The notes below the pieces were generated by a model. That model was not told the origin of the DNA, made no database searches, and saw only the letters and a program-made list of their open reading frames with translations. A program made the position numbers and the translations under genes. DNA of 64,000 nucleotides, from positions 2,852,001 to 2,916,000 of the forward strand of contig NC_016041.1 of NCBI RefSeq assembly GCF_000226565.1, given 5' to 3'. The DNA comes from Glaciecola nitratireducens FR1064 (GTDB lineage: Bacteria; Pseudomonadota; Gammaproteobacteria; Enterobacterales; Alteromonadaceae). Below, piece after piece: positions 1 through 64,000 of this stretch (position 1 is the first letter of the stretch; every line of letters begins with the position of its first letter).

Positions 1-242
1 ATGGTTTGCGCACCGACTTTAAAGGCGATACTTTTGAAGGCAGTCAATACCTACTTGCATGGGCTGATAAGCTTTCAGAGCTGAAAACCGTATGTCACTG
101 CGGACGCAAAGCAAATTTTGTGGCACGTCTCGACATCAACGGCGATCCTATTTCTGAGGGCGCTCAGGTGGACGTGGGCGGCAATGAGAAATATGTGTCC
201 TTGTGCCGCAAACACTTCACAGAAAAAGTGCCGCTTTTGTAG
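1..242 (+). CDS. tdk: Thymidine kinase, C-terminal part (partial at left edge)
   Basis: The frame is open from the window edge and ends at a TAG at 240-242, giving about 80 residues. The visible part starts GLRTDFKGD, followed by the [15 protein letters not shown] segment and a C-terminal [13 protein letters not shown]. These are the lasso-side and zinc-binding end of type II thymidine kinases: the two cysteines of CHCGRK and the C..H of LCRKH are zinc ligands. The enzyme phosphorylates thymidine to dTMP in the salvage pathway. The N-terminal P-loop half lies outside the window. The match in this conserved end is clear. Confidence 0.93.
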
Positions 243-276
243 CATTAGTAGCGCTAGTAGCGCTAGTAGCGTTAAT
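241..276. repeat. Four imperfect 9-bp tandem repeats
   Basis: Directly after the tdk stop, the unit AGCGCTAGT is repeated with small variations about four times (AGCATTAGT, AGCGCTAGT, AGCGCTAGT, AGCGTTAAT). It is noncoding and probably arose by replication slippage. The rest of the 243-424 gap is AT-rich with no recognisable RNA or terminator. Confidence 0.7.
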
Positions 277-424
277 ATCATTCAAATTTATCAATTAACC
301 CAAATAAAACAAAGTTCGCTGATGTCCGATTATCGTCTAGTATGTAGTTTAGCAATTGAATGTTTTATCAATTCAGTGCTTCTCAATGTAACTACTTTTA
401 CACGCTGACAATAAGGGACATCAC

Positions 425-1645
425 ATGGACTTTTCGCACAATGCAAAAACGCAAGATTATCTCACTCGAATTCGCGATTTCTTAAGCACCCACGTTGCCC
501 CAATTGAACAGCAGGTATATCAAGAATTAGCCGAGCTGAATCCAACAGGCGATTGGACAACTTGGAAAGTACATCCGGCTATAGAGCCCCTTAAAGAGAA
601 AGCAAAAGAAGCAGGTCTATGGAATCTTTTTCTGCCCGATGCTGAGCTTGCGCAAGGCTTAACAACACTCGAATATGCTCCGCTTGCTGAAGAGACAGGA
701 CGTTATGTTTTTGCACCCGAAATTTTTAACTGCAACGCGCCCGACACTGGCAACATGGAAGTGTTGTATCACTTTGGTAATAAACAGCAGCAAGATAAAT
801 GGCTTACACCGCTATTAACCGGTGAAATACGCTCCGTGTTTGGCATGACAGAACCTGATGTAGCATCATCTGACGCTACCAACATGGCGGCTACTATTGA
901 GTTAGACGGCGATGAATTAGTATTAAATGGCAAAAAATGGTGGACCACTGGACTAGGCCACCCAAATGCAAAAGTGTGCATATTCATGGGGCTGTCAAAC
1001 CCTGAAAACGACAAGCACAACCAGCACAGTATGGTCCTTGTACCGCTGGACACAGCGGGTATAGAAATCAAAAGAATGCTCACAGCCTACGGCGACTATG
1101 ATGCGCCATTCGGTCATGGTGAAATGCATTTCACCAACGTGAGAGTACCAAAAGAAAACCTATTAGTTGGCATGGGCAAAGGCTTCGCCATCGCTCAAGG
1201 ACGCTTAGGCCCGGGCCGCATTCACCATTGCATGCGAGCAATTGGTGCTGCAGAAAAAGCCCTCGAATTAGCGATTAAGCGTGGTTTGTCCCGCGTTGCG
1301 TTCGGCTCACCAATTATCAAGCTAGGCGGTAATGGTGAACGCATCGCAATGGCGAGAATGAAAATTGAACAGGCTCGCTTGCTAACACTTCAAGCCGCTT
1401 GGAAAATTGACAATTTAGGCGTCAAAAATGCCATGGTTGATATTTCTGCGATAAAAGTTGTGGTGCCACAAATGATGGAAGAAGTGGTTGATATGGCGAT
1501 TCAAATTCACGGTGGTGCAGGCATGTGTGAAGACTTCCCATTAGCTCGCTTTGCTGCTGGTGCACGTTCATTACGACTAGCCGATGGCCCTGATGAAGTG
1601 CACATGGGCATGGTCACGCGCTTAGAGCTGAAGAAATACAGATAA
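425..1645 (+). CDS. Acyl-CoA dehydrogenase (ACAD10/11-like)
   Basis: A 406-residue cytosolic flavoprotein that would oxidise an acyl-CoA at the alpha-beta bond. It has the usual three-part ACAD layout: an N-terminal helical domain (about 1-130), a beta-barrel middle with the FGMTEPDVASSDATN FAD-binding signature near residue 140, and a C-terminal helical domain ending in the IQIHGGAGMCEDFPLAR and RLADGPDEVHMGMV segments. The start has a GGGACATCACATG context. It overlaps the next gene by one base (TAATG at 1643-1647), so translation is probably coupled. The neighbour is an APH-fold kinase, and in mammalian ACAD10/ACAD11 these two domains are fused. This suggests a role in 4-hydroxyacyl-CoA breakdown rather than ordinary beta-oxidation; that role is inference. 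Confidence 0.9.
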   Translation: MDFSHNAKTQDYLTRIRDFLSTHVAPIEQQVYQELAELNPTGDWTTWKVHPAIEPLKEKAKEAGLWNLFLPDAELAQGLTTLEYAPLAEETGRYVFAPEIFNCNAPDTGNMEVLYHFGNKQQQDKWLTPLLTGEIRSVFGMTEPDVASSDATNMAATIELDGDELVLNGKKWWTTGLGHPNAKVCIFMGLSNPENDKHNQHSMVLVPLDTAGIEIKRMLTAYGDYDAPFGHGEMHFTNVRVPKENLLVGMGKGFAIAQGRLGPGRIHHCMRAIGAAEKALELAIKRGLSRVAFGSPIIKLGGNGERIAMARMKIEQARLLTLQAAWKIDNLGVKNAMVDISAIKVVVPQMMEEVVDMAIQIHGGAGMCEDFPLARFAAGARSLRLADGPDEVHMGMVTRLELKKYR

Positions 1646-2715
1646 TGACAGACAAGATTATTGATAAAGCGGGAGCCGTTCGCCCTGGTGAAGAGCTTCC
1701 CGTTGCCTCTCTAGTGGAATGGATAAATATTCATATTCCTGATTTAAAAGGCACACCGACCGTTACACAATATTCAGGAGGCGCTTCTAACTGGACATAC
1801 TGTCTCGACTTTGAAAACAAGTCGGTCATTCTGCGCCGCCCGCCCGCAGGCACCAAAGCGAAAGGCGCACACGACATGGGTCGTGAGTACCGCCTGCAAA
1901 AAGCATTGCAGGAGGTATATCCCAAAGTACCTGAAATGTTGGGATATACTGATGACGAGTCGGTTATTGGTGCAGAGTTTTACATTATGCAAAAGTTTGA
2001 CGGCATCATTCCTCGTCAAAATATGCCCAAAGGCTTTGTCATTTCTGCAAAGGATACCCGAAAACTCTGTGAATCGGCACTCGACGGTTTAATAGAACTT
2101 CACAACGTGGATTACAAAGCCGCCAACCTAACGCACATCGGCAAAGGTGAAGGCTATACACAGCGACAAATTTCAGGCTGGACTGGGCGCTATCAAAAAG
2201 CAAAAACGTGGAATGTACCCAAAGGCACGAAAGTGACCGATTGGCTTGCTAACAACATTCCTAAAGATGAAAAAATTTGCATTACTCACAACGATTATCG
2301 CTTTGATAACCTAGTACTGAATGCGCAAAACCCTCAAGAAATTATCGGTGTTTTGGATTGGGAATTGGCTACTTTGGGCGATCCCCTCATGGACTTAGGC
2401 AACAGCCTCGCATACTGGGTTCAGGCAGATGATGACTGGCTTGCGAGAAGCACTAGGCGCCAGCCAACACATTTGCCTGGCATGATGACACGTAAAGAAG
2501 TGATTCAGTATTATTGCGACAAACAAGGTTTAAAAACGGAGGATTTTGCTTTTTATGAAGTGTACGGTCTGTTTCGTTTAGCCGCGATTGTGCAGCAAAT
2601 TTACTATCGTTATCATCACAAACAAACACGCAACCCTCAGTACAAAAATCTGTGGGTATTTGTACACTACTTGCTGCACCGCTGCAGAAAAATCATTAAT
2701 AAAAACAATAAATAG
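1645..2715 (+). CDS. APH-fold phosphotransferase, ACAD10/11 kinase-like
   Basis: A 356-residue aminoglycoside-phosphotransferase/choline-kinase fold protein. A glycine loop (YSGGASNWTY, residues 43-52) precedes the ATP-lysine region (VILRRPP). The catalytic loop is ITHNDYRFDN (H215, D217, N222) and the metal-binding DWE is at 238-240, followed by LATLGDPLMDLG. This is the family of the ACAD11 kinase domain and of LvaA from levulinate catabolism, which phosphorylates 4-hydroxyacyl-CoA. It is translationally coupled to the acyl-CoA dehydrogenase upstream and followed 8 bases later by an SDR. Antibiotic resistance is unlikely in this context. The substrate is inferred from neighbours and homologues. 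Confidence 0.88.
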   Translation: MTDKIIDKAGAVRPGEELPVASLVEWINIHIPDLKGTPTVTQYSGGASNWTYCLDFENKSVILRRPPAGTKAKGAHDMGREYRLQKALQEVYPKVPEMLGYTDDESVIGAEFYIMQKFDGIIPRQNMPKGFVISAKDTRKLCESALDGLIELHNVDYKAANLTHIGKGEGYTQRQISGWTGRYQKAKTWNVPKGTKVTDWLANNIPKDEKICITHNDYRFDNLVLNAQNPQEIIGVLDWELATLGDPLMDLGNSLAYWVQADDDWLARSTRRQPTHLPGMMTRKEVIQYYCDKQGLKTEDFAFYEVYGLFRLAAIVQQIYYRYHHKQTRNPQYKNLWVFVHYLLHRCRKIINKNNK

Positions 2716-2723
2716 AGAGCCTT

Positions 2724-3482
2724 ATGTCATCCACCCTTAGACAAAATATTTTAATCACCGGTGCGAGCTCTGGTTTAGGCAAAGGCATGGCGGTACTTTA
2801 TGCGAAAATGGGGCGTAACCTCGCCTTGTGCGCAAGACGCGTAGACCGCCTAGAAACGTTAAAAGCAGAGCTGGAAGAAGTTAACCCCAATATCACCGTT
2901 TTGATAAAGTCACTAGATGTGAATGATCACGATGCCGTGTTTACTGTTTTTAACGAATTCAAACAGGAAATGGGCTCCCTCGACCGCGTTATTGTCAACG
3001 CAGGCATGGGCAAAGGTGCATCAATTGGTACCGGCTATTTTAAAGCTAATAAAGAAACCGCGATCACCAATTTTGTATCGGCAATTGCACAATGCGAAGC
3101 CGCTGTTGAAATATTCAGAGAGCAAAACTCAGGTCACCTTGTTACTATTTCATCTATCAGTGCTGTGCGCGGGTTTCGCCGAGCGCTTACCGTTTATGCG
3201 GCGACAAAAGCTGCGATTACCTCACTATCAGAAGGTATTCGCATTGATCTGATGCGCACACCAATCAAAGTATCGACCATCCACCCCGGCTTCATTCGCA
3301 GCGAAATTAACGAGAAAGTAGAAAAAGTCCCGTTTATGGTCGACACCGAAACAGGCTGCAAAGCAATTATTAAAGCGATTGAAAAAGAAGGCGGAAATAG
3401 TTATGTTCCCGCGTGGCCTTGGGCTATTCTTAATCGGATTATGCGCGTGGCTCCTTTATCGTGGCTAGCGAAGATGAGCTAG
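2724..3482 (+). CDS. Short-chain dehydrogenase/reductase (SDR)
   Basis: A classical SDR of 252 residues. The nucleotide-binding TGASSGLG is at 12-19, NAG near 92-94, and the catalytic set is Ser143/145, Tyr158 and Lys162 (YAATK). The IHPGFIRSEI segment after the active site is typical. An AGAGAGCC purine-rich site precedes the ATG. It is the third gene of the acyl-CoA dehydrogenase-kinase operon, so it probably oxidises or reduces a hydroxy/keto intermediate of that pathway. The C-terminus (WPWAILNRIMRVAPLSWLAK) is amphipathic and may touch the membrane. Confidence 0.9.
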   Translation: MSSTLRQNILITGASSGLGKGMAVLYAKMGRNLALCARRVDRLETLKAELEEVNPNITVLIKSLDVNDHDAVFTVFNEFKQEMGSLDRVIVNAGMGKGASIGTGYFKANKETAITNFVSAIAQCEAAVEIFREQNSGHLVTISSISAVRGFRRALTVYAATKAAITSLSEGIRIDLMRTPIKVSTIHPGFIRSEINEKVEKVPFMVDTETGCKAIIKAIEKEGGNSYVPAWPWAILNRIMRVAPLSWLAKMS

Positions 3483-3563
3483 CGAGAATACTCAGTGAAG
3501 CGCAATATCGGTGCATAAACGGTAAATAAGCTCAACTAATAATAATTATAAAGAGACGTCAAT

Positions 3564-4436
3564 TTGCAAGATACTATTTTCACGCAAGTTCTGCTGCCTG
3601 CCATACTCGGCGTTATCATGTTTGGTATGGGTTTGAGCCTCGTAAAAGAAGACTTTATTCGTATTGCAAAAGTGCCAAAAAGCGTTGCTGCGGGTTTACT
3701 TGGACAGGTCATATTGTTACCTCTATTTGCCTTTGCTTTGGTGACCGCATTTTCGGCACCAATAGAAATTGCGATTGGTTTAATGATTTTAGCGGCCTGC
3801 CCAGGCGGCACAACATCAAACCTGATCAGCCACATTGCCCGCGCTAATTTGGCGCTATCGGTGAGCTTAACCGCAATCACTACCGTGATTTGTGTTATCA
3901 CTACGCCATTTTTGATTAAGTTTTCAATCAATCACTTTACACAAAGCGATACCACTGAATTCTCACTCATTGGTATTTCGATGAAGCTAGTTATTTTGCT
4001 AATCGTGCCGATTTCTTTAGGTATGCTGCTGCGCCACTTCTTCTCAAAAGTAGCTAGGCGGGCAGAGCCGTTTTTTAGACATTTTTCAACAATATTCATG
4101 TTGATGCTCATTGTGGTCATTGCCTATCAAGAAAGAGAAATGATGCAGGCATCCTTTCCCGACATCTTCTATATTACGTTTAGCTTGAATATTGGTGCGA
4201 CGATAATGGGCGTGCTGCTAGCTAAAGCCTTCTCTTTGTCTAAAAAAGATGGCCTAACGCTAGGTATTGAAATTGGCACACAAAACGCGTCAATGGCTAT
4301 GCTGATTGCTATTACCTTTATCGAAAATAGTGCCTATAGCATTGCCGCTGGCATTTATGGCGTCACCATGTATCTTGGCGCGTTTTTATTAGTGGGTTAT
4401 CATAAGATGACGTTGGCACCTGCAGTAGCAGACTAG
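3564..4436 (+). CDS. BASS-family sodium symporter (bile acid:Na+ type)
   Basis: A 290-residue inner-membrane protein with about nine to ten hydrophobic segments. The AACPGGTTSNLISHIARANLALSVSLT region (about residues 74-100) and the EIGTQNASMAMLIA region (about 229-242) are the two helix-crossover, sodium-binding signatures of the bile acid:sodium symporter family. The start is TTG, chosen because an AAGAGACG ribosome site lies just upstream and the first hydrophobic helix begins correctly from it. It probably imports an organic anion with sodium. Its position just after the acyl-CoA operon (82-base gap) hints at a carboxylate substrate, but this is not proven. Confidence 0.88.
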   Translation: MQDTIFTQVLLPAILGVIMFGMGLSLVKEDFIRIAKVPKSVAAGLLGQVILLPLFAFALVTAFSAPIEIAIGLMILAACPGGTTSNLISHIARANLALSVSLTAITTVICVITTPFLIKFSINHFTQSDTTEFSLIGISMKLVILLIVPISLGMLLRHFFSKVARRAEPFFRHFSTIFMLMLIVVIAYQEREMMQASFPDIFYITFSLNIGATIMGVLLAKAFSLSKKDGLTLGIEIGTQNASMAMLIAITFIENSAYSIAAGIYGVTMYLGAFLLVGYHKMTLAPAVAD

Positions 4437-4576
4437 CAAAGCACAAAGGCATCACTTAAACGACTCAATTAATATCGGCGGAACCCACTATGAACGGATT
4501 GAAGCTCATTAGAATTAGAAAATCCAGTGACTATAGCTGTGTTTCATTGAATAAAAACACAAGCTCAAAGGGCATC

Positions 4577-6217
4577 ATGCATACCAAGTTCCTTGCTGCT
4601 TTGTGGGTCCTTCTCGTTACTTTACCCGCAATTTCTCTCGCTTCAGCCCCTCTAAATGATGGCATTATTTTAACAGCGGATATAAGCGAAACGGAGCCTA
4701 CTCGCTTTGACGCACTTGCCACCAAACAGCTTATGCAAAAAGCGCTACGTACTTTCTATACGCCCGGTATGTCTGTTGGAGTCGTTCATAAGGGCAAGCT
4801 TATTTTCTTAGAAAGTGCGGGATTGCGTAATATTGCAGACAATAGCCGCGTTACCCCTGAAACCTATTTTCGACTCGCTTCCACTAGCAAAGCATTCACC
4901 GCCGCTGCGATTGGCATTTTAGTCGATCAAGGCAAGCTCACTTGGACCGATAAGGTCACACAGTATCTGCCCAACTTTCAAATGCAGGACGCTTGGGTAA
5001 CGCGTGAGTTCACCATTAAAGATTTGCTGGTACATCACAGCGGCTTGGTTTCTGGCGCTGGTGACAGCATGATTTGGCCAGAGCCCTCAGGCTTCTCACG
5101 CAGCGAAGTCATACACAACCTGCGCTACTTAACGCCACAAACCAGCTTTAGATCACAGTACGCATATAGCAACGTGCTGTACATTAGCGCTGGAGAGATT
5201 ATCGCCAAAGTGTCTGGTATGAGCTACGGTGATTTCGTTGAAAAATTCATTTTTAACCCTCTTGATATGACCTGTTTCGCTGGCGACATTCCGGCAAAGA
5301 AATTAAACAATACGGCAATGAGTTATGCGCATAATGATGAAAAAGGTGTTTATGCAATCCCCAGAAACAGCATTCAGCAAGCACAGCAAATGTCTGTTGC
5401 CGCAGGGGGAATTGTTTGCAACGCCAAGAGCATGAGTAATTGGGTTAAAGCGCATTTAGCACCTGACACCCTGCCGTTTTCGAGGGATGTATTGGATGCA
5501 CTTTGGTCACCAAACACAATTCTCGATGTAAGCGACAGTGAGGAAGCGCTAGACGGTACTTTATTCAATACTTATGGCTATGGCTGGCGCATTGCCGACA
5601 TGCATGGCTACAAGCTGGTTTCGCACACAGGCACACTCTCCGGTTATCAAGCTTATGTGGCCTTGCTACCGGAACTCGAGGTAGGCGTTGTTGTATTAAA
5701 TAATGGGTCTAATTACGGAGCTCGTTCCTCAGTGATGCAGCACATTTTGAAATCATTCATTCCAATCCAAAGGCTCCCTGACACAACGCCTAATGATTGG
5801 GTTCAGGCCTTCTTCGATCTACAGGCGGAGCAGGAAGCTGAGTATTTTGCCAATTACCAGCCCGTGCCTGAGCCTTCGCTACCGATGCGAGTGAGTCAGC
5901 AACAATTAATTGGCAATTATCAAGATACCTGGTTTGGCAGTATGAAAATTACGGCACCTGAAACAGCGAAAGGCCGGCTTAATGAAGGTACTTTGCGCAT
6001 AGAATCTGAACGCATGATCACGCTCAAGGGCAGCGTCACTCCTTACGAAGGAAACCGCTTCAAAGTAGAATGGGACAATAAAAACGCGGCTTCAGATGCC
6101 TTTCTGATAATCGAAACTAATTTTAAAAATGAAGTGACCGGTTTGAAAATGCATCCCTTCGTTGCCGCAGAAAAGGAGCGGCACGAATATCGCGACATGC
6201 ATTTCTTAAAGCAATAA
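4577..6217 (+). CDS. Secreted beta-lactamase-family serine hydrolase
   Basis: The class C beta-lactamase/DD-peptidase fold is clear: SxxK motif STSK (residues 102-105), YSN (197-199) and a C-terminal HTG box (SHTGTLSGY). The last 150 residues resemble the DUF3471-type tail of esterase/peptidase members. I chose the ATG at 4577 over the in-frame ATG at 4490 because AAAGGG sits at the right spacing and a good signal peptide (FLAALWVLLVTLPAISLASA) follows at once. The longer version would bury that signal peptide. The length of 546 residues exceeds real AmpC enzymes, so an esterase or peptidase acting in the periplasm is more likely than antibiotic resistance. Confidence 0.87.
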   Translation: MHTKFLAALWVLLVTLPAISLASAPLNDGIILTADISETEPTRFDALATKQLMQKALRTFYTPGMSVGVVHKGKLIFLESAGLRNIADNSRVTPETYFRLASTSKAFTAAAIGILVDQGKLTWTDKVTQYLPNFQMQDAWVTREFTIKDLLVHHSGLVSGAGDSMIWPEPSGFSRSEVIHNLRYLTPQTSFRSQYAYSNVLYISAGEIIAKVSGMSYGDFVEKFIFNPLDMTCFAGDIPAKKLNNTAMSYAHNDEKGVYAIPRNSIQQAQQMSVAAGGIVCNAKSMSNWVKAHLAPDTLPFSRDVLDALWSPNTILDVSDSEEALDGTLFNTYGYGWRIADMHGYKLVSHTGTLSGYQAYVALLPELEVGVVVLNNGSNYGARSSVMQHILKSFIPIQRLPDTTPNDWVQAFFDLQAEQEAEYFANYQPVPEPSLPMRVSQQQLIGNYQDTWFGSMKITAPETAKGRLNEGTLRIESERMITLKGSVTPYEGNRFKVEWDNKNAASDAFLIIETNFKNEVTGLKMHPFVAAEKERHEYRDMHFLKQ

Positions 6218-6299
6218 CAATCAAATCTTAGCAAGCAGCACATGAGTTTACGATGAATTCCACTCTCAGGCGTTCATCCTATACATTAAGGGACTGCCG

Positions 6300-8051
6300 C
6301 TAGTCTTGTTTATCCTCTTCAAACAGCTGCTGCAGTTCTTCTCTGCCTTGCTTCGTCTTTTTTATCATATCATTGAGGCCAAGGTTTTCTTTTATTACAC
6401 GGTCGAGCATTTTGTTGTCGTGCTCAGAAAAAATTGTGGCCATGCCGTCGGCTTGCCCTTGTGTATAGCCATAGGCTTTGAGCACTTCTTTTGATGCAGA
6501 CAATGCACTGTCAAAAATTTCACGGACAAAGTAGCTCACTCCCAGTTTAGACAATTCAATAGCATGCATTCGATTACGCGCCCGAGCAACTATTTTCACC
6601 TTTGGATATTCGTGTTGGACCAGCTTTACAAGCTCGGTAATTTCCTCGGCGTTGTCTATCGCAACTAGCAATACCCTGGCGCTTTCGATGCCGGCTTTCT
6701 TTAAGAGGTCAATACGCGTGGCATCACCAAAATACACCTTATTGCCAAACTGACGAACAAACTCGATGTGTTCTGCATCTTTGTCCATGGCCGTAAAAGG
6801 AATGCTGTTGGCTGCCAAAATACGCCCCGTAATTTGACCAAAACGACCAAAGCCTGCAATGATTACCTTGGGCTCAGAGGTATCCGTGAAAGAGTCGTAA
6901 ACTGCGGGACAATTTTTAGTGTTGAAGAACAGACTATAAACAATCACTGCGGGTGAAGTGAGGGCCATAGATAAGCCGACAATCAGGTTCACTTGACCGG
7001 CAATAGAGGCGTCCAAAACCGTATTCGACAGGGCTAGCGTCATTACCACGAAAGCAAATTCACCGCCTTGTGATAGCATGATTGCAATGCGCATCGAATC
7101 GGTCGATCTTTCTTTAGACACACGTAAAATAGAAAAGATAATCGCCGCTTTCACAATAACTAGCAGTATACTCATGCTCACAATGAAAACAGGTTCATTA
7201 AACAGTAGCTGCAGGTCCAAGTTCATCCCAATCGCAATGAAAAAGAGTCCTAACAATAAACCTTTAAAGGGTTCAATTTCCGTTTCGAGCTGATGCTTAA
7301 AGCTACTGTCCGCAAGTAAAATGCCAGCAATGAATGCCCCCATGCCCATCGATAGCCCAACTTGGTCCATTGCCATACCGGTCACTAACACAATAAATAA
7401 CGCAGCTGCTGTCATCACTTCGGAGCTGCCATAGCGCGCTACCACCCTCAGCAATGGGTTAACTAGAAAGCGTCCCACTAGTAATACGCCAACAACAGCG
7501 CCCACACTGATGTACCAAGCTGGCGCTGATTCAGTTTGTGCCGAACCGAGCGCTGCTACTAGAAGCAAAATGGGGATAACGGCAACGTCTTGCATCAATA
7601 AGATTGAAAAGCCTTTCTGGCCTGGCAGAGTATGCAGTATCCGTTGTTCGTTCATTAATTGAATAGCGAATGCCGTGGAAGAAAGCGCTAAACCAAGCCC
7701 AATCACTAAGCTAGCGGCAAAATTAATACCCACTACGTAGTGACAAAATAAACCAATCGCTGCCGCTGATATCAATAACTGCGAACCACCAATAAAAACA
7801 ATTTGATTGCGCATGCGCCAAAGTGTCGCGGGTTCAAGTTCTAAACCAATCACGAACAACAGCAGCACAACACCTAGTTCGGCAAAGTGTAAAATAGTGT
7901 AGGGATCGCTAACGAGATTGAATACAGAAGGGCCAATCACGACGCCGGCAATCAGATAGCCGAGAATGGCGCCGAGTTTAAACTTTTTGAATAAGGGAAC
8001 AGCAACTAGCGTAGCGCCTAAAAATATCGCGACAGAGCTCAATAAACTCAT
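6300..8051 (-). CDS. KefB/KefC-like monovalent cation:proton antiporter (CPA2)
   Basis: A 583-residue protein. The first 385 residues hold about twelve membrane helices with the CPA2 exchanger pattern (GYLIAGVVIGP; GLALSSTAFAIQLM; GAFIAGILLADSSF; MLSQGGEFAFV). Residues about 400-520 form a cytosolic RCK/TrkA-N domain with the Rossmann GFGRFGQ motif, and a short charged tail follows. It exchanges K+ (or Na+) for protons across the inner membrane, and nucleotide or glutathione adducts usually gate such RCK domains. No KefF/KefG partner lies nearby. It converges with the beta-lactamase-family gene. Confidence 0.92.
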   Translation of the reverse strand: MSLLSSVAIFLGATLVAVPLFKKFKLGAILGYLIAGVVIGPSVFNLVSDPYTILHFAELGVVLLLFVIGLELEPATLWRMRNQIVFIGGSQLLISAAAIGLFCHYVVGINFAASLVIGLGLALSSTAFAIQLMNEQRILHTLPGQKGFSILLMQDVAVIPILLLVAALGSAQTESAPAWYISVGAVVGVLLVGRFLVNPLLRVVARYGSSEVMTAAALFIVLVTGMAMDQVGLSMGMGAFIAGILLADSSFKHQLETEIEPFKGLLLGLFFIAIGMNLDLQLLFNEPVFIVSMSILLVIVKAAIIFSILRVSKERSTDSMRIAIMLSQGGEFAFVVMTLALSNTVLDASIAGQVNLIVGLSMALTSPAVIVYSLFFNTKNCPAVYDSFTDTSEPKVIIAGFGRFGQITGRILAANSIPFTAMDKDAEHIEFVRQFGNKVYFGDATRIDLLKKAGIESARVLLVAIDNAEEITELVKLVQHEYPKVKIVARARNRMHAIELSKLGVSYFVREIFDSALSASKEVLKAYGYTQGQADGMATIFSEHDNKMLDRVIKENLGLNDMIKKTKQGREELQQLFEEDKQD

Positions 8052-8176
8052 TTATGGTCCTTGATGGAGAATGTGGAGCCCTGTATTTCAAATCGAAACC
8101 TAGAAGCTTTCAACACAGTATAGTCAACATAGCGTTTTTATAACACTGTTGTTGATCATTCACTACGCCTAAGTTC

Positions 8177-9175
8177 TTAGTTTGGAAAATAGATATAGCT
8201 CACCGCGATGTAGGCAAAATATCCGAGCAACAAAAGGCCACCTTCAACTCGGCTGAGCTTGCGGCCACTGAGTAGGAAGATATACAGTAAAATAGATGAG
8301 CCTAGCATGACCCATTGGTCAAAGGTTATGACTCTTCCTGCAACAGCAATAGGCTGTAAAATTGCAGACACACCAAGTATGCCCAATAGATTAAAAATGT
8401 TGCTACCAAGAATATTGCCAATCGCTACATCTGCATGTTTGCGAAAGGCTGCGATAACTGAAATTGTCAGTTCAGGTAAGGAGGTTCCCACCGCCACTAA
8501 TGTTAGTCCAATCACAGCCTCTGACACACCCAATCCAATGGCAATACCAACAGCGCCTTTGAGTAAAATCTGGGAGCCTGCTATCAGCAGTGCTAAACCG
8601 CCTATCGTTTCAGCAACAGTCCAAATAATCGCTTTAGGTTTTACGGCTATCTGAGTTATCTCATCCTCAGTTACCTCATCCTCAGTTATCTCATCCTCAA
8701 GCACGTGAGCCAAAGGCATGTTTGCTTTTTTCTCAGTACGATAAGCCCAAATCAAATAGCCAACGAGCGCACTTAATAGAATAGTGGCGTCAATCCAGCT
8801 TAGGCTGCCGTCAAGCACAATTAACATAAATAGACAGCTTGAAGCCATTACCGCCACAGCATCACGGCGAAGTGACAATGCTGAAATAAAAAGCGGCGTA
8901 ATAGCAGCACAGAGTCCTAAAACTAATAGAATATTCGCAATATTACTGCCAACAACGTTGCCAATAGCAATATCAGGCTGCCCGCTTAACGCTGCACCAA
9001 CCGACACGACAAGTTCTGGCATTGAAGTGCCAAAACCAACAATCACGAGTCCGGTAAGTAGCGGTGATATACCCGCTCGCATAGAAATACCAAGCGCGCC
9101 TCGAATTAGGAAGTTGCCACCAACAGTAAGCAGTCCAACTCCCAAAATGAGATAGAAAACATCTAGCATAAGCAC
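8177..9175 (-). CDS. CaCA-family Na+/Ca2+ antiporter (YrbG-like)
   Basis: A 332-residue inner-membrane exchanger made of two inverted halves. Each carries an alpha-repeat: VGFGTSMPELVVSVGAALSG...IAIGNVVGSNIANI in the first, and VAVGTSLPELTISVIAAFRK...VAIGNILGSNIFNLL in the second. The two halves are joined by an acidic cytosolic loop, EDEITEDEVTEDEITQ, which is encoded by a 15-bp tandem DNA repeat and could bind Ca2+ or simply be disordered. It probably moves calcium or sodium outward. A second ATG two codons in (9169) is also possible as start. Confidence 0.92.
   Translation of the reverse strand: MLMLDVFYLILGVGLLTVGGNFLIRGALGISMRAGISPLLTGLVIVGFGTSMPELVVSVGAALSGQPDIAIGNVVGSNIANILLVLGLCAAITPLFISALSLRRDAVAVMASSCLFMLIVLDGSLSWIDATILLSALVGYLIWAYRTEKKANMPLAHVLEDEITEDEVTEDEITQIAVKPKAIIWTVAETIGGLALLIAGSQILLKGAVGIAIGLGVSEAVIGLTLVAVGTSLPELTISVIAAFRKHADVAIGNILGSNIFNLLGILGVSAILQPIAVAGRVITFDQWVMLGSSILLYIFLLSGRKLSRVEGGLLLLGYFAYIAVSYIYFPN
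8656..8700 (-). repeat. 15-bp tandem repeat inside the CaCA antiporter gene
   Basis: Three consecutive 15-bp units (TTATCTCATCCTCAG with one-base changes) at 8656, 8671 and 8686 encode the acidic five-residue repeat E-D-E-(I/V)-T in the central loop. The unit is a multiple of three, so copy number can change without breaking the frame. Confidence 0.85.
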
Positions 9176-9332
9176 ACCCTACTTTTCTCATTCATTCAGA
9201 TTATTGTTACTTTAAAAGCCAAATTCCCCACCGACAATAGCGAATATAAACATAGGTCACAACGTATATATGTTCGTTTAGCACGGCTACTAGCCGGTCT
9301 TCCAAAATTCTAGAAACCCGCACTGTTGATTT

Positions 9333-10271
9333 CTATGCTACACAAAAAATGAATTTATTCGATATTGCTTTGCTTAACCACGCTACGAGGTCAATATTAT
9401 GCTTACCAATGCTGTCGATAATCTCGTCGACAGAGGCTTGCTCAACTAATTGCTGCATGACATCAGACTCAGCTTCTGACAAATATTCAAACTGCGCTTT
9501 GTATTCTGGGCGCCACAGAATAAGAGACCTTGGTGATGCGTTATTTATTGCACTGCTTATGGATATCTTTATTTCTGTTAACAATGTTTGTCGAGCTAAC
9601 GCACCTTGTGCTGACTGCAAAGATGGGTCATGTATAAGACGATACAAATCGCTTACTGGGAACCAAAATTTGAGCACCTGCAAACCAGGTGCGGGTAAAA
9701 AGCGAAGTAAACTCGTATCTCCACTTTCGAGAAGAGCAAAGCTTGCTGCCGCGAATGTTTTGTCTGGTTCACGCTGCGCTTTGTGTATTGCCCAATCAAG
9801 CTCTGCAACTTCACTTAAAAATGGGTATTCCTCCAGCGCCTCTTGATCTGCAATAAACACCGGTAAACTGCTGCCATATTCAGCCCAATCAAAGCTAGTT
9901 TTTGTTTCGTACTTTAGAAAGCGCCGCGACAGCATTCTAAAGCTGTCCTCACCTATAAAACCTTCAACGGTCGGAAAAGTGATGCTTAATGCGCGAATGC
10001 CGTTTTCGATGAAGTTGTTGGTGTATACATTGAGCGCCGTTTCAGTAGCCGTCTTGATTGGAGAATTAGAGGCTTTTGCTGTCATGATGTTTTGTGGTTT
10101 TGGCTTATCTGCATCTACTGGGTTGTCTTCCACATTCCGTGAAGGCTCAACTTGAAAGATTTTCGCAACCAACTGCCGCTGGTACTCTTGATTCGCGCTT
10201 TCTCCTATCGCACTATTTATGCTCGCACTATTTACATTCGCACTATCTCGATTTGAATTATCTTGGTTCAT
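9333..10271 (-). CDS. bufC: BufC/HvfC-like partner protein (DUF2063 family)
   Basis: A 312-residue protein. The N-terminal DNA-binding-like DUF2063 domain is recognisable from the pattern YTNNFIENGIRALSITFPTVEGFIGEDSFRMLSRRFL (about 95-130), and from QEALEEYPFLSEVAELDWA further on. It is the partner of the DUF692 enzyme encoded upstream; the two genes overlap by ATGA (10268-10271), so they are translationally coupled. In bufferin and related MbnB/MbnC systems this partner delivers the precursor peptide to the iron enzyme. The first 70 residues are a low-complexity Asn/Ser-rich extension encoded partly by a 15-bp repeat, longer than usual for the family. Confidence 0.85.
   Translation of the reverse strand: MNQDNSNRDSANVNSASINSAIGESANQEYQRQLVAKIFQVEPSRNVEDNPVDADKPKPQNIMTAKASNSPIKTATETALNVYTNNFIENGIRALSITFPTVEGFIGEDSFRMLSRRFLKYETKTSFDWAEYGSSLPVFIADQEALEEYPFLSEVAELDWAIHKAQREPDKTFAAASFALLESGDTSLLRFLPAPGLQVLKFWFPVSDLYRLIHDPSLQSAQGALARQTLLTEIKISISSAINNASPRSLILWRPEYKAQFEYLSEAESDVMQQLVEQASVDEIIDSIGKHNIDLVAWLSKAISNKFIFCVA
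10209..10253 (-). repeat. 15-bp tandem repeat in the 5' part of bufC
   Basis: Three copies of a 15-bp unit beginning CGCACTAT lie at 10209, 10224 and 10239 and differ in the last bases. They encode the Ser/Ala/Asn-rich stretch near the start of BufC. The repeat is in frame and so length-tolerant. Confidence 0.8.
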
Positions 10272-11236
10272 CGCGTAATGGCCTGAGCTATCGCCCTAGC
10301 TTTGCTAGCTTCATTTAGCAATACCGACCATTCGGGAATGGCAGTGTCCCACTCAACTAGGGTTGGCGTTCCCGGAAATTTTTGCAGCGCATATTCGTAT
10401 AGTTGCCAACATTGCTCAGAAACTGCCGCGCCATGATCATCAATAATAAACTGAGCTTGGCTACTGGCCTCATTAGCGCTTGCTGACAGTTGCTGCTGGT
10501 CGGTGAAGCCTGCTACATGGATTTCACCCACAATATGAGGCGGTAATGCATGCAATCGCTCCTGAATAACATCAAGGGGATTCGCCGTTTTTCTATTCAG
10601 TTCGTTAATAATAAGGTTGTTCAAATCGAGCAATAAACCGCACCCTGCCGATCCACACATACTCACTAAAAACTCAAACTCCGTCATATCGTCTTTGCTA
10701 TGCGCTAATAGCTGGTTTGGCGTGATATAAGCAGATAAATTTTCAATCAATAAAGGGCGTTGAATACTTTCTTGTACTTGCTGAATATGCGCAACGATAG
10801 TGCGCAGTGAATCGCCATTATAGGGAATAGGAAGCAAGTCACCGCTATGCAATACGGTGCCGTTAATATCAGCGCGGTTAAAGCATAAATGCTCTGATAC
10901 CAGCATGGGTTGTGTGCTTTTTACTAACTTGGTGAATTGCTGCAAAATAGTCTCAGGGACCGGTACCGTAGAGCCTAATCCTAAAGACGTACCGTGTACG
11001 CTCAGTGGATAGGCCTGCGCAATTTCATGAATTAGCGCATGCGTTGCACCGCCTGCAGCAAAAAAATTTTCGGCATGCACTTCGACAAAATCGATGGTTT
11101 GGGTGCCGTCTTCCTCGTACTGTGAGTTTCCGGCTCTCTCAGGTGCTCCTTTAGGCGCCAAAGCTTCTGAATAGTGAGAATGACGAAGCCCAACGCCAAT
11201 AAGGCTGCTGGGCTTTGTTTTTCGACTGCTATTCAT
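10268..11236 (-). CDS. bufB: BufB: DUF692 multinuclear iron RiPP-modifying enzyme
   Basis: A 322-residue TIM-barrel enzyme of the DUF692 (MbnB/TglH/BufB) family. It shows GVGLRHSHY at residue 14 on, VEVHAENFF, HGTSLGLGS, SEHLCF, IENLSAYI, LLLDLNNLI, EIHVAGF, DDHGAAV and VEWDTAIPEW. The His, Glu and Asp residues in these blocks are the iron ligands of the family. In bufferin systems the enzyme converts cysteines of the precursor to thiooxazole (oxazole-thiol) groups that bind copper. Here the precursor gene bufA1 is just upstream (52 bases) and the partner bufC overlaps downstream, so the assignment is strong from sequence and context together. Confidence 0.92.
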   Translation of the reverse strand: MNSSRKTKPSSLIGVGLRHSHYSEALAPKGAPERAGNSQYEEDGTQTIDFVEVHAENFFAAGGATHALIHEIAQAYPLSVHGTSLGLGSTVPVPETILQQFTKLVKSTQPMLVSEHLCFNRADINGTVLHSGDLLPIPYNGDSLRTIVAHIQQVQESIQRPLLIENLSAYITPNQLLAHSKDDMTEFEFLVSMCGSAGCGLLLDLNNLIINELNRKTANPLDVIQERLHALPPHIVGEIHVAGFTDQQQLSASANEASSQAQFIIDDHGAAVSEQCWQLYEYALQKFPGTPTLVEWDTAIPEWSVLLNEASKARAIAQAITR

Positions 11237-11288
11237 ACATATGTGTCATACGCTGAATGCTTGAGTAAATATGTAAATTTCGTATCTA

Positions 11289-11588
11289 CTAGCTGTTTTT
11301 CTTTGCTTGCATTGCTTTAAACATCTCTTTGGCTTCTTTACGATCAAAACCGCCGAGTTCTTTGCACGTGCCGCCTGGTACGAGACGCCATTCACCAATA
11401 TCGTTATCAGTGCTTGCTTGGCCCGCACAGCTGTGCGTGCCAGCTAAGTTTGCGCAGTCATTTTGACCCGCTGCGGAAACGCCGTAGCATTTCTCTTTCT
11501 TTTGCTTGTCTGCGGCTTCTGCAATATCGATTACGCCCGAAGTCATAATAGTGGCTAGTGCTGCGGCGACGGCTAAATTAGTTTTCAT
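11289..11588 (-). CDS. bufA1: BufA1: bufferin-type copper metallophore precursor (DUF2282)
   Basis: A 99-residue precursor with a Sec signal peptide (about 1-26, ending AEAA) and four cysteines: C34 (KCYGV), C45 (NDCAN), C54 (HSCAGQ) and C75 (GTCKEL). This spacing, with GVxxAGxNDC, HSCAGQ and PGGTC, is the DUF2282 signature. The family is a ribosomally made peptide whose cysteines are modified by BufB/BufC; the product sequesters copper in the periplasm. The start has a GAGG ribosome site. It is first in the minus-strand operon, preceded by a palindrome-rich leader. Confidence 0.93.
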
Positions 11589-11617
11589 AGGTAAATCCTC
11601 ATAATATAAATAATAGC

Positions 11618-11639
11618 TTTAAAAAGCGCTTTTTTAAAA
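11618..11639. promoter_or_regulatory. Near-perfect palindrome upstream of bufA1
   Basis: TTTAAAAAGCGC followed by TTTTTTAAAA forms an almost perfect palindrome about 30-50 bases upstream of the bufA1 start. It could be a regulator-binding site or a leader hairpin; no known consensus is matched with certainty. Confidence 0.35.
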
Positions 11640-11670
11640 TGACCTGCGCTAACAGGATAAGTATATAAAC

Positions 11671-11696
11671 CGTGAAATGGAATATAAAATTTCACG
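11671..11696. promoter_or_regulatory. 8-bp inverted repeat in the bufA1/TVP38 divergent region
   Basis: CGTGAAAT and ATTTCACG are separated by ten AT-rich bases, in the space between the divergent bufA1 and TVP38 genes. The symmetry fits a dimeric regulator operator. The regulator is not identified in this window. Confidence 0.35.
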
Positions 11697-11846
11697 CCTT
11701 GGTAAAATTAAGTCAAACCTCTTTATAACCAATGCCCCTGCAGTTAATAACGTTGAACGTGAAAATACAATGATAAAAAATATTGATGAAGATCAAGGAG
11801 CGTTGAAAACAAGGATTTAAGATACTTTTTTATCGGGGGAGTGCAA

Positions 11847-12582
11847 ATGACGAAAACTTCATCAATGCTATGGTTAATTGTTCCTAGTACTTTGCTGACA
11901 GGTCTAATTTTATCACTGTTATTACACTTTGATTTGCAGATCCCACTGCTTAACTTTGTCAATCGCTTACAAAATCTGGGCCTATGGGCTCCTATTATTT
12001 TTATTTTCCTAGACATGCTGTTCGTCGTGTTTTTGTTACCTAGCGTTCTCTTGACTCTCAGTGCTGGTTTTCTATTTGGCACATTGATGGGTTCCATAAT
12101 CATTATGGTAGCAACGACGTTTGGCGCAGCAATCGCTTTTCTCATTTCGCGACATTTATTTAAGCAGTCAGTGAAAGACTATTTGCATAGCCACAAGAAA
12201 ATGAAAGTAATCAATGAGGAATTTGTCATGGTTGGATGGAAAGTGGTGTTATTAACCCGATTGGTTCCCTTCTTTCCGCTGAAACTCTCAAATTATCTAT
12301 TCGGAGCAGCCCGTTTTTTCTTTTTCAGATTTTATCATTGGTACGTTTATTGGAATTATTCCGAATACGGTTTTTATTGTTTATGCGGGCTCGCTTGCTA
12401 ACGATATTTATATGTTGATTGGCGGCGATTTAGTGGCGACCAATGAAATATTGTTGTTCTATGCACTCGCACTATTATTTTTACTTGTTGCTGTGATTTA
12501 TATCAGTCGGCTTTCTCAGAAAGCACTGACTCGTTATGAATCTCGCCAACATAATCTCAAGGGTAAAGATGATGTCGTTTAG
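11847..12582 (+). pseudogene. TVP38/TMEM64 family membrane protein, frameshifted at a T-run
   Basis: The N-terminal part reads as a DedA-superfamily TVP38 protein: helix 1 near 8-27, then LPSVLLTLSAGFLFGTLMGSIIIM, FGAAIAFLISRHLF and LLTRLVPFFPLKLSNYLFGAARF. After the run of six T at 12314-12319 the frame turns to nonsense and stops at 12401. Dropping one T restores RFSFSDFIIGTFIGIIPNTVFIVYAG followed by two more hydrophobic stretches, ending at TAG 12580-12582. The start is ATG 11847 after GGGGGA; a GTG at 11841 is also in frame. The intact end overlaps the next gene's start, so the gene was functional recently or the base is an assembly error. The family helps move or handle membrane lipids. 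Confidence 0.82.
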
Positions 12583-14833
12583 GTGGGTACCTTGGAAAAT
12601 ATTGGTCAAGTATGCTGCTAGACGGCATGGTTTTTTAGATCCGATTAACCTATTAAGTCAATTACAACGCTTTATTCAACCGTCTGAATTCAATGAACCT
12701 GTTGAACTCCTCCGAGCCGGTGCGCTCATGCACGCACGCGGCTTAATCAATAACAGAGTAATACAGCATAACTTAGATTGGGTATGGCCGTTTTGGATTG
12801 AGCGACAATTTGACCCCCGAGATATTTCCTTCATCCCGAGGGCTTTTTCAATAACACATATTAATCTCAGCCATCGCAATTGGACTGCGGTGGGTCTTCC
12901 AGACTACTCAGATTTACCTATCGTTGACCCTCGTGGTTTAATCACTCCGTTTATTGATGGATGGTCTGTAGATGTTTGGTTAGTAACCTCTACCAACAAA
13001 GCTTTGCTACCATCAAAAGAGAAACATGCTGAACAAAAATTAAGTTTGAATAATGAGCTCAAGATCATAACAAAAGTGCAAAATTCGCAAGGTTTTCTTA
13101 AAAGTCAGGTGAGTGTTCAACTAATCAAAAGTAAACCGACGTGTATCATAAACGTCGATGCCAGCTACGATGAACCCGCGTATATAGTCATTGCTCTTCG
13201 TCCATATAATCCTGAGGGTGTGAGTTTTATCGATTCTGCTAAGTTAAATGAACAGCGGAATCAATGGTTAATCGATAATAATAAAATTGTGGAGTTCAGC
13301 CGCACTGTCGATAGCCATCACTTTTCCGACTTCCAGCACGGAGATGTATTATTGCAATTAGGAAAAGCTGAGCAGTTGGAAGGCGAATGTAGGGTTGGTA
13401 TGTTGACAGCGGCAGCCATGTTTACGCTAGACGCGCACACGGGTATGGGTCAGGTATCCGTCCATATTCCTCTTATTCAGCAAAATAGTAAAACCGATAT
13501 TCAGAGCAAGCCTTGGTCGCAACACTTAAAAACCGCCGCGGTCCTGAAAATACCAGATAAGACATTCCAGTCATTGTATGATGTCGCGCTTCGAACTCTG
13601 CTATTGCATTCATCTAAGGATATTTATCCTGGTCCTTATACGTATAAACGTTTTTGGTTTCGAGATGCGGTTTTTGTTCTTCAAGCCCTGCTCTGCACTG
13701 GCTTAATTAAAAGAGCAGAACAAGCGCTTGACCAATTTTCATCCAGACAAGACTGGTCAGGCTATTTTCATTCGCAAGAAGGTGAGTGGGATTCAAATGG
13801 ACAAGTACTTTGGATCTTACAGCGCTACTGCCAGTTAACGGGACAAGCACCAAAAACCAAGTGGCTGACAATGATAAAACGTGGCGCAGATTGGATAATC
13901 AATAAACGCCTTCCCAGCATAGGCGATGCCCACGACGGACTGCTGCCTGCAGGATTTAGCGCTGAACACCTTGGCCCAAATAATTACTATTACTGGGATA
14001 ACTTTTGGGGTATCGCAGGTTTACTGGCTGCAAAGACACTATTTAATCTGGCTGGAGACACCAAACTCAGCGGAAAATATCAACGTGCTGCCAAAGAATT
14101 CCAACATTGCGTTGATCTTAATATAAACAAAGCAGGGAAAAACCTCGCAACTCGCGCAATACCTGCCGCACCGAATCGCAGAATGGACGCTGGTGCAATC
14201 GGATCTTTAGCAATGGCTTATCCTGCTCAATTGTGTAGTGAAAAAGATGAACGCATTCTGCACACAGTTGAGTTTCTACTTAACAAATGTTGTGTAGACA
14301 ATGGTTTCTTTCAGGATATGACGCACTCAGGCATTAATGCCTATCTAACCTTGCACATTGCCCAGGTATTGATGAGAGCTGGAGACACTCGATACCAGCA
14401 ACTAATACAAAGAATTGCCGAGCTCGCTAGCCCTACAGGACAATGGCCTGAAGCAATTCATCCGCAAACAGGAGGCGGCTGTATGGGTGATGGCCAGCAT
14501 GTTTGGGCTGCGGCTGATTGGATCATGATCATGCGAAATACATTTGTACGAGAAGAGCATGATCGACTAGTACTTGGGGCGGGAATAAGTGAGCAGTGGC
14601 TAATCAGCCAACAAACCCTAAAGTTTGGTCCAGCTCCTACCTCCTTTGGTGATGTAACAGTGACAATTGAACCAGTTTCCCTGCCTTCTGAGAATGTGCA
14701 ATTGCGACACAAGATTAGTTGGCAAAGTAAATGGCACTCTAGCGCGCCGACCATCGAGGTGCGCCTTCCTGGGCAGAAAGTCCTGCACCCTAAAACTGAT
14801 GAAAATCACGTGTTTTTTGAGATGCCGCGATGA
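12569..14833 (+). CDS. Six-hairpin glycosidase-like protein (glucoamylase/debranching fold)
   Basis: A protein of about 750 residues. An N-terminal beta-rich region (about 1-340) precedes an (alpha/alpha)6 barrel, seen as KRFWFRDAVFVLQALLCTGL, GEWDSNGQVLWILQRYCQ, NNYYYWDNFWGIAGLLAA, PAAPNRRMDAGAIGSLAMAYP and GGCMGDGQHVWAAADW. These Trp/Asp/Glu-rich helices match amylo-alpha-1,6-glucosidase, trehalase and GH15-like enzymes. There is no signal peptide, so it is cytosolic. I chose ATG 12569 (or 12572) because AAGGG lies 5-8 bases upstream; the ATG at 12536 has no good site. It overlaps TVP38 upstream and shares ATGA with the glycosyltransferase downstream. The true substrate is unknown. Confidence 0.8.
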   Translation: MMSFRWVPWKILVKYAARRHGFLDPINLLSQLQRFIQPSEFNEPVELLRAGALMHARGLINNRVIQHNLDWVWPFWIERQFDPRDISFIPRAFSITHINLSHRNWTAVGLPDYSDLPIVDPRGLITPFIDGWSVDVWLVTSTNKALLPSKEKHAEQKLSLNNELKIITKVQNSQGFLKSQVSVQLIKSKPTCIINVDASYDEPAYIVIALRPYNPEGVSFIDSAKLNEQRNQWLIDNNKIVEFSRTVDSHHFSDFQHGDVLLQLGKAEQLEGECRVGMLTAAAMFTLDAHTGMGQVSVHIPLIQQNSKTDIQSKPWSQHLKTAAVLKIPDKTFQSLYDVALRTLLLHSSKDIYPGPYTYKRFWFRDAVFVLQALLCTGLIKRAEQALDQFSSRQDWSGYFHSQEGEWDSNGQVLWILQRYCQLTGQAPKTKWLTMIKRGADWIINKRLPSIGDAHDGLLPAGFSAEHLGPNNYYYWDNFWGIAGLLAAKTLFNLAGDTKLSGKYQRAAKEFQHCVDLNINKAGKNLATRAIPAAPNRRMDAGAIGSLAMAYPAQLCSEKDERILHTVEFLLNKCCVDNGFFQDMTHSGINAYLTLHIAQVLMRAGDTRYQQLIQRIAELASPTGQWPEAIHPQTGGGCMGDGQHVWAAADWIMIMRNTFVREEHDRLVLGAGISEQWLISQQTLKFGPAPTSFGDVTVTIEPVSLPSENVQLRHKISWQSKWHSSAPTIEVRLPGQKVLHPKTDENHVFFEMPR

Positions 14834-16107
14834 ATATCTTGATGATGACTAATACTTATTTACCTCACATTGGCGGCGTTGCTCGATCAGTTGACGCATT
14901 TAGCCGTTACTATCGCAATCAGGGTCATAAGGTGTTGATTATTGCTCCGGAATTTCCACAAACGCCTGAGAATGAGGATAATGTGATCCGCATTCCAGCT
15001 ATTCAACATTTCAATGGCAGTGATTTTTCTGTTGTGTTACCCGTTCCTCATTTTTTAGGTAATGCGATAGAAAAATTCGAACCTGATATTGTTCATTCTC
15101 ATCATCCCTTTTTAATCGGGTCAACAGCAAGATTAGTCGCCAACACTTATCAATTACCCTTAGTTTTCACGCACCATACTATGTATGAACAATACTCACA
15201 CTATGTGCCAGGCGATTCCAAAACACTAAAGCGCTTTGTTATTAAACTAGCAACGAGCTATGCCAATATGTGTGATTATGTGTTTGCCCCAAGTGAAAGC
15301 ATTGCAAAAATATTAGTCCAACGAGAAGTAAGAACCCCCATTGATGTGATCCCCACGGGAGTTGATTTAGCGGAAGCTGAGCAAGGAGATGGCGCTGGCT
15401 TCCGAGCCATCGCTGGAATTCCAAAAGATGCTTTTGTGGTGGGTCATTTAGGGCGCCTAGCGCCTGAAAAAAACCTCGATTATTTGTGTCATTCAGTAGT
15501 GAAATTTATACAAAAGGAAACTTCTGCACACTTTCTTATAGTAGGTAAAGGGCCCTCAGAATCAGCAATACTGCAAATATTTATGCAAGCTGGTTTGAGC
15601 AAGCGTTTGCATAAAATTGGTTTTCTTCAACAGCCCTTTACATCAAGCGCATTCAAAGCGATGGATGTTTTTGTATTTAGTTCTCAAAGTGAAACCCAAG
15701 GCATGGTGTTGAGTGAGTCAATGGCCGCTGGAGTTCCTGTGATTGCCCTCGATGCACCAGGTGTAAGAGAGTTGGTAGAGGATAATAAGAACGGCAGGCT
15801 GTTGCCAGCATCCGCCAGTAGCCAGGAGTTTTCCGAGGCATTGCACGAGTTTATTAACTTACCCAAGTCTACACGCAGAGACCTGAGCCGATCCGCGCGA
15901 CAAACAGCAGAAAATTACTCACTTGATTTAAGTGCACAAAAAGCATTGAACATTTACCATCAATTGCTGGGCAAGCAATACGTCCATCGCCGCTTTGAAC
16001 ATCAGACTTGGACTGAAATAACATCGTTAATAAAAGCGGAATTCGAGATTTTAAGTGGCTTCCTAAAGGCTGCAGTGCAAGCTCTGAAACAAGATAATAA
16101 GCAATGA
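14830..16107 (+). CDS. GT4 glycosyltransferase, diacylglycerol glucosyltransferase-like
   Basis: A 425-residue GT-B enzyme. The N-terminal domain begins NILMMTNTYLPHIGGVARSV and carries DIVHSHHPFLIGSTA and HHTMYEQYSHYVPG; the C-terminal donor domain has GHLGRLAPEKNLDYL and the EX7E motif SETQGMVLSESMAAGVP. The HTMYE.Y.HY segment is what I know from bacterial 1,2-diacylglycerol 3-glucosyltransferases of the GT4 family, so a lipid acceptor is plausible. It is coupled by ATGA overlaps to the genes on both sides (14830-14833 and 16104-16107). Alternative: a mannosyl- or other glycosyltransferase acting on a polyprenyl or sugar-alcohol acceptor. Confidence 0.87.
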   Translation: MNILMMTNTYLPHIGGVARSVDAFSRYYRNQGHKVLIIAPEFPQTPENEDNVIRIPAIQHFNGSDFSVVLPVPHFLGNAIEKFEPDIVHSHHPFLIGSTARLVANTYQLPLVFTHHTMYEQYSHYVPGDSKTLKRFVIKLATSYANMCDYVFAPSESIAKILVQREVRTPIDVIPTGVDLAEAEQGDGAGFRAIAGIPKDAFVVGHLGRLAPEKNLDYLCHSVVKFIQKETSAHFLIVGKGPSESAILQIFMQAGLSKRLHKIGFLQQPFTSSAFKAMDVFVFSSQSETQGMVLSESMAAGVPVIALDAPGVRELVEDNKNGRLLPASASSQEFSEALHEFINLPKSTRRDLSRSARQTAENYSLDLSAQKALNIYHQLLGKQYVHRRFEHQTWTEITSLIKAEFEILSGFLKAAVQALKQDNKQ

Positions 16108-18542
16108 TCTATCAAATTGAATTATGGTTTCGCAAATTGCACGGTTGGTTTAATCGCAGCGAATGGTTGATATGTCTGCTTGGGCTCAAGCCAGTGGGCC
16201 CATCAAAGGTAAAAACGGGCCTGATCATGATCCAGATAGACGGCCTATCTTACTCTCAGCTAAAGTCAGCGTTAAGCAAAAAGCGTATGCCGTTTCTGCA
16301 AAAACTGATGAATAAAGAGCATTATCAACTAGAGGTATTATTCTCAGGTGCACCATCTACCACCCCTGCCGTGCAGGCCGAACTTTTCTATGGCGTCAAA
16401 ACAGCGGTTCCAGCGTTTAGTTTTAAATCTCAAACTTCCGACAAAGTGGTTCAGATGAACCAATATCAGGCCTCTGTTGACGTAGAAAAGCAACTAAAAG
16501 AACAAGCTGAACCGCTTCTTAAAGGGGGCAGCTCCTATTCTAATATCTACCGTGGGGGCGCTAAAGAAGCTAATTTTTGTGCATCTTCAATAGGCTGGTC
16601 TCAACTAATGAAAATGACGCCAGTATGGAAGATGATTATTTTTATTGTGTTAAATCTATATAGTTTTCTCAGAGTAACCGTGCTGATTGTTGTGGAGTTT
16701 TTACTGGCGTTTGTTGATTTCTTTCGCGGCATCATCGCGCGGAAAAACCTAATGAGAGAATTAAAATTTGTCCCTACCAGAGTCGTTATTAGTATTCTTT
16801 TGCGAGAATTAGTGACGATCGGCGCCAAGCTAGACATAGCGAGGGGATTACCCATTATTCACTTAAACCTACTCGGTTACGATGAGCAGGCGCATCGCCG
16901 TGGCCCCGGTTCAGCCTTCGCCCATTGGAGTTTAAAAGGCATCGATGATGCTATCGGTCGTATTTGGCGGGCCGCAAAATCTTCGTCCCAAAAAGACTAT
17001 GAAATTTGGATTTATTCAGATCATGGGCAAGAGGAAACGCAACCATATGAAAGACTATATGGTGAAACGGTGAGTCAGGCAATTAATCGCGTATTTTCCA
17101 ATTTTGAGCAGCCGCTAACAAGTGACACCGTTATTACTCACATACAGGGCACTGAGTCGCATAGAGCAAGATATCTAGGAGGTAAATGGATGCAAAAATT
17201 AACGCCGTTTAACAATGTTGCATTTTCAACGCTTCCCTCCTCAGAAAAATCAGTTATCGTTACCGCAACAGGACCCTTAGGATCAATCTATCTGGCGCAT
17301 CCTTTGAGCCGGAAACAGACAGAAAAACTCGCAATGGCCTTAGTGCGCGATGCCAAAATTCCTCTCATCTTTATTTGCAACAAGGAGAATGTCAGGGGCG
17401 CTGAATTAACAATTAAGGCGTTCACTAAAAATGCGGAATATGATTTGCCAAAAGATAGAACCAAAATTTTTGGTAAAAATCACCCTTTCTTGGAAGAGAT
17501 AACTGAGGATATTATGCGTTTATGTCAGCATGCTGAATCCGGCGAATTGCTGATCAGCGGCTTCAGCCCAGATAAACCTTATTGTACATTTGCAATGGAA
17601 AATGGCTCACATGGGGGCCCAGGTCCAGAGGAAACACGCGCATTTGCTTTGCTACCCTATGACACTCCAATGCCGGTTAAGCAAAAGGCATATTTAAGGC
17701 CAGCTGATTTATATGAGATTGGTTTACACACATTAGGTCGAAACATAAAACCTTTCGCTGAAAATAGTCAGCTCAAGCCGCTTAGTTCACAAAAACGTCC
17801 AAAACAAACCTCACTCAGGATCCTCACCTATAATGTCCATAGCTGTTTTTGCATGGACGGTAAACTTGCTCCGAAAAGCATTGCGAAAGTGATCGCGCAT
17901 TACAAACCGGATATTGTGGCTTTGCAAGAGCTAGATGTTGGGCGCCCCAGAACCCAGCATGCCGACCAAGCCCATATCATTAGTAAATATTTGCAGATGG
18001 AATATCATTTTCATCCGGTTATCCATGTTGAAGAAGAACAATATGGCAATGCTATTCTTACGCATCTTCCGATCAAACTTATTAAAGCAGGCAATCTACC
18101 ATTAATCGCTAAAAAGCCATGGTTTGAACCAAGGGGCGCAATTTGGGTGTCAGTAGCACTAAACGACTACAATATACAAATTTTTAATACACATTTTGGC
18201 TTTCGAAAAATCGAACAGCTTCCTCAGGTCAAGGCGCTATTGGGCAAAGACTGGCTAGCGGGGGTTGATCCGAATGATCCTATTATTGTGTGCGGCGATT
18301 TCAATTTTTCGCATCGTTCAGCTGCCTACAGTCTCATCACTAAACAATTCCAAGACCTTCAAGTAGAGCTAAAAGGACACCGCCCTTTAAAAACATTTCC
18401 GAGTAGACTTCCTTGTACTCGTATTGATCATGTGTTTTCTAACTTATTTTTCAAAACAGTTGATGTGAAGGTTCCTCGCACCTATCTCACTCGCAATGCC
18501 TCCGACCACTTACCGTTAATTATTGATGTGCAATTGCCGTAA
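16104..18542 (+). CDS. Alkaline-phosphatase-superfamily phosphodiesterase fused to EEP-fold phosphatase
   Basis: An 812-residue two-enzyme fusion. Residues about 38-550 form a type I phosphodiesterase/nucleotide pyrophosphatase domain with metal and nucleophile positions D46 (IQIDG), T86/T87 (STTPA), D260 and H264 (GYDEQAH), D306-H307 (SDHG) and H503 (SHGGPG). A hydrophobic double stretch at about 176-208 is inserted and probably anchors it to the membrane. Residues 571-812 are an endonuclease/exonuclease/phosphatase domain: TYNVHS, ALQELD, GNAILTHLP, NTHFG, CGDFNF and a terminal ASDHLPL. Both domains cleave phosphate esters; sphingomyelinase-like and inositol-phosphatase-like enzymes share the EEP fold. 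It is the last gene of the operon. Confidence 0.87.
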   Translation: MIYQIELWFRKLHGWFNRSEWLICLLGLKPVGPSKVKTGLIMIQIDGLSYSQLKSALSKKRMPFLQKLMNKEHYQLEVLFSGAPSTTPAVQAELFYGVKTAVPAFSFKSQTSDKVVQMNQYQASVDVEKQLKEQAEPLLKGGSSYSNIYRGGAKEANFCASSIGWSQLMKMTPVWKMIIFIVLNLYSFLRVTVLIVVEFLLAFVDFFRGIIARKNLMRELKFVPTRVVISILLRELVTIGAKLDIARGLPIIHLNLLGYDEQAHRRGPGSAFAHWSLKGIDDAIGRIWRAAKSSSQKDYEIWIYSDHGQEETQPYERLYGETVSQAINRVFSNFEQPLTSDTVITHIQGTESHRARYLGGKWMQKLTPFNNVAFSTLPSSEKSVIVTATGPLGSIYLAHPLSRKQTEKLAMALVRDAKIPLIFICNKENVRGAELTIKAFTKNAEYDLPKDRTKIFGKNHPFLEEITEDIMRLCQHAESGELLISGFSPDKPYCTFAMENGSHGGPGPEETRAFALLPYDTPMPVKQKAYLRPADLYEIGLHTLGRNIKPFAENSQLKPLSSQKRPKQTSLRILTYNVHSCFCMDGKLAPKSIAKVIAHYKPDIVALQELDVGRPRTQHADQAHIISKYLQMEYHFHPVIHVEEEQYGNAILTHLPIKLIKAGNLPLIAKKPWFEPRGAIWVSVALNDYNIQIFNTHFGFRKIEQLPQVKALLGKDWLAGVDPNDPIIVCGDFNFSHRSAAYSLITKQFQDLQVELKGHRPLKTFPSRLPCTRIDHVFSNLFFKTVDVKVPRTYLTRNASDHLPLIIDVQLP

Positions 18543-18585
18543 GATGAGGCCATGAGCTAGGGCAACTACACCGAATTGAGTTGTA

Positions 18586-19977
18586 TTAGGTCACTGCATT
18601 CTTTCGATTGAACTCAGGCTCTTTATATTGCTCACTTTCAACAATCACTTTTAACTTCTCAACACTATCAAACAACTGTTCAAAACTTAAAAAACTTGGC
18701 GAAAACCCAAAGCGCAGAATATCCGGCGCTCTAAAATCGGCAATGATACCTTGCGCAATGAGTGCCTGACACAATGCATACGCATGAGGATGTTTATACG
18801 CAAGTTGCGAACCGCGAATACTCGCTTTATTCGGTGATGCCAGAACGAGTTCTGATAAGCTTGGAGCCTGAGCAATTAGCTGCTGGTAAAACGTTGTCAT
18901 CGCCACCGACTTCTCTCTAATTTGCGTCATGTTCACTCGTTCAAAAAGATCCAGTGCTGCGCTTAATACCGCCATAGAGATAACGCTGGGCGTACCGCTT
19001 AAAAACTTTTTAATACCCATATCGGGTGAATAACTGGGGTCGAAAGTAAACGGATTCGCATGTCCCATCCAGCCGGTTAATGGCTGTTTCAATTTTGCAA
19101 TATGGCGTTTCGCAGCATAGATAAATGCAGGCGCTCCTGGTCCACCATTCAAATACTTGTAGCCGCAGCCTACCGCAAAATCGACCTTACAACTATCCAA
19201 GTCTACAGGGACTGCGCCTGCGCTGTGCGCTAAATCCCAAATCACCAATACACCCTGCTCATGAGCTAATTGCGTTAGCTTTTGCATGTCATGAATTTTA
19301 CCCGAACGAAAGTTAACGTGAGTTAGCATGAGCACAGATATTTCGCTGCCTTTTTCTACTATCACTGTTTCCAATTCATCAGCATCACAGGTAAGTAAAG
19401 AACACTGTTGCGTACCCAACATTTGTTGCAGTCCTTCAACCATGTACAAATCGGTCGGAAAGTTATCTTCTTGCGAAAGCACAATATGACGTTGTGAGCC
19501 GTTCAGTTGCAGTGCACTTGCCAATAGCTTGAATAAATTCACTGATATTGAATCACAGCAAATAACTTGGCCTTTTTCTGCGCCAATGAGCGGTGCAATT
19601 TTATCGCCTACCGTGGTAGGTAAATCAATCCAAGCGTGCTTATTCCAACTGGTAATTAAATCTTCACCCCACTGCTTTTCAACCACATCCATCGCGGCTT
19701 TTTTTGCGCTAATCGGTAAAGGCCCAAGCGAATTACCGTCTAAATAGATAGTGTTAGACGGGATTTCAAACTGCTTTATTAGATGCGCAATTGGATCATG
19801 CTTATCGAGCCCCAATGCATGCGACTTGTTTAGCTTTTCCGTCGCGTGTGTATGCTCGCCATTCGGGGCTGAGTTTGGAAATACGTAGTTCGACGTTTGC
19901 ACATCTGCTATCGCTTGACGCTTTGCTGCTTGCTCACTTTGCAGGTGAGATGTAGTTGAAGACATGTGTTGTACCAC
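18586..19977 (-). CDS. kynU: Kynureninase
   Basis: A fold-type I PLP enzyme that cleaves kynurenine (or 3-hydroxykynurenine) to anthranilate and alanine. IYLDGNSLGPLP is at 77-88, the pyridine-binding WDLAHSAGAVPVDL has D248 and H251, and GCGYKYLNGGPGAP carries the PLP lysine K274; GWMGH follows. The first 45 residues are a Ser/Thr/Gln-rich extension absent from most kynureninases. A second ATG at 19965 could shorten it by only four residues. The next minus-strand gene upstream is an esterase that looks like a kynurenine formamidase, though that protein carries a signal peptide. Confidence 0.93.
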   Translation of the reverse strand: MVQHMSSTTSHLQSEQAAKRQAIADVQTSNYVFPNSAPNGEHTHATEKLNKSHALGLDKHDPIAHLIKQFEIPSNTIYLDGNSLGPLPISAKKAAMDVVEKQWGEDLITSWNKHAWIDLPTTVGDKIAPLIGAEKGQVICCDSISVNLFKLLASALQLNGSQRHIVLSQEDNFPTDLYMVEGLQQMLGTQQCSLLTCDADELETVIVEKGSEISVLMLTHVNFRSGKIHDMQKLTQLAHEQGVLVIWDLAHSAGAVPVDLDSCKVDFAVGCGYKYLNGGPGAPAFIYAAKRHIAKLKQPLTGWMGHANPFTFDPSYSPDMGIKKFLSGTPSVISMAVLSAALDLFERVNMTQIREKSVAMTTFYQQLIAQAPSLSELVLASPNKASIRGSQLAYKHPHAYALCQALIAQGIIADFRAPDILRFGFSPSFLSFEQLFDSVEKLKVIVESEQYKEPEFNRKNAVT

Positions 19978-20042
19978 TTATATTTTATTAACTAATTAGA
20001 GCTGGCCGACATAAGCTCGTCGATTAAGTCGAGAACGCCAAT

Positions 20043-21035
20043 TTACTTTTTAGCGTTAATATCTAATTGACGGAGTAACTGTTTAAACGCATCGCTGCCA
20101 GGATGGATCCAATCAAAATGACCAACGCCGTCCAATTTTATCGTTTTTGCATTTTGATGATGTGCTTGCAACTCTGGAACGATGGTGTCTGCGTTGCCTT
20201 GTAGCAGTTGGAAATGCCCCAACTTTTCTCCTATCGCTGAAAAATTTTGAGGGTTTGCCAGATAGTAAGATTGAGGTTGTTCATCTGGCATTCCCGCCAT
20301 AAACTGGGGCGTTGCCGTCTGACAGCTATTCGCACCATTGGCATATTGCGATACATCCATAATGGCAGCTAAACCAATAACATCCGCTTGTTTAACCGAA
20401 ACCGGCAACACATCAATTAGCTGCAGCCCCAACATTGCTGCTAAATGGCCACCCGCACTGTGGCCGACGATAGTGATATGTTCCAAGTTAACACCTGCTT
20501 GGGCTAGTACCTCAATCTTTTGCAATCCAAGTGTAATATCCTGCAGCGCAACAGGCCATTCTCCGCCATTACCTGCTCGCCGATACTCAATTGACCATAC
20601 GTCATACCCAGCCTGCGACACGCCAGTGGCAAACGCATACGCATGTGACATATCAAATGCACTTAACCAGCAGCCACCGTGAATAAACACAACAACACCC
20701 TTGGAAGAATTGTCAGTTTCGCCGTTCACATTAGCGGCGCGCCAGTAGGCAGCGTATTGATCGGCATGCTCATTTGCATAAACAAATGTAGACGTAGGTT
20801 TCATTGAATCTAGGCCGGCAACCATGCTGTAAGGTGTATTTTTAGGTGCCGATGGAAATTCAACAAACGCAGATGCCTCTGTTTTTTTGAGTGACGATTC
20901 TTCATTCACATCACTAGCATGAGCAGGAGTAAGCGAACAAATAACGACAAACAAGGCCGTAGCTAAAACAGGGTGCTGGAAGCGACTTAATACAAAAGCT
21001 TCACGCCAATGAACAACCGAAAATTTACGCTGCAT
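20043..21035 (-). CDS. Alpha/beta hydrolase, kynurenine-formamidase-like, with signal peptide
   Basis: A 330-residue alpha/beta hydrolase. The oxyanion motif HGGCW (119-123), the nucleophile elbow GHSAGGH with S193, an acid in NADTIVPEL and the histidine of GVGHFDW complete a catalytic triad. HGGxW plus GHSAGGHL is the pattern of AFMID-type kynurenine formamidases. It sits 66 bases upstream of kynureninase on the same strand. A hydrophobic stretch with an AHA cleavage site at about 22-40 predicts export to the periplasm, which would be unusual for a kynurenine pathway step. It may be a general secreted esterase instead. Confidence 0.75.
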   Translation of the reverse strand: MQRKFSVVHWREAFVLSRFQHPVLATALFVVICSLTPAHASDVNEESSLKKTEASAFVEFPSAPKNTPYSMVAGLDSMKPTSTFVYANEHADQYAAYWRAANVNGETDNSSKGVVVFIHGGCWLSAFDMSHAYAFATGVSQAGYDVWSIEYRRAGNGGEWPVALQDITLGLQKIEVLAQAGVNLEHITIVGHSAGGHLAAMLGLQLIDVLPVSVKQADVIGLAAIMDVSQYANGANSCQTATPQFMAGMPDEQPQSYYLANPQNFSAIGEKLGHFQLLQGNADTIVPELQAHHQNAKTIKLDGVGHFDWIHPGSDAFKQLLRQLDINAKK

Positions 21036-21113
21036 TTTTAACTCATCCTAGACTGCAGTAAAAAACTGTATAAAGTATAGAGATATCTCCACCGTCAAGC
21101 AGTATATTTTTAC

Positions 21114-21527
21114 ATGAGTTATCAATATCAAGTTAAATTGCGCGCAAGAAAGCGTGGCTTTCACCTAATCACAGATGAATTAATAAAGGCGTGTCCTGAT
21201 CTACCTGCCGTTAACTGTGGTTTGTTTAACGCTTTCATTCAACATTCATCGGCTTCTCTTACCATCAATGAAAATGCAGACCCCACCGTACGAGAAGACT
21301 TTGAAGCTCACACCAATGTCATGGTGCCGGAAAATGCGCCTTACTACAAACACACTTATGAAGGGCCTGACGACATGCCGGCTCACATTAAGGCTTCGCT
21401 ATATGGAAGCAGTGTTTCTGTCCCTATCAACCAAGGACGCTTGCTGCTAGGAACTTGGCAAGGTATTTATTTAGGTGAGCATCGTGATCATGCTGGCGGC
21501 AGAAGCATCATTATTACTTTGTTGTAA
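21114..21527 (+). CDS. YjbQ/UPF0047 family protein
   Basis: A 137-residue protein of the YjbQ (UPF0047) family, which NCBI names secondary thiamine-phosphate synthase enzyme. The visible marks are IQHSSASLTINENADPTVREDFE, the YKHTYEGPDDMPAHIKASLYG block and the C-terminal GTWQGIYLGEHRDHAGGR. The conserved histidines in these blocks bind metal in known structures. The start ATG is 17 bases after AT-rich promoter-like sequence with no strong ribosome site. Its true cellular role is poorly known. Confidence 0.93.
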   Translation: MSYQYQVKLRARKRGFHLITDELIKACPDLPAVNCGLFNAFIQHSSASLTINENADPTVREDFEAHTNVMVPENAPYYKHTYEGPDDMPAHIKASLYGSSVSVPINQGRLLLGTWQGIYLGEHRDHAGGRSIIITLL

Positions 21528-21532
21528 AAAGA

Positions 21533-22198
21533 CTAAGCAAGTGTTTCAACTATCTTGGCTAAGCGCTGTTCCACTGAGCCCGTAAGTAAAGTATAGGCGA
21601 TATTTCGTTGTTCTAGTTCGTTCGTAATAAAAACCTGAAACTCTTGGTGTTTGACGTCACCGGAACGCTCCCATGTATCTTCAAATGGAATGTCGTCAGC
21701 ACATAAGAATACGTGCTGATATCTCTCTTTGCTTTTGTCAGCTAACACGCAAAGCTCAGGCAGAGCAGAGTCATGATAATCAAGTGCAAAATGCCATGTA
21801 GTTAGTGCATTCGTATCAACAAATAAATACTTGTTTGCTTTTGCTAGGGTACGGTCTTCAATCGCAATATGTTCCTCTGCGATATACAGCAGTTGCTCGG
21901 GCGTTAAGCGACGATCATCTTGATGCTGCTCCCAATAGGTGCGCCCAAACTCATCAACATGTGCGGTATTAAAATGTTTTGCGGCAGCCTGACAAATGGT
22001 CGATTTACCGGTGGAGGGCGCGCCCATAAATACGACTTTCTGGATAGCTGCTGATGCAGAGTCGCACTTGTTCTGCGAACTAACATCATACTGCTCATCT
22101 GCTTGCTGATGAGCCTGCCCTGCACTCTGCGACAAAGCCTGACCATCTCGTAACTCAGCAGTAGATATATTCAATGGTTTATTCACTAATACTTTCAC
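21533..22198 (-). CDS. NadR-like nicotinamide riboside kinase (AAA ATPase)
   Basis: A 221-residue P-loop kinase. The Walker A is GAPSTGKST, followed by HVDEFGRTYWEQHQDDRRLTPEQLLYIAEEH and VDTNALTTWHFALDYH, which are features of the ribosylnicotinamide kinase domain of NadR. The NMN adenylyltransferase and HTH domains of full NadR are absent. About 50 residues of Gln/Ser-rich extension precede the kinase. It lies 63 bases downstream of pnuC, so it very likely phosphorylates imported nicotinamide riboside to NMN, trapping it inside the cell. Confidence 0.85.
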   Translation of the reverse strand: MKVLVNKPLNISTAELRDGQALSQSAGQAHQQADEQYDVSSQNKCDSASAAIQKVVFMGAPSTGKSTICQAAAKHFNTAHVDEFGRTYWEQHQDDRRLTPEQLLYIAEEHIAIEDRTLAKANKYLFVDTNALTTWHFALDYHDSALPELCVLADKSKERYQHVFLCADDIPFEDTWERSGDVKHQEFQVFITNELEQRNIAYTLLTGSVEQRLAKIVETLA

Positions 22199-22261
22199 TC
22201 ATACGTTTGTTAAAGATGGCTTCATTTTTGTTTTACTACGATTTTTTATGTGGTTCGTAGT

Positions 22262-22882
22262 CTACGCACTTTGCGCAGCTTTATACTGCTTGTGCCAGGA
22301 ATATAGACCAATAATAGCCATGATTAAAAAGCACCCATATAAAATGAGCGTTGGATAAAGCTCTTTCTGGAAATAAATGCCTATCGCCACAATATCAACG
22401 ACAATCCAAAAAAACCAATTTACGATATATCTGCGCGTCATCAAAATAAAGGCGACCAAGCTAGCACACGTAGTGAATGCATCCGCATAGGCAAAACTAG
22501 CGTTTGTATAGGTGTGCATAAGACTTCCCAGCAATGCAGCACTGAGCAGTGCACTTAGCGAATATACTGCTAATTTTTTATGTGACATGCTCTTAACGGA
22601 CACGGTTGTTGATGTTGCCAAGTGTTTCGACCAGTGCCACCACCCATATATCTGCAGCGCCATGTAAACCACATGCAGACCCGCATCAGAATAGAGTTTC
22701 GCCTGGTAAAACACCCACACATAAAGCGTGACCTGTACAAAACCAAACGCAAAGTTCCAAATATTGCCTTTGATGAGTAAAAAAATACAAATAAAGCCGC
22801 TAACTGCGGCGATGATTTCGATCAGATTTGAACCAAAAAAAGCGCTTAAAAAGTCAGATAGTGTCAATGAAGTATTACTCAA
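22262..22882 (-). CDS. pnuC: Nicotinamide riboside transporter PnuC
   Basis: A 206-residue inner-membrane protein with about seven helices. It has NIWNFAFGFVQVTLYVWVFY, LYSDAGLHVVYMALQIYGWWHW and the NWFFWIVVDIVAIGIYFQKELYPTLILY block typical of PnuC, which facilitates nicotinamide riboside uptake. It overlaps the histidine-phosphatase gene upstream by eight bases (22875-22882) and is followed by the NadR-like kinase. The three genes form a salvage cassette for NAD precursors. I see no NAD-sensing riboswitch structure in front of the operon. Confidence 0.93.
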   Translation of the reverse strand: MSNTSLTLSDFLSAFFGSNLIEIIAAVSGFICIFLLIKGNIWNFAFGFVQVTLYVWVFYQAKLYSDAGLHVVYMALQIYGWWHWSKHLATSTTVSVKSMSHKKLAVYSLSALLSAALLGSLMHTYTNASFAYADAFTTCASLVAFILMTRRYIVNWFFWIVVDIVAIGIYFQKELYPTLILYGCFLIMAIIGLYSWHKQYKAAQSA

Positions 22883-23447
22883 TCATGACGTGTTGAAATG
22901 AATTTGCTACCGTCTTTTCAGTACCAAATAGAGACAAATAAAACACATCGCCATAGTCGTCTTCAGACAGCACTTTATCTGGACCACCTAACAACTTAAG
23001 CAGCTGTGGCGTGGTATTACTGTGACCAACAACTAGGATATTGCCATTACCAGCGCCAGCTAACGCTGTTAGTTGCAGCGCAAACTCAGCCATATCACTC
23101 GGATTATAAAAAGTGATGTTGATGCCATATTGCTCTGCGGTCGGCGAGGCTGTTTGTAAGGTTCTTTTGTAGTTGGTAGAAAATACGGAAGTGATATTTT
23201 TTTCTGCTAAGAAGGCAGCCAGGGCTTGCGCCCTAGCCAGCCCTCGCTCAGTAAGCTCTGGATCTTTTGTATGTTTACTTTGAGTATTTGGAGATTGTTT
23301 TTCAAAGTGTCTAACTAAAAACACCAAATTACCTTTACGGTTCTCAACATCTTTAGCATTCAACGGCTCTTGCGCGCTTGTGAAAAACGCCATACACAGG
23401 CCAACGCTAATAATAAAAAAACCGAATTTTTGATTTCCAATGCTCAT
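22875..23447 (-). CDS. Exported histidine phosphatase family protein
   Basis: A 190-residue phosphoglycerate-mutase-like protein. The catalytic block is LVFLVRHFEK (RHx, with the phosphohistidine), LTERGLARAQALAAFL follows, and the second histidine is in VVGHSNTTP. FSTNYKRTLQTASPTAE is the usual arginine-bearing loop. A signal peptide (FFIISVGLCMAFFTSAQ) predicts a periplasmic location. It overlaps pnuC by eight bases, so an NAD-precursor phosphatase (for example NMN to nicotinamide riboside) is an attractive guess. Confidence 0.85.
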   Translation of the reverse strand: MSIGNQKFGFFIISVGLCMAFFTSAQEPLNAKDVENRKGNLVFLVRHFEKQSPNTQSKHTKDPELTERGLARAQALAAFLAEKNITSVFSTNYKRTLQTASPTAEQYGINITFYNPSDMAEFALQLTALAGAGNGNILVVGHSNTTPQLLKLLGGPDKVLSEDDYGDVFYLSLFGTEKTVANSFQHVMIE

Positions 23448-23463
23448 ACTGTTTTGTAAGCGC

Positions 23464-24030
23464 CTAGATCAAACTTGATAAGCTGCTTGTCAGTAACTGT
23501 CTGGCTTCCTGACCCTGAGGCGTATCCAAATAGGCTCTCGCTTGTTCAATAAAACCTGTGATCATTTCAGGAGAAAGTCCCAAAGCTTCAAACTGCTGCT
23601 TGACTTCGTTTAAGCTTTTCAACTTATCGCTATATTCAGACGCTTTGCTAAGTAAACCGGCCATACCGCCCTCAGAAGCCGCGGTAATTTCAGGTACTGC
23701 GCTTAACACTTGGTCAAGCCCAGGAAGCGATGATGATAATTCTGAGAATTTATCGCTTGAAACATTATTTTTAACATAGTTCATTAGCGAGGCTATACCG
23801 CCTTCTGCTTGGTCTGAGCTGACATTCAGATTTTCAGTCAGCGCACCAATCATACCCATCATACTCGGCGCTGCTGCTTCTGCTTCCACTGGTGCCTCAG
23901 CGGCAACTTCTTCAGCAGTTTCACCAAAACCTAACATGCTTTTAAAAGAGTCAAACCAATTTTCTTCAGCATGTGAAGCCGCAGAAAACGTAAGTGATGA
24001 AACCAATATCAGGGCTGCAAATTTATTCAT
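23464..24030 (-). CDS. Secreted DUF2780-type protein
   Basis: A 188-residue protein with a signal peptide ending ASHA-EEN, an Ala/Glu-rich linker (about 37-55) and a predicted helical C-terminal region running from GMAGLLSKASEYSDKL to the end, which resembles DUF2780 (VcgC/VcgE family). AGAAGGAATTACC before the ATG is a good ribosome site. It lies 16 bases upstream of the histidine phosphatase on the same strand. The function is unknown. Confidence 0.7.
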   Translation of the reverse strand: MNKFAALILVSSLTFSAASHAEENWFDSFKSMLGFGETAEEVAAEAPVEAEAAAPSMMGMIGALTENLNVSSDQAEGGIASLMNYVKNNVSSDKFSELSSSLPGLDQVLSAVPEITAASEGGMAGLLSKASEYSDKLKSLNEVKQQFEALGLSPEMITGFIEQARAYLDTPQGQEARQLLTSSLSSLI

Positions 24031-24301
24031 GGTAATTCCTTCTTAACGATTGTTGTTGGAGCAACCTGAATTAGTCACTACTTTTATGGCCAATATTATA
24101 GGATAAATAGCGCGTAGACGGTATTCTTAATTCAAGACAAAGAAACAGCTTGTGCGGCCCTTATAGTAAAACCATCATGCGTCTACAATTTAACTATGAA
24201 GTTGAGGCGTATCTCGGCATAATATTGAAGCGTTATGTCGCATGAGGTGTGCAATGATAAATGGAGAAAGACTTATTTTCAGTTTCAGTAAATTCGCTAT
24301 C

Positions 24302-26041
24302 ATGTGCGACCATTTGGTAATTCGGTCGTTGACCTCACGCTCATTCAAGGTAAAAAATACTATAGCGCTCTTACTTTGTTTGCTGACAGGCTTTCATTCC
24401 TTTCTTTATGCACAAACAGATCACCCACAACCAGACCAGCTTCCTAAAGATACACTAGCACCTGAAAAAGTGGCAAAATTACACGAGCCTGCGAGTAAAA
24501 AAAAGCCGCTAGCAATACTACCTCGAATTGAAACTGAGCCTTGTCCGTTCCTTAAAAAATTTGATAAATATCAGGCCGATTGCGGCACTTTATTTGTTAA
24601 AGAAAACCCTGACGAAGCGCACACATTAAAAAAACCTGCACGCATTGTGACTATTCCTATTATGATTTTGCAACCCGCTGGCCCAGTAACCGGCGATCCC
24701 GTTGTTATCACAGGCGGTGGCGGCCCTGGCAGCGCTATCTATCTGATGGACGAATATGATGACGACCCCGCCATGTATTACTCAGGTATCGAAACCAGCA
24801 CTCTACAAAATGGTCGCCCTTTAATTTTAATGGAAATGCGTGGGTCAGGCTTATCCATCGCAGACCTTGATTGTCCTGCTATCACCGATTTAGAAATCGA
24901 TTTGCTAACCACATACCCTTACAAACCAGACAATAAACGTGTGATTAAAACAATCACTAACTGCGCCAATAGAAAGAAACTTCTTGGGGTCGACGCCAAC
25001 TTTTATAATACCGACTATGCCGTAAAAGATATTGACACGCTGCGTCAATTGCTCGAATTCGAAAAGTGGCACCTGCTGGGTATTTCACACGGCACGCGCA
25101 TTTCATTACGCTACGCTGAGCAATACCCTCAACATACCGCTTCACTGATATTGGACAGCATTTACCCTTTTGAAGTTGATCCGTATGCGGAATTAGCCGA
25201 GCATAGCGTACAAGTTTTCACCCAGCCATTCACCTTATGCGACGCCGACCCTAGGTGTCGATTGGCCGACGGAACCGCCTCAGTTACTTTGTTTGAATCG
25301 TTTATGGCGCAGATACAGCAAGAGCCGCCCACACTTAATGTTGATTATTACGATGAAAGTTGGACGGTCGGCCAAAAGACAGTCAAAGTATCCCCCGAAT
25401 TAGTCGCATATGCGCTATTTAACAACAGCTATGACAGCGATGCTATTTTTGCTTTTCCACAAATCATCAAAGATGCATTAAACAAAGACTATGCAAAACT
25501 AAGCGCGCTGATTAGCGAAACAATCGACCTACAAAACTACACGTGGTTTTCAGAGGGTGCGTATTCCAGTTACGCTTGCTATGAAGAAATTCCGTTTTCG
25601 AATTTTGCGTTAGCGACTGAAAATGCAAAAAAATATAAACTGCCCTACTGGGACGACCTACCCGCAATCAAACTCGACCCACAGCTATGCCAAATATGGA
25701 ATATAAAGGCCGCTGTGAACAACATTAAAAACTTCGATCACGAGCAGTTGACTTTACCTGTGTTGATACTGGCGGGCGACCTCGACCCATTTACGCCATC
25801 AATTTGGGCTATTGATTTTCATGCGAAGCTGCCTATGCGAAACAAAACACAGCACTTAAGGGTTTGGCCATTAAAGTCACATAATTTAGTTTATGAAGAT
25901 AAGTGTGTTGAGACAGTCATACTGTCATTTTTAAACGATCCGGAACAAACGATTAATAATGAGTGTGCAATACAGGATATGCGCGAAGTAGAGTTTGTAA
26001 AAGAGTCTATCATCGATGCAGATACCGATGATAGCCAGTAG
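24302..26041 (+). CDS. TAP-type alpha/beta hydrolase (proline-iminopeptidase-like), secreted
   Basis: An alpha/beta hydrolase of the tripeptidyl-peptidase-like family. VVITGGGGPGSAIYL carries the oxyanion region, WHLLGISHGTRISLRYAEQYP the nucleophile serine, LILAGDLDPFTP the acid, and LKSHNLVYEDKCVETVILSFL the histidine. It is probably exported: a hydrophobic segment TIALLLCLLTGFHSFLYAQ lies near the N-terminus. The start is uncertain. In-frame ATGs at 24242, 24254 and 24302 all precede the signal; I chose 24302 because it gives the shortest, most typical leader. Several cysteines may form disulfides. It could be an aminopeptidase or esterase. Confidence 0.83.
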   Translation: MCDHLVIRSLTSRSFKVKNTIALLLCLLTGFHSFLYAQTDHPQPDQLPKDTLAPEKVAKLHEPASKKKPLAILPRIETEPCPFLKKFDKYQADCGTLFVKENPDEAHTLKKPARIVTIPIMILQPAGPVTGDPVVITGGGGPGSAIYLMDEYDDDPAMYYSGIETSTLQNGRPLILMEMRGSGLSIADLDCPAITDLEIDLLTTYPYKPDNKRVIKTITNCANRKKLLGVDANFYNTDYAVKDIDTLRQLLEFEKWHLLGISHGTRISLRYAEQYPQHTASLILDSIYPFEVDPYAELAEHSVQVFTQPFTLCDADPRCRLADGTASVTLFESFMAQIQQEPPTLNVDYYDESWTVGQKTVKVSPELVAYALFNNSYDSDAIFAFPQIIKDALNKDYAKLSALISETIDLQNYTWFSEGAYSSYACYEEIPFSNFALATENAKKYKLPYWDDLPAIKLDPQLCQIWNIKAAVNNIKNFDHEQLTLPVLILAGDLDPFTPSIWAIDFHAKLPMRNKTQHLRVWPLKSHNLVYEDKCVETVILSFLNDPEQTINNECAIQDMREVEFVKESIIDADTDDSQ

Positions 26042-26069
26042 GTCTCGTTAAACTTTCTGGTGACCTTAT

Positions 26070-28244
26070 TTATTCACCAGGATGATATTTACGTTCTGTA
26101 TTCTTCTTAATGTCTTCTGGATAAAAGTACACGTCGCGTAATTTACCGGCTGAGTACAGTGGCGCCTGATCATTAAAGTGCGGACTAGCAGGATCGCCGC
26201 TTTGTCCACCAGCAGTAATAGCCTTCGCCTTCACTTTATCACCAAACTCAACGACTGCCACAAAGCTGTTGCCCCGTGTCCCGTATATGCGCTTTGTGCC
26301 ATTGAACGTGCGCTGACCATAGGCGGCAAGCGAGCCCCAACGAGCAGATGCAAAGCCAACTGGAATACTTGGAGCCGCATCATCGAACGGTTGAACAATA
26401 TCGCCAGTTAAGCGCTGAAATCTATTTATCTCGCCCCAGGGTGTTTCTGCACTGCCGAAGTCGGCAATCAGTTTCGCTTTAGCTTCTGACAACGTAGCTA
26501 CGCCTATTTTCGCCGTATATTCAGCAACATACTCGTCAAAGCTCAGGCCTCTTCCTTCAGCTTCAGCTCGCGCAACCTCGTTATCAGCAGCTTTACGACG
26601 CAGTTCTTGGCCCCAAATGATAGCTAATGAAGTAGCTGTAGAGTCAACGCCAGAGCGATGGTCCCAAGCTTTCAATAACGCTATTTGAGGAGCAAGATCT
26701 GCATTGGGCTCAGCGTCATACGCTTTGTATAAAACAGGTAGTAAAACATCAAACGCAGTTAAACGACTGCTATAAGCCGCAGCCGCCAAACTATCAATCG
26801 TAAAATCCTTCTTGCCGTCAAGCACCTCAATAGCATGGATACCGCGGTAGTTTTCTGGATAGTTCTCCATATAACTCGGATAATCTATGGCCTTAGGGCT
26901 ATGCTCTGGCCCCGCCATCATCCATGGCCAATTGTTTGTGTTGTTTAAGTAACCGCTTTTAGGATTATGACCGCCAACGGTCTCATCAAGTGTATGCAGA
27001 CCCTGCCAGTCAGTAGCTGGATTACTACCATCGACGGGTTTCTTCCAATCAAAGGACGGGTCGCGACGAGGAATGAAGTTACTGTGGAAATACGCGATAT
27101 TACCCTCGGCATCAGCAAACAAGGTATTGTTTGAAGAATTAGTGTGCAGCTGCATATTCTCGCGATAATCCGCGTAGTTTGTGGTTTTTGTACGACCGTA
27201 CGACTGCTTGAGTGCGTCAATTGGGTTCTGCATTAATGCGACACTCACCCACTTGCCATCAAGCTCTCGCACTATTGGACCATGATGGCTGTAGTAAGCG
27301 GTAACCGTTTTTGATTTTAGTCCCTTTTCAGCTTTATAGGCCAAGGTGATTTCTCTTTCACGCAGTTTCTTCCAAGTATCACCATGTTTATAGTAATGGC
27401 CATCAGCCCGCTTTTCGACTGTTTCCAAGTACTCATCAATGAAGTCAGCTCCACTCGACGTGTGCATCCAGCCTGTGTTTTCATTGAAGCCCTGATAGAT
27501 GAAAAATTGTCCCCACGTAACGGCGCCGTAGGCATTCAACCCTTCATCGCTGCGCATATGAACTTCAGCGCGGAAATAAAATGAGGTATGCGGATTGATT
27601 AGCAGAAGCGCTTTGCCGTTTTTAGTGTTTTCTGGCGCTATCGCAAAGCCATTTGAACCTTGTGGCTCTGCGTTAGGATCTTGCGTCAATGCTGCAACCT
27701 TAGGCTCAGCTTTAGCTGCTCCATAGAAATTGGCAAGTCCGTTAATGTTGATACTCTCAATATCACCCCCAATGCTGCCTTCGGTAAAAGTTAAGGCCAT
27801 CCAGGGCTCAAATTTACTGATCACCTTTGGCGTCACATCAGGGTGAGTATGCAAGTAATAGTTAAGGCCGTCAGCCCAAGCATTCATCAGCTTTTGCAGG
27901 TAAGCAGGACTTTCGCTATATTTTTGCTGCATGTCTACAGGGTCGATATATAGCTTCATGCGTAAATCGCGATAGAGCTCTTTTTCACCCTCAGCCTCAG
28001 CTAATCGGCCCATGGCATTCAGAAAGTTTAATTCGATACGATTGAAATCATCCTCTGCTTGCGCATATATCATTCCAAACACAGCATTGGCATCTGTTTT
28101 TCCGTAAACATGAGGAATACCCCAAGTGTCGCGAGTGATAGTGACTTCACCGGCCTGTTTTTGCCAGCGCGCTAAGTCAGCGTCGCTTGCAAGCGACGAA
28201 AAGCTAGAAAAAACAAAGACTAAAATAAGGGAAAACAATTTCAT
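26070..28244 (-). CDS. Penicillin-acylase family N-terminal nucleophile amidohydrolase
   Basis: A 724-residue preproenzyme. A signal peptide (1-19) is followed by an alpha-chain with TRDTWGIPHVYGKTDANAVFGMIYAQAEDDF. A spacer comes next, and then the self-processing site EPQGSNGFA with Ser197 as the beta-chain nucleophile; TSFYFRAEVHM and GVTWGQFFIYQGFNENTGWMHT-type segments complete the fold. Such enzymes mature in the periplasm to heterodimers that hydrolyse amide bonds, including aculeacin, penicillin and acyl-homoserine lactone side chains. The substrate cannot be told from the sequence, so quorum quenching is only a possibility. Confidence 0.92.
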   Translation of the reverse strand: MKLFSLILVFVFSSFSSLASDADLARWQKQAGEVTITRDTWGIPHVYGKTDANAVFGMIYAQAEDDFNRIELNFLNAMGRLAEAEGEKELYRDLRMKLYIDPVDMQQKYSESPAYLQKLMNAWADGLNYYLHTHPDVTPKVISKFEPWMALTFTEGSIGGDIESININGLANFYGAAKAEPKVAALTQDPNAEPQGSNGFAIAPENTKNGKALLLINPHTSFYFRAEVHMRSDEGLNAYGAVTWGQFFIYQGFNENTGWMHTSSGADFIDEYLETVEKRADGHYYKHGDTWKKLREREITLAYKAEKGLKSKTVTAYYSHHGPIVRELDGKWVSVALMQNPIDALKQSYGRTKTTNYADYRENMQLHTNSSNNTLFADAEGNIAYFHSNFIPRRDPSFDWKKPVDGSNPATDWQGLHTLDETVGGHNPKSGYLNNTNNWPWMMAGPEHSPKAIDYPSYMENYPENYRGIHAIEVLDGKKDFTIDSLAAAAYSSRLTAFDVLLPVLYKAYDAEPNADLAPQIALLKAWDHRSGVDSTATSLAIIWGQELRRKAADNEVARAEAEGRGLSFDEYVAEYTAKIGVATLSEAKAKLIADFGSAETPWGEINRFQRLTGDIVQPFDDAAPSIPVGFASARWGSLAAYGQRTFNGTKRIYGTRGNSFVAVVEFGDKVKAKAITAGGQSGDPASPHFNDQAPLYSAGKLRDVYFYPEDIKKNTERKYHPGE

Positions 28245-28402
28245 GTAGACTTATCCTTTTTAAGATTTCAGCAACTATAGCGATCGCTACCATGCCTGTA
28301 AAGGGCTCTCATCGGAAGCATATAATTGATCTTGCTGGCTCGCGTTCACCTGTTTCCAAATTATTTCTGTTATTTCACTATAGTTACGAATCAATTTTTA
28401 GC

Positions 28403-30292
28403 TTACCAATACCAACTAAAACCGAGCTTTACCGATTTTTCAAAATAAGCGTCGTAACTCAATCTTATGTCCAGATTTTCATCTTGCAGCAATGACGTTG
28501 CGCAATACAGTTTTCTTCTATGTCTTTGTGCGCCAATGTCGGTTGAAGCAGCATAGCCTAAATAGCAAGCTAACTTAGAATGAGCCGACAAGGTAGTCAC
28601 AAATCCGACTTTGGGCATAACAAAAAAGCGCTCAGCCAATTTATTCGGTGTTTGCGCCCTACCTTCAATCATTGCATAACTGACGAAGTTTGGTGAATTA
28701 CCGAATGTCCAACCTACGGCAGACTCAACAAACCATTCATTGCTATTGTCCACTCCATCGATAAAGTTTTGTTCAACGCCCAGTCTTAGTTTCCATGCAA
28801 GGTCAGTGTCATTCGGCAGTCCGCTGCCACCTAATGGGAAAGTTTCAATAGTCAGTAAGCTTAAACTGGATAAACTTAAATCACCGTCTTGATAGCGTAA
28901 TCGTAAATCTCCCATCGACACGGAAGAGTTCGGAGATTTACCACCACCTAAAGATAATTCATCATAAAATGCGGGACGTAACTGTAGTTCCAAAAAGTCT
29001 TGTTCAGCTTCACGTCCAATTGTTGCTCTTAGCAATGACGGACGATGCCCAGAATGCGGCAACACTTTATCTTCCGTAGTACGTATTTTTTGTTCTGCAT
29101 ACTGCGGAGGATAAGCAATCAGAGCGCGTTGAAGCTGCGTTTTTTTGTTTCGCATTGACGCATATTCAGCACTCTCTTTATCTAATTGTGTCAACACATA
29201 TTCTATATAATCGTATGCGGTATTAAGCACTGCAACTTGTCTTCTAGGGTCAAGCATATCTACGTTTAATTTTCGATTTACGCCTACCCACTCCTGTAAT
29301 AAAGACTTCTCTGTCACTGATAAAGTCGCAAACTTTTCTCGAAAACGGGTTTGCCTTGATGGATGGTAGAGGATTTTTCGAATGGCCTCTTGTTGCGCAA
29401 TTTGAATTTCGGTCAATCGTTTAAAAACAGAAATGGGCAACACAAACGGATGTTGATTGTCAATCAAGTCTTGGTCACTGATTACTTCCAGAATTTTAGC
29501 TAGATGGTAAGCACAATTTCTATGCGTAAAGTAATAAGTGTAATTCGTGCGCATCACTTCAAATGCGTGTGTTGCCAGTAATATTTCATCACGCTTTGAA
29601 AGCTCAAGTTGATATTGCCATAAATCACGCAACTCAACCTCGCGGTAATTCAGGTTATGACGATAAAAGTAATTCGAACTGAATTTTGCGTCATACCCTC
29701 CTGTCAGGCCTTTCAAAATATAAATAACTGGATTTTCATTATCGGGTACGCTTGCACCAAAATTTAGACTGTTATCTAACAGCGATTTTGCACCGTTTTC
29801 ATGATCAAACTTTAAAATCAAATGTCCGTAAAAAGAAGCAGGATTGCCAAGATAACCGTCTGCATAAACAATACTGATATCAAATTCCTCACTTCCAATC
29901 CACTTTAGTAGCTCAGGACATTCTTGTAATTCAAATGCTTTAACCAACCCCTTTTCGGCTAGAAAATAAGTTCTAGCCGGATAATTGCAGCGAAACGAAA
30001 AACCATTTGCTTCGATTTGGTCCTCTTTTATCGCTGCTAACGTTAGCAATAATTCGTCATGTGCAAAGTCATGTTCAGATTGGCTTAAAAAGAACGCAGT
30101 AGTTTCAATTTCTGAATCATAAAGACTAGAACGCAAATTTTTGCTGTCGACGGCATGATTGTGCTCATCTGAGCCACTGCCGCTCATGTGCAGCAATTTC
30201 TGCCATGTGCGTGAATTGGATATGTCTCGCAACTCTGTCGCAAAAGCAGACATGGAGCATAACGTGAGCATAATAAAAAAAATTATTTTCAT
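28403..30292 (-). CDS. DUF4105 (Lnb N-terminal) periplasmic protein
   Basis: A 629-residue exported protein from ATG 30292, where a signal peptide (IIFFIMLTLCSMSAFAT) begins at once; the upstream ATG at 30349 would add 19 unlikely residues. The DUF4105 core shows VYADGYLGNPASFYGHLILKF (about 140-160) and NYTYYFTHRNCAYHLAKILEV (about 250-270), with conserved His/Cys residues resembling a papain-like fold. The last 220 residues are aromatic beta strands ending in Trp-Tyr-Trp, like an outer-membrane barrel. It is downstream of a DUF3015 gene on the same strand; I know that pair as a recurring neighbourhood. The function is unknown. Confidence 0.82.
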   Translation of the reverse strand: MKIIFFIMLTLCSMSAFATELRDISNSRTWQKLLHMSGSGSDEHNHAVDSKNLRSSLYDSEIETTAFFLSQSEHDFAHDELLLTLAAIKEDQIEANGFSFRCNYPARTYFLAEKGLVKAFELQECPELLKWIGSEEFDISIVYADGYLGNPASFYGHLILKFDHENGAKSLLDNSLNFGASVPDNENPVIYILKGLTGGYDAKFSSNYFYRHNLNYREVELRDLWQYQLELSKRDEILLATHAFEVMRTNYTYYFTHRNCAYHLAKILEVISDQDLIDNQHPFVLPISVFKRLTEIQIAQQEAIRKILYHPSRQTRFREKFATLSVTEKSLLQEWVGVNRKLNVDMLDPRRQVAVLNTAYDYIEYVLTQLDKESAEYASMRNKKTQLQRALIAYPPQYAEQKIRTTEDKVLPHSGHRPSLLRATIGREAEQDFLELQLRPAFYDELSLGGGKSPNSSVSMGDLRLRYQDGDLSLSSLSLLTIETFPLGGSGLPNDTDLAWKLRLGVEQNFIDGVDNSNEWFVESAVGWTFGNSPNFVSYAMIEGRAQTPNKLAERFFVMPKVGFVTTLSAHSKLACYLGYAASTDIGAQRHRRKLYCATSLLQDENLDIRLSYDAYFEKSVKLGFSWYW

Positions 30293-30326
30293 TTTTAAAT
30301 ATTGATTGCTGATGGTCTTATAAATT

Positions 30327-30359
30327 AAAAAGCCGCTCATCTCAAACAAGAAAAGCGGC
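30327..30359 (-). terminator. Rho-independent terminator after the DUF3015 gene
   Basis: On the minus strand, GCCGCT and AGCGGC pair across a 16-base loop and are followed by TTTTT. It lies between the DUF3015 gene and the DUF4105 gene, so most DUF3015 transcripts should end here. Confidence 0.75.
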
Positions 30360-30383
30360 CGTTTGTATTGCGAGGAAAATTAA

Positions 30384-30839
30384 TTAGCTAGCAGAGCAAG
30401 CTGACTGAGCAATATTATATAGTGTTTGAGCTTTTAGGATAGTTTCAGCAGAGTTGAAATCATCGTTAGCCAGCGCTTTACCTAACTCGCTACGAATAGC
30501 ACTAGAGTCTGAACACGCCATCATATCCATCATTGCGGTAAGGTGAGCGCCATTACCTTTAACGATGTCTTCTTCAAGTTCGTTATAAGTATCGTTAATA
30601 AATTGTGCTGTTTGAGCACCAGCTCCCTTGCATGACTCAACAGATGCTGAAGCAGAAGTAACAGCGGTTGTACCTAAATCCCAAATAATATTTGAAATTG
30701 CAGATGCCGTACCGTTGTCAGGAAAAATTGTTGCACCGATACCACAGTCTTGCCATGGGTTGACTTCTGCTTGAGTATTGAATGAGAAAGCAGCGGACAA
30801 AACGACGACAGCGCCTAACAATTTAAATGTATTTTTCAT
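30384..30839 (-). CDS. DUF3015 family exported protein
   Basis: A 151-residue protein. The start at 30839 has an AAGGAAG ribosome site at good spacing and leads straight into a signal peptide (LLGAVVVLSAAFSFNTQA); the longer frame from 30911 does not. The mature protein begins EVNPWQDCGIGATIFPDNG, the DUF3015 hallmark, with three further cysteines (SCKGAG, ACSDSS, SACSAS). It is probably periplasmic with disulfides. The function is unknown. Confidence 0.88.
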   Translation of the reverse strand: MKNTFKLLGAVVVLSAAFSFNTQAEVNPWQDCGIGATIFPDNGTASAISNIIWDLGTTAVTSASASVESCKGAGAQTAQFINDTYNELEEDIVKGNGAHLTAMMDMMACSDSSAIRSELGKALANDDFNSAETILKAQTLYNIAQSACSAS

Positions 30840-30960
30840 ATATCTTCCTTTTTGTATGTTTACAATTCCTCGCGGCGGCATCTTTCCATATTTTTCAGCT
30901 CTAAACAACAAATGTTTTTCTCAGATATTGTATAATTTTCAACAACGTAAATAAATTTTC

Positions 30961-30987
30961 TTGCTTTTTTTAAAAGATGCTTATAAT
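30961..30987 (+). promoter_or_regulatory. Putative sigma-70 promoter for the 31030 operon
   Basis: A TATAAT at 30982-30987 lies about 40 bases upstream of the first ATG. The best -35 candidate is TTGCTT at 30961, with a short 15-base spacer. The -10 is perfect; the -35 is uncertain. Confidence 0.5.
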
Positions 30988-31029
30988 AGCCGACTTTAAT
31001 TTAGCGTTCGTTTATAAAGGGATATTAGA

Positions 31030-32214
31030 ATGGCATATGATTTCGGCTCACAAACCTTAGGGATTAAAAATCCATTTAAAAAAGAGGGTTTGTTTAAAGC
31101 CATTGCAGGAGTGCTCGTTGCCTTACTTGGTGTGTTCACATTGGTTCAGGTAGCAAGTGAGCTAAAGGCAGATAAAGTGGTTGGGTGGGCTTATGTCATT
31201 ATTGGCTTTTACCTATTGCTAAGCGGCATGAGACACACTAGCGTTGGTTTCATTCAATTGTTCAGATACTTCGTAGGCCGCTCAGTTCCTACATCCTTAG
31301 CCGAAAACAAATCCCCTTCCGAGCAAGAATCAGCAAAATACGAGCGAAGTGCACTTCAGTATGATGCAAAAACCTTGCACTCTATGATGATGGGCCGCAA
31401 GAACACAACGTTCGTCGAACCAGTGGGCTTTTTAGGTCGATTTGTTCATAGTATTTTTCCAAAGCTCACTTTCTTACCCCATCCACTGCGGATGATGGCT
31501 CAAGAAATCGCTGGAATGGTTATTAACTACTTAACCGGTATTGTGTCATTTTTTATCGTCTTTTTTATTGTAACCGCTGGTTTAGCAGGCGAAACCTCTG
31601 AGCTTTTCGCTATGCCAATCATGGGAACGTTACTGCTTCTATATTTAGTTACGTCATGGTCATCTGCAGCACGAACAATTCAAAGAACACGGGGAACTGT
31701 ATTAAAAAGTAGCGGTGGAGCCTCTTTCGGCATCATTATTGCTGTATCTATTTTAGTACCTATTGTTGCTGGCGTATACCTTGATGAGTGGGTGATAGTC
31801 TCGGACCAAACGAAACAGATATTTACTGAAACCTCAGGTATTTTTAATGCGTGGGCAAACCTTGGTTTATTAACTCTATCTACCCTAATTGTGCTTGCCG
31901 CTGTTTTACCGCTGCTGTTTGCCAGAATGGCAAAAGCCTCACCGCAAACAGAAGTCAGCGAATATCGCGAAAACATGCAGGAATCAGTTCATCCAAACGA
32001 AGTTTTTATCAACATTGAAAACATCGTATTGGCTAATAGACGCTATAAGGAAATGCCAAATCGTATCTATCGCGAATTTGACCCAAAGCTTATAGAGCAA
32101 TCAGATGGTAAAGGAAGCTTTAACGGACAGCTTTTAATTGAGACTCAACCTGCCCTTGCTGAAGAAGACAATACACCCAATCAAAACGGTAAAAAACCGC
32201 CCTATCAACCATAG
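31030..32214 (+). CDS. Unknown multi-pass membrane protein
   Basis: A 394-residue protein that I do not recognise. Hydrophobic segments lie near residues 20-42, 50-68, 165-188, 196-212, 235-256 and 276-298, giving about six membrane helices. A cytosolic or periplasmic loop of about 90 residues separates helices two and three, and a polar C-terminal tail of about 95 residues is rich in Asn/Glu. AAAGGG precedes the ATG. The next gene starts 8 bases after its stop, and lipoproteins follow, so it probably works in the same envelope-associated system. Confidence 0.7.
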   Translation: MAYDFGSQTLGIKNPFKKEGLFKAIAGVLVALLGVFTLVQVASELKADKVVGWAYVIIGFYLLLSGMRHTSVGFIQLFRYFVGRSVPTSLAENKSPSEQESAKYERSALQYDAKTLHSMMMGRKNTTFVEPVGFLGRFVHSIFPKLTFLPHPLRMMAQEIAGMVINYLTGIVSFFIVFFIVTAGLAGETSELFAMPIMGTLLLLYLVTSWSSAARTIQRTRGTVLKSSGGASFGIIIAVSILVPIVAGVYLDEWVIVSDQTKQIFTETSGIFNAWANLGLLTLSTLIVLAAVLPLLFARMAKASPQTEVSEYRENMQESVHPNEVFINIENIVLANRRYKEMPNRIYREFDPKLIEQSDGKGSFNGQLLIETQPALAEEDNTPNQNGKKPPYQP

Positions 32215-32222
32215 GTCAAATT

Positions 32223-32921
32223 ATGTTTGTTATCAGTGCGGTATCATTTTATTACCTTGGTCAGAACATCATATCTGCAATAGCTGCTTTTGATGGCTGG
32301 AAATCAGCAACCAACAATGAAAATTTAACCTTATTTTTGCAAGCATTAAGTTCAGCTACCTTTACCCTGTTTGCTTGGCTAACATTCAAAAGCGCAGCAA
32401 AAATACTCGATGCAGCTTCACATTTATTCTGGGGAGAAATGCATTTCACTTCTTTATTAATGCACCTAAATACTGAGGGAACTTATACTGAGTCAAAATT
32501 GTCTACCGGTATGTCTATTCACGATAGTACTCGTTCAGAAAATACCGTAGTGCGTTCAAGCATTACACCTTGGATTATTACAACTCGAATTAAGACATCA
32601 ATATTTGCAACAAGCGGTATGAAAAACCTTGAGCAACCGCGCTATATAATGTCAATGGCAAAAAATGATCAGGAGTTAAATGGTATTGTCGGTGAGATCA
32701 AGACTTTCTTAAAGGAAAGAGAAGCGATTGCGGCGATAACTAATGAACGGGATTTATCCAACGCCAGTCAGATACACCAAATAAATCAGCAGTCGAGAGC
32801 GTTTGATCCAAGTGCAAACGTCGACCAGAAGATAACGTTTAAAGAAGATGAAGAAGCTGCTGGATATTTACGCAATGAAGCGGCACAAGAGTCGTCAGAA
32901 AAAAAAGGTGATGTAGAGTAA
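32223..32921 (+). CDS. Unknown protein with N-terminal membrane segments
   Basis: A 232-residue protein that I do not recognise. Two hydrophobic stretches (about 2-20 and 37-62) are followed by a soluble region with Thr/Ser-rich and then strongly charged, Gln/Glu/Asn-rich segments, ending in EDEEAAGYLRNEAAQESSEKK. It is 8 bases downstream of the six-helix protein. Together they may form a membrane complex. No enzyme motif is visible. Confidence 0.65.
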   Translation: MFVISAVSFYYLGQNIISAIAAFDGWKSATNNENLTLFLQALSSATFTLFAWLTFKSAAKILDAASHLFWGEMHFTSLLMHLNTEGTYTESKLSTGMSIHDSTRSENTVVRSSITPWIITTRIKTSIFATSGMKNLEQPRYIMSMAKNDQELNGIVGEIKTFLKEREAIAAITNERDLSNASQIHQINQQSRAFDPSANVDQKITFKEDEEAAGYLRNEAAQESSEKKGDVE

Positions 32922-33030
32922 ACGATAAGCAACTGTTACGGGGTGGTAGCAACCACTTTTTAAGTCTAGTAATTTTATAAGGTCACCATTATATTGATGA
33001 TCCCAGCATACCAACGTTATAAGGATATAA

Positions 33031-33995
33031 ATGAAAAGTCATTTCAATAGAGCCAAAATTTCTGTAGTCGTAGCTTTAGGACTCGTGCTAACTGCTGGCT
33101 GCACTTCCTCAACCAAGCAAACGGTCAACGCAAATCAAAATACCCAAGCTGCTATTAGCCCTACGATTGCGCAAGCTCCTGCTATGGGCTTAAAGCGTAA
33201 GGTCGCTATTGCTCGATTTACTGATGAAACAAAGAACAGCAGCAGTATTTTCGTTGATAGAAGCTTCGACAATATAGGTAAACAAGCGTCAGATATATTA
33301 AGCGCTCGTTTAACTAATTCCGGTCAATTCTTAATGTTCGAAAGAGACGACCTAGACAAAGTAAAAAGCGAACAAGCGCTTGAAGGCATGACCTCACAGA
33401 TCGTCGGTGCCGACTATCTGATTGTTGGCTCAATTAGTGAATTTGGTCGCAAAACGACGAGCGAGACAGGCATATTCAGTCGTAACAAAATTCAACAAGC
33501 CATCGCCACCGTGAATGTAAGACTCATTGATACAACCACCGGTCAGATCGTGTTTTCTGAAGAAGGCAGCGGCGAAGCCCGAGCTGAAGCAAACACCACA
33601 TTTGGCGTGGGTGAGCGCGCGGCATTCGATTCCACATTGAACGATAAAGCGATTTCTGCCGCCATTTCGAAAGTAGTCAGCGATTTAATGGAAAACTTAC
33701 TTGATACGCCTTGGAAGGCCTACTTAATTGCTGAACAAGATGGTCAATACATTATGACGGGTGGTGCTTCCCAAGGTATCTCAGTGGGCGACGAATTTAC
33801 CATTTTGCAAAAAGGTAAAAAATTAAAAACCCACAAACTGGATTCATGATTGAGTTGGCGGGTAAACCAATTGCTACCGCAACTGTCGAGCTATTAAGTG
33901 GCACAGGCAATAATGAAATATCCATTGTTTCGCTGAATAAGCAGTTACCGGCGCAAACGGACTTGGCTCAACTAGTCGTTACGGAAAAGGAGTAA
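33031..33995 (+). pseudogene. CsgG/HfaB-like lipoprotein, frameshifted at an A-run
   Basis: A lipoprotein signal (LVLTAGC, Cys24) precedes a CsgG/HfaB-type core: KRKVAIARFTDET, NIGKQASDILSARLTNSGQFLMFERDDLDKV and ADYLIVGSISEFGR. The read frame stops at 33849 as KTHKLDS. One extra A in the run at 33825-33829 instead gives KNPQTGFMIELAGKPIATATVELL and a stop at 33993-33995, three bases before the next ATG. KNPQTG..IELPGK is the normal ending of this family, so the last base is missing either by mutation or by assembly error. Expected role: outer-membrane-associated assembly or secretion, with DUF4810 and GNA1162 partners. Confidence 0.85.
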
Positions 33996-33998
33996 GAC

Positions 33999-34340
33999 AT
34001 GCGTAAATCAAACTCGTTGAAAGGGTTAATCTTTGTACTGTTTAGTTTTTTGATGCTCGGCTGTACATCGTCCTATGAGTCCGTGACTCAGGTTGATGAC
34101 ACTAAAGCTTACGTATTGCTAACAGGTAATTTTGAAGGCGCGTCATTGCAAATCAATACAAATCCGCAGATTACGCTAGGAGACAACATTCAAACTTTTA
34201 TACTGGATGGTAAAGAAGTCGCCAAATTTGAAGTAACATCAGGCACAAACGTAATTAAAGTGTATAAAAATGGTGCATTAGTAGTTAACCGAAAGCTCTA
34301 TATCACCAACGGAAATTCATTTGAGGTAGATGTAAAATGA
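33999..34340 (+). CDS. Small unknown lipoprotein
   Basis: A 113-residue protein with a lipobox FLMLGC (Cys22). The mature region is beta-rich with a repeated T-G-N/N-P-Q type pattern and no motif that I recognise. It begins three bases after the restored stop of the CsgG-like gene and overlaps the next gene by ATGA (34337-34340), so it is part of the lipoprotein operon. Confidence 0.75.
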   Translation: MRKSNSLKGLIFVLFSFLMLGCTSSYESVTQVDDTKAYVLLTGNFEGASLQINTNPQITLGDNIQTFILDGKEVAKFEVTSGTNVIKVYKNGALVVNRKLYITNGNSFEVDVK

Positions 34341-34684
34341 AAATTAAAGGACTAATTATTGTTGCTGCTGTGGTGTTGCTATCAGCATGCAATAGCACGC
34401 AAGGTGGTTTGTACTGGGGCAATTATTCTGACAGCTTATACAACTATAAAAAAGAACCAGGAGAAGCAACGCGCAAGCAGCACGTTAAGTCACTTAACGA
34501 TATTGTTGCGACCAGTGACAAAAAAGGGATCCGTGTTCCACCAGGTGTATTGGTCGAATTAGCCATTATGGAAATTGAGAGCGGTCGCCCTGACAATGCG
34601 GATACTTTATTAGACAGAGAGCTTGCACTCTACCCTGAATCAAAAACACTCGTGCTTGAATTGAAAAAAAGAAATGGGGCTTAA
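34337..34684 (+). CDS. DUF4810 family lipoprotein
   Basis: A 115-residue protein with a lipobox LLSAC (Cys18). The pattern GGLYWGNYSDSLYNYKKEPG and the PPGVLVELAIMEIESGRPDNADTLLDRELALYPES segment are the DUF4810 signature. The latter looks like a TPR-type helix pair. It is coupled by overlap to the small lipoprotein upstream and is 3 bases before the GNA1162-like gene. It is a recurring partner of CsgG-like and GNA1162 proteins. Confidence 0.85.
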   Translation: MKIKGLIIVAAVVLLSACNSTQGGLYWGNYSDSLYNYKKEPGEATRKQHVKSLNDIVATSDKKGIRVPPGVLVELAIMEIESGRPDNADTLLDRELALYPESKTLVLELKKRNGA

Positions 34685-34687
34685 GCA

Positions 34688-35392
34688 ATGACTAAGATGA
34701 TAAAAACAATAAAACTCGTTTCTATGCTAAGCGTTGTCGCCCTGGGCTTAAGTGGTTGTGCCGGTTCATTTGTTACTAAAGAAGAAGCATTTCCGAAAAT
34801 GTACCAAGCTAGACCCGTTTCCATATTAGTGATACCTGCCGTCAACAATACAACGGCTGCGGAAGCAACGGAATATTATGCAACAACCGTTGCTGAACCG
34901 CTTACTCGCATGGGTTATTACGTGCTGCCTATTGAAGTTACAAATAGACTGATTCAAGAACAAGGTATTGTAGATGGTGCTCAATTAGCTAGTGTTGATG
35001 CTGGTTTATTTAAAACCATGTACGGTGCTGACGCTATTATGTATGTAACTATAAACCAATGGGATACATCTTATTTCGTGGTCGGTGGCAGCGTTACGGT
35101 AGGCATAGCGTATGAATTGGTTTCGACTACCAGCAAAGAGGTGCTCTGGCAATATGCCGATACCGTTGTTGTCGATACTGGAGGAGGTAATTCGGGTGGC
35201 GGTTTAATTGGTGCGATTATATCTACTGCAATCAATACGGCGATGACTGACTACGTACCCTTGGCTAAACAAGTTAACTACACCGCTCTTTCTACCATGC
35301 CTTATGGCGGCTATCACGCTCAGTCAGGAATGGACCAAAAAGCTCAAGCTGTAAATAAAAACAAAGCCGGCGTTGTTGCCGTGAGTAACTAA
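34688..35392 (+). CDS. GNA1162/DUF799 family lipoprotein
   Basis: A 234-residue lipoprotein with LGLSGC (Cys24). The mature protein has the DUF799 pattern FPKMYQARPVSILVIPAVNNTTAAEATEYYATTVAEPLTRMGYYVLPIEV and DAGLFKTMYGADAIMYVTINQWDTSYFVV. The Neisseria antigen GNA1162 belongs to this family and has a TolB-like fold. The operon neighbours are CsgG-like and DUF4810 lipoproteins. It probably sits on the periplasmic side of the outer membrane as part of that complex. Confidence 0.9.
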   Translation: MTKMIKTIKLVSMLSVVALGLSGCAGSFVTKEEAFPKMYQARPVSILVIPAVNNTTAAEATEYYATTVAEPLTRMGYYVLPIEVTNRLIQEQGIVDGAQLASVDAGLFKTMYGADAIMYVTINQWDTSYFVVGGSVTVGIAYELVSTTSKEVLWQYADTVVVDTGGGNSGGGLIGAIISTAINTAMTDYVPLAKQVNYTALSTMPYGGYHAQSGMDQKAQAVNKNKAGVVAVSN

Positions 35393-35402
35393 AAGTAACA
35401 AA

Positions 35403-35432
35403 AAAAACCCGCTTTAAGAAAGCGGGTCTTTA
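35403..35432. terminator. Bidirectional terminator between the GNA1162 operon and the PEP-CTERM gene
   Basis: A 9-base stem (ACCCGCTTT / AAAGCGGGT) with a 3-base loop lies at 35407-35427. On the plus strand CTTT follows, and on the minus strand a run of seven T follows. It can stop both converging genes. Confidence 0.88.
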
Positions 35433-35444
35433 ACTTCTTTATCT

Positions 35445-36125
35445 TTAAGCGCGTCGTCTCTTAGCGAAACCAAGCAGCATTAATGACAAGCCAAATAAAC
35501 CTAAAGTTGCCGGTGCTGACACTGCGGTTATTCTAACATTATCAAGACCAAAACCTTCATCTCTCCAGTTAGTTCCATACCAACTTTGGTCTGTATTACC
35601 TATAAAACCGAAGCTTACAGCGTCGCCAAAGCTGGTAAATGTTTTAGTATATCTGTAGATAGACACGCCTGGGTTGTTTACATATGCCGGCAAAAAACCG
35701 AAGTCATTGATGTCATAACTAACAAAGGTGCCATTAGTTGGTCCGGTGTGTGTGTTGTTACCGCCCGCTCGTTTGACTAACCTAAAAGAATCAGTAAAAA
35801 CATTGTCACCATTAAAGCTAAGGGAGAAAGCATCATTACCACCATCTAAGCTTCTAAATGCGTACACATCAAACGAAATAGTAAGAAGGTTGTAACCAAA
35901 GCCACTCAAACCGTCAATCGTCAAAAACGCGCTGTTCTCACTAGCGCTACCAGTGCTCAACATACCTAGAAAGGTTTGCGAAGGAAAAGATTCAACATTT
36001 GTATTGCCTGTAAAGTCATCGGCAACCCCATCGTTAAAATCTTCGGTATATAAAAAGGCAGCGTTGGTGCAAAGCGAAAAGCTTGCAATCGCAACTACAG
36101 CTGTTAATTTTTTCCATATATTCAT
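35445..36125 (-). CDS. PEP-CTERM sorted exported protein
   Basis: A 226-residue protein with a signal peptide (1-22) and a C-terminal sorting tail: APATLGLFGLSLMLLGF followed by AKRRRA. This is the PEP-CTERM pattern of Pro-x-(Thr) then a hydrophobic stretch and arginines, recognised by exosortases in the inner membrane. The mature part is Asn/Gly-rich and beta-strand-rich (for example FSLSFNGDNVF), like a lectin-type or extracellular matrix domain. A shared terminator ends it. The upstream 224-base gap is AT-rich; I see nothing else in it. Confidence 0.83.
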   Translation of the reverse strand: MNIWKKLTAVVAIASFSLCTNAAFLYTEDFNDGVADDFTGNTNVESFPSQTFLGMLSTGSASENSAFLTIDGLSGFGYNLLTISFDVYAFRSLDGGNDAFSLSFNGDNVFTDSFRLVKRAGGNNTHTGPTNGTFVSYDINDFGFLPAYVNNPGVSIYRYTKTFTSFGDAVSFGFIGNTDQSWYGTNWRDEGFGLDNVRITAVSAPATLGLFGLSLMLLGFAKRRRA

Positions 36126-36349
36126 CTACTACATCCTAATTTACATTTAATTAAAACAACAATGTTCGATGTGAATATGCATGATACATACCATTTTTTA
36201 AACTTAATTTTTTCAATAACTTACACACGCCAGCTTTATTATTGTAAAAAAACCTGACACATGTAAGATGAATTAGCGTTGCTGAACATCGACCATTTAA
36301 CCTCAGTCTCATTACTAAGCTTTATTGCTGGCTTTTTATGTTTATGACA

Positions 36350-38341
36350 TCACTCAGCGTCGGGCGAATAAAGCGCTTTAAGTTTTTCAACACGCATGCG
36401 TAAATCATCCGCATTCACATCCCGCGCAGCAACTGGCTCGCCAACCGACACCGAGACCAACGACCATTTAAGACGCGGCAAACGCCATTTAGTTTTACGA
36501 CTAAACATGCTGCCCCACAAACCACCGAGATGCAGCGGTATAACCGGCACAGGTGAGCGTTCGATAATTCTTTCGATACCGCGACGAAATACATCAATTG
36601 AGCCATCATCGCTTAATTTACCCTCAGGAAAAATCCCAACTAATTCACCACCTTCGAGTGCCTCTGCAACATCATCAAAAGCTTTCTTAAATGCTTCTGG
36701 GTTCGCTTTTTCACTATCAATCGGGATCGCTTTAGCCATTTTGAATAACCAATGCAACGCTGGAGAGTGATAAATAGGTGCAAACACCACAAATCGAATG
36801 GGCCTTGGTGAAGCGGCTAAAATAAACATCCAGTCAACAAAACTGACGTGATTTCCAATGACCACTGCCGGACCTTCATCTGGAATGTTTTTCTCTCCAG
36901 TAGTGCGCACTCGATACATACAAATAGCCAGTATGTAGATAACAAAACGAAGAAAGAACTCAGGCACTTTGGTATAAATATAAATTGAAATGAGCAGATT
37001 CAAAGCGGCTAATAACAACAACAGCTGTGGAATACTCCATTCAAAAACAGATAAGGTCACAATGCTTAAAATGGCGCTTCCCACCATAAACAAAGCGTTC
37101 AACACGTTATTGGCAGCGATAACTCGTGAACGACTGTCTTCGCTTGTACGCTGTTGAATTAACGCATACAGCGGCACCGTATAGAAGCCAGCAGCAATAC
37201 CAATCGCCCCCATCCATACCAGATGCCACAGCATATCACCCGTATTTACTACTTGGCTTAAGGTAAGCAGAACATCAGTGGGTTCGTAGTAGGCTGTGAT
37301 TGCGGGCTCTTGGCTTAACAAATACAAAAATAGTGTAATCAGGATGGCACCAAAAGGCACAATTCCCAATTCGATTCTAGAGCGCGAGAGCTTTTCACAA
37401 AGCAGCGAGCCAATCGCGATACTCAAAGAGAATACAACGAGTGCACTGGTAACTACCAGTTCATCACCGCCCATCACGTGTTTCACGTAGTTTGGAAGCG
37501 AGGTTAGAATAATCGCGCCTATCAACCAAAACCAACTGATACCAACAACCGACTTTCCAACCGATTCAGTTTGAGCATTCAGCGCCTGAAAGACATTTTT
37601 TGTGGAAGATATAATGTTAAACGTAAAGCGTAAGTTAGGCTCATTCGCTTCGCTAATGGGAATGAACCGACTGCAAATATAACCGACCGCCGCCAAGCCT
37701 AAAATTGCGATGCTAATATACGTTGGTCCCGCTTCTTGAGTAATGTAATAAGTACCAAATATGGTGCCGAGTAAAATGGCCACAAAAGTACCAGATTCAA
37801 CTAAGCCATTTGCTTTGGTGAGTTCATTTCGTGCAACGTGCTGTGGCAAAATAGAGTACTTGAGAGGGCCAAAGAAAGTGCTTTGCAGGCCCATAAAAAA
37901 AACAGTAACTAGCATCAACCAAACCAATTGAGTCATTATCGAAACTGCACCGATAACCATAATAGGCAATTCGCATAACTTAACGATTCGGATAAGTTTC
38001 GACTTTTCCGTTTTCTCAGCCAGTTGACCCGCCATGCCGGAAAATAAGAAAAAGGGTAGGATAAAAAGACCGGCTGCCAAGTTTGAATATAAGGCGCCAT
38101 CGGCCACCGTCGCAGCTTGAAATATCAGCAGCAATAGCACAGCCTGCTTGTAAACGTTGTCGTTTAATGCTGTAAAAAATTGAGTTACAAATAGCGGAAG
38201 AAAGCGCTTACTGCTGAGTAAACCGCCTTTGAAATGGTCTGGGTTTTGGTTTTTTGTTGGCGGTATGATTAATGGCTCTTTACTGGCTGAAGGCTCTTTA
38301 TTGGCTGAAGGCTCTTCACCCTTCGGTATATTCTCGTGCAT
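36350..38341 (-). CDS. MFS transporter fused to lysophospholipid acyltransferase (LplT-PlsC type)
   Basis: A 663-residue fusion. Residues about 40-450 form an MFS transporter with twelve helices, LplT-like (RFLPLFVTQFFTALNDNVYKQAV). The C-terminal 200 residues are a PlsC acyltransferase with NHVSFVDW (HX4D) and FPEGKLS. It would import lysophospholipids and re-acylate them for membrane repair. E. coli Aas adds an acyl-ACP synthetase domain that is missing here. The first 25 residues contain a six-residue repeat (KEPSA-N/S) encoded by an 18-bp DNA repeat. Confidence 0.88.
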   Translation of the reverse strand: MHENIPKGEEPSANKEPSASKEPLIIPPTKNQNPDHFKGGLLSSKRFLPLFVTQFFTALNDNVYKQAVLLLLIFQAATVADGALYSNLAAGLFILPFFLFSGMAGQLAEKTEKSKLIRIVKLCELPIMVIGAVSIMTQLVWLMLVTVFFMGLQSTFFGPLKYSILPQHVARNELTKANGLVESGTFVAILLGTIFGTYYITQEAGPTYISIAILGLAAVGYICSRFIPISEANEPNLRFTFNIISSTKNVFQALNAQTESVGKSVVGISWFWLIGAIILTSLPNYVKHVMGGDELVVTSALVVFSLSIAIGSLLCEKLSRSRIELGIVPFGAILITLFLYLLSQEPAITAYYEPTDVLLTLSQVVNTGDMLWHLVWMGAIGIAAGFYTVPLYALIQQRTSEDSRSRVIAANNVLNALFMVGSAILSIVTLSVFEWSIPQLLLLLAALNLLISIYIYTKVPEFFLRFVIYILAICMYRVRTTGEKNIPDEGPAVVIGNHVSFVDWMFILAASPRPIRFVVFAPIYHSPALHWLFKMAKAIPIDSEKANPEAFKKAFDDVAEALEGGELVGIFPEGKLSDDGSIDVFRRGIERIIERSPVPVIPLHLGGLWGSMFSRKTKWRLPRLKWSLVSVSVGEPVAARDVNADDLRMRVEKLKALYSPDAE
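38274..38316 (-). repeat. 18-bp tandem repeat in the MFS-acyltransferase gene
   Basis: An 18-bp unit GGCTCTTTACTGGCTGAA occurs twice with one change (38274 and 38292), then a partial third. It encodes the Lys-Glu-Pro-Ser-Ala-containing N-terminal stretch and keeps the reading frame. Confidence 0.8.
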
Positions 38342-38403
38342 AGCATTCCGTACTAAATGAATATGAAGAGCCTAGATTACACGCATAATTAGTGAAATAC
38401 GAT

Positions 38404-38940
38404 CTAACTTTTTATGAGCGCTTTTACGCCGTTCAGAGCTTCAACTGAAAAGCCTCGGTCATAAAAATACAGTACATGTCCACTTGCATCTAACAGCATC
38501 ACCCGCGCATTATTCGGATTTTGGTTTCCGGTGTAACGCTGTAGTTTGTCGCCATCGTCATAAACCGTTACCACACCTTTCCATAGCTCTTTTGGTATAC
38601 CTTTACGCATACCGCTGTCGATGAAGGTTTTAAACATTCTTGGCAGCATGCCTTTAATCGTCGGTATTTCATACACAGCCACTTGTGTTTCCGTCATGTC
38701 TAAACCAATTAACCAACGGTCTATATCAAACTGAGAGTCTTGCACATAACCGAAAAGTAATAGTGTTTGCTGGCCTGTAAAGTCATTGGGCATGACAACA
38801 GTCTCCCCCTCCAAACTCTCGCCAGACGCCTTAACCATCTTTTCTCCCACAGTCACTTGACTAGGATAGTCGTAACTAGCGCAGCCTCCCAAAAATAGAG
38901 AAATAACTAACAGACTGAACAAACGTTTTATAGATAACAT
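38404..38940 (-). CDS. Unknown lipoprotein, possibly thioredoxin-fold
   Basis: A 178-residue protein with the lipobox LFLGGC (Cys20). The mature region alternates strands and helices: TLLLFGYVQDSQFDIDRWL, then VAVYEIPTIKGMLPRMFKTFIDSGMRKGI, then VTVYDDGDKLQRYTG and ARVMLLDASGHVLYFYDRGFS. This resembles thioredoxin/ATP10-like proteins but lacks a CxxC pair. I cannot assign a function. It lies 62 bases from the MFS-acyltransferase start, on the same strand. Confidence 0.72.
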   Translation of the reverse strand: MLSIKRLFSLLVISLFLGGCASYDYPSQVTVGEKMVKASGESLEGETVVMPNDFTGQQTLLLFGYVQDSQFDIDRWLIGLDMTETQVAVYEIPTIKGMLPRMFKTFIDSGMRKGIPKELWKGVVTVYDDGDKLQRYTGNQNPNNARVMLLDASGHVLYFYDRGFSVEALNGVKALIKS

Positions 38941-39141
38941 AACTTTTCCTAAGTTTTAGAAGTGAGATTCAAGGTATTCGCTAAGCTGGTCAATCGCTTA
39001 AGCAACAAAAAGTTTATTTGTATAAGTATTTCAATTTGTCGAATTTTTTACTACCTTATTACGAACGTTTTTTTGCGAGTTTGATACTTACCTTCAATAC
39101 TAGCTTTATAAACTAAACAATCAACACAGGCGTGGAAAAAA

Positions 39142-40062
39142 ATGGCCAAAGGCACTCATCAGTATCAAGACGACCCTCGCAATCAAAACATTCTAATTAA
39201 CATTAACGGCGAACTTTTCCCCCGCGAGGACGCCAAAATATCCGTTTTTGACAGTGGCTTTATTCTAGGTGATGGCGTCTGGGAAGGCATTCGACTGCAC
39301 AAAGGCTATCTCGCTTTTATCGAACAACACATGCGTCGCCTATATGACGGTGCAAAAGCCCTTGATATGGATATTGGCGTTACCAAGGAAGCCCTAGTCA
39401 AAAGGATTTACGCCACCTGTGACGCTAACAACATGCACGACGGTGTGCACATTCGTTTGATGGTGACTCGCGGCATCAAGGCCACACCTTATCAAGACCC
39501 TAGAGTCACCATTTCACCAGCCACCATCGTAATCATCGCAGAACATAAGACAGCGCTAGCGATGGCTGAAGGTGAGGGTGTGCGCTTATTTACTACTCAT
39601 GTCAGAAGAGGCTATCCTGATGTGCAAGATCCCAAACTCAATACGCACTCTAAACTGAACTGCATTTTCGCCTGTATTCAGGCCGCCAAAGCGCAAGTTG
39701 ACGAAGCACTAATGCTTGACCCCCATGGCTTTGTTGCAACCTGCAACTCTACGCATTTCTTTATTGTGCGCGACGGTGAAGTATGGACCTCAAGTGGTGA
39801 CTTCTGTCTTGACGGCATCACGCGCCGCAACGTCATCAACGTGTGCAAACACAACGGCGTTCCTGTATATGAGAAAAACTTCACCCTCGCCGATGTTTAC
39901 GCTGCTGACGAAGCGTTTATTACTGGGACCTTTGCTGGCTTAACGCCAGTATCCGAAGTAGATGGGCGCAAGATTGGTGCAGGTGCTAGCACCGTCACCA
40001 AACACCTAGAAAAACTCTATGTCTCGCTCATAGAAGCACAGCACGCCGAACAAACATGTTAG
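39142..40062 (+). CDS. Class IV aminotransferase (BCAT/D-amino acid type), divergent active site
   Basis: A 306-residue PLP fold-type IV protein. DSGFILGDGVWEGIRLHKGYLAF leads the N-terminal domain, and the PLP lysine is in THSKLNCIF. The loop that normally reads E-(A/G)-x-x-x-N-(I/L)-F near the PLP nitrogen reads here A-T-C-N-S-T-H-F-F, so the Glu and Asn are replaced by Thr and His. It then continues SSGDFCLDGITRRNVI, as in the family. The substrate is unknown; related proteins are called branched-chain or D-amino acid transaminases. It is followed 25 bases later by a sulfotransferase-like gene. Confidence 0.85.
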   Translation: MAKGTHQYQDDPRNQNILININGELFPREDAKISVFDSGFILGDGVWEGIRLHKGYLAFIEQHMRRLYDGAKALDMDIGVTKEALVKRIYATCDANNMHDGVHIRLMVTRGIKATPYQDPRVTISPATIVIIAEHKTALAMAEGEGVRLFTTHVRRGYPDVQDPKLNTHSKLNCIFACIQAAKAQVDEALMLDPHGFVATCNSTHFFIVRDGEVWTSSGDFCLDGITRRNVINVCKHNGVPVYEKNFTLADVYAADEAFITGTFAGLTPVSEVDGRKIGAGASTVTKHLEKLYVSLIEAQHAEQTC

Positions 40063-40087
40063 TTATGAACTACGCTGGGAGACAATA

Positions 40088-40828
40088 ATGACGATTAGAA
40101 TTGCGATGTGGTCTGGACCGCGAAATATTTCAACCGCCATGATGAGAAGCTGGGAAAACAGACCGGACTGCAGCGTTGTCGATGAACCTTTTTATGCTTA
40201 CTATTTGAAAACAACCCAACACCCCCACCCCATGTTTAATGAAGTGCTAGCGTCACAATCGATAAACTATGACGAAGTCGCTAAGAGTTTGCGTGAAGGC
40301 CCCTGTAATAGTCCAATACAGTATCAAAAACACATGACCCAACACATGCTGGAAAATTGCGATTTAAGTTGGACTAAAAATATACGACACTGCATGTTGA
40401 TCCGCGACCCTGCTTACGTCGTGAACTCTTACACAAATAGCCGAGGAAAATGCACGGCTGAGGACATTGGTATAAAACGCCAGTTCGAACTCTATGAAGC
40501 AATCAGCGAATTGACTGGGCAAAACATTCCCATTATCGATTCAGCAACGGTGTTGAATAACTCACACAAAATGATCCCCGCTATGTGTGCAGCACTTGAA
40601 ATTACATGCGAAGAAGAAGTTAAAAATGCCATGCTCAATTGGCCTCTTGGCCCACGAGACAGCGACGGCGTTTGGGCTGAACATTGGTATCACAGCGTCG
40701 AAAAATCAACGGGATTTGCTGAGGCGAAAAAACAAAGCATTGCGCTAACGCCAGCACAAATGAAAGTGGTAGATGAAGTGATGCCTTACTATGAGCAGAT
40801 GAAAGCAAAAGCATTGCTGATTACTTAA
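40088..40828 (+). CDS. Sulfotransferase-like P-loop protein
   Basis: A 246-residue cytosolic protein. The N-terminal [15 protein letters not shown] resembles the PAPS 5'-phosphosulfate loop of sulfotransferases, followed by DEPFYAYYL and a middle strand [16 protein letters not shown], in the position of the 3'-phosphate-binding RDP...S segment. Family membership is likely but weaker than for classical cases. It is paired with the class IV aminotransferase upstream, so a joint role in modifying an amino-bearing substrate is possible. Its end overlaps the converging PAS gene by four bases. Confidence 0.68.
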
Positions 40829-42603
40829 TTATCAATCTTCTTAAGTAAATTTGCTAACTCATCAATTTGAGTCACCGTAACTTTGACTAAATTGTCTATT
40901 TCGCTGCTGAACTTATGCGAATTTGCTGCAAGATTGCGTACTTCATCTGCGACCACAGCAAATCCGCGACCGACATCTCCAGCTCTCGCTGCTTCAATTG
41001 CGGCATTCAACGCTAATAAATTAGTCTGTTCTGAAATACCGTTAATCGTGCTAACTATTTCACTGATTGTTTTACTTGCCTCCAACACACTTTTCATTGC
41101 TTCTTGGGTTTGACTCACAGCAACTTTTCTATCGGTAATATCAATACCTACAAACATGATTTGCGATACCTTTCGCTCGAAATCAAGCAAAGAACAAAAG
41201 CGACCGTCAATAGTGAAAGATTGACCTGCACTTTCATAAGCCACTACTTTTGACACCACTCCGACTGTTTTCATGAGCTCCTGCTCGGCGGCACTCAATC
41301 CATTCATCGCATAGTTACAGAATTCTTCAGGTGAAATGCTGGTACCAAGTCTCGCGCGCATTTTTTGATTGGCATCCATATATTGGCCTTGCGCCGTAAT
41401 ATCCATAAACAACAATGCATCACCTAAAGCCTCTATCTTTCTCGTAAAATCGAGTGCCATTTGCTTAACTTGAGTAATATTTGCTTGCACTGAAATGTAC
41501 TTTTCTAGCTTGCCATGCTTGTCAAAAATTGGGTTAATAGAAAGTGAGATCCAGTAGGGCTTGCCGTCGACTGAGTAATTTAATATTTCATCGTAAAACG
41601 GTTCTTCTCTCGCAATGTAATCACGAATCCGCTGCACCGTGCGCGCATCCGTTTCTTTACCTTGCAAAACACTCCCCGGCTTTTTGCCCAAAACCTCAGC
41701 TTCAGAGAAACCAGTCAACCTTTCAAACCCCGGGTTTACGTATTCAATAAGTCCTTTGGCATCGGTAATAATAACGGAATTATCGGTACCATTGGCAACC
41801 ATAGATAGCATTTCAAATTTGGCCCGTTTCTTTACTTCCGTTGTAATATCACTTGCAAATTTAACGATTTTTATCACTTTACCGGAAGGGTCTCGAATTG
41901 GATTATAGGTTGCGTGTATCCATACGCTGCTGCCGTCCTTTGCAAACCTCTCATATTCATTCGTTTGAAATTGGCCACTTCCTAAATCACGCCAAAATGT
42001 TCTGTAGCTGTCGGTCGCAGCATACTTAGTATCGACAAAGATTCGATGATGGTTACCGATCAGTTCTTCAGACGTGTAGCCAAAAATATCTAAAAAGTTT
42101 TTATTTGCCGCCAAAATATTGCCAGACAAATCGAACTCGATAATAGCTTGCGAGCGACTAATTGCTTCGACTTTCGAGGCATAGTCAGATTTGATTAACT
42201 TTTGCTCTGTAATGTCAGACGCAAACTTTATGATCCTCTCGACTTTACCGTTTTTCAATATCGGAGTGTATGACGCCTGGATCCACACTTCTCTTCCAGA
42301 CTTTGCTAATCGCTTAAATTCTGCAGTTTGCGCTTGCCCTTTCGCGAGGTTATGCCAAAAATTTCGATATTCGTCACTGCGGATATCCTCTTGCGTCACA
42401 AATATTTTATGATGCTTACCAATGATTTCTTTTTCAGTATATTCCATCAAATTTAAGAAATTGGCGTTTGCACTTTTAATTGTGCCGTCTGTAGAAAACT
42501 CGATAACCGCTTGGCTTTTATTTATGGCGGCAACAATGTTGTCTGACGATTTGGTAAGGAAGTTAAACACGTTGGCAGCCTTTTCATTTGTTTTTTGAAA
42601 CAT
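40825..42603 (-). CDS. Soluble four-PAS chemotaxis-like receptor
   Basis: A 592-residue protein with no membrane helix. Four PAS domains run in series: about 20-135, 140-255, 270-390 and 390-495. The first two are close copies (SQAVIEF...[10 protein letters not shown]...HHKIFV against SQAIIEF...NFLDIFGYT...HHRIFV). The C-terminus is a short MCP signalling tip, [47 protein letters not shown], ending within about 35 residues, with no long coiled coil or methylation helices. It probably senses a cytosolic signal such as redox or light through PAS-bound ligands. It overlaps the sulfotransferase-like gene by four bases at its 3' end. Confidence 0.88.
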
Positions 42604-42871
42604 TCACTAATTACTTAACGGCATCAAAAAGCAAAACTAAACAATGGTTGATACTTTTGAATATCAGTTATTCAATCAACGCGCAATCAAACGAGAAGTA
42701 GATTAAAATTTAAGTGTTTCAGTTTCCTTACACTCACACGAAATCACGCTAACTTGGCTTTGTATTATTAAAGACTATCCTTAACTGTTTCTCTGATATA
42801 ATGATCAAGAAAATAAAACACTGAATTTGTCACAAATTTACTCCAACACATAAGATCACACAGAGAAAGCT

Positions 42872-45199
42872 ATGCCAACAACCCCAACAACCCAGTCCGC
42901 ATCCAGAAAATCAGAAACGCCAAGGATGAAGGCTGAACGAGGATTATTTTCTTTTCCTAAATATTGGGCATCCTGCTTTGATCCTGCGCCTTTCTTACCT
43001 ATGTCGCGCAAGGAAATGGATCAACTTGGTTGGGATAGCTGCGACATTATCATTGTCACCGGTGACGCTTATGTTGACCATCCAAGCTTCGGTATGGCGG
43101 TTATTGGTCGCACACTTGAAGCTCAAGGTTACCGTGTAGGTATTATCTCACAGCCGAATTGGCACTCTAAAGACGACTTTATGCAGTTGGGCGAGCCTAA
43201 CTTATTTTTCGGTGTAACCGCTGGCAACATGGATTCGATGATCAATCGTTATACTGCCGAGCGCAAACTCCGTCATGACGATGCCTATACGCCAAATAAC
43301 GAAGGCGGCAAACGTCCAGATCGAGCAGTGACTGTTTATACGCAACGATGTAAAGAGGCCTACAAAAAGCCTGTTGTCATCGGCGGCATTGAAGCGAGTT
43401 TGCGCCGCATCGCGCACTATGATTATTGGTCAGATAAAGTAAAACGTTCGGTGTTATTTGATTCGAAAGCAGACATGCTTATGTTTGGCAATGCAGAAAG
43501 ACCATTGCTGGAAATGGCTTCTCGCTTCGCCGCAGGTGAAACGATTGACCAGATGCAGGACATTCGAGGCACCGCCGTTATTCGCAAAGAACCGCTTCCG
43601 GGCTGGCAAGGCGTCAATTCGACTCACGTCGACACCATAGGCAAAATAGAACCGATCATCAGTCCTTATGAAATGATCGAAGACAAGTGCGCTATTCAGG
43701 GCGAAGAAGACAAACAAGCCGCAAGAGATGCAGAAAAAGCGAAACCGATAGTAATTCAACCCTTTACCTCAAAAACTGAGCGACGCAAACCATGGGAAAA
43801 AACCTATGTGTTGTTGCCGCCCTACGACGTTGTGCGAGCAGAAAAAACGCATTACGCCCACACATCCAGAATCTTACATCAAGAAACAAACCCAGGCTGT
43901 GCTCGAGCTTTAGCGCAGCGCCATGGCGACCGTATTATTTGGATTAATCCACCGGCATTCCCGCTAGAAACTGAAGAAATGGATGCCGTTTTCGATTTGC
44001 CTTACGCGCGTGTACCGCATCCTAGCTATGGCAAAGCGAAAATCCCTGCTTATGACATGATTAAAACGTCAGTCAATATTATGCGTGGTTGCTTCGGTGG
44101 CTGCACGTTCTGCTCGATTACAGAGCATGAAGGTCGGGTTATTCAGAGTCGCTCAGAAGAATCCATTATTCGTGAAATAGAGCAAATACGTGACAAAGTA
44201 CCCGGCTTCACAGGCGTCATTTCAGACCTTGGCGGCCCAACCGCAAACATGTATAAACTGCGCTGTAAAAGCCCGAAAGCAGAGCAAACATGCCGACGTC
44301 TTTCTTGCGTATGGCCGGATATTTGCGGCCACTTAGACACCGACCAAACGCCTACTGTTGAACTATATAAAAAAGCACGTAATGTCGAAGGCGTTAAGAA
44401 AGTGCTTATTGCCTCTGGTGTGCGTTACGATCTAGCAATTGAAGATCCTAACTATGTAAAAGAATTAGTGACGCATCACGTTGGTGGTTATTTAAAAATT
44501 GCACCTGAGCATACAGAAAAAGCGCCATTAGACAAAATGATGAAGCCGGGCATGGGCACTTATGACCGTTTCAAAGAAATGTTCGACAAGTACACCAAAG
44601 AAGCCGGCAAAGAACAGTTTCTGATCCCCTACTTTATTTCTGCCCACCCAGGCACAAATGACGAAGATATGCTAAACCTTGCGCTGTGGCTAAAAGAGCG
44701 CAACTTTAAACTGGATCAAGTTCAAAACTTTTATCCGTCGCCTATGGCTAACGCCACGACGATGTATCACACCAACAAAAACCCGATACACAAGGTGAAT
44801 CACCAGAGTGAAGTGGTTGAAGTGCCTAAAGGTGAAATTCATCGCCGACTGCACCGTGCCTTTCTACGCTATCACGATGCGGCCAATTGGCCATTATTGC
44901 GCAAAACATTAATTGAAATGGGCAAGTCTCACCTTATCGGAAACGGACCAAAGTGCTTAGTACCTTACGAGAGCAGAAATGAACTCAAGGGGCACGAGCA
45001 GAAAGAATTTGCGAAGCGCTCAGCCAACAAGGCTTATGCTAAAGGTAAAGTGTCGAAAACACCTAAACATCAGCAGGGTTTAACACGCTTTAGTGATAAC
45101 CAGCCGCATAATGTGCAGGGCGGACAAACTGCAAAGGCAGAACTTGCTCAAACTAATAAAAAGTCACGTAAGCCGAAAGCTAGAAACTCTAGTCGATGA
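42872..45199 (+). CDS. YgiQ family radical SAM protein
   Basis: A 775-residue protein. The radical SAM cluster motif is GCFGGCTFC with C407, C411 and C414. N-terminal features of YgiQ are seen ([68 protein letters not shown]) along with the [18 protein letters not shown] and [19 protein letters not shown] segments. The C-terminal 60 residues are Lys/Asn-rich. It should carry a [4Fe-4S] cluster and do radical chemistry, but the family's reaction is not established. The 268-base gap upstream (42604-42871) shows no gene. Confidence 0.95.
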
Positions 45200-45252
45200 A
45201 TTTCACCGACTTTAGGCACATCGAATAAATATTTAAAAGCGATATACATAAG

Positions 45253-45645
45253 ATGCGAGATGAAATACCTAATATTGCTAAGAATGTATCAGGCATGAGG
45301 CGATTACCCCGTGCTATTTTATGTTCACTAAAAGGGTATCAAGCAGCATGGACACATGAGTCGGGGTTTCGACAATATCTGATCATTGCAGTGTTAGTTA
45401 GCCCCGCAAGTTTTTATATTTCAGAATCACTTACGCACTGGTTCATGCTGATTGGCTGCTTAGTATTTTTATTATTTGCAGAAATTATTAATTCTGCCAT
45501 TGAAGCCGTATCTGACGCTGTTTTCCCCGATTACAACGAGTTGATCGGCAGAGCCAAAGATTTAGGTTCCGCCGGTGTTTTCACCGCGCTACTGCTGGCT
45601 ATTGTGATTTGGGCCGTATCTATTTATGAGTTTTTTACAATTTAG
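45253..45645 (+). CDS. dgkA: Diacylglycerol kinase
   Basis: A 130-residue inner-membrane protein with three helices. The active-site segments are ESGFRQYL near residue 37, FAEIINSAIEAVSDAVFPDYNELI and the following AKDLGSAGVF. It phosphorylates diacylglycerol to phosphatidic acid with ATP, recycling the diacylglycerol released during membrane-derived oligosaccharide or lipid A synthesis. About 25 residues precede the usual DgkA start. The gap downstream (45646-45846) contains a weak stem at about 45772-45803 but no gene. Confidence 0.93.
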   Translation: MRDEIPNIAKNVSGMRRLPRAILCSLKGYQAAWTHESGFRQYLIIAVLVSPASFYISESLTHWFMLIGCLVFLLFAEIINSAIEAVSDAVFPDYNELIGRAKDLGSAGVFTALLLAIVIWAVSIYEFFTI

Positions 45646-45846
45646 AGCGAATAATCGTGGGTTTGCCTTTCCTTCGGCAGTTTAGTTAGGCCAAGCCTCT
45701 TTTTTCATACGAGTAACTCATAGCTACGCTAACGCTATTTTACAGATACTTGCATATCAGGTTTAGTGAATACCCCCAAAAGTTTGTCTACTTTCGAGGG
45801 GCTTCACAACGATTGAGAATCTTTTTAACTTGCCTCTCTGCTTATT

Positions 45847-48558
45847 CTAAAGCAAAGAACGGATCACATACTGCAAAATACCGCCATGTCGGAAATACTC
45901 AAACTCGTTTGGTGTATCGATACGAATATCAGTATTAAAGCTGATTTCACTGCCATCCTCTCTTATAACATTCACTTTTGCTTGTTTCTGCTTAGCTTCA
46001 ACGGCTTCAATAGAATATCGCTCGGTACCATCGAGTTCATAAGTGTGAGCCCCCTCTCCGGACAAAAACTGCAGGGGTAAAATTCCCATACCGATTAGGT
46101 TCGACCGATGAATACGCTCGTAAGTTTCGGCAATGACAGCCTTTACGCCCAACAGAAGTGGTCCTTTTGCAGCCCAATCACGCGAACTGCCTGTACCATA
46201 TTCCTTACCAGCAACCACAATAGTGGGAATATTCTCGGAAATGTACTCCTGAGATGCTTTAAATACGGTCATTTCTTCACCGCTGGGCTGTTTGCGAGTA
46301 AAACCGCCTTCGGTTCCAGGAGCAAGTTCATTGCGCAGTCTTACGTTGGCAAAGGTTCCGCGCATCATCACTTCATGATTTCCGCGGCGTGAACCATAAG
46401 AATTGAAGTCTGTTTCCTCAACGTTGTTTTTGCGCAAGTATTCTGCTGCAGGTGTATCGTTGCCAATTGAGCCCGCTGGTGAAATATGGTCAGTGGTAAC
46501 ACTGTCGGCCAATTTCAGTAGACAACGCGCATTCTCGATAGCTTTTACGTCCTCTGGCTGGGCTGGCATGTCAGTGAAAAAGCTTGGCTTTTTCACATAG
46601 GTGCTGTCAGGCCAGTTGTAGATATTGGCGTCGACCGTTTCAAGGTTTTGCCATACATCACCGCCTTCATAAATGCTTCCGTACTTTTCGGTAAACATCG
46701 ATTCATTAACTACTTCTGTGACTATCTTTTGAATATTTTCTTGGCTTGGCCATAAATCTCTAAGGTAAACAGGTTTGCCATCTTTGCTAGTGCCTAAAGG
46801 CTCTTTGGTGACATCAATATTCATATTACCAGCAATAGCATATGCAACGACCAACGGCGGTGAAGCTAAGTAGTTTGCTTTGACATCAGAGTGTATTCGA
46901 CCTTCAAAGTTACGGTTACCTGATAATACTGAGGTGACCGTTAACTTACCCTCTCTTACCGCATCACCAATAGGTTCTGGCAGTGGGCCCGAATTGCCTA
47001 TGCAGGTAGTGCAGCCATATCCAACTAAGTTAAAGCCCATATGGTCGAGTTCTTTCGATAAGCCTGCTTTATTCAAATATTCTGTGACCACTTGCGACCC
47101 AGGCGCAAAACTGGTTTTTACCCAAGGCTTAACCTTCAGGCCTAATTCATTGGCTTTTTTTGCTAATAGCGCGGCTGCGACTAACACTGATGGATTCGAA
47201 GTGTTGGTGCAACTAGTGATAGCTGCTATCACAACGGCACCTTCATCTAGTTCGAAATCTTGCCCATTATAGTGACAGGAAACGCTGGTTTTTGAATCCT
47301 CATTTAGCGGGCCTCCTTCGCTCTCGAAGCGACCTTGCTGGCTGTTGTTTGGTGCAATAGCCAGTTCCTTTTGCTCCGTTAACCATTTTTTGAATGCGGA
47401 TGAGGCATCGTCCAAATTAATTCTATCTTGTGGGCGTTTGGGCCCAGCGATAGCAGGGACAACTTTGCTTAAATCAAGCTGCAAAGTATCGTGATATTGC
47501 GCATCTTTCTGAGCTTCGCTGCCCCACATTCCTTGCGCTTTAGAATAGGCCTCTATGATTTCTATTTGTTGCTTGCTACGGCCCGTTAATGCGAGATATT
47601 TAGTCGTCTGCTCATCGATAGGGAAAAGACCACATGTCGCTCCATATTCGGGAGACATATTGGCTATGGTTGCGCGATCGGCAACGGTTAAGTGTTTAAC
47701 CCCTGCACCGAAAAATTCGACAAATTTACCTACCACGCCAAACGCCCGCAGCTGTTGCGTCACAGCTAGCACCAAGTCAGTTGCCGTGGCACCCGCCGGC
47801 AGCTTTCCGGTCAATTCCATGCCAATAACTTCTGGTATTAACATGGTAACGGGTTGACCCAACATGGCAGCTTCAGCTTCTATGCCGCCAACTCCCCATC
47901 CGAGCACGCCCAAACCGTTGATCATGGTAGTGTGAGAATCGGTTCCTACCAGCGTATCTGGGAATAAAACTTCCTCGCCATCGCGCTCCTCAACAAATGT
48001 GACTCGCGCTAAATATTCTAAATTCACTTGGTGAACAATGCCTTTTCCTGGTGGCACAACCTTAAAGTTGTTGAAGGCGCTTTGACCCCATTTCAAAAAC
48101 TGGTAGCGTTCTTTATTGCGCTTTACTTCAATTTCAGTGTTGTTTTTAAATGAATCTTGACGCCCAAACTCATCCACCATAATAGAATGATCTATTACTA
48201 AGTCGACCGGCTTGAGCGGGTTAATTTTGTTTGGGTCGCCACCTAAATCTAGCATTGCATCACGCATTGCAGCTAAGTCAACAATGGCGGGCACGCCTGT
48301 AAAGTCCTGCAATATGACTCTGGACGGAACAAAAGCAATTTCAGTTTCTAGTGAAGAGTTTGTGTCCCACTTTGCTAGCGTTTCAATATCTTCTGGCTGA
48401 ACATATTGTTCGTTGCTGTGGCGTAGTAAATTTTCTAACAAGATTTTAGCAGTCAGAGGTAATCGGTTTATGTTGGTACTTGCGCTGTTCAAATCAAAAT
48501 ATTGATACTTTTTGTCTTGCACAGTTAGGGTAGATATATATTTATTCGATGACTTCAC
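45847..48558 (-). CDS. acnA: Aconitate hydratase A
   Basis: A 903-residue monomeric aconitase of the IRP1/AcnA type that isomerises citrate to isocitrate. DSHTTMINGLGVLGWGVGGIEAEAAMLGQ, AAITSCTNTSNPSVL and FNLVGYGCTTCIGNSGPL carry the three cysteines for the [4Fe-4S] cluster. The swivel domain has EYGTGSSRDWAAKGPLLLGVKAVIAETYERIHRSNLIGMGILPLQF. Full length. Fumarase follows on the same strand upstream (60 bases away), so two TCA-cycle genes are adjacent. Confidence 0.97.
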   Translation of the reverse strand: MKSSNKYISTLTVQDKKYQYFDLNSASTNINRLPLTAKILLENLLRHSNEQYVQPEDIETLAKWDTNSSLETEIAFVPSRVILQDFTGVPAIVDLAAMRDAMLDLGGDPNKINPLKPVDLVIDHSIMVDEFGRQDSFKNNTEIEVKRNKERYQFLKWGQSAFNNFKVVPPGKGIVHQVNLEYLARVTFVEERDGEEVLFPDTLVGTDSHTTMINGLGVLGWGVGGIEAEAAMLGQPVTMLIPEVIGMELTGKLPAGATATDLVLAVTQQLRAFGVVGKFVEFFGAGVKHLTVADRATIANMSPEYGATCGLFPIDEQTTKYLALTGRSKQQIEIIEAYSKAQGMWGSEAQKDAQYHDTLQLDLSKVVPAIAGPKRPQDRINLDDASSAFKKWLTEQKELAIAPNNSQQGRFESEGGPLNEDSKTSVSCHYNGQDFELDEGAVVIAAITSCTNTSNPSVLVAAALLAKKANELGLKVKPWVKTSFAPGSQVVTEYLNKAGLSKELDHMGFNLVGYGCTTCIGNSGPLPEPIGDAVREGKLTVTSVLSGNRNFEGRIHSDVKANYLASPPLVVAYAIAGNMNIDVTKEPLGTSKDGKPVYLRDLWPSQENIQKIVTEVVNESMFTEKYGSIYEGGDVWQNLETVDANIYNWPDSTYVKKPSFFTDMPAQPEDVKAIENARCLLKLADSVTTDHISPAGSIGNDTPAAEYLRKNNVEETDFNSYGSRRGNHEVMMRGTFANVRLRNELAPGTEGGFTRKQPSGEEMTVFKASQEYISENIPTIVVAGKEYGTGSSRDWAAKGPLLLGVKAVIAETYERIHRSNLIGMGILPLQFLSGEGAHTYELDGTERYSIEAVEAKQKQAKVNVIREDGSEISFNTDIRIDTPNEFEYFRHGGILQYVIRSLL

Positions 48559-48618
48559 TTTGCTTCCCTCTTTTGTTTGAATTCTAATTTGGAGCTCATT
48601 TATTCATTTATTTGGCAA

Positions 48619-49926
48619 CTAAACTAAGTTTTTAGGATCCAGCAATTTACTAAGTTCTTCTCGGTCAATATCAGTCATTTCTATTGCTACATCGATAATC
48701 GGTCTTTTGGTTTTGTATGCGCATTTTGCAATTTCAGCTGCTTTTTCATAACCGATAATACTGTTTAACGACGTCACTAAGATTGGGTTATATGCCAATA
48801 TGTCCTGTAAATTCTCATCATTCACTTCGAACGTTGATATCGCTTTTGTGGCTAGAACTTTTGCGCTATTCGCCAAAATATTAATGCTCTGTAGTAAATT
48901 ATAGGCTATTACCGGCAAATAGGTATTTAGCTGAAAATTCCCTCCCTGTCCTGCAACAGTAATCGTAACATCGTTGCCCATTACCTGCGCACAAGCCATG
49001 CACACAGCTTCAGGAATTACTGGGTTAACCTTGCCTGGCATGATACTGCTGCCAGCCTGCAGTTCTTGTAGGGAAATTTCGCCGAGTCCCGCAAGAGGAC
49101 CACTGTTCTGCCAGCGTAAATCATTGCTTATTTTCATCATCGACGTTGCTAGCGTTTTAAGATGACCACTCAACTCCACTGCTGTATCTTGACAGCTGAT
49201 GGCTTCGAAAAAATTATCGCTAGGAACAAACTCAAGTCCTGTTTGTTCGCTCAACTCTTCGCATGCTAACGCCGTGAATTGAGAGCTGGAATTAAGTCCT
49301 GTGCCAATTGCCGAACCGCCCAATGCTAGCTGCCCTAGCCGACGGTAACTTGTCTCTATTCTTTCGATGTTGCTTATAATTTGCTTCTGCCATCCGCCGA
49401 TTTCTTGGCCCATAGTCATTGGCAGTGCATCCATTAAATGGGTGCGTCCGGTTTTAAGCGTAGAGGTGAGTGAAATGCTTCGATCCATCAAGGTATCGCT
49501 CAGCAGGTTTAAGTTCGGTAGTAGATCTCTTTTAAGCGCTGTGTACGCGCTTACGTGAATGGCGCTTGGAATGGTATCGTTTGAGCTTTGGCTCATATTA
49601 ACGTGATCATTCGGGTGAACTTTTGCGCCATATTTTATTTTGCATAGCTCACTAAGCACCTCGTTCATATTCATATTTGTGCTAGTGCCAGAGCCTGTCT
49701 GAAAAACATCTAGCACAAATTCATCATCATATTCGCCATTAATAACATCCGTCGCTGCAGCGATTATGGCTTTTGATAATGCAGCATCTAACTTGCCTTC
49801 TTTTGCATTTGCCACTGCGCAGGCGCGCTTAATCATCGCTAAGCTGTGAATAAAATCAGTTGGCATCCTTATGCCGCTGATTGGAAAATTATCTAGTGCT
49901 TTTTTTGTTTCTTTTCCATAAAGCAT
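48619..49926 (-). CDS. fumC: Class II fumarate hydratase, short N-terminus
   Basis: A 435-residue fumarase/aspartase-superfamily enzyme. GTSTNMNMNEVLSELC, HPNDHVNMSQSSNDTIPSA, GRTHLMDALPMTMGQEIGGW and GSSIMPGKVNPVIPEA (with the catalytic Ser loop) are present. Usual FumC proteins carry about 15 more residues before the LYG motif. Here LYG is at residues 2-4, but AGGGAGG directly before the ATG strongly supports this start. It catalyses fumarate to malate; aspartase is less likely because of the IMPGKVNPVIPE loop and the aconitase neighbour. Confidence 0.9.
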   Translation of the reverse strand: MLYGKETKKALDNFPISGIRMPTDFIHSLAMIKRACAVANAKEGKLDAALSKAIIAAATDVINGEYDDEFVLDVFQTGSGTSTNMNMNEVLSELCKIKYGAKVHPNDHVNMSQSSNDTIPSAIHVSAYTALKRDLLPNLNLLSDTLMDRSISLTSTLKTGRTHLMDALPMTMGQEIGGWQKQIISNIERIETSYRRLGQLALGGSAIGTGLNSSSQFTALACEELSEQTGLEFVPSDNFFEAISCQDTAVELSGHLKTLATSMMKISNDLRWQNSGPLAGLGEISLQELQAGSSIMPGKVNPVIPEAVCMACAQVMGNDVTITVAGQGGNFQLNTYLPVIAYNLLQSINILANSAKVLATKAISTFEVNDENLQDILAYNPILVTSLNSIIGYEKAAEIAKCAYKTKRPIIDVAIEMTDIDREELSKLLDPKNLV

Positions 49927-49970
49927 AAATCCTCCCTAAAACGTTTGATATTACCAATCTAACTCGTAAT

Positions 49971-50897
49971 CTACATTTCTTGACGTATTTGAACATACGC
50001 TAACATTGCAAAGAGTCCTGTACCACCCACAATGTTACCAATTAACATTGGACCAATGTGATTGGATAATGCGGTTATCAGACCTAGCTCACCGTTTAAG
50101 ACTAGGCTAAAGATCTCGTTAGAGCCAGCGATGACGTGAGTAAACTCTCCAGCAGCAATCAACCATGTGAACATAATTATCACAAATATCTCTGAACCTT
50201 TCGCTGAGGGCAGCATCCAGACAAGTGCCGCAATAATGAAGCCTGCAGGGATACCCCGCAGTAAAGTTTCCGTCGGAGTCAGTTCAGCGACGTGCCGCGA
50301 TATTTCAAAGATAGCCGCGAGGATCCCCTCGGTGAGGATCCCCCCGTGCACAAAAATAGCTGCTGTTAAAAAAGTGCCAACAAGGTTTGCACCAAGCACT
50401 ACTGCCCACAGCCGAGCTGTGCAGCCGAGACGACGTTTTGTAGTTCGAGCAAGCAACGGCAGTACTACCGTCAAAGTGTTTTCAGTAAATAGCTGCAATC
50501 TGGACAGAATGACCAACACAAAACCAAGCGTGTAACCAATGCTTTCAATGATAGACAGATAAGGATGATCTGAGCCGATGCTGCTGCGGATAATGCCTTC
50601 AGCCATTACGGACGTTGAGATGCCGATGCCTGCTGCGATACCTGACCACCATAAAGATGACATTGGCCGTTCCAGCTCCTCTTGCCCCTCACGTAAAATA
50701 ATAGAGTAAACGGTGAGCGATGACAGCCTACCGTGCTCTGCAACAGCCTGTCGCTCCGTGCCGGTCAGTGACTTTTCTGTTTCCGTCTGACTGTTTTCGC
50801 GCTCTTCTCGTTCTTCGCGCTTTTCGGCCTTTTCGCTGGCTTCCTTGCCTACGAGTGCCGTTTCATTATCTTTGTCATTTATATCTTTCTGCGCCAT
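49971..50897 (-). CDS. Formate/nitrite transporter family channel (YfdC-like)
   Basis: A 308-residue inner-membrane protein with about six helices after a 75-residue highly charged N-terminus (Lys/Glu/Arg/Asp-rich, for example KAEKREEREERE). SLWWSGIAAGIGISTSVMAEGIIR, GFVLVILSRLQLFTENTLTVVLPLL and TWLIAAGEFTHVIAGSNEIF match FNT/YfdC-type channels. The substrate could be formate, nitrite or another small anion. The start has no strong ribosome site. Confidence 0.9.
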   Translation of the reverse strand: MAQKDINDKDNETALVGKEASEKAEKREEREERENSQTETEKSLTGTERQAVAEHGRLSSLTVYSIILREGQEELERPMSSLWWSGIAAGIGISTSVMAEGIIRSSIGSDHPYLSIIESIGYTLGFVLVILSRLQLFTENTLTVVLPLLARTTKRRLGCTARLWAVVLGANLVGTFLTAAIFVHGGILTEGILAAIFEISRHVAELTPTETLLRGIPAGFIIAALVWMLPSAKGSEIFVIIMFTWLIAAGEFTHVIAGSNEIFSLVLNGELGLITALSNHIGPMLIGNIVGGTGLFAMLAYVQIRQEM

Positions 50898-51012
50898 GTA
50901 AACACCTTTTGCTACATGAAACTTAGCGGCATAGCTTTCGCTTCATGAATAGAAACATTGCCGCCACATCTCACCCCAAGGGTGAGCCCACGACATCCTA
51001 TATCGCTAAGCA

Positions 51013-51489
51013 CTATGCTCGTTTTTTAAACTCAACTAAGGTGTGGTCTCCTGCGTCCTCAGGGTCGACCTTTGAGCCCGTCGACATTTTGAGTACACCT
51101 GTGAAAGTTGGATTTTTGTTCCATATTTCAATGCTTTTTACATCTAGGCGCATGAAATGTAGGTTCGGATCATCAATGCCCTCGTCAAACCATGCCTCTG
51201 CCGCATTTGACCAAAACATATCGAGCATCGACTGATCTCTTTCTTCCGCCAGCTCTCCTGTTATTGAAGCAAATAATTTATGATCTTTACCAATATATTG
51301 CACAATGCTCTTCCCGCCGCCGGCAACACGGTTGTCTTTCTTCATGATTAACCACAAACGATCGTCTGCATTTTCATCTAAATATGCATGCATTGGTTCG
51401 CTGTGCTCTTCATTTCCTTGCAACCCGACCATCACTTGACCATCTTCTTGAATACTTTTCCATAATAAATTCACTAATTGTTGTGACAT
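51013..51489 (-). CDS. Pyridoxamine 5'-phosphate oxidase-like general stress protein
   Basis: A 158-residue protein from ATG 51489, which follows a GAGGAAC ribosome site; the longer frame to 51558 is not supported. The pattern is VGLQGNEEHSEPMHAYLDENADDRLWLIMKK then SIVQYIGKDHKLFASITGELAEERDQSMLDMFW, as in the split-barrel FMN-binding general stress protein 26 family. It may bind a flavin or a cofactor in stress. No partner is nearby. Confidence 0.83.
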   Translation of the reverse strand: MSQQLVNLLWKSIQEDGQVMVGLQGNEEHSEPMHAYLDENADDRLWLIMKKDNRVAGGGKSIVQYIGKDHKLFASITGELAEERDQSMLDMFWSNAAEAWFDEGIDDPNLHFMRLDVKSIEIWNKNPTFTGVLKMSTGSKVDPEDAGDHTLVEFKKRA

Positions 51490-51867
51490 ATAGTTCCTCT
51501 CTTTTTTGCTACCAGAATATTCATACATGCGTTCTGCATTAGAAATAAAGTGCTGCACTTATCATTCCAGTATTATTATTTTAAAAAAATAATATAATCA
51601 ATAACTTAGAAATTTAAATATTGAGAGGGGAATTATTATTGGTGGAATAGTTACAAGCTACATGAAAATTTTACATAGTGTGCTTAGCAGCGATAAGCGA
51701 CTCACTGATCCCAAGTTTGCACTTAATTGGTAGGCCGCTTCCAGTTTTGACAAATTATTCGAACACGCTAATATAAAACAAATGCGGTGGGAAGCTTCAG
51801 AAACGTGAAACTTTTAGATGTTATCCGCGCAAAATCTAAGTGAAAAATAGAATTAAGGATGAAGTTT
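51490..51867. other. 378-base divergent intergenic region
   Basis: Between the stress-protein gene (minus) and the DUF547 gene (plus). I find no RNA gene or ORF worth calling. It is AT-rich and holds the sigma-70 promoter described at 51747-51774. Confidence 0.7.
51747..51774 (+). promoter_or_regulatory. Strong sigma-70 promoter for the DUF547 gene
   Basis: TTGACA at 51747-51752 and TAATAT at 51769-51774 are separated by 16 bases. They lie about 95 bases before the ATG at 51868. The -35 matches the consensus exactly and the -10 in five of six positions. Confidence 0.75.
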
Positions 51868-53067
51868 ATGATAAAGAAATCGCGACTGCGCGGTGCAATG
51901 TTATTAGGCGTGCTGCTATCGATTGGTTCAAGCTGTTTACACGCTACTGAGAGTGAGGTTCCAGAGCCCTTTCAAGGTGAGGATCCACGGTCAAAGCTAT
52001 CGATTGGTTATGCAGATCTGGATGCTTTTATAAAGCCACATTTCTTTCAGTCTGGGCCTTCAACAAGAGCTAAGGCACCTAAATCAAGCAACAATATGGG
52101 GACCAGATTTAAAGTAAAGGTCAATCGATATACGGCACTTGAAGGGAATCGTTTTTATTTTAAAAACTTAGAAAACCCTGAGGTTGTCGCCATACTTTCT
52201 GACCTTGTAGAAAGCTTAGAAGCGTTCCCTGACCAAACTCCGCTAAACTTATTAAATCGGAATGAGCAACTCGCATACTGGCTCAACTTGTATAATTTCG
52301 CATTATTGGAAGAACTGAGCCAAGTTTATCCAAAAACAAGTCTAAAAAATGTCTTAGATTACGGTGACGACGACTCAATACTCGCCAAAAAAGTACTCAA
52401 GGTATCGGGTGTCTCATTAAGCTTGAATGATATCCAATATAATATTGTCTATAAAAAATTCCCAGAAAAACACAATATTTTATATGGATTTTTTCAGGGA
52501 AATATTGGAGGTCCAAATATAAGGGAAAAATCTTACGAAGGTGACAGCGTTTGGCGAGCACTCGAAGAAAATGGGAAACGTTTTGTTAACTCTAATCGTG
52601 GCACCGCAGTAGGAAGCAGCGGTAAAGTAAGAGTGTCAGAGTTATACGAACACAACATGATGCTGTTTAACAATGATAAAGAAATTTTGCGCGATCACTT
52701 ACAAGATCTTGCTATCGGGGATGTTGAAACTGCATTGGCAGCTATGAAGTCAGCAAAAAAAATAGATTTTGATATTGTTGATTGGAACTTCGCAGATTTA
52801 TTCGGTGATCAGCGCAATTTTGGTGGCGGAAATCAGACGAACCCAGCGGCGCTGCTCGACTCAGTAAAATCATCAACAATAAACGATAGCGGCCAGGTAG
52901 TGCAGATTCAAAGCTACTTATCTGACGACGTTCAATCTAAAGCTAAAATGGATATTCGCTTTTCCGATTCGGAGCTCGAAACATTATTAATGCTTAAGCA
53001 AAATAGAAACCAAACTCAGGGTACCGTCGAAATTAAAGATATAAAAGAATCTAAAAACGGTAAATAG
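51868..53067 (+). CDS. DUF547 exported protein
   Basis: A 399-residue protein. The start at 51868 has AAGGA at a nine-base spacing; the ATG at 51859 is too close to it. A signal peptide (RGAMLLGVLLSIGSSCLHA) is followed by a DUF547 domain at about 100-270: LNLLNRNEQLAYWLNLYNFALLEELS, then SLNDIQYNIVYKKF and EHNMMLFNND. The last 100 residues are a Ser/Gln-rich tail. DUF547 proteins are of unknown function, with a likely papain-like fold. The protein is periplasmic or exported. Confidence 0.85.
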   Translation: MIKKSRLRGAMLLGVLLSIGSSCLHATESEVPEPFQGEDPRSKLSIGYADLDAFIKPHFFQSGPSTRAKAPKSSNNMGTRFKVKVNRYTALEGNRFYFKNLENPEVVAILSDLVESLEAFPDQTPLNLLNRNEQLAYWLNLYNFALLEELSQVYPKTSLKNVLDYGDDDSILAKKVLKVSGVSLSLNDIQYNIVYKKFPEKHNILYGFFQGNIGGPNIREKSYEGDSVWRALEENGKRFVNSNRGTAVGSSGKVRVSELYEHNMMLFNNDKEILRDHLQDLAIGDVETALAAMKSAKKIDFDIVDWNFADLFGDQRNFGGGNQTNPAALLDSVKSSTINDSGQVVQIQSYLSDDVQSKAKMDIRFSDSELETLLMLKQNRNQTQGTVEIKDIKESKNGK

Positions 53068-53075
53068 AACAACGA

Positions 53076-53107
53076 GAGCCAGGTTACTCTAAAGTTTAGC
53101 CTGGCTC
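53076..53107. terminator. Hairpin between convergent genes at 53067 and 53132
   Basis: GAGCCAGG at 53076 and CCTGGCTC at 53100 form an 8-base stem with a 16-base loop. No clear T-run follows, but it lies exactly between two converging gene ends and may terminate both. Confidence 0.6.
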
Positions 53108-53131
53108 AGCTTATTCTTACATTATTTATGA

Positions 53132-54556
53132 CTATCTACGCTTCTTTTTAAAACCAAATAAGCCAGACTTTATGATTTCGTCCGCGACAGCTTTCGGCAC
53201 GTTTTCTTCCCAACCACCTTTCCCACTCCTGAGCTGCTTCAGAATATCACGCGAATAAATTTTGAATAGCTCTACATTACTGGTATCAATGCCGGCTAAG
53301 AAGTCGTTTTCTAATAAATGACGATACAAAAAACGCAAATGTTCTGGTACCTTAACGTCGGTAAATTCCCGCAGTTCACCCTCGGCGTTGATTTCAGGGT
53401 AAATGAACATGCGCGTGTTGTCTGGGAATAGCTTTCCAAAACCTTCTAAGATGCCGCCCTCAACGCCCACATAAGACTCTTCATCGAAGATTTGTTTGAG
53501 ATTGATCATACCCACCACGATACCTATTTGCATTTTAGTGTACTGGCGGAAATAAGCGCGCAATGAAAAATAGCGCGTATAGTCAGACACCATCACATTG
53601 TAGCCAAGTTGGTTGAGCAAACGAACGCGCTGGACTAAGTCTTCTTCAGGAACATGGTTGTCATGACCCCTAGCATCATTTAGTGATATCTCAGCAATAG
53701 CAATTGTATTTCCTTCGTCAACGCCCTGCTGCTCGTAAAATGCCTTTTTACCCTGTTCAATCATGTCTACGTTAAGATTGGTTACTGGTCGAAATGAACC
53801 TCTTATAGTTAATACATTCTTTTTGTACAACATCTCTGCTGGCACACCAATCGAACCATCAGCATTAAACATAATTGCGCGAGTTTTCCAACTGCGAATT
53901 AAATGCAGGTTAATTGCGCGGTTATCGATATCTTCAAAATAGGGCCCTAAAAACTCGATTGAATCAATTTCAAGACGACCTGGCTTTATGCTGTCAGTCA
54001 GAGAATCAATGATCATTTTTGGATTTTCGAAATAATAATAAGCAGCATAAATGAGATTAACGCCTAAGACTCCTAAGGCTTGTTGCTGCGCTTCCGAATT
54101 ATCGTCTTTCATACGCACATGAACTTTAATGTTTGATGGCTCAGCACCCGGGTACATCTGTATGCGAATACCGCACCATGCATGACACTCATTCTGGCGA
54201 CCAAAACTTTTTGCAGCAACGGTAGCTGCATAGGCAAAATAGCGTGAGGACTTAGACCGCACATCGCTCACACGCTCAAGCACCAAATCAAACTCTTGAG
54301 CCATCATCGCTTTAACCCGAGCCTTGCTGACATAACGACCGTCCTCCTGCACGCCATAAATGGCATCAGAAAACTTCATATCATAAGCTGACATGGTTTT
54401 AGCAATGGTGCCAGCGGCGGCACCCGCTAAAAAGAACTGACGCGCGACTTCTTGGCCTGCACCGATTTCGACAATAGTGCCGTATTTTTTGTCATCCAAA
54501 TTTAGGCGCAGTGCTTTTTGTGATGTTGAGCGAGAGCTAACGTTCTTATGTTCCAT
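53132..54556 (-). CDS. Conserved protein of unknown function (about 475 residues)
   Basis: The start at 54556 has an AGGAAC site and gives a 474-residue protein; the longer frame adds only a hydrophobic stretch without a ribosome site. Visible blocks are GTIVEIGAGQEVARQFFLAGAAAGTIAKTMSAYDMKFSDAIYG, HVRMKDDNSEAQQQALGVLGVNLIYAAYYYFENP and NVMVSDYTRYFSLRAYFRQYTKMQIGIVVGMINLKQIFDEESYVGVEGGILEGFGKLFP. It is cytosolic, with an alternating alpha/beta pattern. I do not assign a function. It ends in a Lys/Arg-rich tail. Confidence 0.75.
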   Translation of the reverse strand: MEHKNVSSRSTSQKALRLNLDDKKYGTIVEIGAGQEVARQFFLAGAAAGTIAKTMSAYDMKFSDAIYGVQEDGRYVSKARVKAMMAQEFDLVLERVSDVRSKSSRYFAYAATVAAKSFGRQNECHAWCGIRIQMYPGAEPSNIKVHVRMKDDNSEAQQQALGVLGVNLIYAAYYYFENPKMIIDSLTDSIKPGRLEIDSIEFLGPYFEDIDNRAINLHLIRSWKTRAIMFNADGSIGVPAEMLYKKNVLTIRGSFRPVTNLNVDMIEQGKKAFYEQQGVDEGNTIAIAEISLNDARGHDNHVPEEDLVQRVRLLNQLGYNVMVSDYTRYFSLRAYFRQYTKMQIGIVVGMINLKQIFDEESYVGVEGGILEGFGKLFPDNTRMFIYPEINAEGELREFTDVKVPEHLRFLYRHLLENDFLAGIDTSNVELFKIYSRDILKQLRSGKGGWEENVPKAVADEIIKSGLFGFKKKRR

Positions 54557-54812
54557 AAAAGTTCCTATATTGAGCAACAGTGTATTATTCGCGTCAATGG
54601 CTAATGTGATGAGAATGATATAGCAGAAAGCGTGTTTATAGAATAAACATTGTGTTGTTGGTATACAACAGGCCATTGAAAATCTGTACCACATAGGGCG
54701 ACAGTAACTATTTAACGGCAGGACTTACAAACTCTGGAGTGCGACATGGAGCAAATACAGCCAACGTCGGGGATATGCAAACATACAATAAAACAAACTG
54801 TTGAGCAGGTAT

Positions 54813-54838
54813 AAAAAAGCCCGGTATAAACCGGGCTT
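54813..54838 (-). terminator. Terminator of the TonB receptor gene
   Basis: AGCCCGGT and ACCGGGCT pair with a 4-base loop at 54818-54837. On the minus strand a run of six T follows. This is a strong rho-independent terminator 24 bases beyond the stop. Confidence 0.9.
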
Positions 54839-54861
54839 CTATTAACAAACAATACTAAATG

Positions 54862-57531
54862 TTAAAACTCAATTGCTATACGAGCATAAAGCTGACGACC
54901 ACGAGGATCATGCACTTTTGAGTCGAAACCACTGTTAGTAAACACTTGAGGAGGCTCTTCATCCGTAATGTTAATACCACCCACTGTTAAGACGTATTCT
55001 GTTGATGTGTCAAACAATGCCGACAAATTAACATTAAACTGAGCATCATAAGTAACATGACTATCAATTTCTAAACACGTCCCGTTAGTACAGTTTTGAT
55101 CATCATCATATGAGCTCACGTAGCGTGCAAATAGATTGGCGCTATACGCCTCCATTTGCCAGCCTAAACCCAAGTTTGCGCGTAACTCTGGTGAAGAAAC
55201 ACCAATGTTCGAGAAGTTACGACGTCCAGCACCATCAATTTTACCCGCTTGTGGATCGTCTAAGTCGTACTTAGTAATATACGTTGCGTTAATGTTGGGT
55301 GTAAACGTACCAGCGCCATCAGTTTCGATTTTGTAACTAGATACAAAATCTATTCCCGATGTTGTCAATGAACTCGCGTTAACAAAGGTATTTCTCACGC
55401 CAACTAAAGGACCCGTTGCTGGGTCTCCTGCACGTATTAGGCGCGTTGTATCGTTTGGATCTAAGTTCAAAATAGCTTGTGCATTCTCTTGGATTATCAG
55501 GTTCTTAAAGTCAAAGTTCCAATAATCCATCTCAATTGCCCAGTTTTCTAAAGGCGCTAGCGAGAAACCGATATTGTATGCATCAGACTCTTCAGGAGTA
55601 AGGTCAGCGTTACCTGAGGTTCTTACAGCAGCAAACGCATTTCCGCCACCGATTAACGGATCAGATAGTTGCTGCAAGCTAGTTGCACCACCATTGCGCA
55701 TAAATACTGATGGCGCTCTGAATGATGAAGACAGTGAAGCTCTTAAAGAGAAGTCATCGGTTGCACGATAATTAAACGCAACTTTATGATCAAGCGTATC
55801 GCCAATCGAGCTTCCGTAGTCTTCATAACGCAATGCGAGTTGGACATCTAGCGTATCGCTAACAGGCAATGCAAGTTCTGCAAACGCTGCAATTACGTCT
55901 AGGCTATCTTTAAAATCAGGGTTACCAATAACGAAGGTAAATGAATCTTCATTTGACAATGCGTCGTAATCTTGTCCAAGCTGTTCTTTTCTATACTGAG
56001 CACCGAAAGCTAGACCCGCAGCACCGCCATCCATATCAAACACACTAATTGACGCAAAGCCCTCTAAGACTTCAAGATCTGAGTTTGAATCAATAACTTG
56101 CTCACCAGAGAATGAATCAATGACATTTTGTGAATTAGGAGACGTTGTAAATGACGTAGCGAATGGATTGAAATATTCACATAATCCTGTTCCCGGCGTA
56201 CCCGATACAGGATCACAACCGCGACCGCCTAAACCGTTCAGTGCAAGTGTAAACTTGTCTTTAATAACATCTTCAACTCTAAACGAGAAGTCGTTACTAG
56301 CGTTGGTATAGCTAAGTTCCCAGAAACCATCATCCAGTTCACCGGTCAGCATTGTATTAAATCTAAAGGTATCTGATTCTGTATTTGCTGGATCAGCTTC
56401 AAAGCCATTTCCTTCGGCACGGCCGAAAAATACGACTGGAGCACCAAACACGTTATTTGGATGCGTCGCTGGCACTACTGGACCAGTCAAGATTGGGAAA
56501 CTAGGTGCTCCACCACGTTCAGCACGGTTACGTGCAAAGCTGATTTCTGAGGTCCAAGAAACGTCGTTGTCAAAGTCGTAGGTACCGCGGAAATACACAT
56601 TTAAACGCGTTTCTGTAGGTACATAAGAATAGCCGAGTCCAAAGTCATAACGACATAGGCCCACATCGATAGCACCAGCAGGTTGGATCACAAGTGGGTT
56701 ACCACCGAATTCAGCACAGCCCGTTGGGTCAATTACCGGCGCACCTGCAGGTAGGCCTGGTACTCCAAAGAATGAACCAGGGTTACCTAAAGAACTGGTA
56801 TCGTCTATTGGACGAGACAAACGTCTATCGCTAATGAATAGAGGTGAGCGATTTGTGTAGCTCAACGCCCCCATTACGCTACCATTGTCGCCAACAGCAC
56901 CCCAAAGGCCCTGCAAGTTATACTCACTGTTGTCGCCGTGAGCACCGTCTTGGTAATCGAAACTTAGTTTCGCACCGTCATAATTTCGTTTCGTGATAAA
57001 GTTAACAACACCCGCAACAGCATCAGAGCCATATAGAGCAGAAGCACCGTCTTTGATTACTTCCATGCGGTCAATCGCAATCATCGGTACTAGGGAACTA
57101 GTATCAACAAAGTTCAAACCTTCATTGGTTTGTTGTGCATTAACTACCTGACGTTTGTTATTGAGTAGCACAAGCGTTGATGCAACACCTAATCCGCGTA
57201 AGTTGATGTTTGATGTTCCCGCAGTCGCATTTTGTGTAAATGCATCAGGGTTATTTTCAGAACCCGTGTTGATCGTGAGAGTCTGCGTGATATCAGCTAT
57301 ATTTTTCGCACCAATAGAGTCAATATCTACGCTGTCAACCACCGCCATAGGTGAAGGCGATTCGTAGTTTTCATTTCTACGAACATAACTCCCCGTTACT
57401 ATTATTAATTCGACGGCTTTTTCTTCGGCTTTTTCAGAATCATCTTCTTGTGCAAGCGCAACTTGCGGTATCAGTGCGAAGCTGGCAGCAATGCAGGCAG
57501 CGAGTGCAGATTTGCGTGTGGTTAACTTCAT
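54862..57531 (-). CDS. TonB-dependent outer-membrane receptor
   Basis: An 889-residue receptor. A signal peptide (1-27) is followed by an acidic stretch and the TonB-box-like VELIIVTGSYVRR (about 40-52). The plug domain has SPMAVVDSVDIDSIGAKNIADI, TSNINLRGLGVASTLVLLNNKR and MEVIKDGASALYGSDAVAGVVNF; the barrel ends RQLYARIAIEF. The length and ending are normal. The ligand is unknown: no siderophore or glycan genes are adjacent, and Alteromonadales have many such receptors for sugars and peptides. It is preceded by 246 bases of AT-rich sequence with no gene. Confidence 0.93.
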   Translation of the reverse strand: MKLTTRKSALAACIAASFALIPQVALAQEDDSEKAEEKAVELIIVTGSYVRRNENYESPSPMAVVDSVDIDSIGAKNIADITQTLTINTGSENNPDAFTQNATAGTSNINLRGLGVASTLVLLNNKRQVVNAQQTNEGLNFVDTSSLVPMIAIDRMEVIKDGASALYGSDAVAGVVNFITKRNYDGAKLSFDYQDGAHGDNSEYNLQGLWGAVGDNGSVMGALSYTNRSPLFISDRRLSRPIDDTSSLGNPGSFFGVPGLPAGAPVIDPTGCAEFGGNPLVIQPAGAIDVGLCRYDFGLGYSYVPTETRLNVYFRGTYDFDNDVSWTSEISFARNRAERGGAPSFPILTGPVVPATHPNNVFGAPVVFFGRAEGNGFEADPANTESDTFRFNTMLTGELDDGFWELSYTNASNDFSFRVEDVIKDKFTLALNGLGGRGCDPVSGTPGTGLCEYFNPFATSFTTSPNSQNVIDSFSGEQVIDSNSDLEVLEGFASISVFDMDGGAAGLAFGAQYRKEQLGQDYDALSNEDSFTFVIGNPDFKDSLDVIAAFAELALPVSDTLDVQLALRYEDYGSSIGDTLDHKVAFNYRATDDFSLRASLSSSFRAPSVFMRNGGATSLQQLSDPLIGGGNAFAAVRTSGNADLTPEESDAYNIGFSLAPLENWAIEMDYWNFDFKNLIIQENAQAILNLDPNDTTRLIRAGDPATGPLVGVRNTFVNASSLTTSGIDFVSSYKIETDGAGTFTPNINATYITKYDLDDPQAGKIDGAGRRNFSNIGVSSPELRANLGLGWQMEAYSANLFARYVSSYDDDQNCTNGTCLEIDSHVTYDAQFNVNLSALFDTSTEYVLTVGGINITDEEPPQVFTNSGFDSKVHDPRGRQLYARIAIEF

Positions 57532-57725
57532 ATGTGTTCCCTATTTTAGGTAAAAATTTACCTATTTTGTTGTAGTGCTTGTGTGATTTTTCTTATATTT
57601 GGCGCTATTTAAGTTGCGCCCTATCGAAATCATAAGCCTAACGGAACCGTTTGTAAATTATATGTTAGTTATATGTTAGCATTTTTATTTCATATGGTCA
57701 GACCAGATAAGTCTAAAGACAAAAA

Positions 57726-57752
57726 AGGCTATTAAACATGCGTTAATAGCCT
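57726..57752 (-). terminator. Terminator of the SDR gene
   Basis: AGGCTATTAA and TTAATAGCCT form a 10-base stem with a 7-base loop. On the minus strand a T-run follows (six T). It lies 26 bases downstream of the SDR stop. Confidence 0.88.
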
Positions 57753-57777
57753 CAATCAAGAACTCATGCCAATACGC

Positions 57778-58608
57778 TTACTGATCTAGCTTAATCTGAG
57801 CAGCCATTTGTTCTAAAGCCCTAAAGGTCGCTGTTGGATTTTCTCGCTTTAAAGTTAGCAAGCCCATTTCTTCGCCATTTCCTACGACAATCTCTTCAAT
57901 TCCATTTTCAAAGCCTTCCATAATTACCGCGCCACATTCATTTACATCCATGCCAGCAGCAATGTTGCTATCCACTTTACCTGTAGGGCTACCATCACCA
58001 TTTAATGCGTTTACAGAAATGTTCGTTCTAATAAACCCTGGCGTGATTGTAGTGACTTTGATGCCATCACTCGCCACTTCGGTGCGCAATGCATCAAAGA
58101 ATCCCATCACAGCATGCTTGGCGGCGCAATATCCTGTTCGCAATGGCGCACCTACTTTACCAGCAACACTAGAAGTAATAGCAATGTGACCCGTGCCCTG
58201 TGACAACATTACAGGTAACACTTGCTTTGTAAGTGCAATCTGTCCTAATACATTCACTTCAAACATAGTCCGATACACCGACATATCGGTATCGACACAA
58301 AGTGAACGCTGCGACATACCAGCGTTGTTTATCAAAAAATCAATTTTACCAAAATGCTCAATAACTTGGCTTACCGCTTTCGGCATAGCGTCATAGTCAA
58401 CAACATCTAAAGGCACAATTAAGATCGCCTCTGCGCTGGCACCTAAATTTACGCAATCGTCTTTAACTTTTGCTAGCTGCTTTTCATTGCGAGCAGACAA
58501 CACTAACTTCGCACCTTTATTCGCAAACTCTCTGCTCAAAGCCTCACCGATACCAGACGATGCGCCGGTGATCCATACAACTTTGTCTTTAAAACTATTT
58601 TTGCTCAT
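57778..58608 (-). CDS. Short-chain dehydrogenase/reductase (DHRS7-like)
   Basis: A 276-residue classical SDR. TGASSGIG at about 14-21, NNAGMSQRS near 92, and the catalytic SSVAGKVGAPLRTGYCAAKH with the Tyr and Lys of the active site. It probably acts on a ketone or alcohol with NAD(P)H. It is divergent from an aldo-keto reductase with 237 bases between them, so the two oxidoreductases may share regulation. Confidence 0.92.
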   Translation of the reverse strand: MSKNSFKDKVVWITGASSGIGEALSREFANKGAKLVLSARNEKQLAKVKDDCVNLGASAEAILIVPLDVVDYDAMPKAVSQVIEHFGKIDFLINNAGMSQRSLCVDTDMSVYRTMFEVNVLGQIALTKQVLPVMLSQGTGHIAITSSVAGKVGAPLRTGYCAAKHAVMGFFDALRTEVASDGIKVTTITPGFIRTNISVNALNGDGSPTGKVDSNIAAGMDVNECGAVIMEGFENGIEEIVVGNGEEMGLLTLKRENPTATFRALEQMAAQIKLDQ

Positions 58609-58845
58609 GATGGGTTTCCTTGAATGTTTGGATTAGCTTGAAAATAATGTGCCTATCTTGAATATACTCAGAGTTAACCGAAGATAATATTCATTTTGTT
58701 TGATTGGCCGCTATAAGTGCTGTCGATAACCGGGGAGGAAAAAAGATTGAATACCACTAGGGAATACTTAACTTGCGTTTTTTATTGCCTGTGGTCAAGA
58801 TACGACAAGACTAGTTTGGTCAAAAAATTTAGTAAGGAAATAAAA

Positions 58846-59841
58846 ATGGAATATCGTCGCTTAGGTAAAGCCGGACTGAAAGTTTCTGCATTGTCACTAG
58901 GATCTTGGGTCACATTTGGCAAGCAAGTTGATATGAATGATGCTAAAAAACTGCTAAAAACAGCCTACGATGGTGGCATAAATTTTTTTGATAACGCCGA
59001 AGGGTATGAGGCAGGCGAATCAGAAAAAATAATGGGAGACGCAATTTCAGGCATTGGATTAGCGCGAGACACCTATGCAGTGTCCTCTAAAGTATTCTGG
59101 GGTGGCGATAAACAAATGCAATTAGGACTGAGTGCCAAACACGTTCGCGATGCGTGTGACGCAGCTCTCAAACGCTTACGTGTTGATTACCTCGATTTGT
59201 ATTTTTGCCATCGACCGGATATTGACACCCCGATTGAAGAAACAGTGCGTGCAATGCACAATTTAGTGCAACAAGGTAAAGTCATTTATTGGGGTACCTC
59301 CGAGTGGTCAGCACAGCAAATTACACAAGCTCATGCGATTGCAAGACAAGAGCACTTAACACCACCAACCATGGAGCAGCCTCAGTACAACTTATTACAT
59401 CGCGATAAAGTGGATGGGGAGTTTACCCCATTATATGAAGAATTTGGCATGGGTACGACTATTTGGTCGCCACTGGCCAGCGGTTTATTAACCGGAAAAT
59501 ATAACGATGGCATTCCTGACGATAGCCGCCTCGCGCTGCCTGGCTATGAATGGTTGCGGGACTTATGGACCAGCGAAGATGGTAAAAATAAGCTAGACAA
59601 AATTCGCCAGTTAAGCGCATTAGCAAAAGAGCTAGATATCAGCATGACACATTTATCAATTGCTTGGTGCTTGAAGAATCCGAACGTGAGCACAGTTATA
59701 CTAGGAGCGTCTCGTTTGAGCCAGCTCGAGGACAACTTAAGCGCGATGGATGCTATCTCAAAGCTAAGGCCAGAAGTGGTCGAACGGATTGAAACAATTG
59801 TTGCCAATAAGCCAGCTGACGCGGAGCGTTTTGGTCAATAG
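58846..59841 (+). CDS. Aldo/keto reductase (KCNAB-like)
   Basis: A 331-residue TIM-barrel enzyme from ATG 58846, which follows an AAGGAA site at seven bases; a GTG at 58717 would add an unsupported leader. The active site shows NFFDNAEGYEAGESE (Asp and Tyr), VSSKVFWGG (Lys) and LYFCHRPD (His). LSIAWCLKNPNVSTVILGAS is the cofactor-binding end. It resembles the voltage-gated potassium channel beta-subunit branch and probably reduces aldehydes with NADPH. Confidence 0.93.
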   Translation: MEYRRLGKAGLKVSALSLGSWVTFGKQVDMNDAKKLLKTAYDGGINFFDNAEGYEAGESEKIMGDAISGIGLARDTYAVSSKVFWGGDKQMQLGLSAKHVRDACDAALKRLRVDYLDLYFCHRPDIDTPIEETVRAMHNLVQQGKVIYWGTSEWSAQQITQAHAIARQEHLTPPTMEQPQYNLLHRDKVDGEFTPLYEEFGMGTTIWSPLASGLLTGKYNDGIPDDSRLALPGYEWLRDLWTSEDGKNKLDKIRQLSALAKELDISMTHLSIAWCLKNPNVSTVILGASRLSQLEDNLSAMDAISKLRPEVVERIETIVANKPADAERFGQ

Positions 59842-59876
59842 AAAACCTCGTATTTCAATATGAAACGTTGGCGCTG

Positions 59877-62573
59877 CTAGCTCTGCGTGGCTAGCAGCAG
59901 CTTATCTATCAAGCTTGTGATGTCACTATTGGGCTGTTTCGCGTCTTGCAGCACCAGCAATGCTTCGGCTTCTCTATTGAGTGCCATCAGTATGTTAGCG
60001 TGCACTAATTTCACTTGGTTATTATCCGCATTAAGCATCAATGCATTGGTGGAATACTTTATCGCTTTTTCTGGAGCTCGCTGAGTAAAGTAAAGCCATG
60101 CAATATTATTTGATAGTTTCCAATTGCGCTCAATTAGCCACTGGATCTGTTCGCGTTCTAACAATTTCAATGAGAACGCAGGCTGGCTAGGCGCCAGCTT
60201 AAGTGCCAAAGATAGAGATGCAGTATTATCTTGCGGGAAGTTTTCTACATACTCCTTGGCAACTGACAACAGTTGCTCGCTTCTATTTGCTTTCACAAGC
60301 ACGTTTGCCAACGCATTAACCGAATGAAAACTAGGTAAGTCTTCGTAATAAGCCGTAAGGTAGCTTGCCGCCTGCACTAGGTCGCCTGCATCCTCCATTG
60401 TACGACCATTTATATACAAGGTTGCAGCTCGCACCGTTTGATTCTTCTCCAGCGGACTTATAACGGCCTCAGCTTGCTCAAACTGTTTAAGTTCTAGCAT
60501 CACCATGGCCTTTTGTAATTGCACAGCGTCAGTGCTTTGCATTGGCTCAGGTAGTCGTTCAATAAGTGCTGACATTTGCTCGAATTGTCTTTGGTTTTCA
60601 AGAACAGATAAAGCAAACATTACGTGGTCTTTTAGTGGATTATTTTTGAAATAAATCTCAAAATTACTGTTAAATTTATCGACACCCGACAATGAAAAAC
60701 TATTTTTGAGCCATACCATCCAGACTAAGTCAGACCACTGCGATTGTGGTTTATATTCCATCAAAAACGTGTCTAGCCGCGCATAGTCCTGCCATTGAAA
60801 CATTGCATCGCTAAGCGCGATAATTTGATCATCCGAAATAAGCGCTAAATCAAGTGATGCGAGCAGTTGTTCCCAATTTGGTGAGCCTTGATGTTTGAAG
60901 GTAAGCTTCAGCAAAGAACGCAACGCTGAAAGGTTTTGCGGGTTCGCTTGCAAAATAGTCTGATAATACAAGTTTGCTTGCTGGTAATTGGATTGTGACA
61001 ACGCCTCCTCAGCGAAGAAGAATAAGCTTAGCGTATTAAGTGGGTTTATTTCCAGCGCTTGCTTTAACAGTGGCCGTGCTTTTTCGGGCTCCTGTAATTG
61101 TTGAAAGACATAGGCGAGAACATTTAGCGCATCTAGATTTTGAGAATCCTGTAATAACCACTTTTGTGCTTCATCCTTTGCCTGAGCTATGGCGTTTGAC
61201 TGTATGAACAATATTATTTGAAGCAACTTCTGTTCTGAAGGCTTATCTTGAGTGCTTGTAACTAACTCAGTTAACGGAATTGCTTCTTCAAGTTTGAGTT
61301 GATTTTGTAAAGCTTGCGTTTGTAAACGAATGGCAGGCTGAGACATAGGCGTATTGCCTAAGTAATCAAGAATGCTGCCAGCTTGATCAAATTGACCATC
61401 TTGGATGAATCTATACGCCATTAAATTACCAAACAGTAGGTTTTGTACGCTGCGTTGATCTTGTTTTTTATAACTTGCGCTCGCCTCTTCTAGGTAACCA
61501 AATCGGAATTGAATGAACATCAGTAGCTGTTGAAGTTGGTCATTTTCCGGATAGAAAGTAACGGCTTTTTGTAAATGCTTATAGGCTATTTCCATTTTAT
61601 CTTCATAATATGCCGATACTCCGGCCATCAAGTAATTTGCGGGTGATTTCAAACCTCGGTCAATCGACCGTTCTGCATAAACCCTTGCTGCCTCGTAGTC
61701 TTTTTTCTCAAAAACTAACAGTGCCTTTAAATGGTTAACTAAGGCTTGATTTGGATTAGCCGCTATTAGGTCATCAACGTACTTGGTGGCATTGACAATG
61801 TCTTTCATTTGAAATGCGGTGACCGCGATTAAAAGCTGAACGAAACCCGCTTTAGGCTGCAGCTCTTGAAAACGTTTAAAATTGTTCATCGCTTCGGACG
61901 GATCGCGCAAAGCGAAGTAGAGTTGCCCACGCAATAAATACGCTTGTGCGTTTTCAGGAAATGCCAATAGTAATTTACCGATTGTATCTATGGCTTTTGT
62001 AGGGGCGTTGTAGCTTTGCAAATGTGCTTGAGTGAGCAAACATAATTCGCATTCCCGTTCTAATTGCGAGAGGTTGAGAAGAATATCATCCAGTATTTTC
62101 TGAGCCTGTTTGAGCTTACTGTTTCGCGCCAAATATTGAACATTATACAATGCTAATTGCAGGTCAAATTCTGAATTGACATTGGGTTTGCTGTGAGTAT
62201 CCAGAAGGTGTTTGAGCGCAGTCATACTATTTTGCTGAAGATAAGTCGCGGCCAATAACAGCACAACCTCCTCTTTAGAATAATCAGCATCATAAGCATT
62301 GAGGAAATACTTTTCTGCAGAAGCGTGATCGCCTAAGGAAAAATAAATTAAGCCTAAGTTAAAGCGAGCTTCTATAAAAGATGGTGTTTGCTCTATTGCA
62401 TTTTTATAAACGATTATGGCCTGATTATATTGTTTATTAGCAACCAAGGTTTCAGCCTGCTCAACGATTTCTTGCGGTGTTTTAGGGCTGAAACAACTGA
62501 CCAAAAACAAACTTATAATAATGATGGCTGTAGGGCGAAACAATATTTGGAACTCCATGGTTAACATGCGCAC
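59877..62573 (-). CDS. prsT: PEP-CTERM system TPR-repeat lipoprotein PrsT
   Basis: An 898-residue lipoprotein with a lipobox FLVSC (Cys27). TPR units repeat along almost the whole mature length, for example EARFNLGLIYFSLGDHASAEKYFLNAYDAD and RLLLRGQLYFALRDPSEAMNNFKRF. This size and layout match PrsT, the TPR lipoprotein that goes with exosortase A systems in producing exopolysaccharide and sorting PEP-CTERM proteins. Exosortase itself is not in the window. The start may be one of three nearby ATGs (62573, 62567, 62558). A PEP-CTERM gene lies 102 bases upstream. Confidence 0.85.
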   Translation of the reverse strand: MRMLTMEFQILFRPTAIIIISLFLVSCFSPKTPQEIVEQAETLVANKQYNQAIIVYKNAIEQTPSFIEARFNLGLIYFSLGDHASAEKYFLNAYDADYSKEEVVLLLAATYLQQNSMTALKHLLDTHSKPNVNSEFDLQLALYNVQYLARNSKLKQAQKILDDILLNLSQLERECELCLLTQAHLQSYNAPTKAIDTIGKLLLAFPENAQAYLLRGQLYFALRDPSEAMNNFKRFQELQPKAGFVQLLIAVTAFQMKDIVNATKYVDDLIAANPNQALVNHLKALLVFEKKDYEAARVYAERSIDRGLKSPANYLMAGVSAYYEDKMEIAYKHLQKAVTFYPENDQLQQLLMFIQFRFGYLEEASASYKKQDQRSVQNLLFGNLMAYRFIQDGQFDQAGSILDYLGNTPMSQPAIRLQTQALQNQLKLEEAIPLTELVTSTQDKPSEQKLLQIILFIQSNAIAQAKDEAQKWLLQDSQNLDALNVLAYVFQQLQEPEKARPLLKQALEINPLNTLSLFFFAEEALSQSNYQQANLYYQTILQANPQNLSALRSLLKLTFKHQGSPNWEQLLASLDLALISDDQIIALSDAMFQWQDYARLDTFLMEYKPQSQWSDLVWMVWLKNSFSLSGVDKFNSNFEIYFKNNPLKDHVMFALSVLENQRQFEQMSALIERLPEPMQSTDAVQLQKAMVMLELKQFEQAEAVISPLEKNQTVRAATLYINGRTMEDAGDLVQAASYLTAYYEDLPSFHSVNALANVLVKANRSEQLLSVAKEYVENFPQDNTASLSLALKLAPSQPAFSLKLLEREQIQWLIERNWKLSNNIAWLYFTQRAPEKAIKYSTNALMLNADNNQVKLVHANILMALNREAEALLVLQDAKQPNSDITSLIDKLLLATQS

Positions 62574-62630
62574 TAACTTGTTAATAATCTACTGCAATAA
62601 AAGGTAATGCACTAGCACTAATATTAGTCT

Positions 62631-62659
62631 AAACAACTCCCCGATAAGAGGAGTTGTTT
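62631..62659 (-). terminator. Hairpin after the PEP-CTERM repeat protein gene
   Basis: AAACAACTCC and GGAGTTGTTT form a 10-base stem with a 9-base loop at 62631-62659. On the minus strand it follows the stop of the repeat-protein gene; the trailing T-run is weak. Confidence 0.65.
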
Positions 62660-62674
62660 ATTAAGCAGACTATA

Positions 62675-64000
62675 TTATAAGTTACTTTTCTTATTAGCGC
62701 GTTTACGTAATCCTAAAAAGAGTAAACCTGAGAGCATTAACAATAACGAACCTGGAGCAGATACTTGAGTCGGTCCGCCTGGTGAGCTAACAGAAGCACG
62801 CAAGTCATCATAAATATCAATATTATCGCCATCAAATGAGAGGTTTAAGCTCCAGCCTCCAGTGTGTCTTTTGAGCCAGTTTCCAGTCCAGTTACCTTCC
62901 ATTTCATCGGTAAAGCCAAAGAACTCGAATGATGCTGTGAGTAAGCCACCAGCTGCATCATATAAATCACCGCTAACGTCAAAGAAGCTAAAGTCTTGGC
63001 TAATTAAGGTATCAAAATCTAATAAAGACAATATCGAAAGCGACATATCACCTAATATATTGAAATTACCATCAATATCGATAGCATCATAACCTATGCC
63101 TCGTTCGGTCCCCCAAATCTCCATTACCCAGTCAACATCATTGGCACTTACATTGCCGATGAACGTCATTAAGCCTGGGCTATTCCCCGGATTCACAGAG
63201 GCTCCCAGTAATGAAGTATCGCCGGCAAAGGTGCCGCTACCAGAGATATTCCCAGTCAGCGTAAGTAATTCACCCGCATCCATTGCAATAAGGCCATTGT
63301 TAATCAGTATGCCGCCTATCGTTGCATCCTCAGCAAATGTTATCTTGCCAGGTGTCGCGTTATTCAATAAGCCTGCATTGGTGAATGTTGCACCCACTTG
63401 GTTTTCAATTAATCCAGAGTTTTGCAGGATGCCGTTATTGCTTAACGTCGAACCTGCTTGGTTAATTAAGTTGCCTCTATTTTGGAGAGTGTTAGATGAA
63501 TAGATATTGCCAAGAAACTGGCCATTTTCATCATTCACTTTGAACGAATCTTGCGCACCTATTTCAATCAAGCCATTGTTCACAATCGTCGCATTATTAA
63601 TTAACAAGGCCTTGTTAACAAATAGCTGACCATTCTCAACTTTGCTTTGACCAGATAACTTGATGCTGCCATCGTTCGTGATCATCGTTTGTGAGTTAAC
63701 TAAGGCAAGTTCGCCATCAACGCCAACTTTCTTCATTGTGCCGTTAACCAAAGTTCCAGCAGAAATATCAATAACACCGCGGTTATTAATAATACCATTT
63801 GAAATTAACAGTCCTTCTTGCACCTGATCAACCGGACCGGTAGGTGAATCAAAAGTATCTAGCACATAACTCTCAAGATTAATTTCACCGTCGTTCTCAA
63901 TTTTACCGGTGCTGCCGATCATGAGTACGCCACTGTTGTTAATAACGCCCGTTTCACTATTCGAAATGATTGCGCTGTTGTTCACAACGCCGCGGTTATT
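62675..64000 (-). CDS. Repetitive PEP-CTERM surface protein (partial at right edge)
   Basis: At least 441 residues; the frame is open through 64000, so the start is outside the window. The first 270 residues repeat a pattern like N-N-G-x-I/L-x-N-x-G of about 15-20 residues, as in beta-helical adhesin passengers. A 130-residue Asp/Gly-rich domain follows. The end is APGSLLLMLSGLLFLGLRKRANKK, a PEP-CTERM-like sorting tail, without the exact Pro-Glu-Pro. It is probably a surface or matrix protein anchored by exosortase, near its PrsT partner. Confidence 0.83.
   Translation of the reverse strand, partial: NNRGVVNNSAIISNSETGVINNSGVLMIGSTGKIENDGEINLESYVLDTFDSPTGPVDQVQEGLLISNGIINNRGVIDISAGTLVNGTMKKVGVDGELALVNSQTMITNDGSIKLSGQSKVENGQLFVNKALLINNATIVNNGLIEIGAQDSFKVNDENGQFLGNIYSSNTLQNRGNLINQAGSTLSNNGILQNSGLIENQVGATFTNAGLLNNATPGKITFAEDATIGGILINNGLIAMDAGELLTLTGNISGSGTFAGDTSLLGASVNPGNSPGLMTFIGNVSANDVDWVMEIWGTERGIGYDAIDIDGNFNILGDMSLSILSLLDFDTLISQDFSFFDVSGDLYDAAGGLLTASFEFFGFTDEMEGNWTGNWLKRHTGGWSLNLSFDGDNIDIYDDLRASVSSPGGPTQVSAPGSLLLMLSGLLFLGLRKRANKKSNL

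Follow-up and report, generated by a model that had tools for sequence, protein, structure and literature searches.

What do four adjoining genes do together on the forward strand of Glaciecola nitratireducens FR1064, when no pathway comes readily to hand that needs a DedA-type membrane protein, a glycosidase, a glycosyltransferase and a phosphodiesterase? The genes lie in a 64,000-nucleotide stretch of DNA that was analysed as a whole (the window). They are referred to below as TVP38, GHx, GT4 and PDE-EEP, and together as the cassette (Table 1).

Table 1. Features of the cassette and its upstream border (positions within the window)
Feature	Position	Strand	Remarks
YHS-domain lipoprotein gene, relic of the 5' end	11725..11764	-	82-85% identity over 33-40 bp to L173/L174/L175
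TVP38/VTT, 5' part of a frameshifted gene	11847..12401	+	184 aa to the stop at 12399-12401; PF09335, 63 bits
T6 homopolymer run, site of the frame shift	12312..12319	+	Frame continuous in homologues
TVP38, 3' third, in another frame	12319..12582	+	Ends at TAG 12580-12582; aligns with the C-terminus of homologues
GHx, orphan GH15-like (alpha/alpha)6 glycosidase, 765 aa	12536..14833	+	Likely true start 12569
GT4 glycosyltransferase, 425 aa	14830..16107	+	Nearest to alpha-monoglucosyl-DAG synthase
PDE-EEP, alkaline-phosphatase-superfamily phosphodiesterase fused to EEP, 812 aa	16104..18542	+	PF01663 + PF03372

GHx, GT4 and PDE-EEP are intact reading frames, and the list of open reading frames confirms the two ATGA overlaps, GHx/GT4 and GT4/PDE-EEP, that had been claimed in the initial annotation and that join all three genes. 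The wider statement that all four genes overlap and are made together holds for these last three, which are coupled, but is weakened for the first, whose overlap with GHx exists only across a frameshift. Assignment of the first gene to the DedA superfamily agrees with the VTT domain found by Pfam, although the gene is not one reading frame, and Pfam also matched both the phosphodiesterase and the EEP domain expected in the fourth. No intrinsic terminator was found downstream of the operon. Its GC content (42.8%, against 43.1% for the window) is not distinctive, and foreign composition was therefore rejected as a sign of origin. Most GHx homologues begin at the residue matching M12 (MxWLKWLPWR), so that the real start of GHx is probably at 12569, where an ATGATG follows closely on AAGGGT.

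TVP38 has a GGGGGAG ribosome site before its ATG at 11847, and the frame from this ATG ends at the stop listed in Table 1. The second frame reads SFSDFIIGTFIGIIPNTVFIVYAGSLAND..., carries the conserved GTFxGIIPxT..VYxGSLA end that appears in an alignment with twelve intact TVP38 homologues, and over this 3' third is 52% identical to the protein of L055, an uncultured Glaciecola that is the nearest relative (66% identity in GHx). A single base is changed in the T6 run (near 12313-12318), within the sequence CGTTTTTTC, and this breaks the frame. Taken literally, the spacing in this genome is a gap of 134 nt between the TVP38 stop and the GHx ATG at 12536. In L055 the intact TVP38 overlaps GHx by 47 nt, and the distance from TAG 12582 to ATG 12536 is the same 47 nt; the start of the second gene inside the first, as originally described, is thus found only across a frameshift that had been missed. 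The VTT domain expected of COG0398 TVP38/DedA members is truncated by the frameshift here and complete in the relatives. A programmed frameshift was rejected because the TVP38 frame is unbroken in relatives. That the change is a sequencing error, with an operon fully intact in the living strain, is about as probable as that it is real, and is compatible with every functional reading considered below. It involves a single base in a T6 run, the remainder of the gene is open and conserved, and comparison of about nine neighbouring genes with those of congeners revealed no break of this kind. Against this, the assembly consists of one 4.13-Mb contig with a completeness rating of 100%, genuine frameshifts in homopolymers are frequent and the cassette was recently acquired. 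Unless the extra T is an error, TVP38 is probably non-functional in this strain, and the cassette may therefore work with another of the VTT proteins of the genome, in which five further VTT matches were found, four of them over the cut-off.

Scanning about 85,000 species genomes with GHx yielded 507 relatives, of which the 80 best-scoring were kept, so that the co-occurrence rates among them hold for the closer relatives. Outside Marinobacter, within these best 80 of 507, GT4 adjoins GHx in all 66 of 66 loci, PDE stands beside the GHx-GT4 pair in 49 of 55 with EEP following in 47 of 55, TVP38 is present in 50 of 61, and the full four-gene set occurs in 39 of the 52 loci with enough flanking sequence. 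An independent class-wide sample contained a strong full-length GHx in 16 of 369 genomes, this one included, and among the 15 neighbourhoods fetched GT4 was adjacent in 15, TVP38 present in 10 and all four genes in 8. The four families are therefore found together elsewhere in both samples, and the objection set out beforehand, that they might not be, does not apply. Gene order is constant and GH/GT4 ATGA overlaps are present in most loci; a Nitrospinaceae locus (L064) has PDE-EEP upstream. PDE-EEP is wholly absent from some genomes (L055, L104, L125 and L134) and is accordingly not obligatory. Carriers include Gammaproteobacteria, Desulfobulbaceae/Desulfobacteraceae, Nitrospinota, Methylobacter, Rheinheimera and others; they are often marine, many come from freshwater or sediment, and some are methanotrophic. 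No other neighbour is common across genera; further neighbours recur solely among members of one genus or of closely related genera. The operon is a real conserved unit, beyond chance, with GHx and GT4 as its core and TVP38 and PDE-EEP as common partners. Text searches found no paper describing it.

Full-length PDE-EEP was not found in 12 congeners, a second search did not find GHx in the congeners that it listed, and 11 of the 247 genomes within the host family carry GHx. Four congeners have no cassette between bufA and kynureninase but a YHS-domain lipoprotein gene in its place; this gene is intact upstream of bufA in L173, L174 and L176, and a 40-bp relic of it remains here beside the cassette. 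Because congeners lack the cassette, the site is unoccupied in four of them and the relic is kept, these sequence comparisons indicate a recent acquisition, in this lineage and adjacent to a deletion. For GHx, GT4 and TVP38 alike the closest relative is L055, followed by L056, and for PDE-EEP it is L056, an agreement consistent with movement of the cassette as a unit. Other origins and roles were considered and rejected: spread by plasmid (none was found to carry the greater part of PDE-EEP), phage origin (PHROG gave just one weak match, for EEP) and anti-phage defence (no PADLOC match).

GHx matches no family in Pfam, NCBIfam, PADLOC or PHROG, and none of 47 GHx members matches any glycosidase model in a test of GH15 sequence-family membership by Pfam. 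Its sequence profile aligns with the PDB only weakly, to dextran dextrinase (E 0.054), so a search by fold was needed. The AlphaFold model (pLDDT 82, with the N-terminal 110 residues poor) has the beta-sandwich and (alpha/alpha)6 barrel of the GH15 fold; its top Foldseek matches are glucodextranase 1ug9 (E 1e-16) and glucoamylase 1lf6 (E 1e-15), followed at lower rank by GH94 phosphorylases, a rhamnosidase and GH63-type enzymes. In dextran dextrinase, a GH15 member, Trp540-Arg542-Asp543 contact the sugar at subsite -1, Arg542 and Asp543 binding O4 and O6 (PMC12446779). The invariant W374-R376-D377 of GHx align with these residues in the same weak profile alignment, and the W-x-R-D motif would fit a glucosyl substrate. 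GH15 enzymes have two catalytic Glu, in regions S3 and S5; the base region of GHx contains invariant Glu639, in WPEAIHP, by its position the likely base. GHx shares with glucoamylase, glucodextranase and dextran dextrinase the fold and the subsite -1 motif, and has this glutamate in the base region, but differs in its identity of about 11%, its lack of a Pfam match and its acid position, where the general acid Glu671 of dextran dextrinase aligns, weakly, with invariant Asp488. With Asp rather than Glu at this position, the substrate and even the chemistry could differ from those of GH15.

The HTMYE motif ascribed to GT4 is present, as THHTMYE, and alignment of homologues shows GGV, HHT(M/L)YE, RLAPEKN and E-x7-E to be invariant. 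Placement was judged by NCBIfam scores. Among 18,950 models the best is that of alpha-monoglucosyl-DAG synthase (NF049988; 167 bits, next 107), to which GT4 aligns over its full length and which matches all 36 of the 36 GT4 members of the cassette; the score is, however, well below the curated cut-off of 400 bits, outside the membership threshold. The second-best model is N-acetylglucosaminyl-phosphatidylglycerol synthase. The genome contains three further NF049988 matches, at 78, 31 and 24 bits. NF049988 also matches GT4s weakly in 14 of 14 control genomes, which counts against an identity as alpha-monoglucosyl-DAG synthase.

PDE-EEP was modelled with a pLDDT of 84. Its PDE residues D46, T87, D260, H264, D306, H307 and H503, the metal and nucleophile residues expected for PF01663 within the alkaline phosphatase superfamily, and its EEP residues N577, E609, H697, D732, N734, D801 and H802, the catalytic N, E, H, D-x-N and D-H of the EEP superfamily, are invariant in 43 sequences. 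Both domain types, EEP and PF01663, also act on many non-lipid phosphoesters, which counts against a lipid reading. A strongly hydrophobic hairpin at about residues 177-212 occurs in nearly all 43 homologues, and the charges flanking it suggest that both domains are cytosolic. The EEP domain shares 49% identity with rhizobial EEP proteins encoded beside phospholipase D and UPF0104/lysyl-PG-synthase-like genes, a trio with the arrangement of E. coli ybhP-clsB-ybhN, an operon also named in PMC9241728; identity to E. coli YbhP itself is only 23%. The cassette resembles this cardiolipin synthase B operon in encoding an EEP with lipid-handling membrane proteins, but ybhP-clsB-ybhN is without a GT4 or a glycosidase, and the EEP of the cassette is fused to a PF01663 phosphodiesterase. 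In Sedimenticola PDE is not joined to an EEP domain; a more distant EEP is encoded on its own immediately upstream of TVP38 (L107, 8419-9093; L115, 8204-8878). This split arrangement suggests that the EEP function is needed together with PDE.

DedA proteins of COG0398 are putative phospholipid flippases, and the DedA family also includes C55-P flippases (PMC10127716). By alignment of homologues, the first re-entrant motif of TVP38 is without acidic residues; this absence and the VTT domain are shared with COG0398 TVP38/TMEM64 proteins, from which the TVP38 of the cassette differs in being linked to GHx and, in this genome, broken.

The initial annotation had proposed turnover or remodelling of a phosphoglycolipid or glycolipid. 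A lipid or glycolipid role stands as the best reading because the families co-occur, GT4 favours the monoglucosyl-DAG synthase model and the kin of EEP adjoin phospholipase D, but diacylglycerol as acceptor is unsupported at 167 of the 400 bits required, and the proposal gives the glycosidase no role. We tentatively regard the cassette, with a confidence that falls a little short of even, as a mobile conserved module that acts in the metabolism of membrane glycolipids on the cytosolic side. Membrane-anchored PDE-EEP would take the phosphorylated head group off a phospholipid to give diacylglycerol, one domain perhaps cutting the diester and the other removing the remaining phosphate. GT4 would add a hexose, probably alpha-glucose, to the diacylglycerol, and GHx would strip alpha-glucosyl residues from the lipid or the released head group, thereby controlling chain length or allowing reuse. 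TVP38, as a scramblase, would equilibrate the product between leaflets. We infer all of these substrates, together with the direction in which the cycle runs and the membrane side.

The closest known system is PlcP-Agt/GTcp of SAR11, the Roseobacter group and others, in which a phosphoesterase and a GT4 lipid glycosyltransferase are encoded in one operon (PMC4796936, PMC8231724). The cassette is alike in encoding a phosphoesterase with a lipid-type GT4 (49 of 55 loci) and in the proposed route from phospholipid through diacylglycerol to glycolipid. It is unlike in that PDE-EEP consists of PF01663 and PF03372 and is not a PlcP metallophosphoesterase, and in that a GH15-like glycosidase and TVP38 are added and the PHO box is missing. 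With PlcP and PHO boxes absent, the cassette is not a member of PlcP-Agt. The best model is a PlcP-Agt-like phospholipid-to-glycolipid route with unrelated phosphoesterases, supplemented by a glucosidase and a lipid scramblase.

Marinobacter supplies a further, independent pairing of a phosphoesterase with a GT4, which was counted in favour of this model. The 14 Marinobacter loci among the best 80 contain TVP38-GHx alone. Ten Marinobacter genomes with this pair are without the operon GT4 and PDE-EEP, and their best GT4 is unlinked and encoded in a single long reading frame of 751-876 codons. Its architecture was examined in one genome, L148 (1465-3699, minus strand), where one fusion protein combines a metallophosphoesterase domain with a hydrophobic segment and a GT4 resembling MGS (201 bits). 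Such a fusion was found in 0 of 12 genomes with the operon GT4 and is also absent from this genome. The pattern is consistent with Marinobacter having swapped one phosphoesterase-GT4 pair for another, but it comes from essentially one clade and is not statistically independent, which was weighed against the model. The L148 fusion is possibly a one-piece analogue of PlcP-Agt.

The cassette might instead serve the assembly of a lipid-anchored or carrier-linked glycan. GT4 would start or extend a glycan on polyprenyl phosphate or a phospholipid, PDE-EEP would add or remove a phosphodiester decoration or recycle carrier phosphate, GHx would edit the glycan and TVP38 would flip the carrier. GT4s of this superfamily often use undecaprenyl-linked sugars. 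The runner-up among the GT4 models and the C55-P flippases among DedA-family proteins (PMC10127716) point the same way. This assembly role is nevertheless unlikely, as no polymerase, ligase, flippase or other glycan gene is kept beside the cassette across genera and TVP38 is without the acidic residues of the C55-P-flippase subfamily. A strict form of phosphate-limitation remodelling, in which the cassette is an alternative PlcP-Agt turned on by phosphate starvation, would share the published one-operon layout of phosphoesterase and GT4 (PMC4796936, PMC8231724). The absence of a PHO box upstream, already remarked in the initial annotation, is upheld by a search of the window that stayed at chance level and by 65 regions upstream of homologous operons, none clearly enriched; the phosphoesterase families are unrelated to PlcP, and a glycosidase has no role in PlcP-Agt, all of which makes starvation control quite improbable. 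A soluble alpha-glucoside cycle for a compatible solute or storage oligosaccharide, with GT4 making and GHx degrading the glucoside and the phosphoesterase acting on a phosphorylated intermediate, would suit the resemblance of GHx to soluble GH15/GH94 enzymes (glucosylglycerol phosphorylase at lower Foldseek rank) and the often marine carriers, but is very improbable, as two of the four parts are membrane-bound (the PDE hairpin in nearly all 43 homologues and the lipid-type TVP38) and many carriers are from freshwater or sediment.

Membrane glycolipid metabolism thus remains the preferred reading. GHx and GT4 could work against each other on a single glycolipid, an arrangement that would be unusual. 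A bolder form of the proposal, which we hold to be possible but doubtful, is an undescribed mobile glycolipid cycle in which GHx and GT4 oppose each other on one lipid, PDE-EEP feeds it as a phospholipase and a scramblase is coupled to it, with GHx founding a new glycoside hydrolase family that acts on membrane glycolipids. If the cassette does make and trim glycolipids, it would be an overlooked lipid pathway in many marine, sediment and methanotrophic bacteria. Its phospholipases would be unrelated to PlcP, and surveys counting only PlcP and Agt would miss its carriers. The cassette is widespread (507 GHx relatives in about 85,000 species), and its most conserved member is without a Pfam family. 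It also provides a genomic partner set for a protein of the TVP38/COG0398 type.

Some flanking genes on the minus strand may be described in their own right. For a calcium/sodium-antiporter-like gene (8177-9175), no counterpart was found at the equivalent position of four congeners. A bufABC-like operon (9333-11588), located at this site also in congeners, encodes a small exported peptide containing Cys (11292-11588), an MNIO enzyme of the MbnB/TglH/ChrH family (10268-11236) and a DUF2063 partner (9333-10271).
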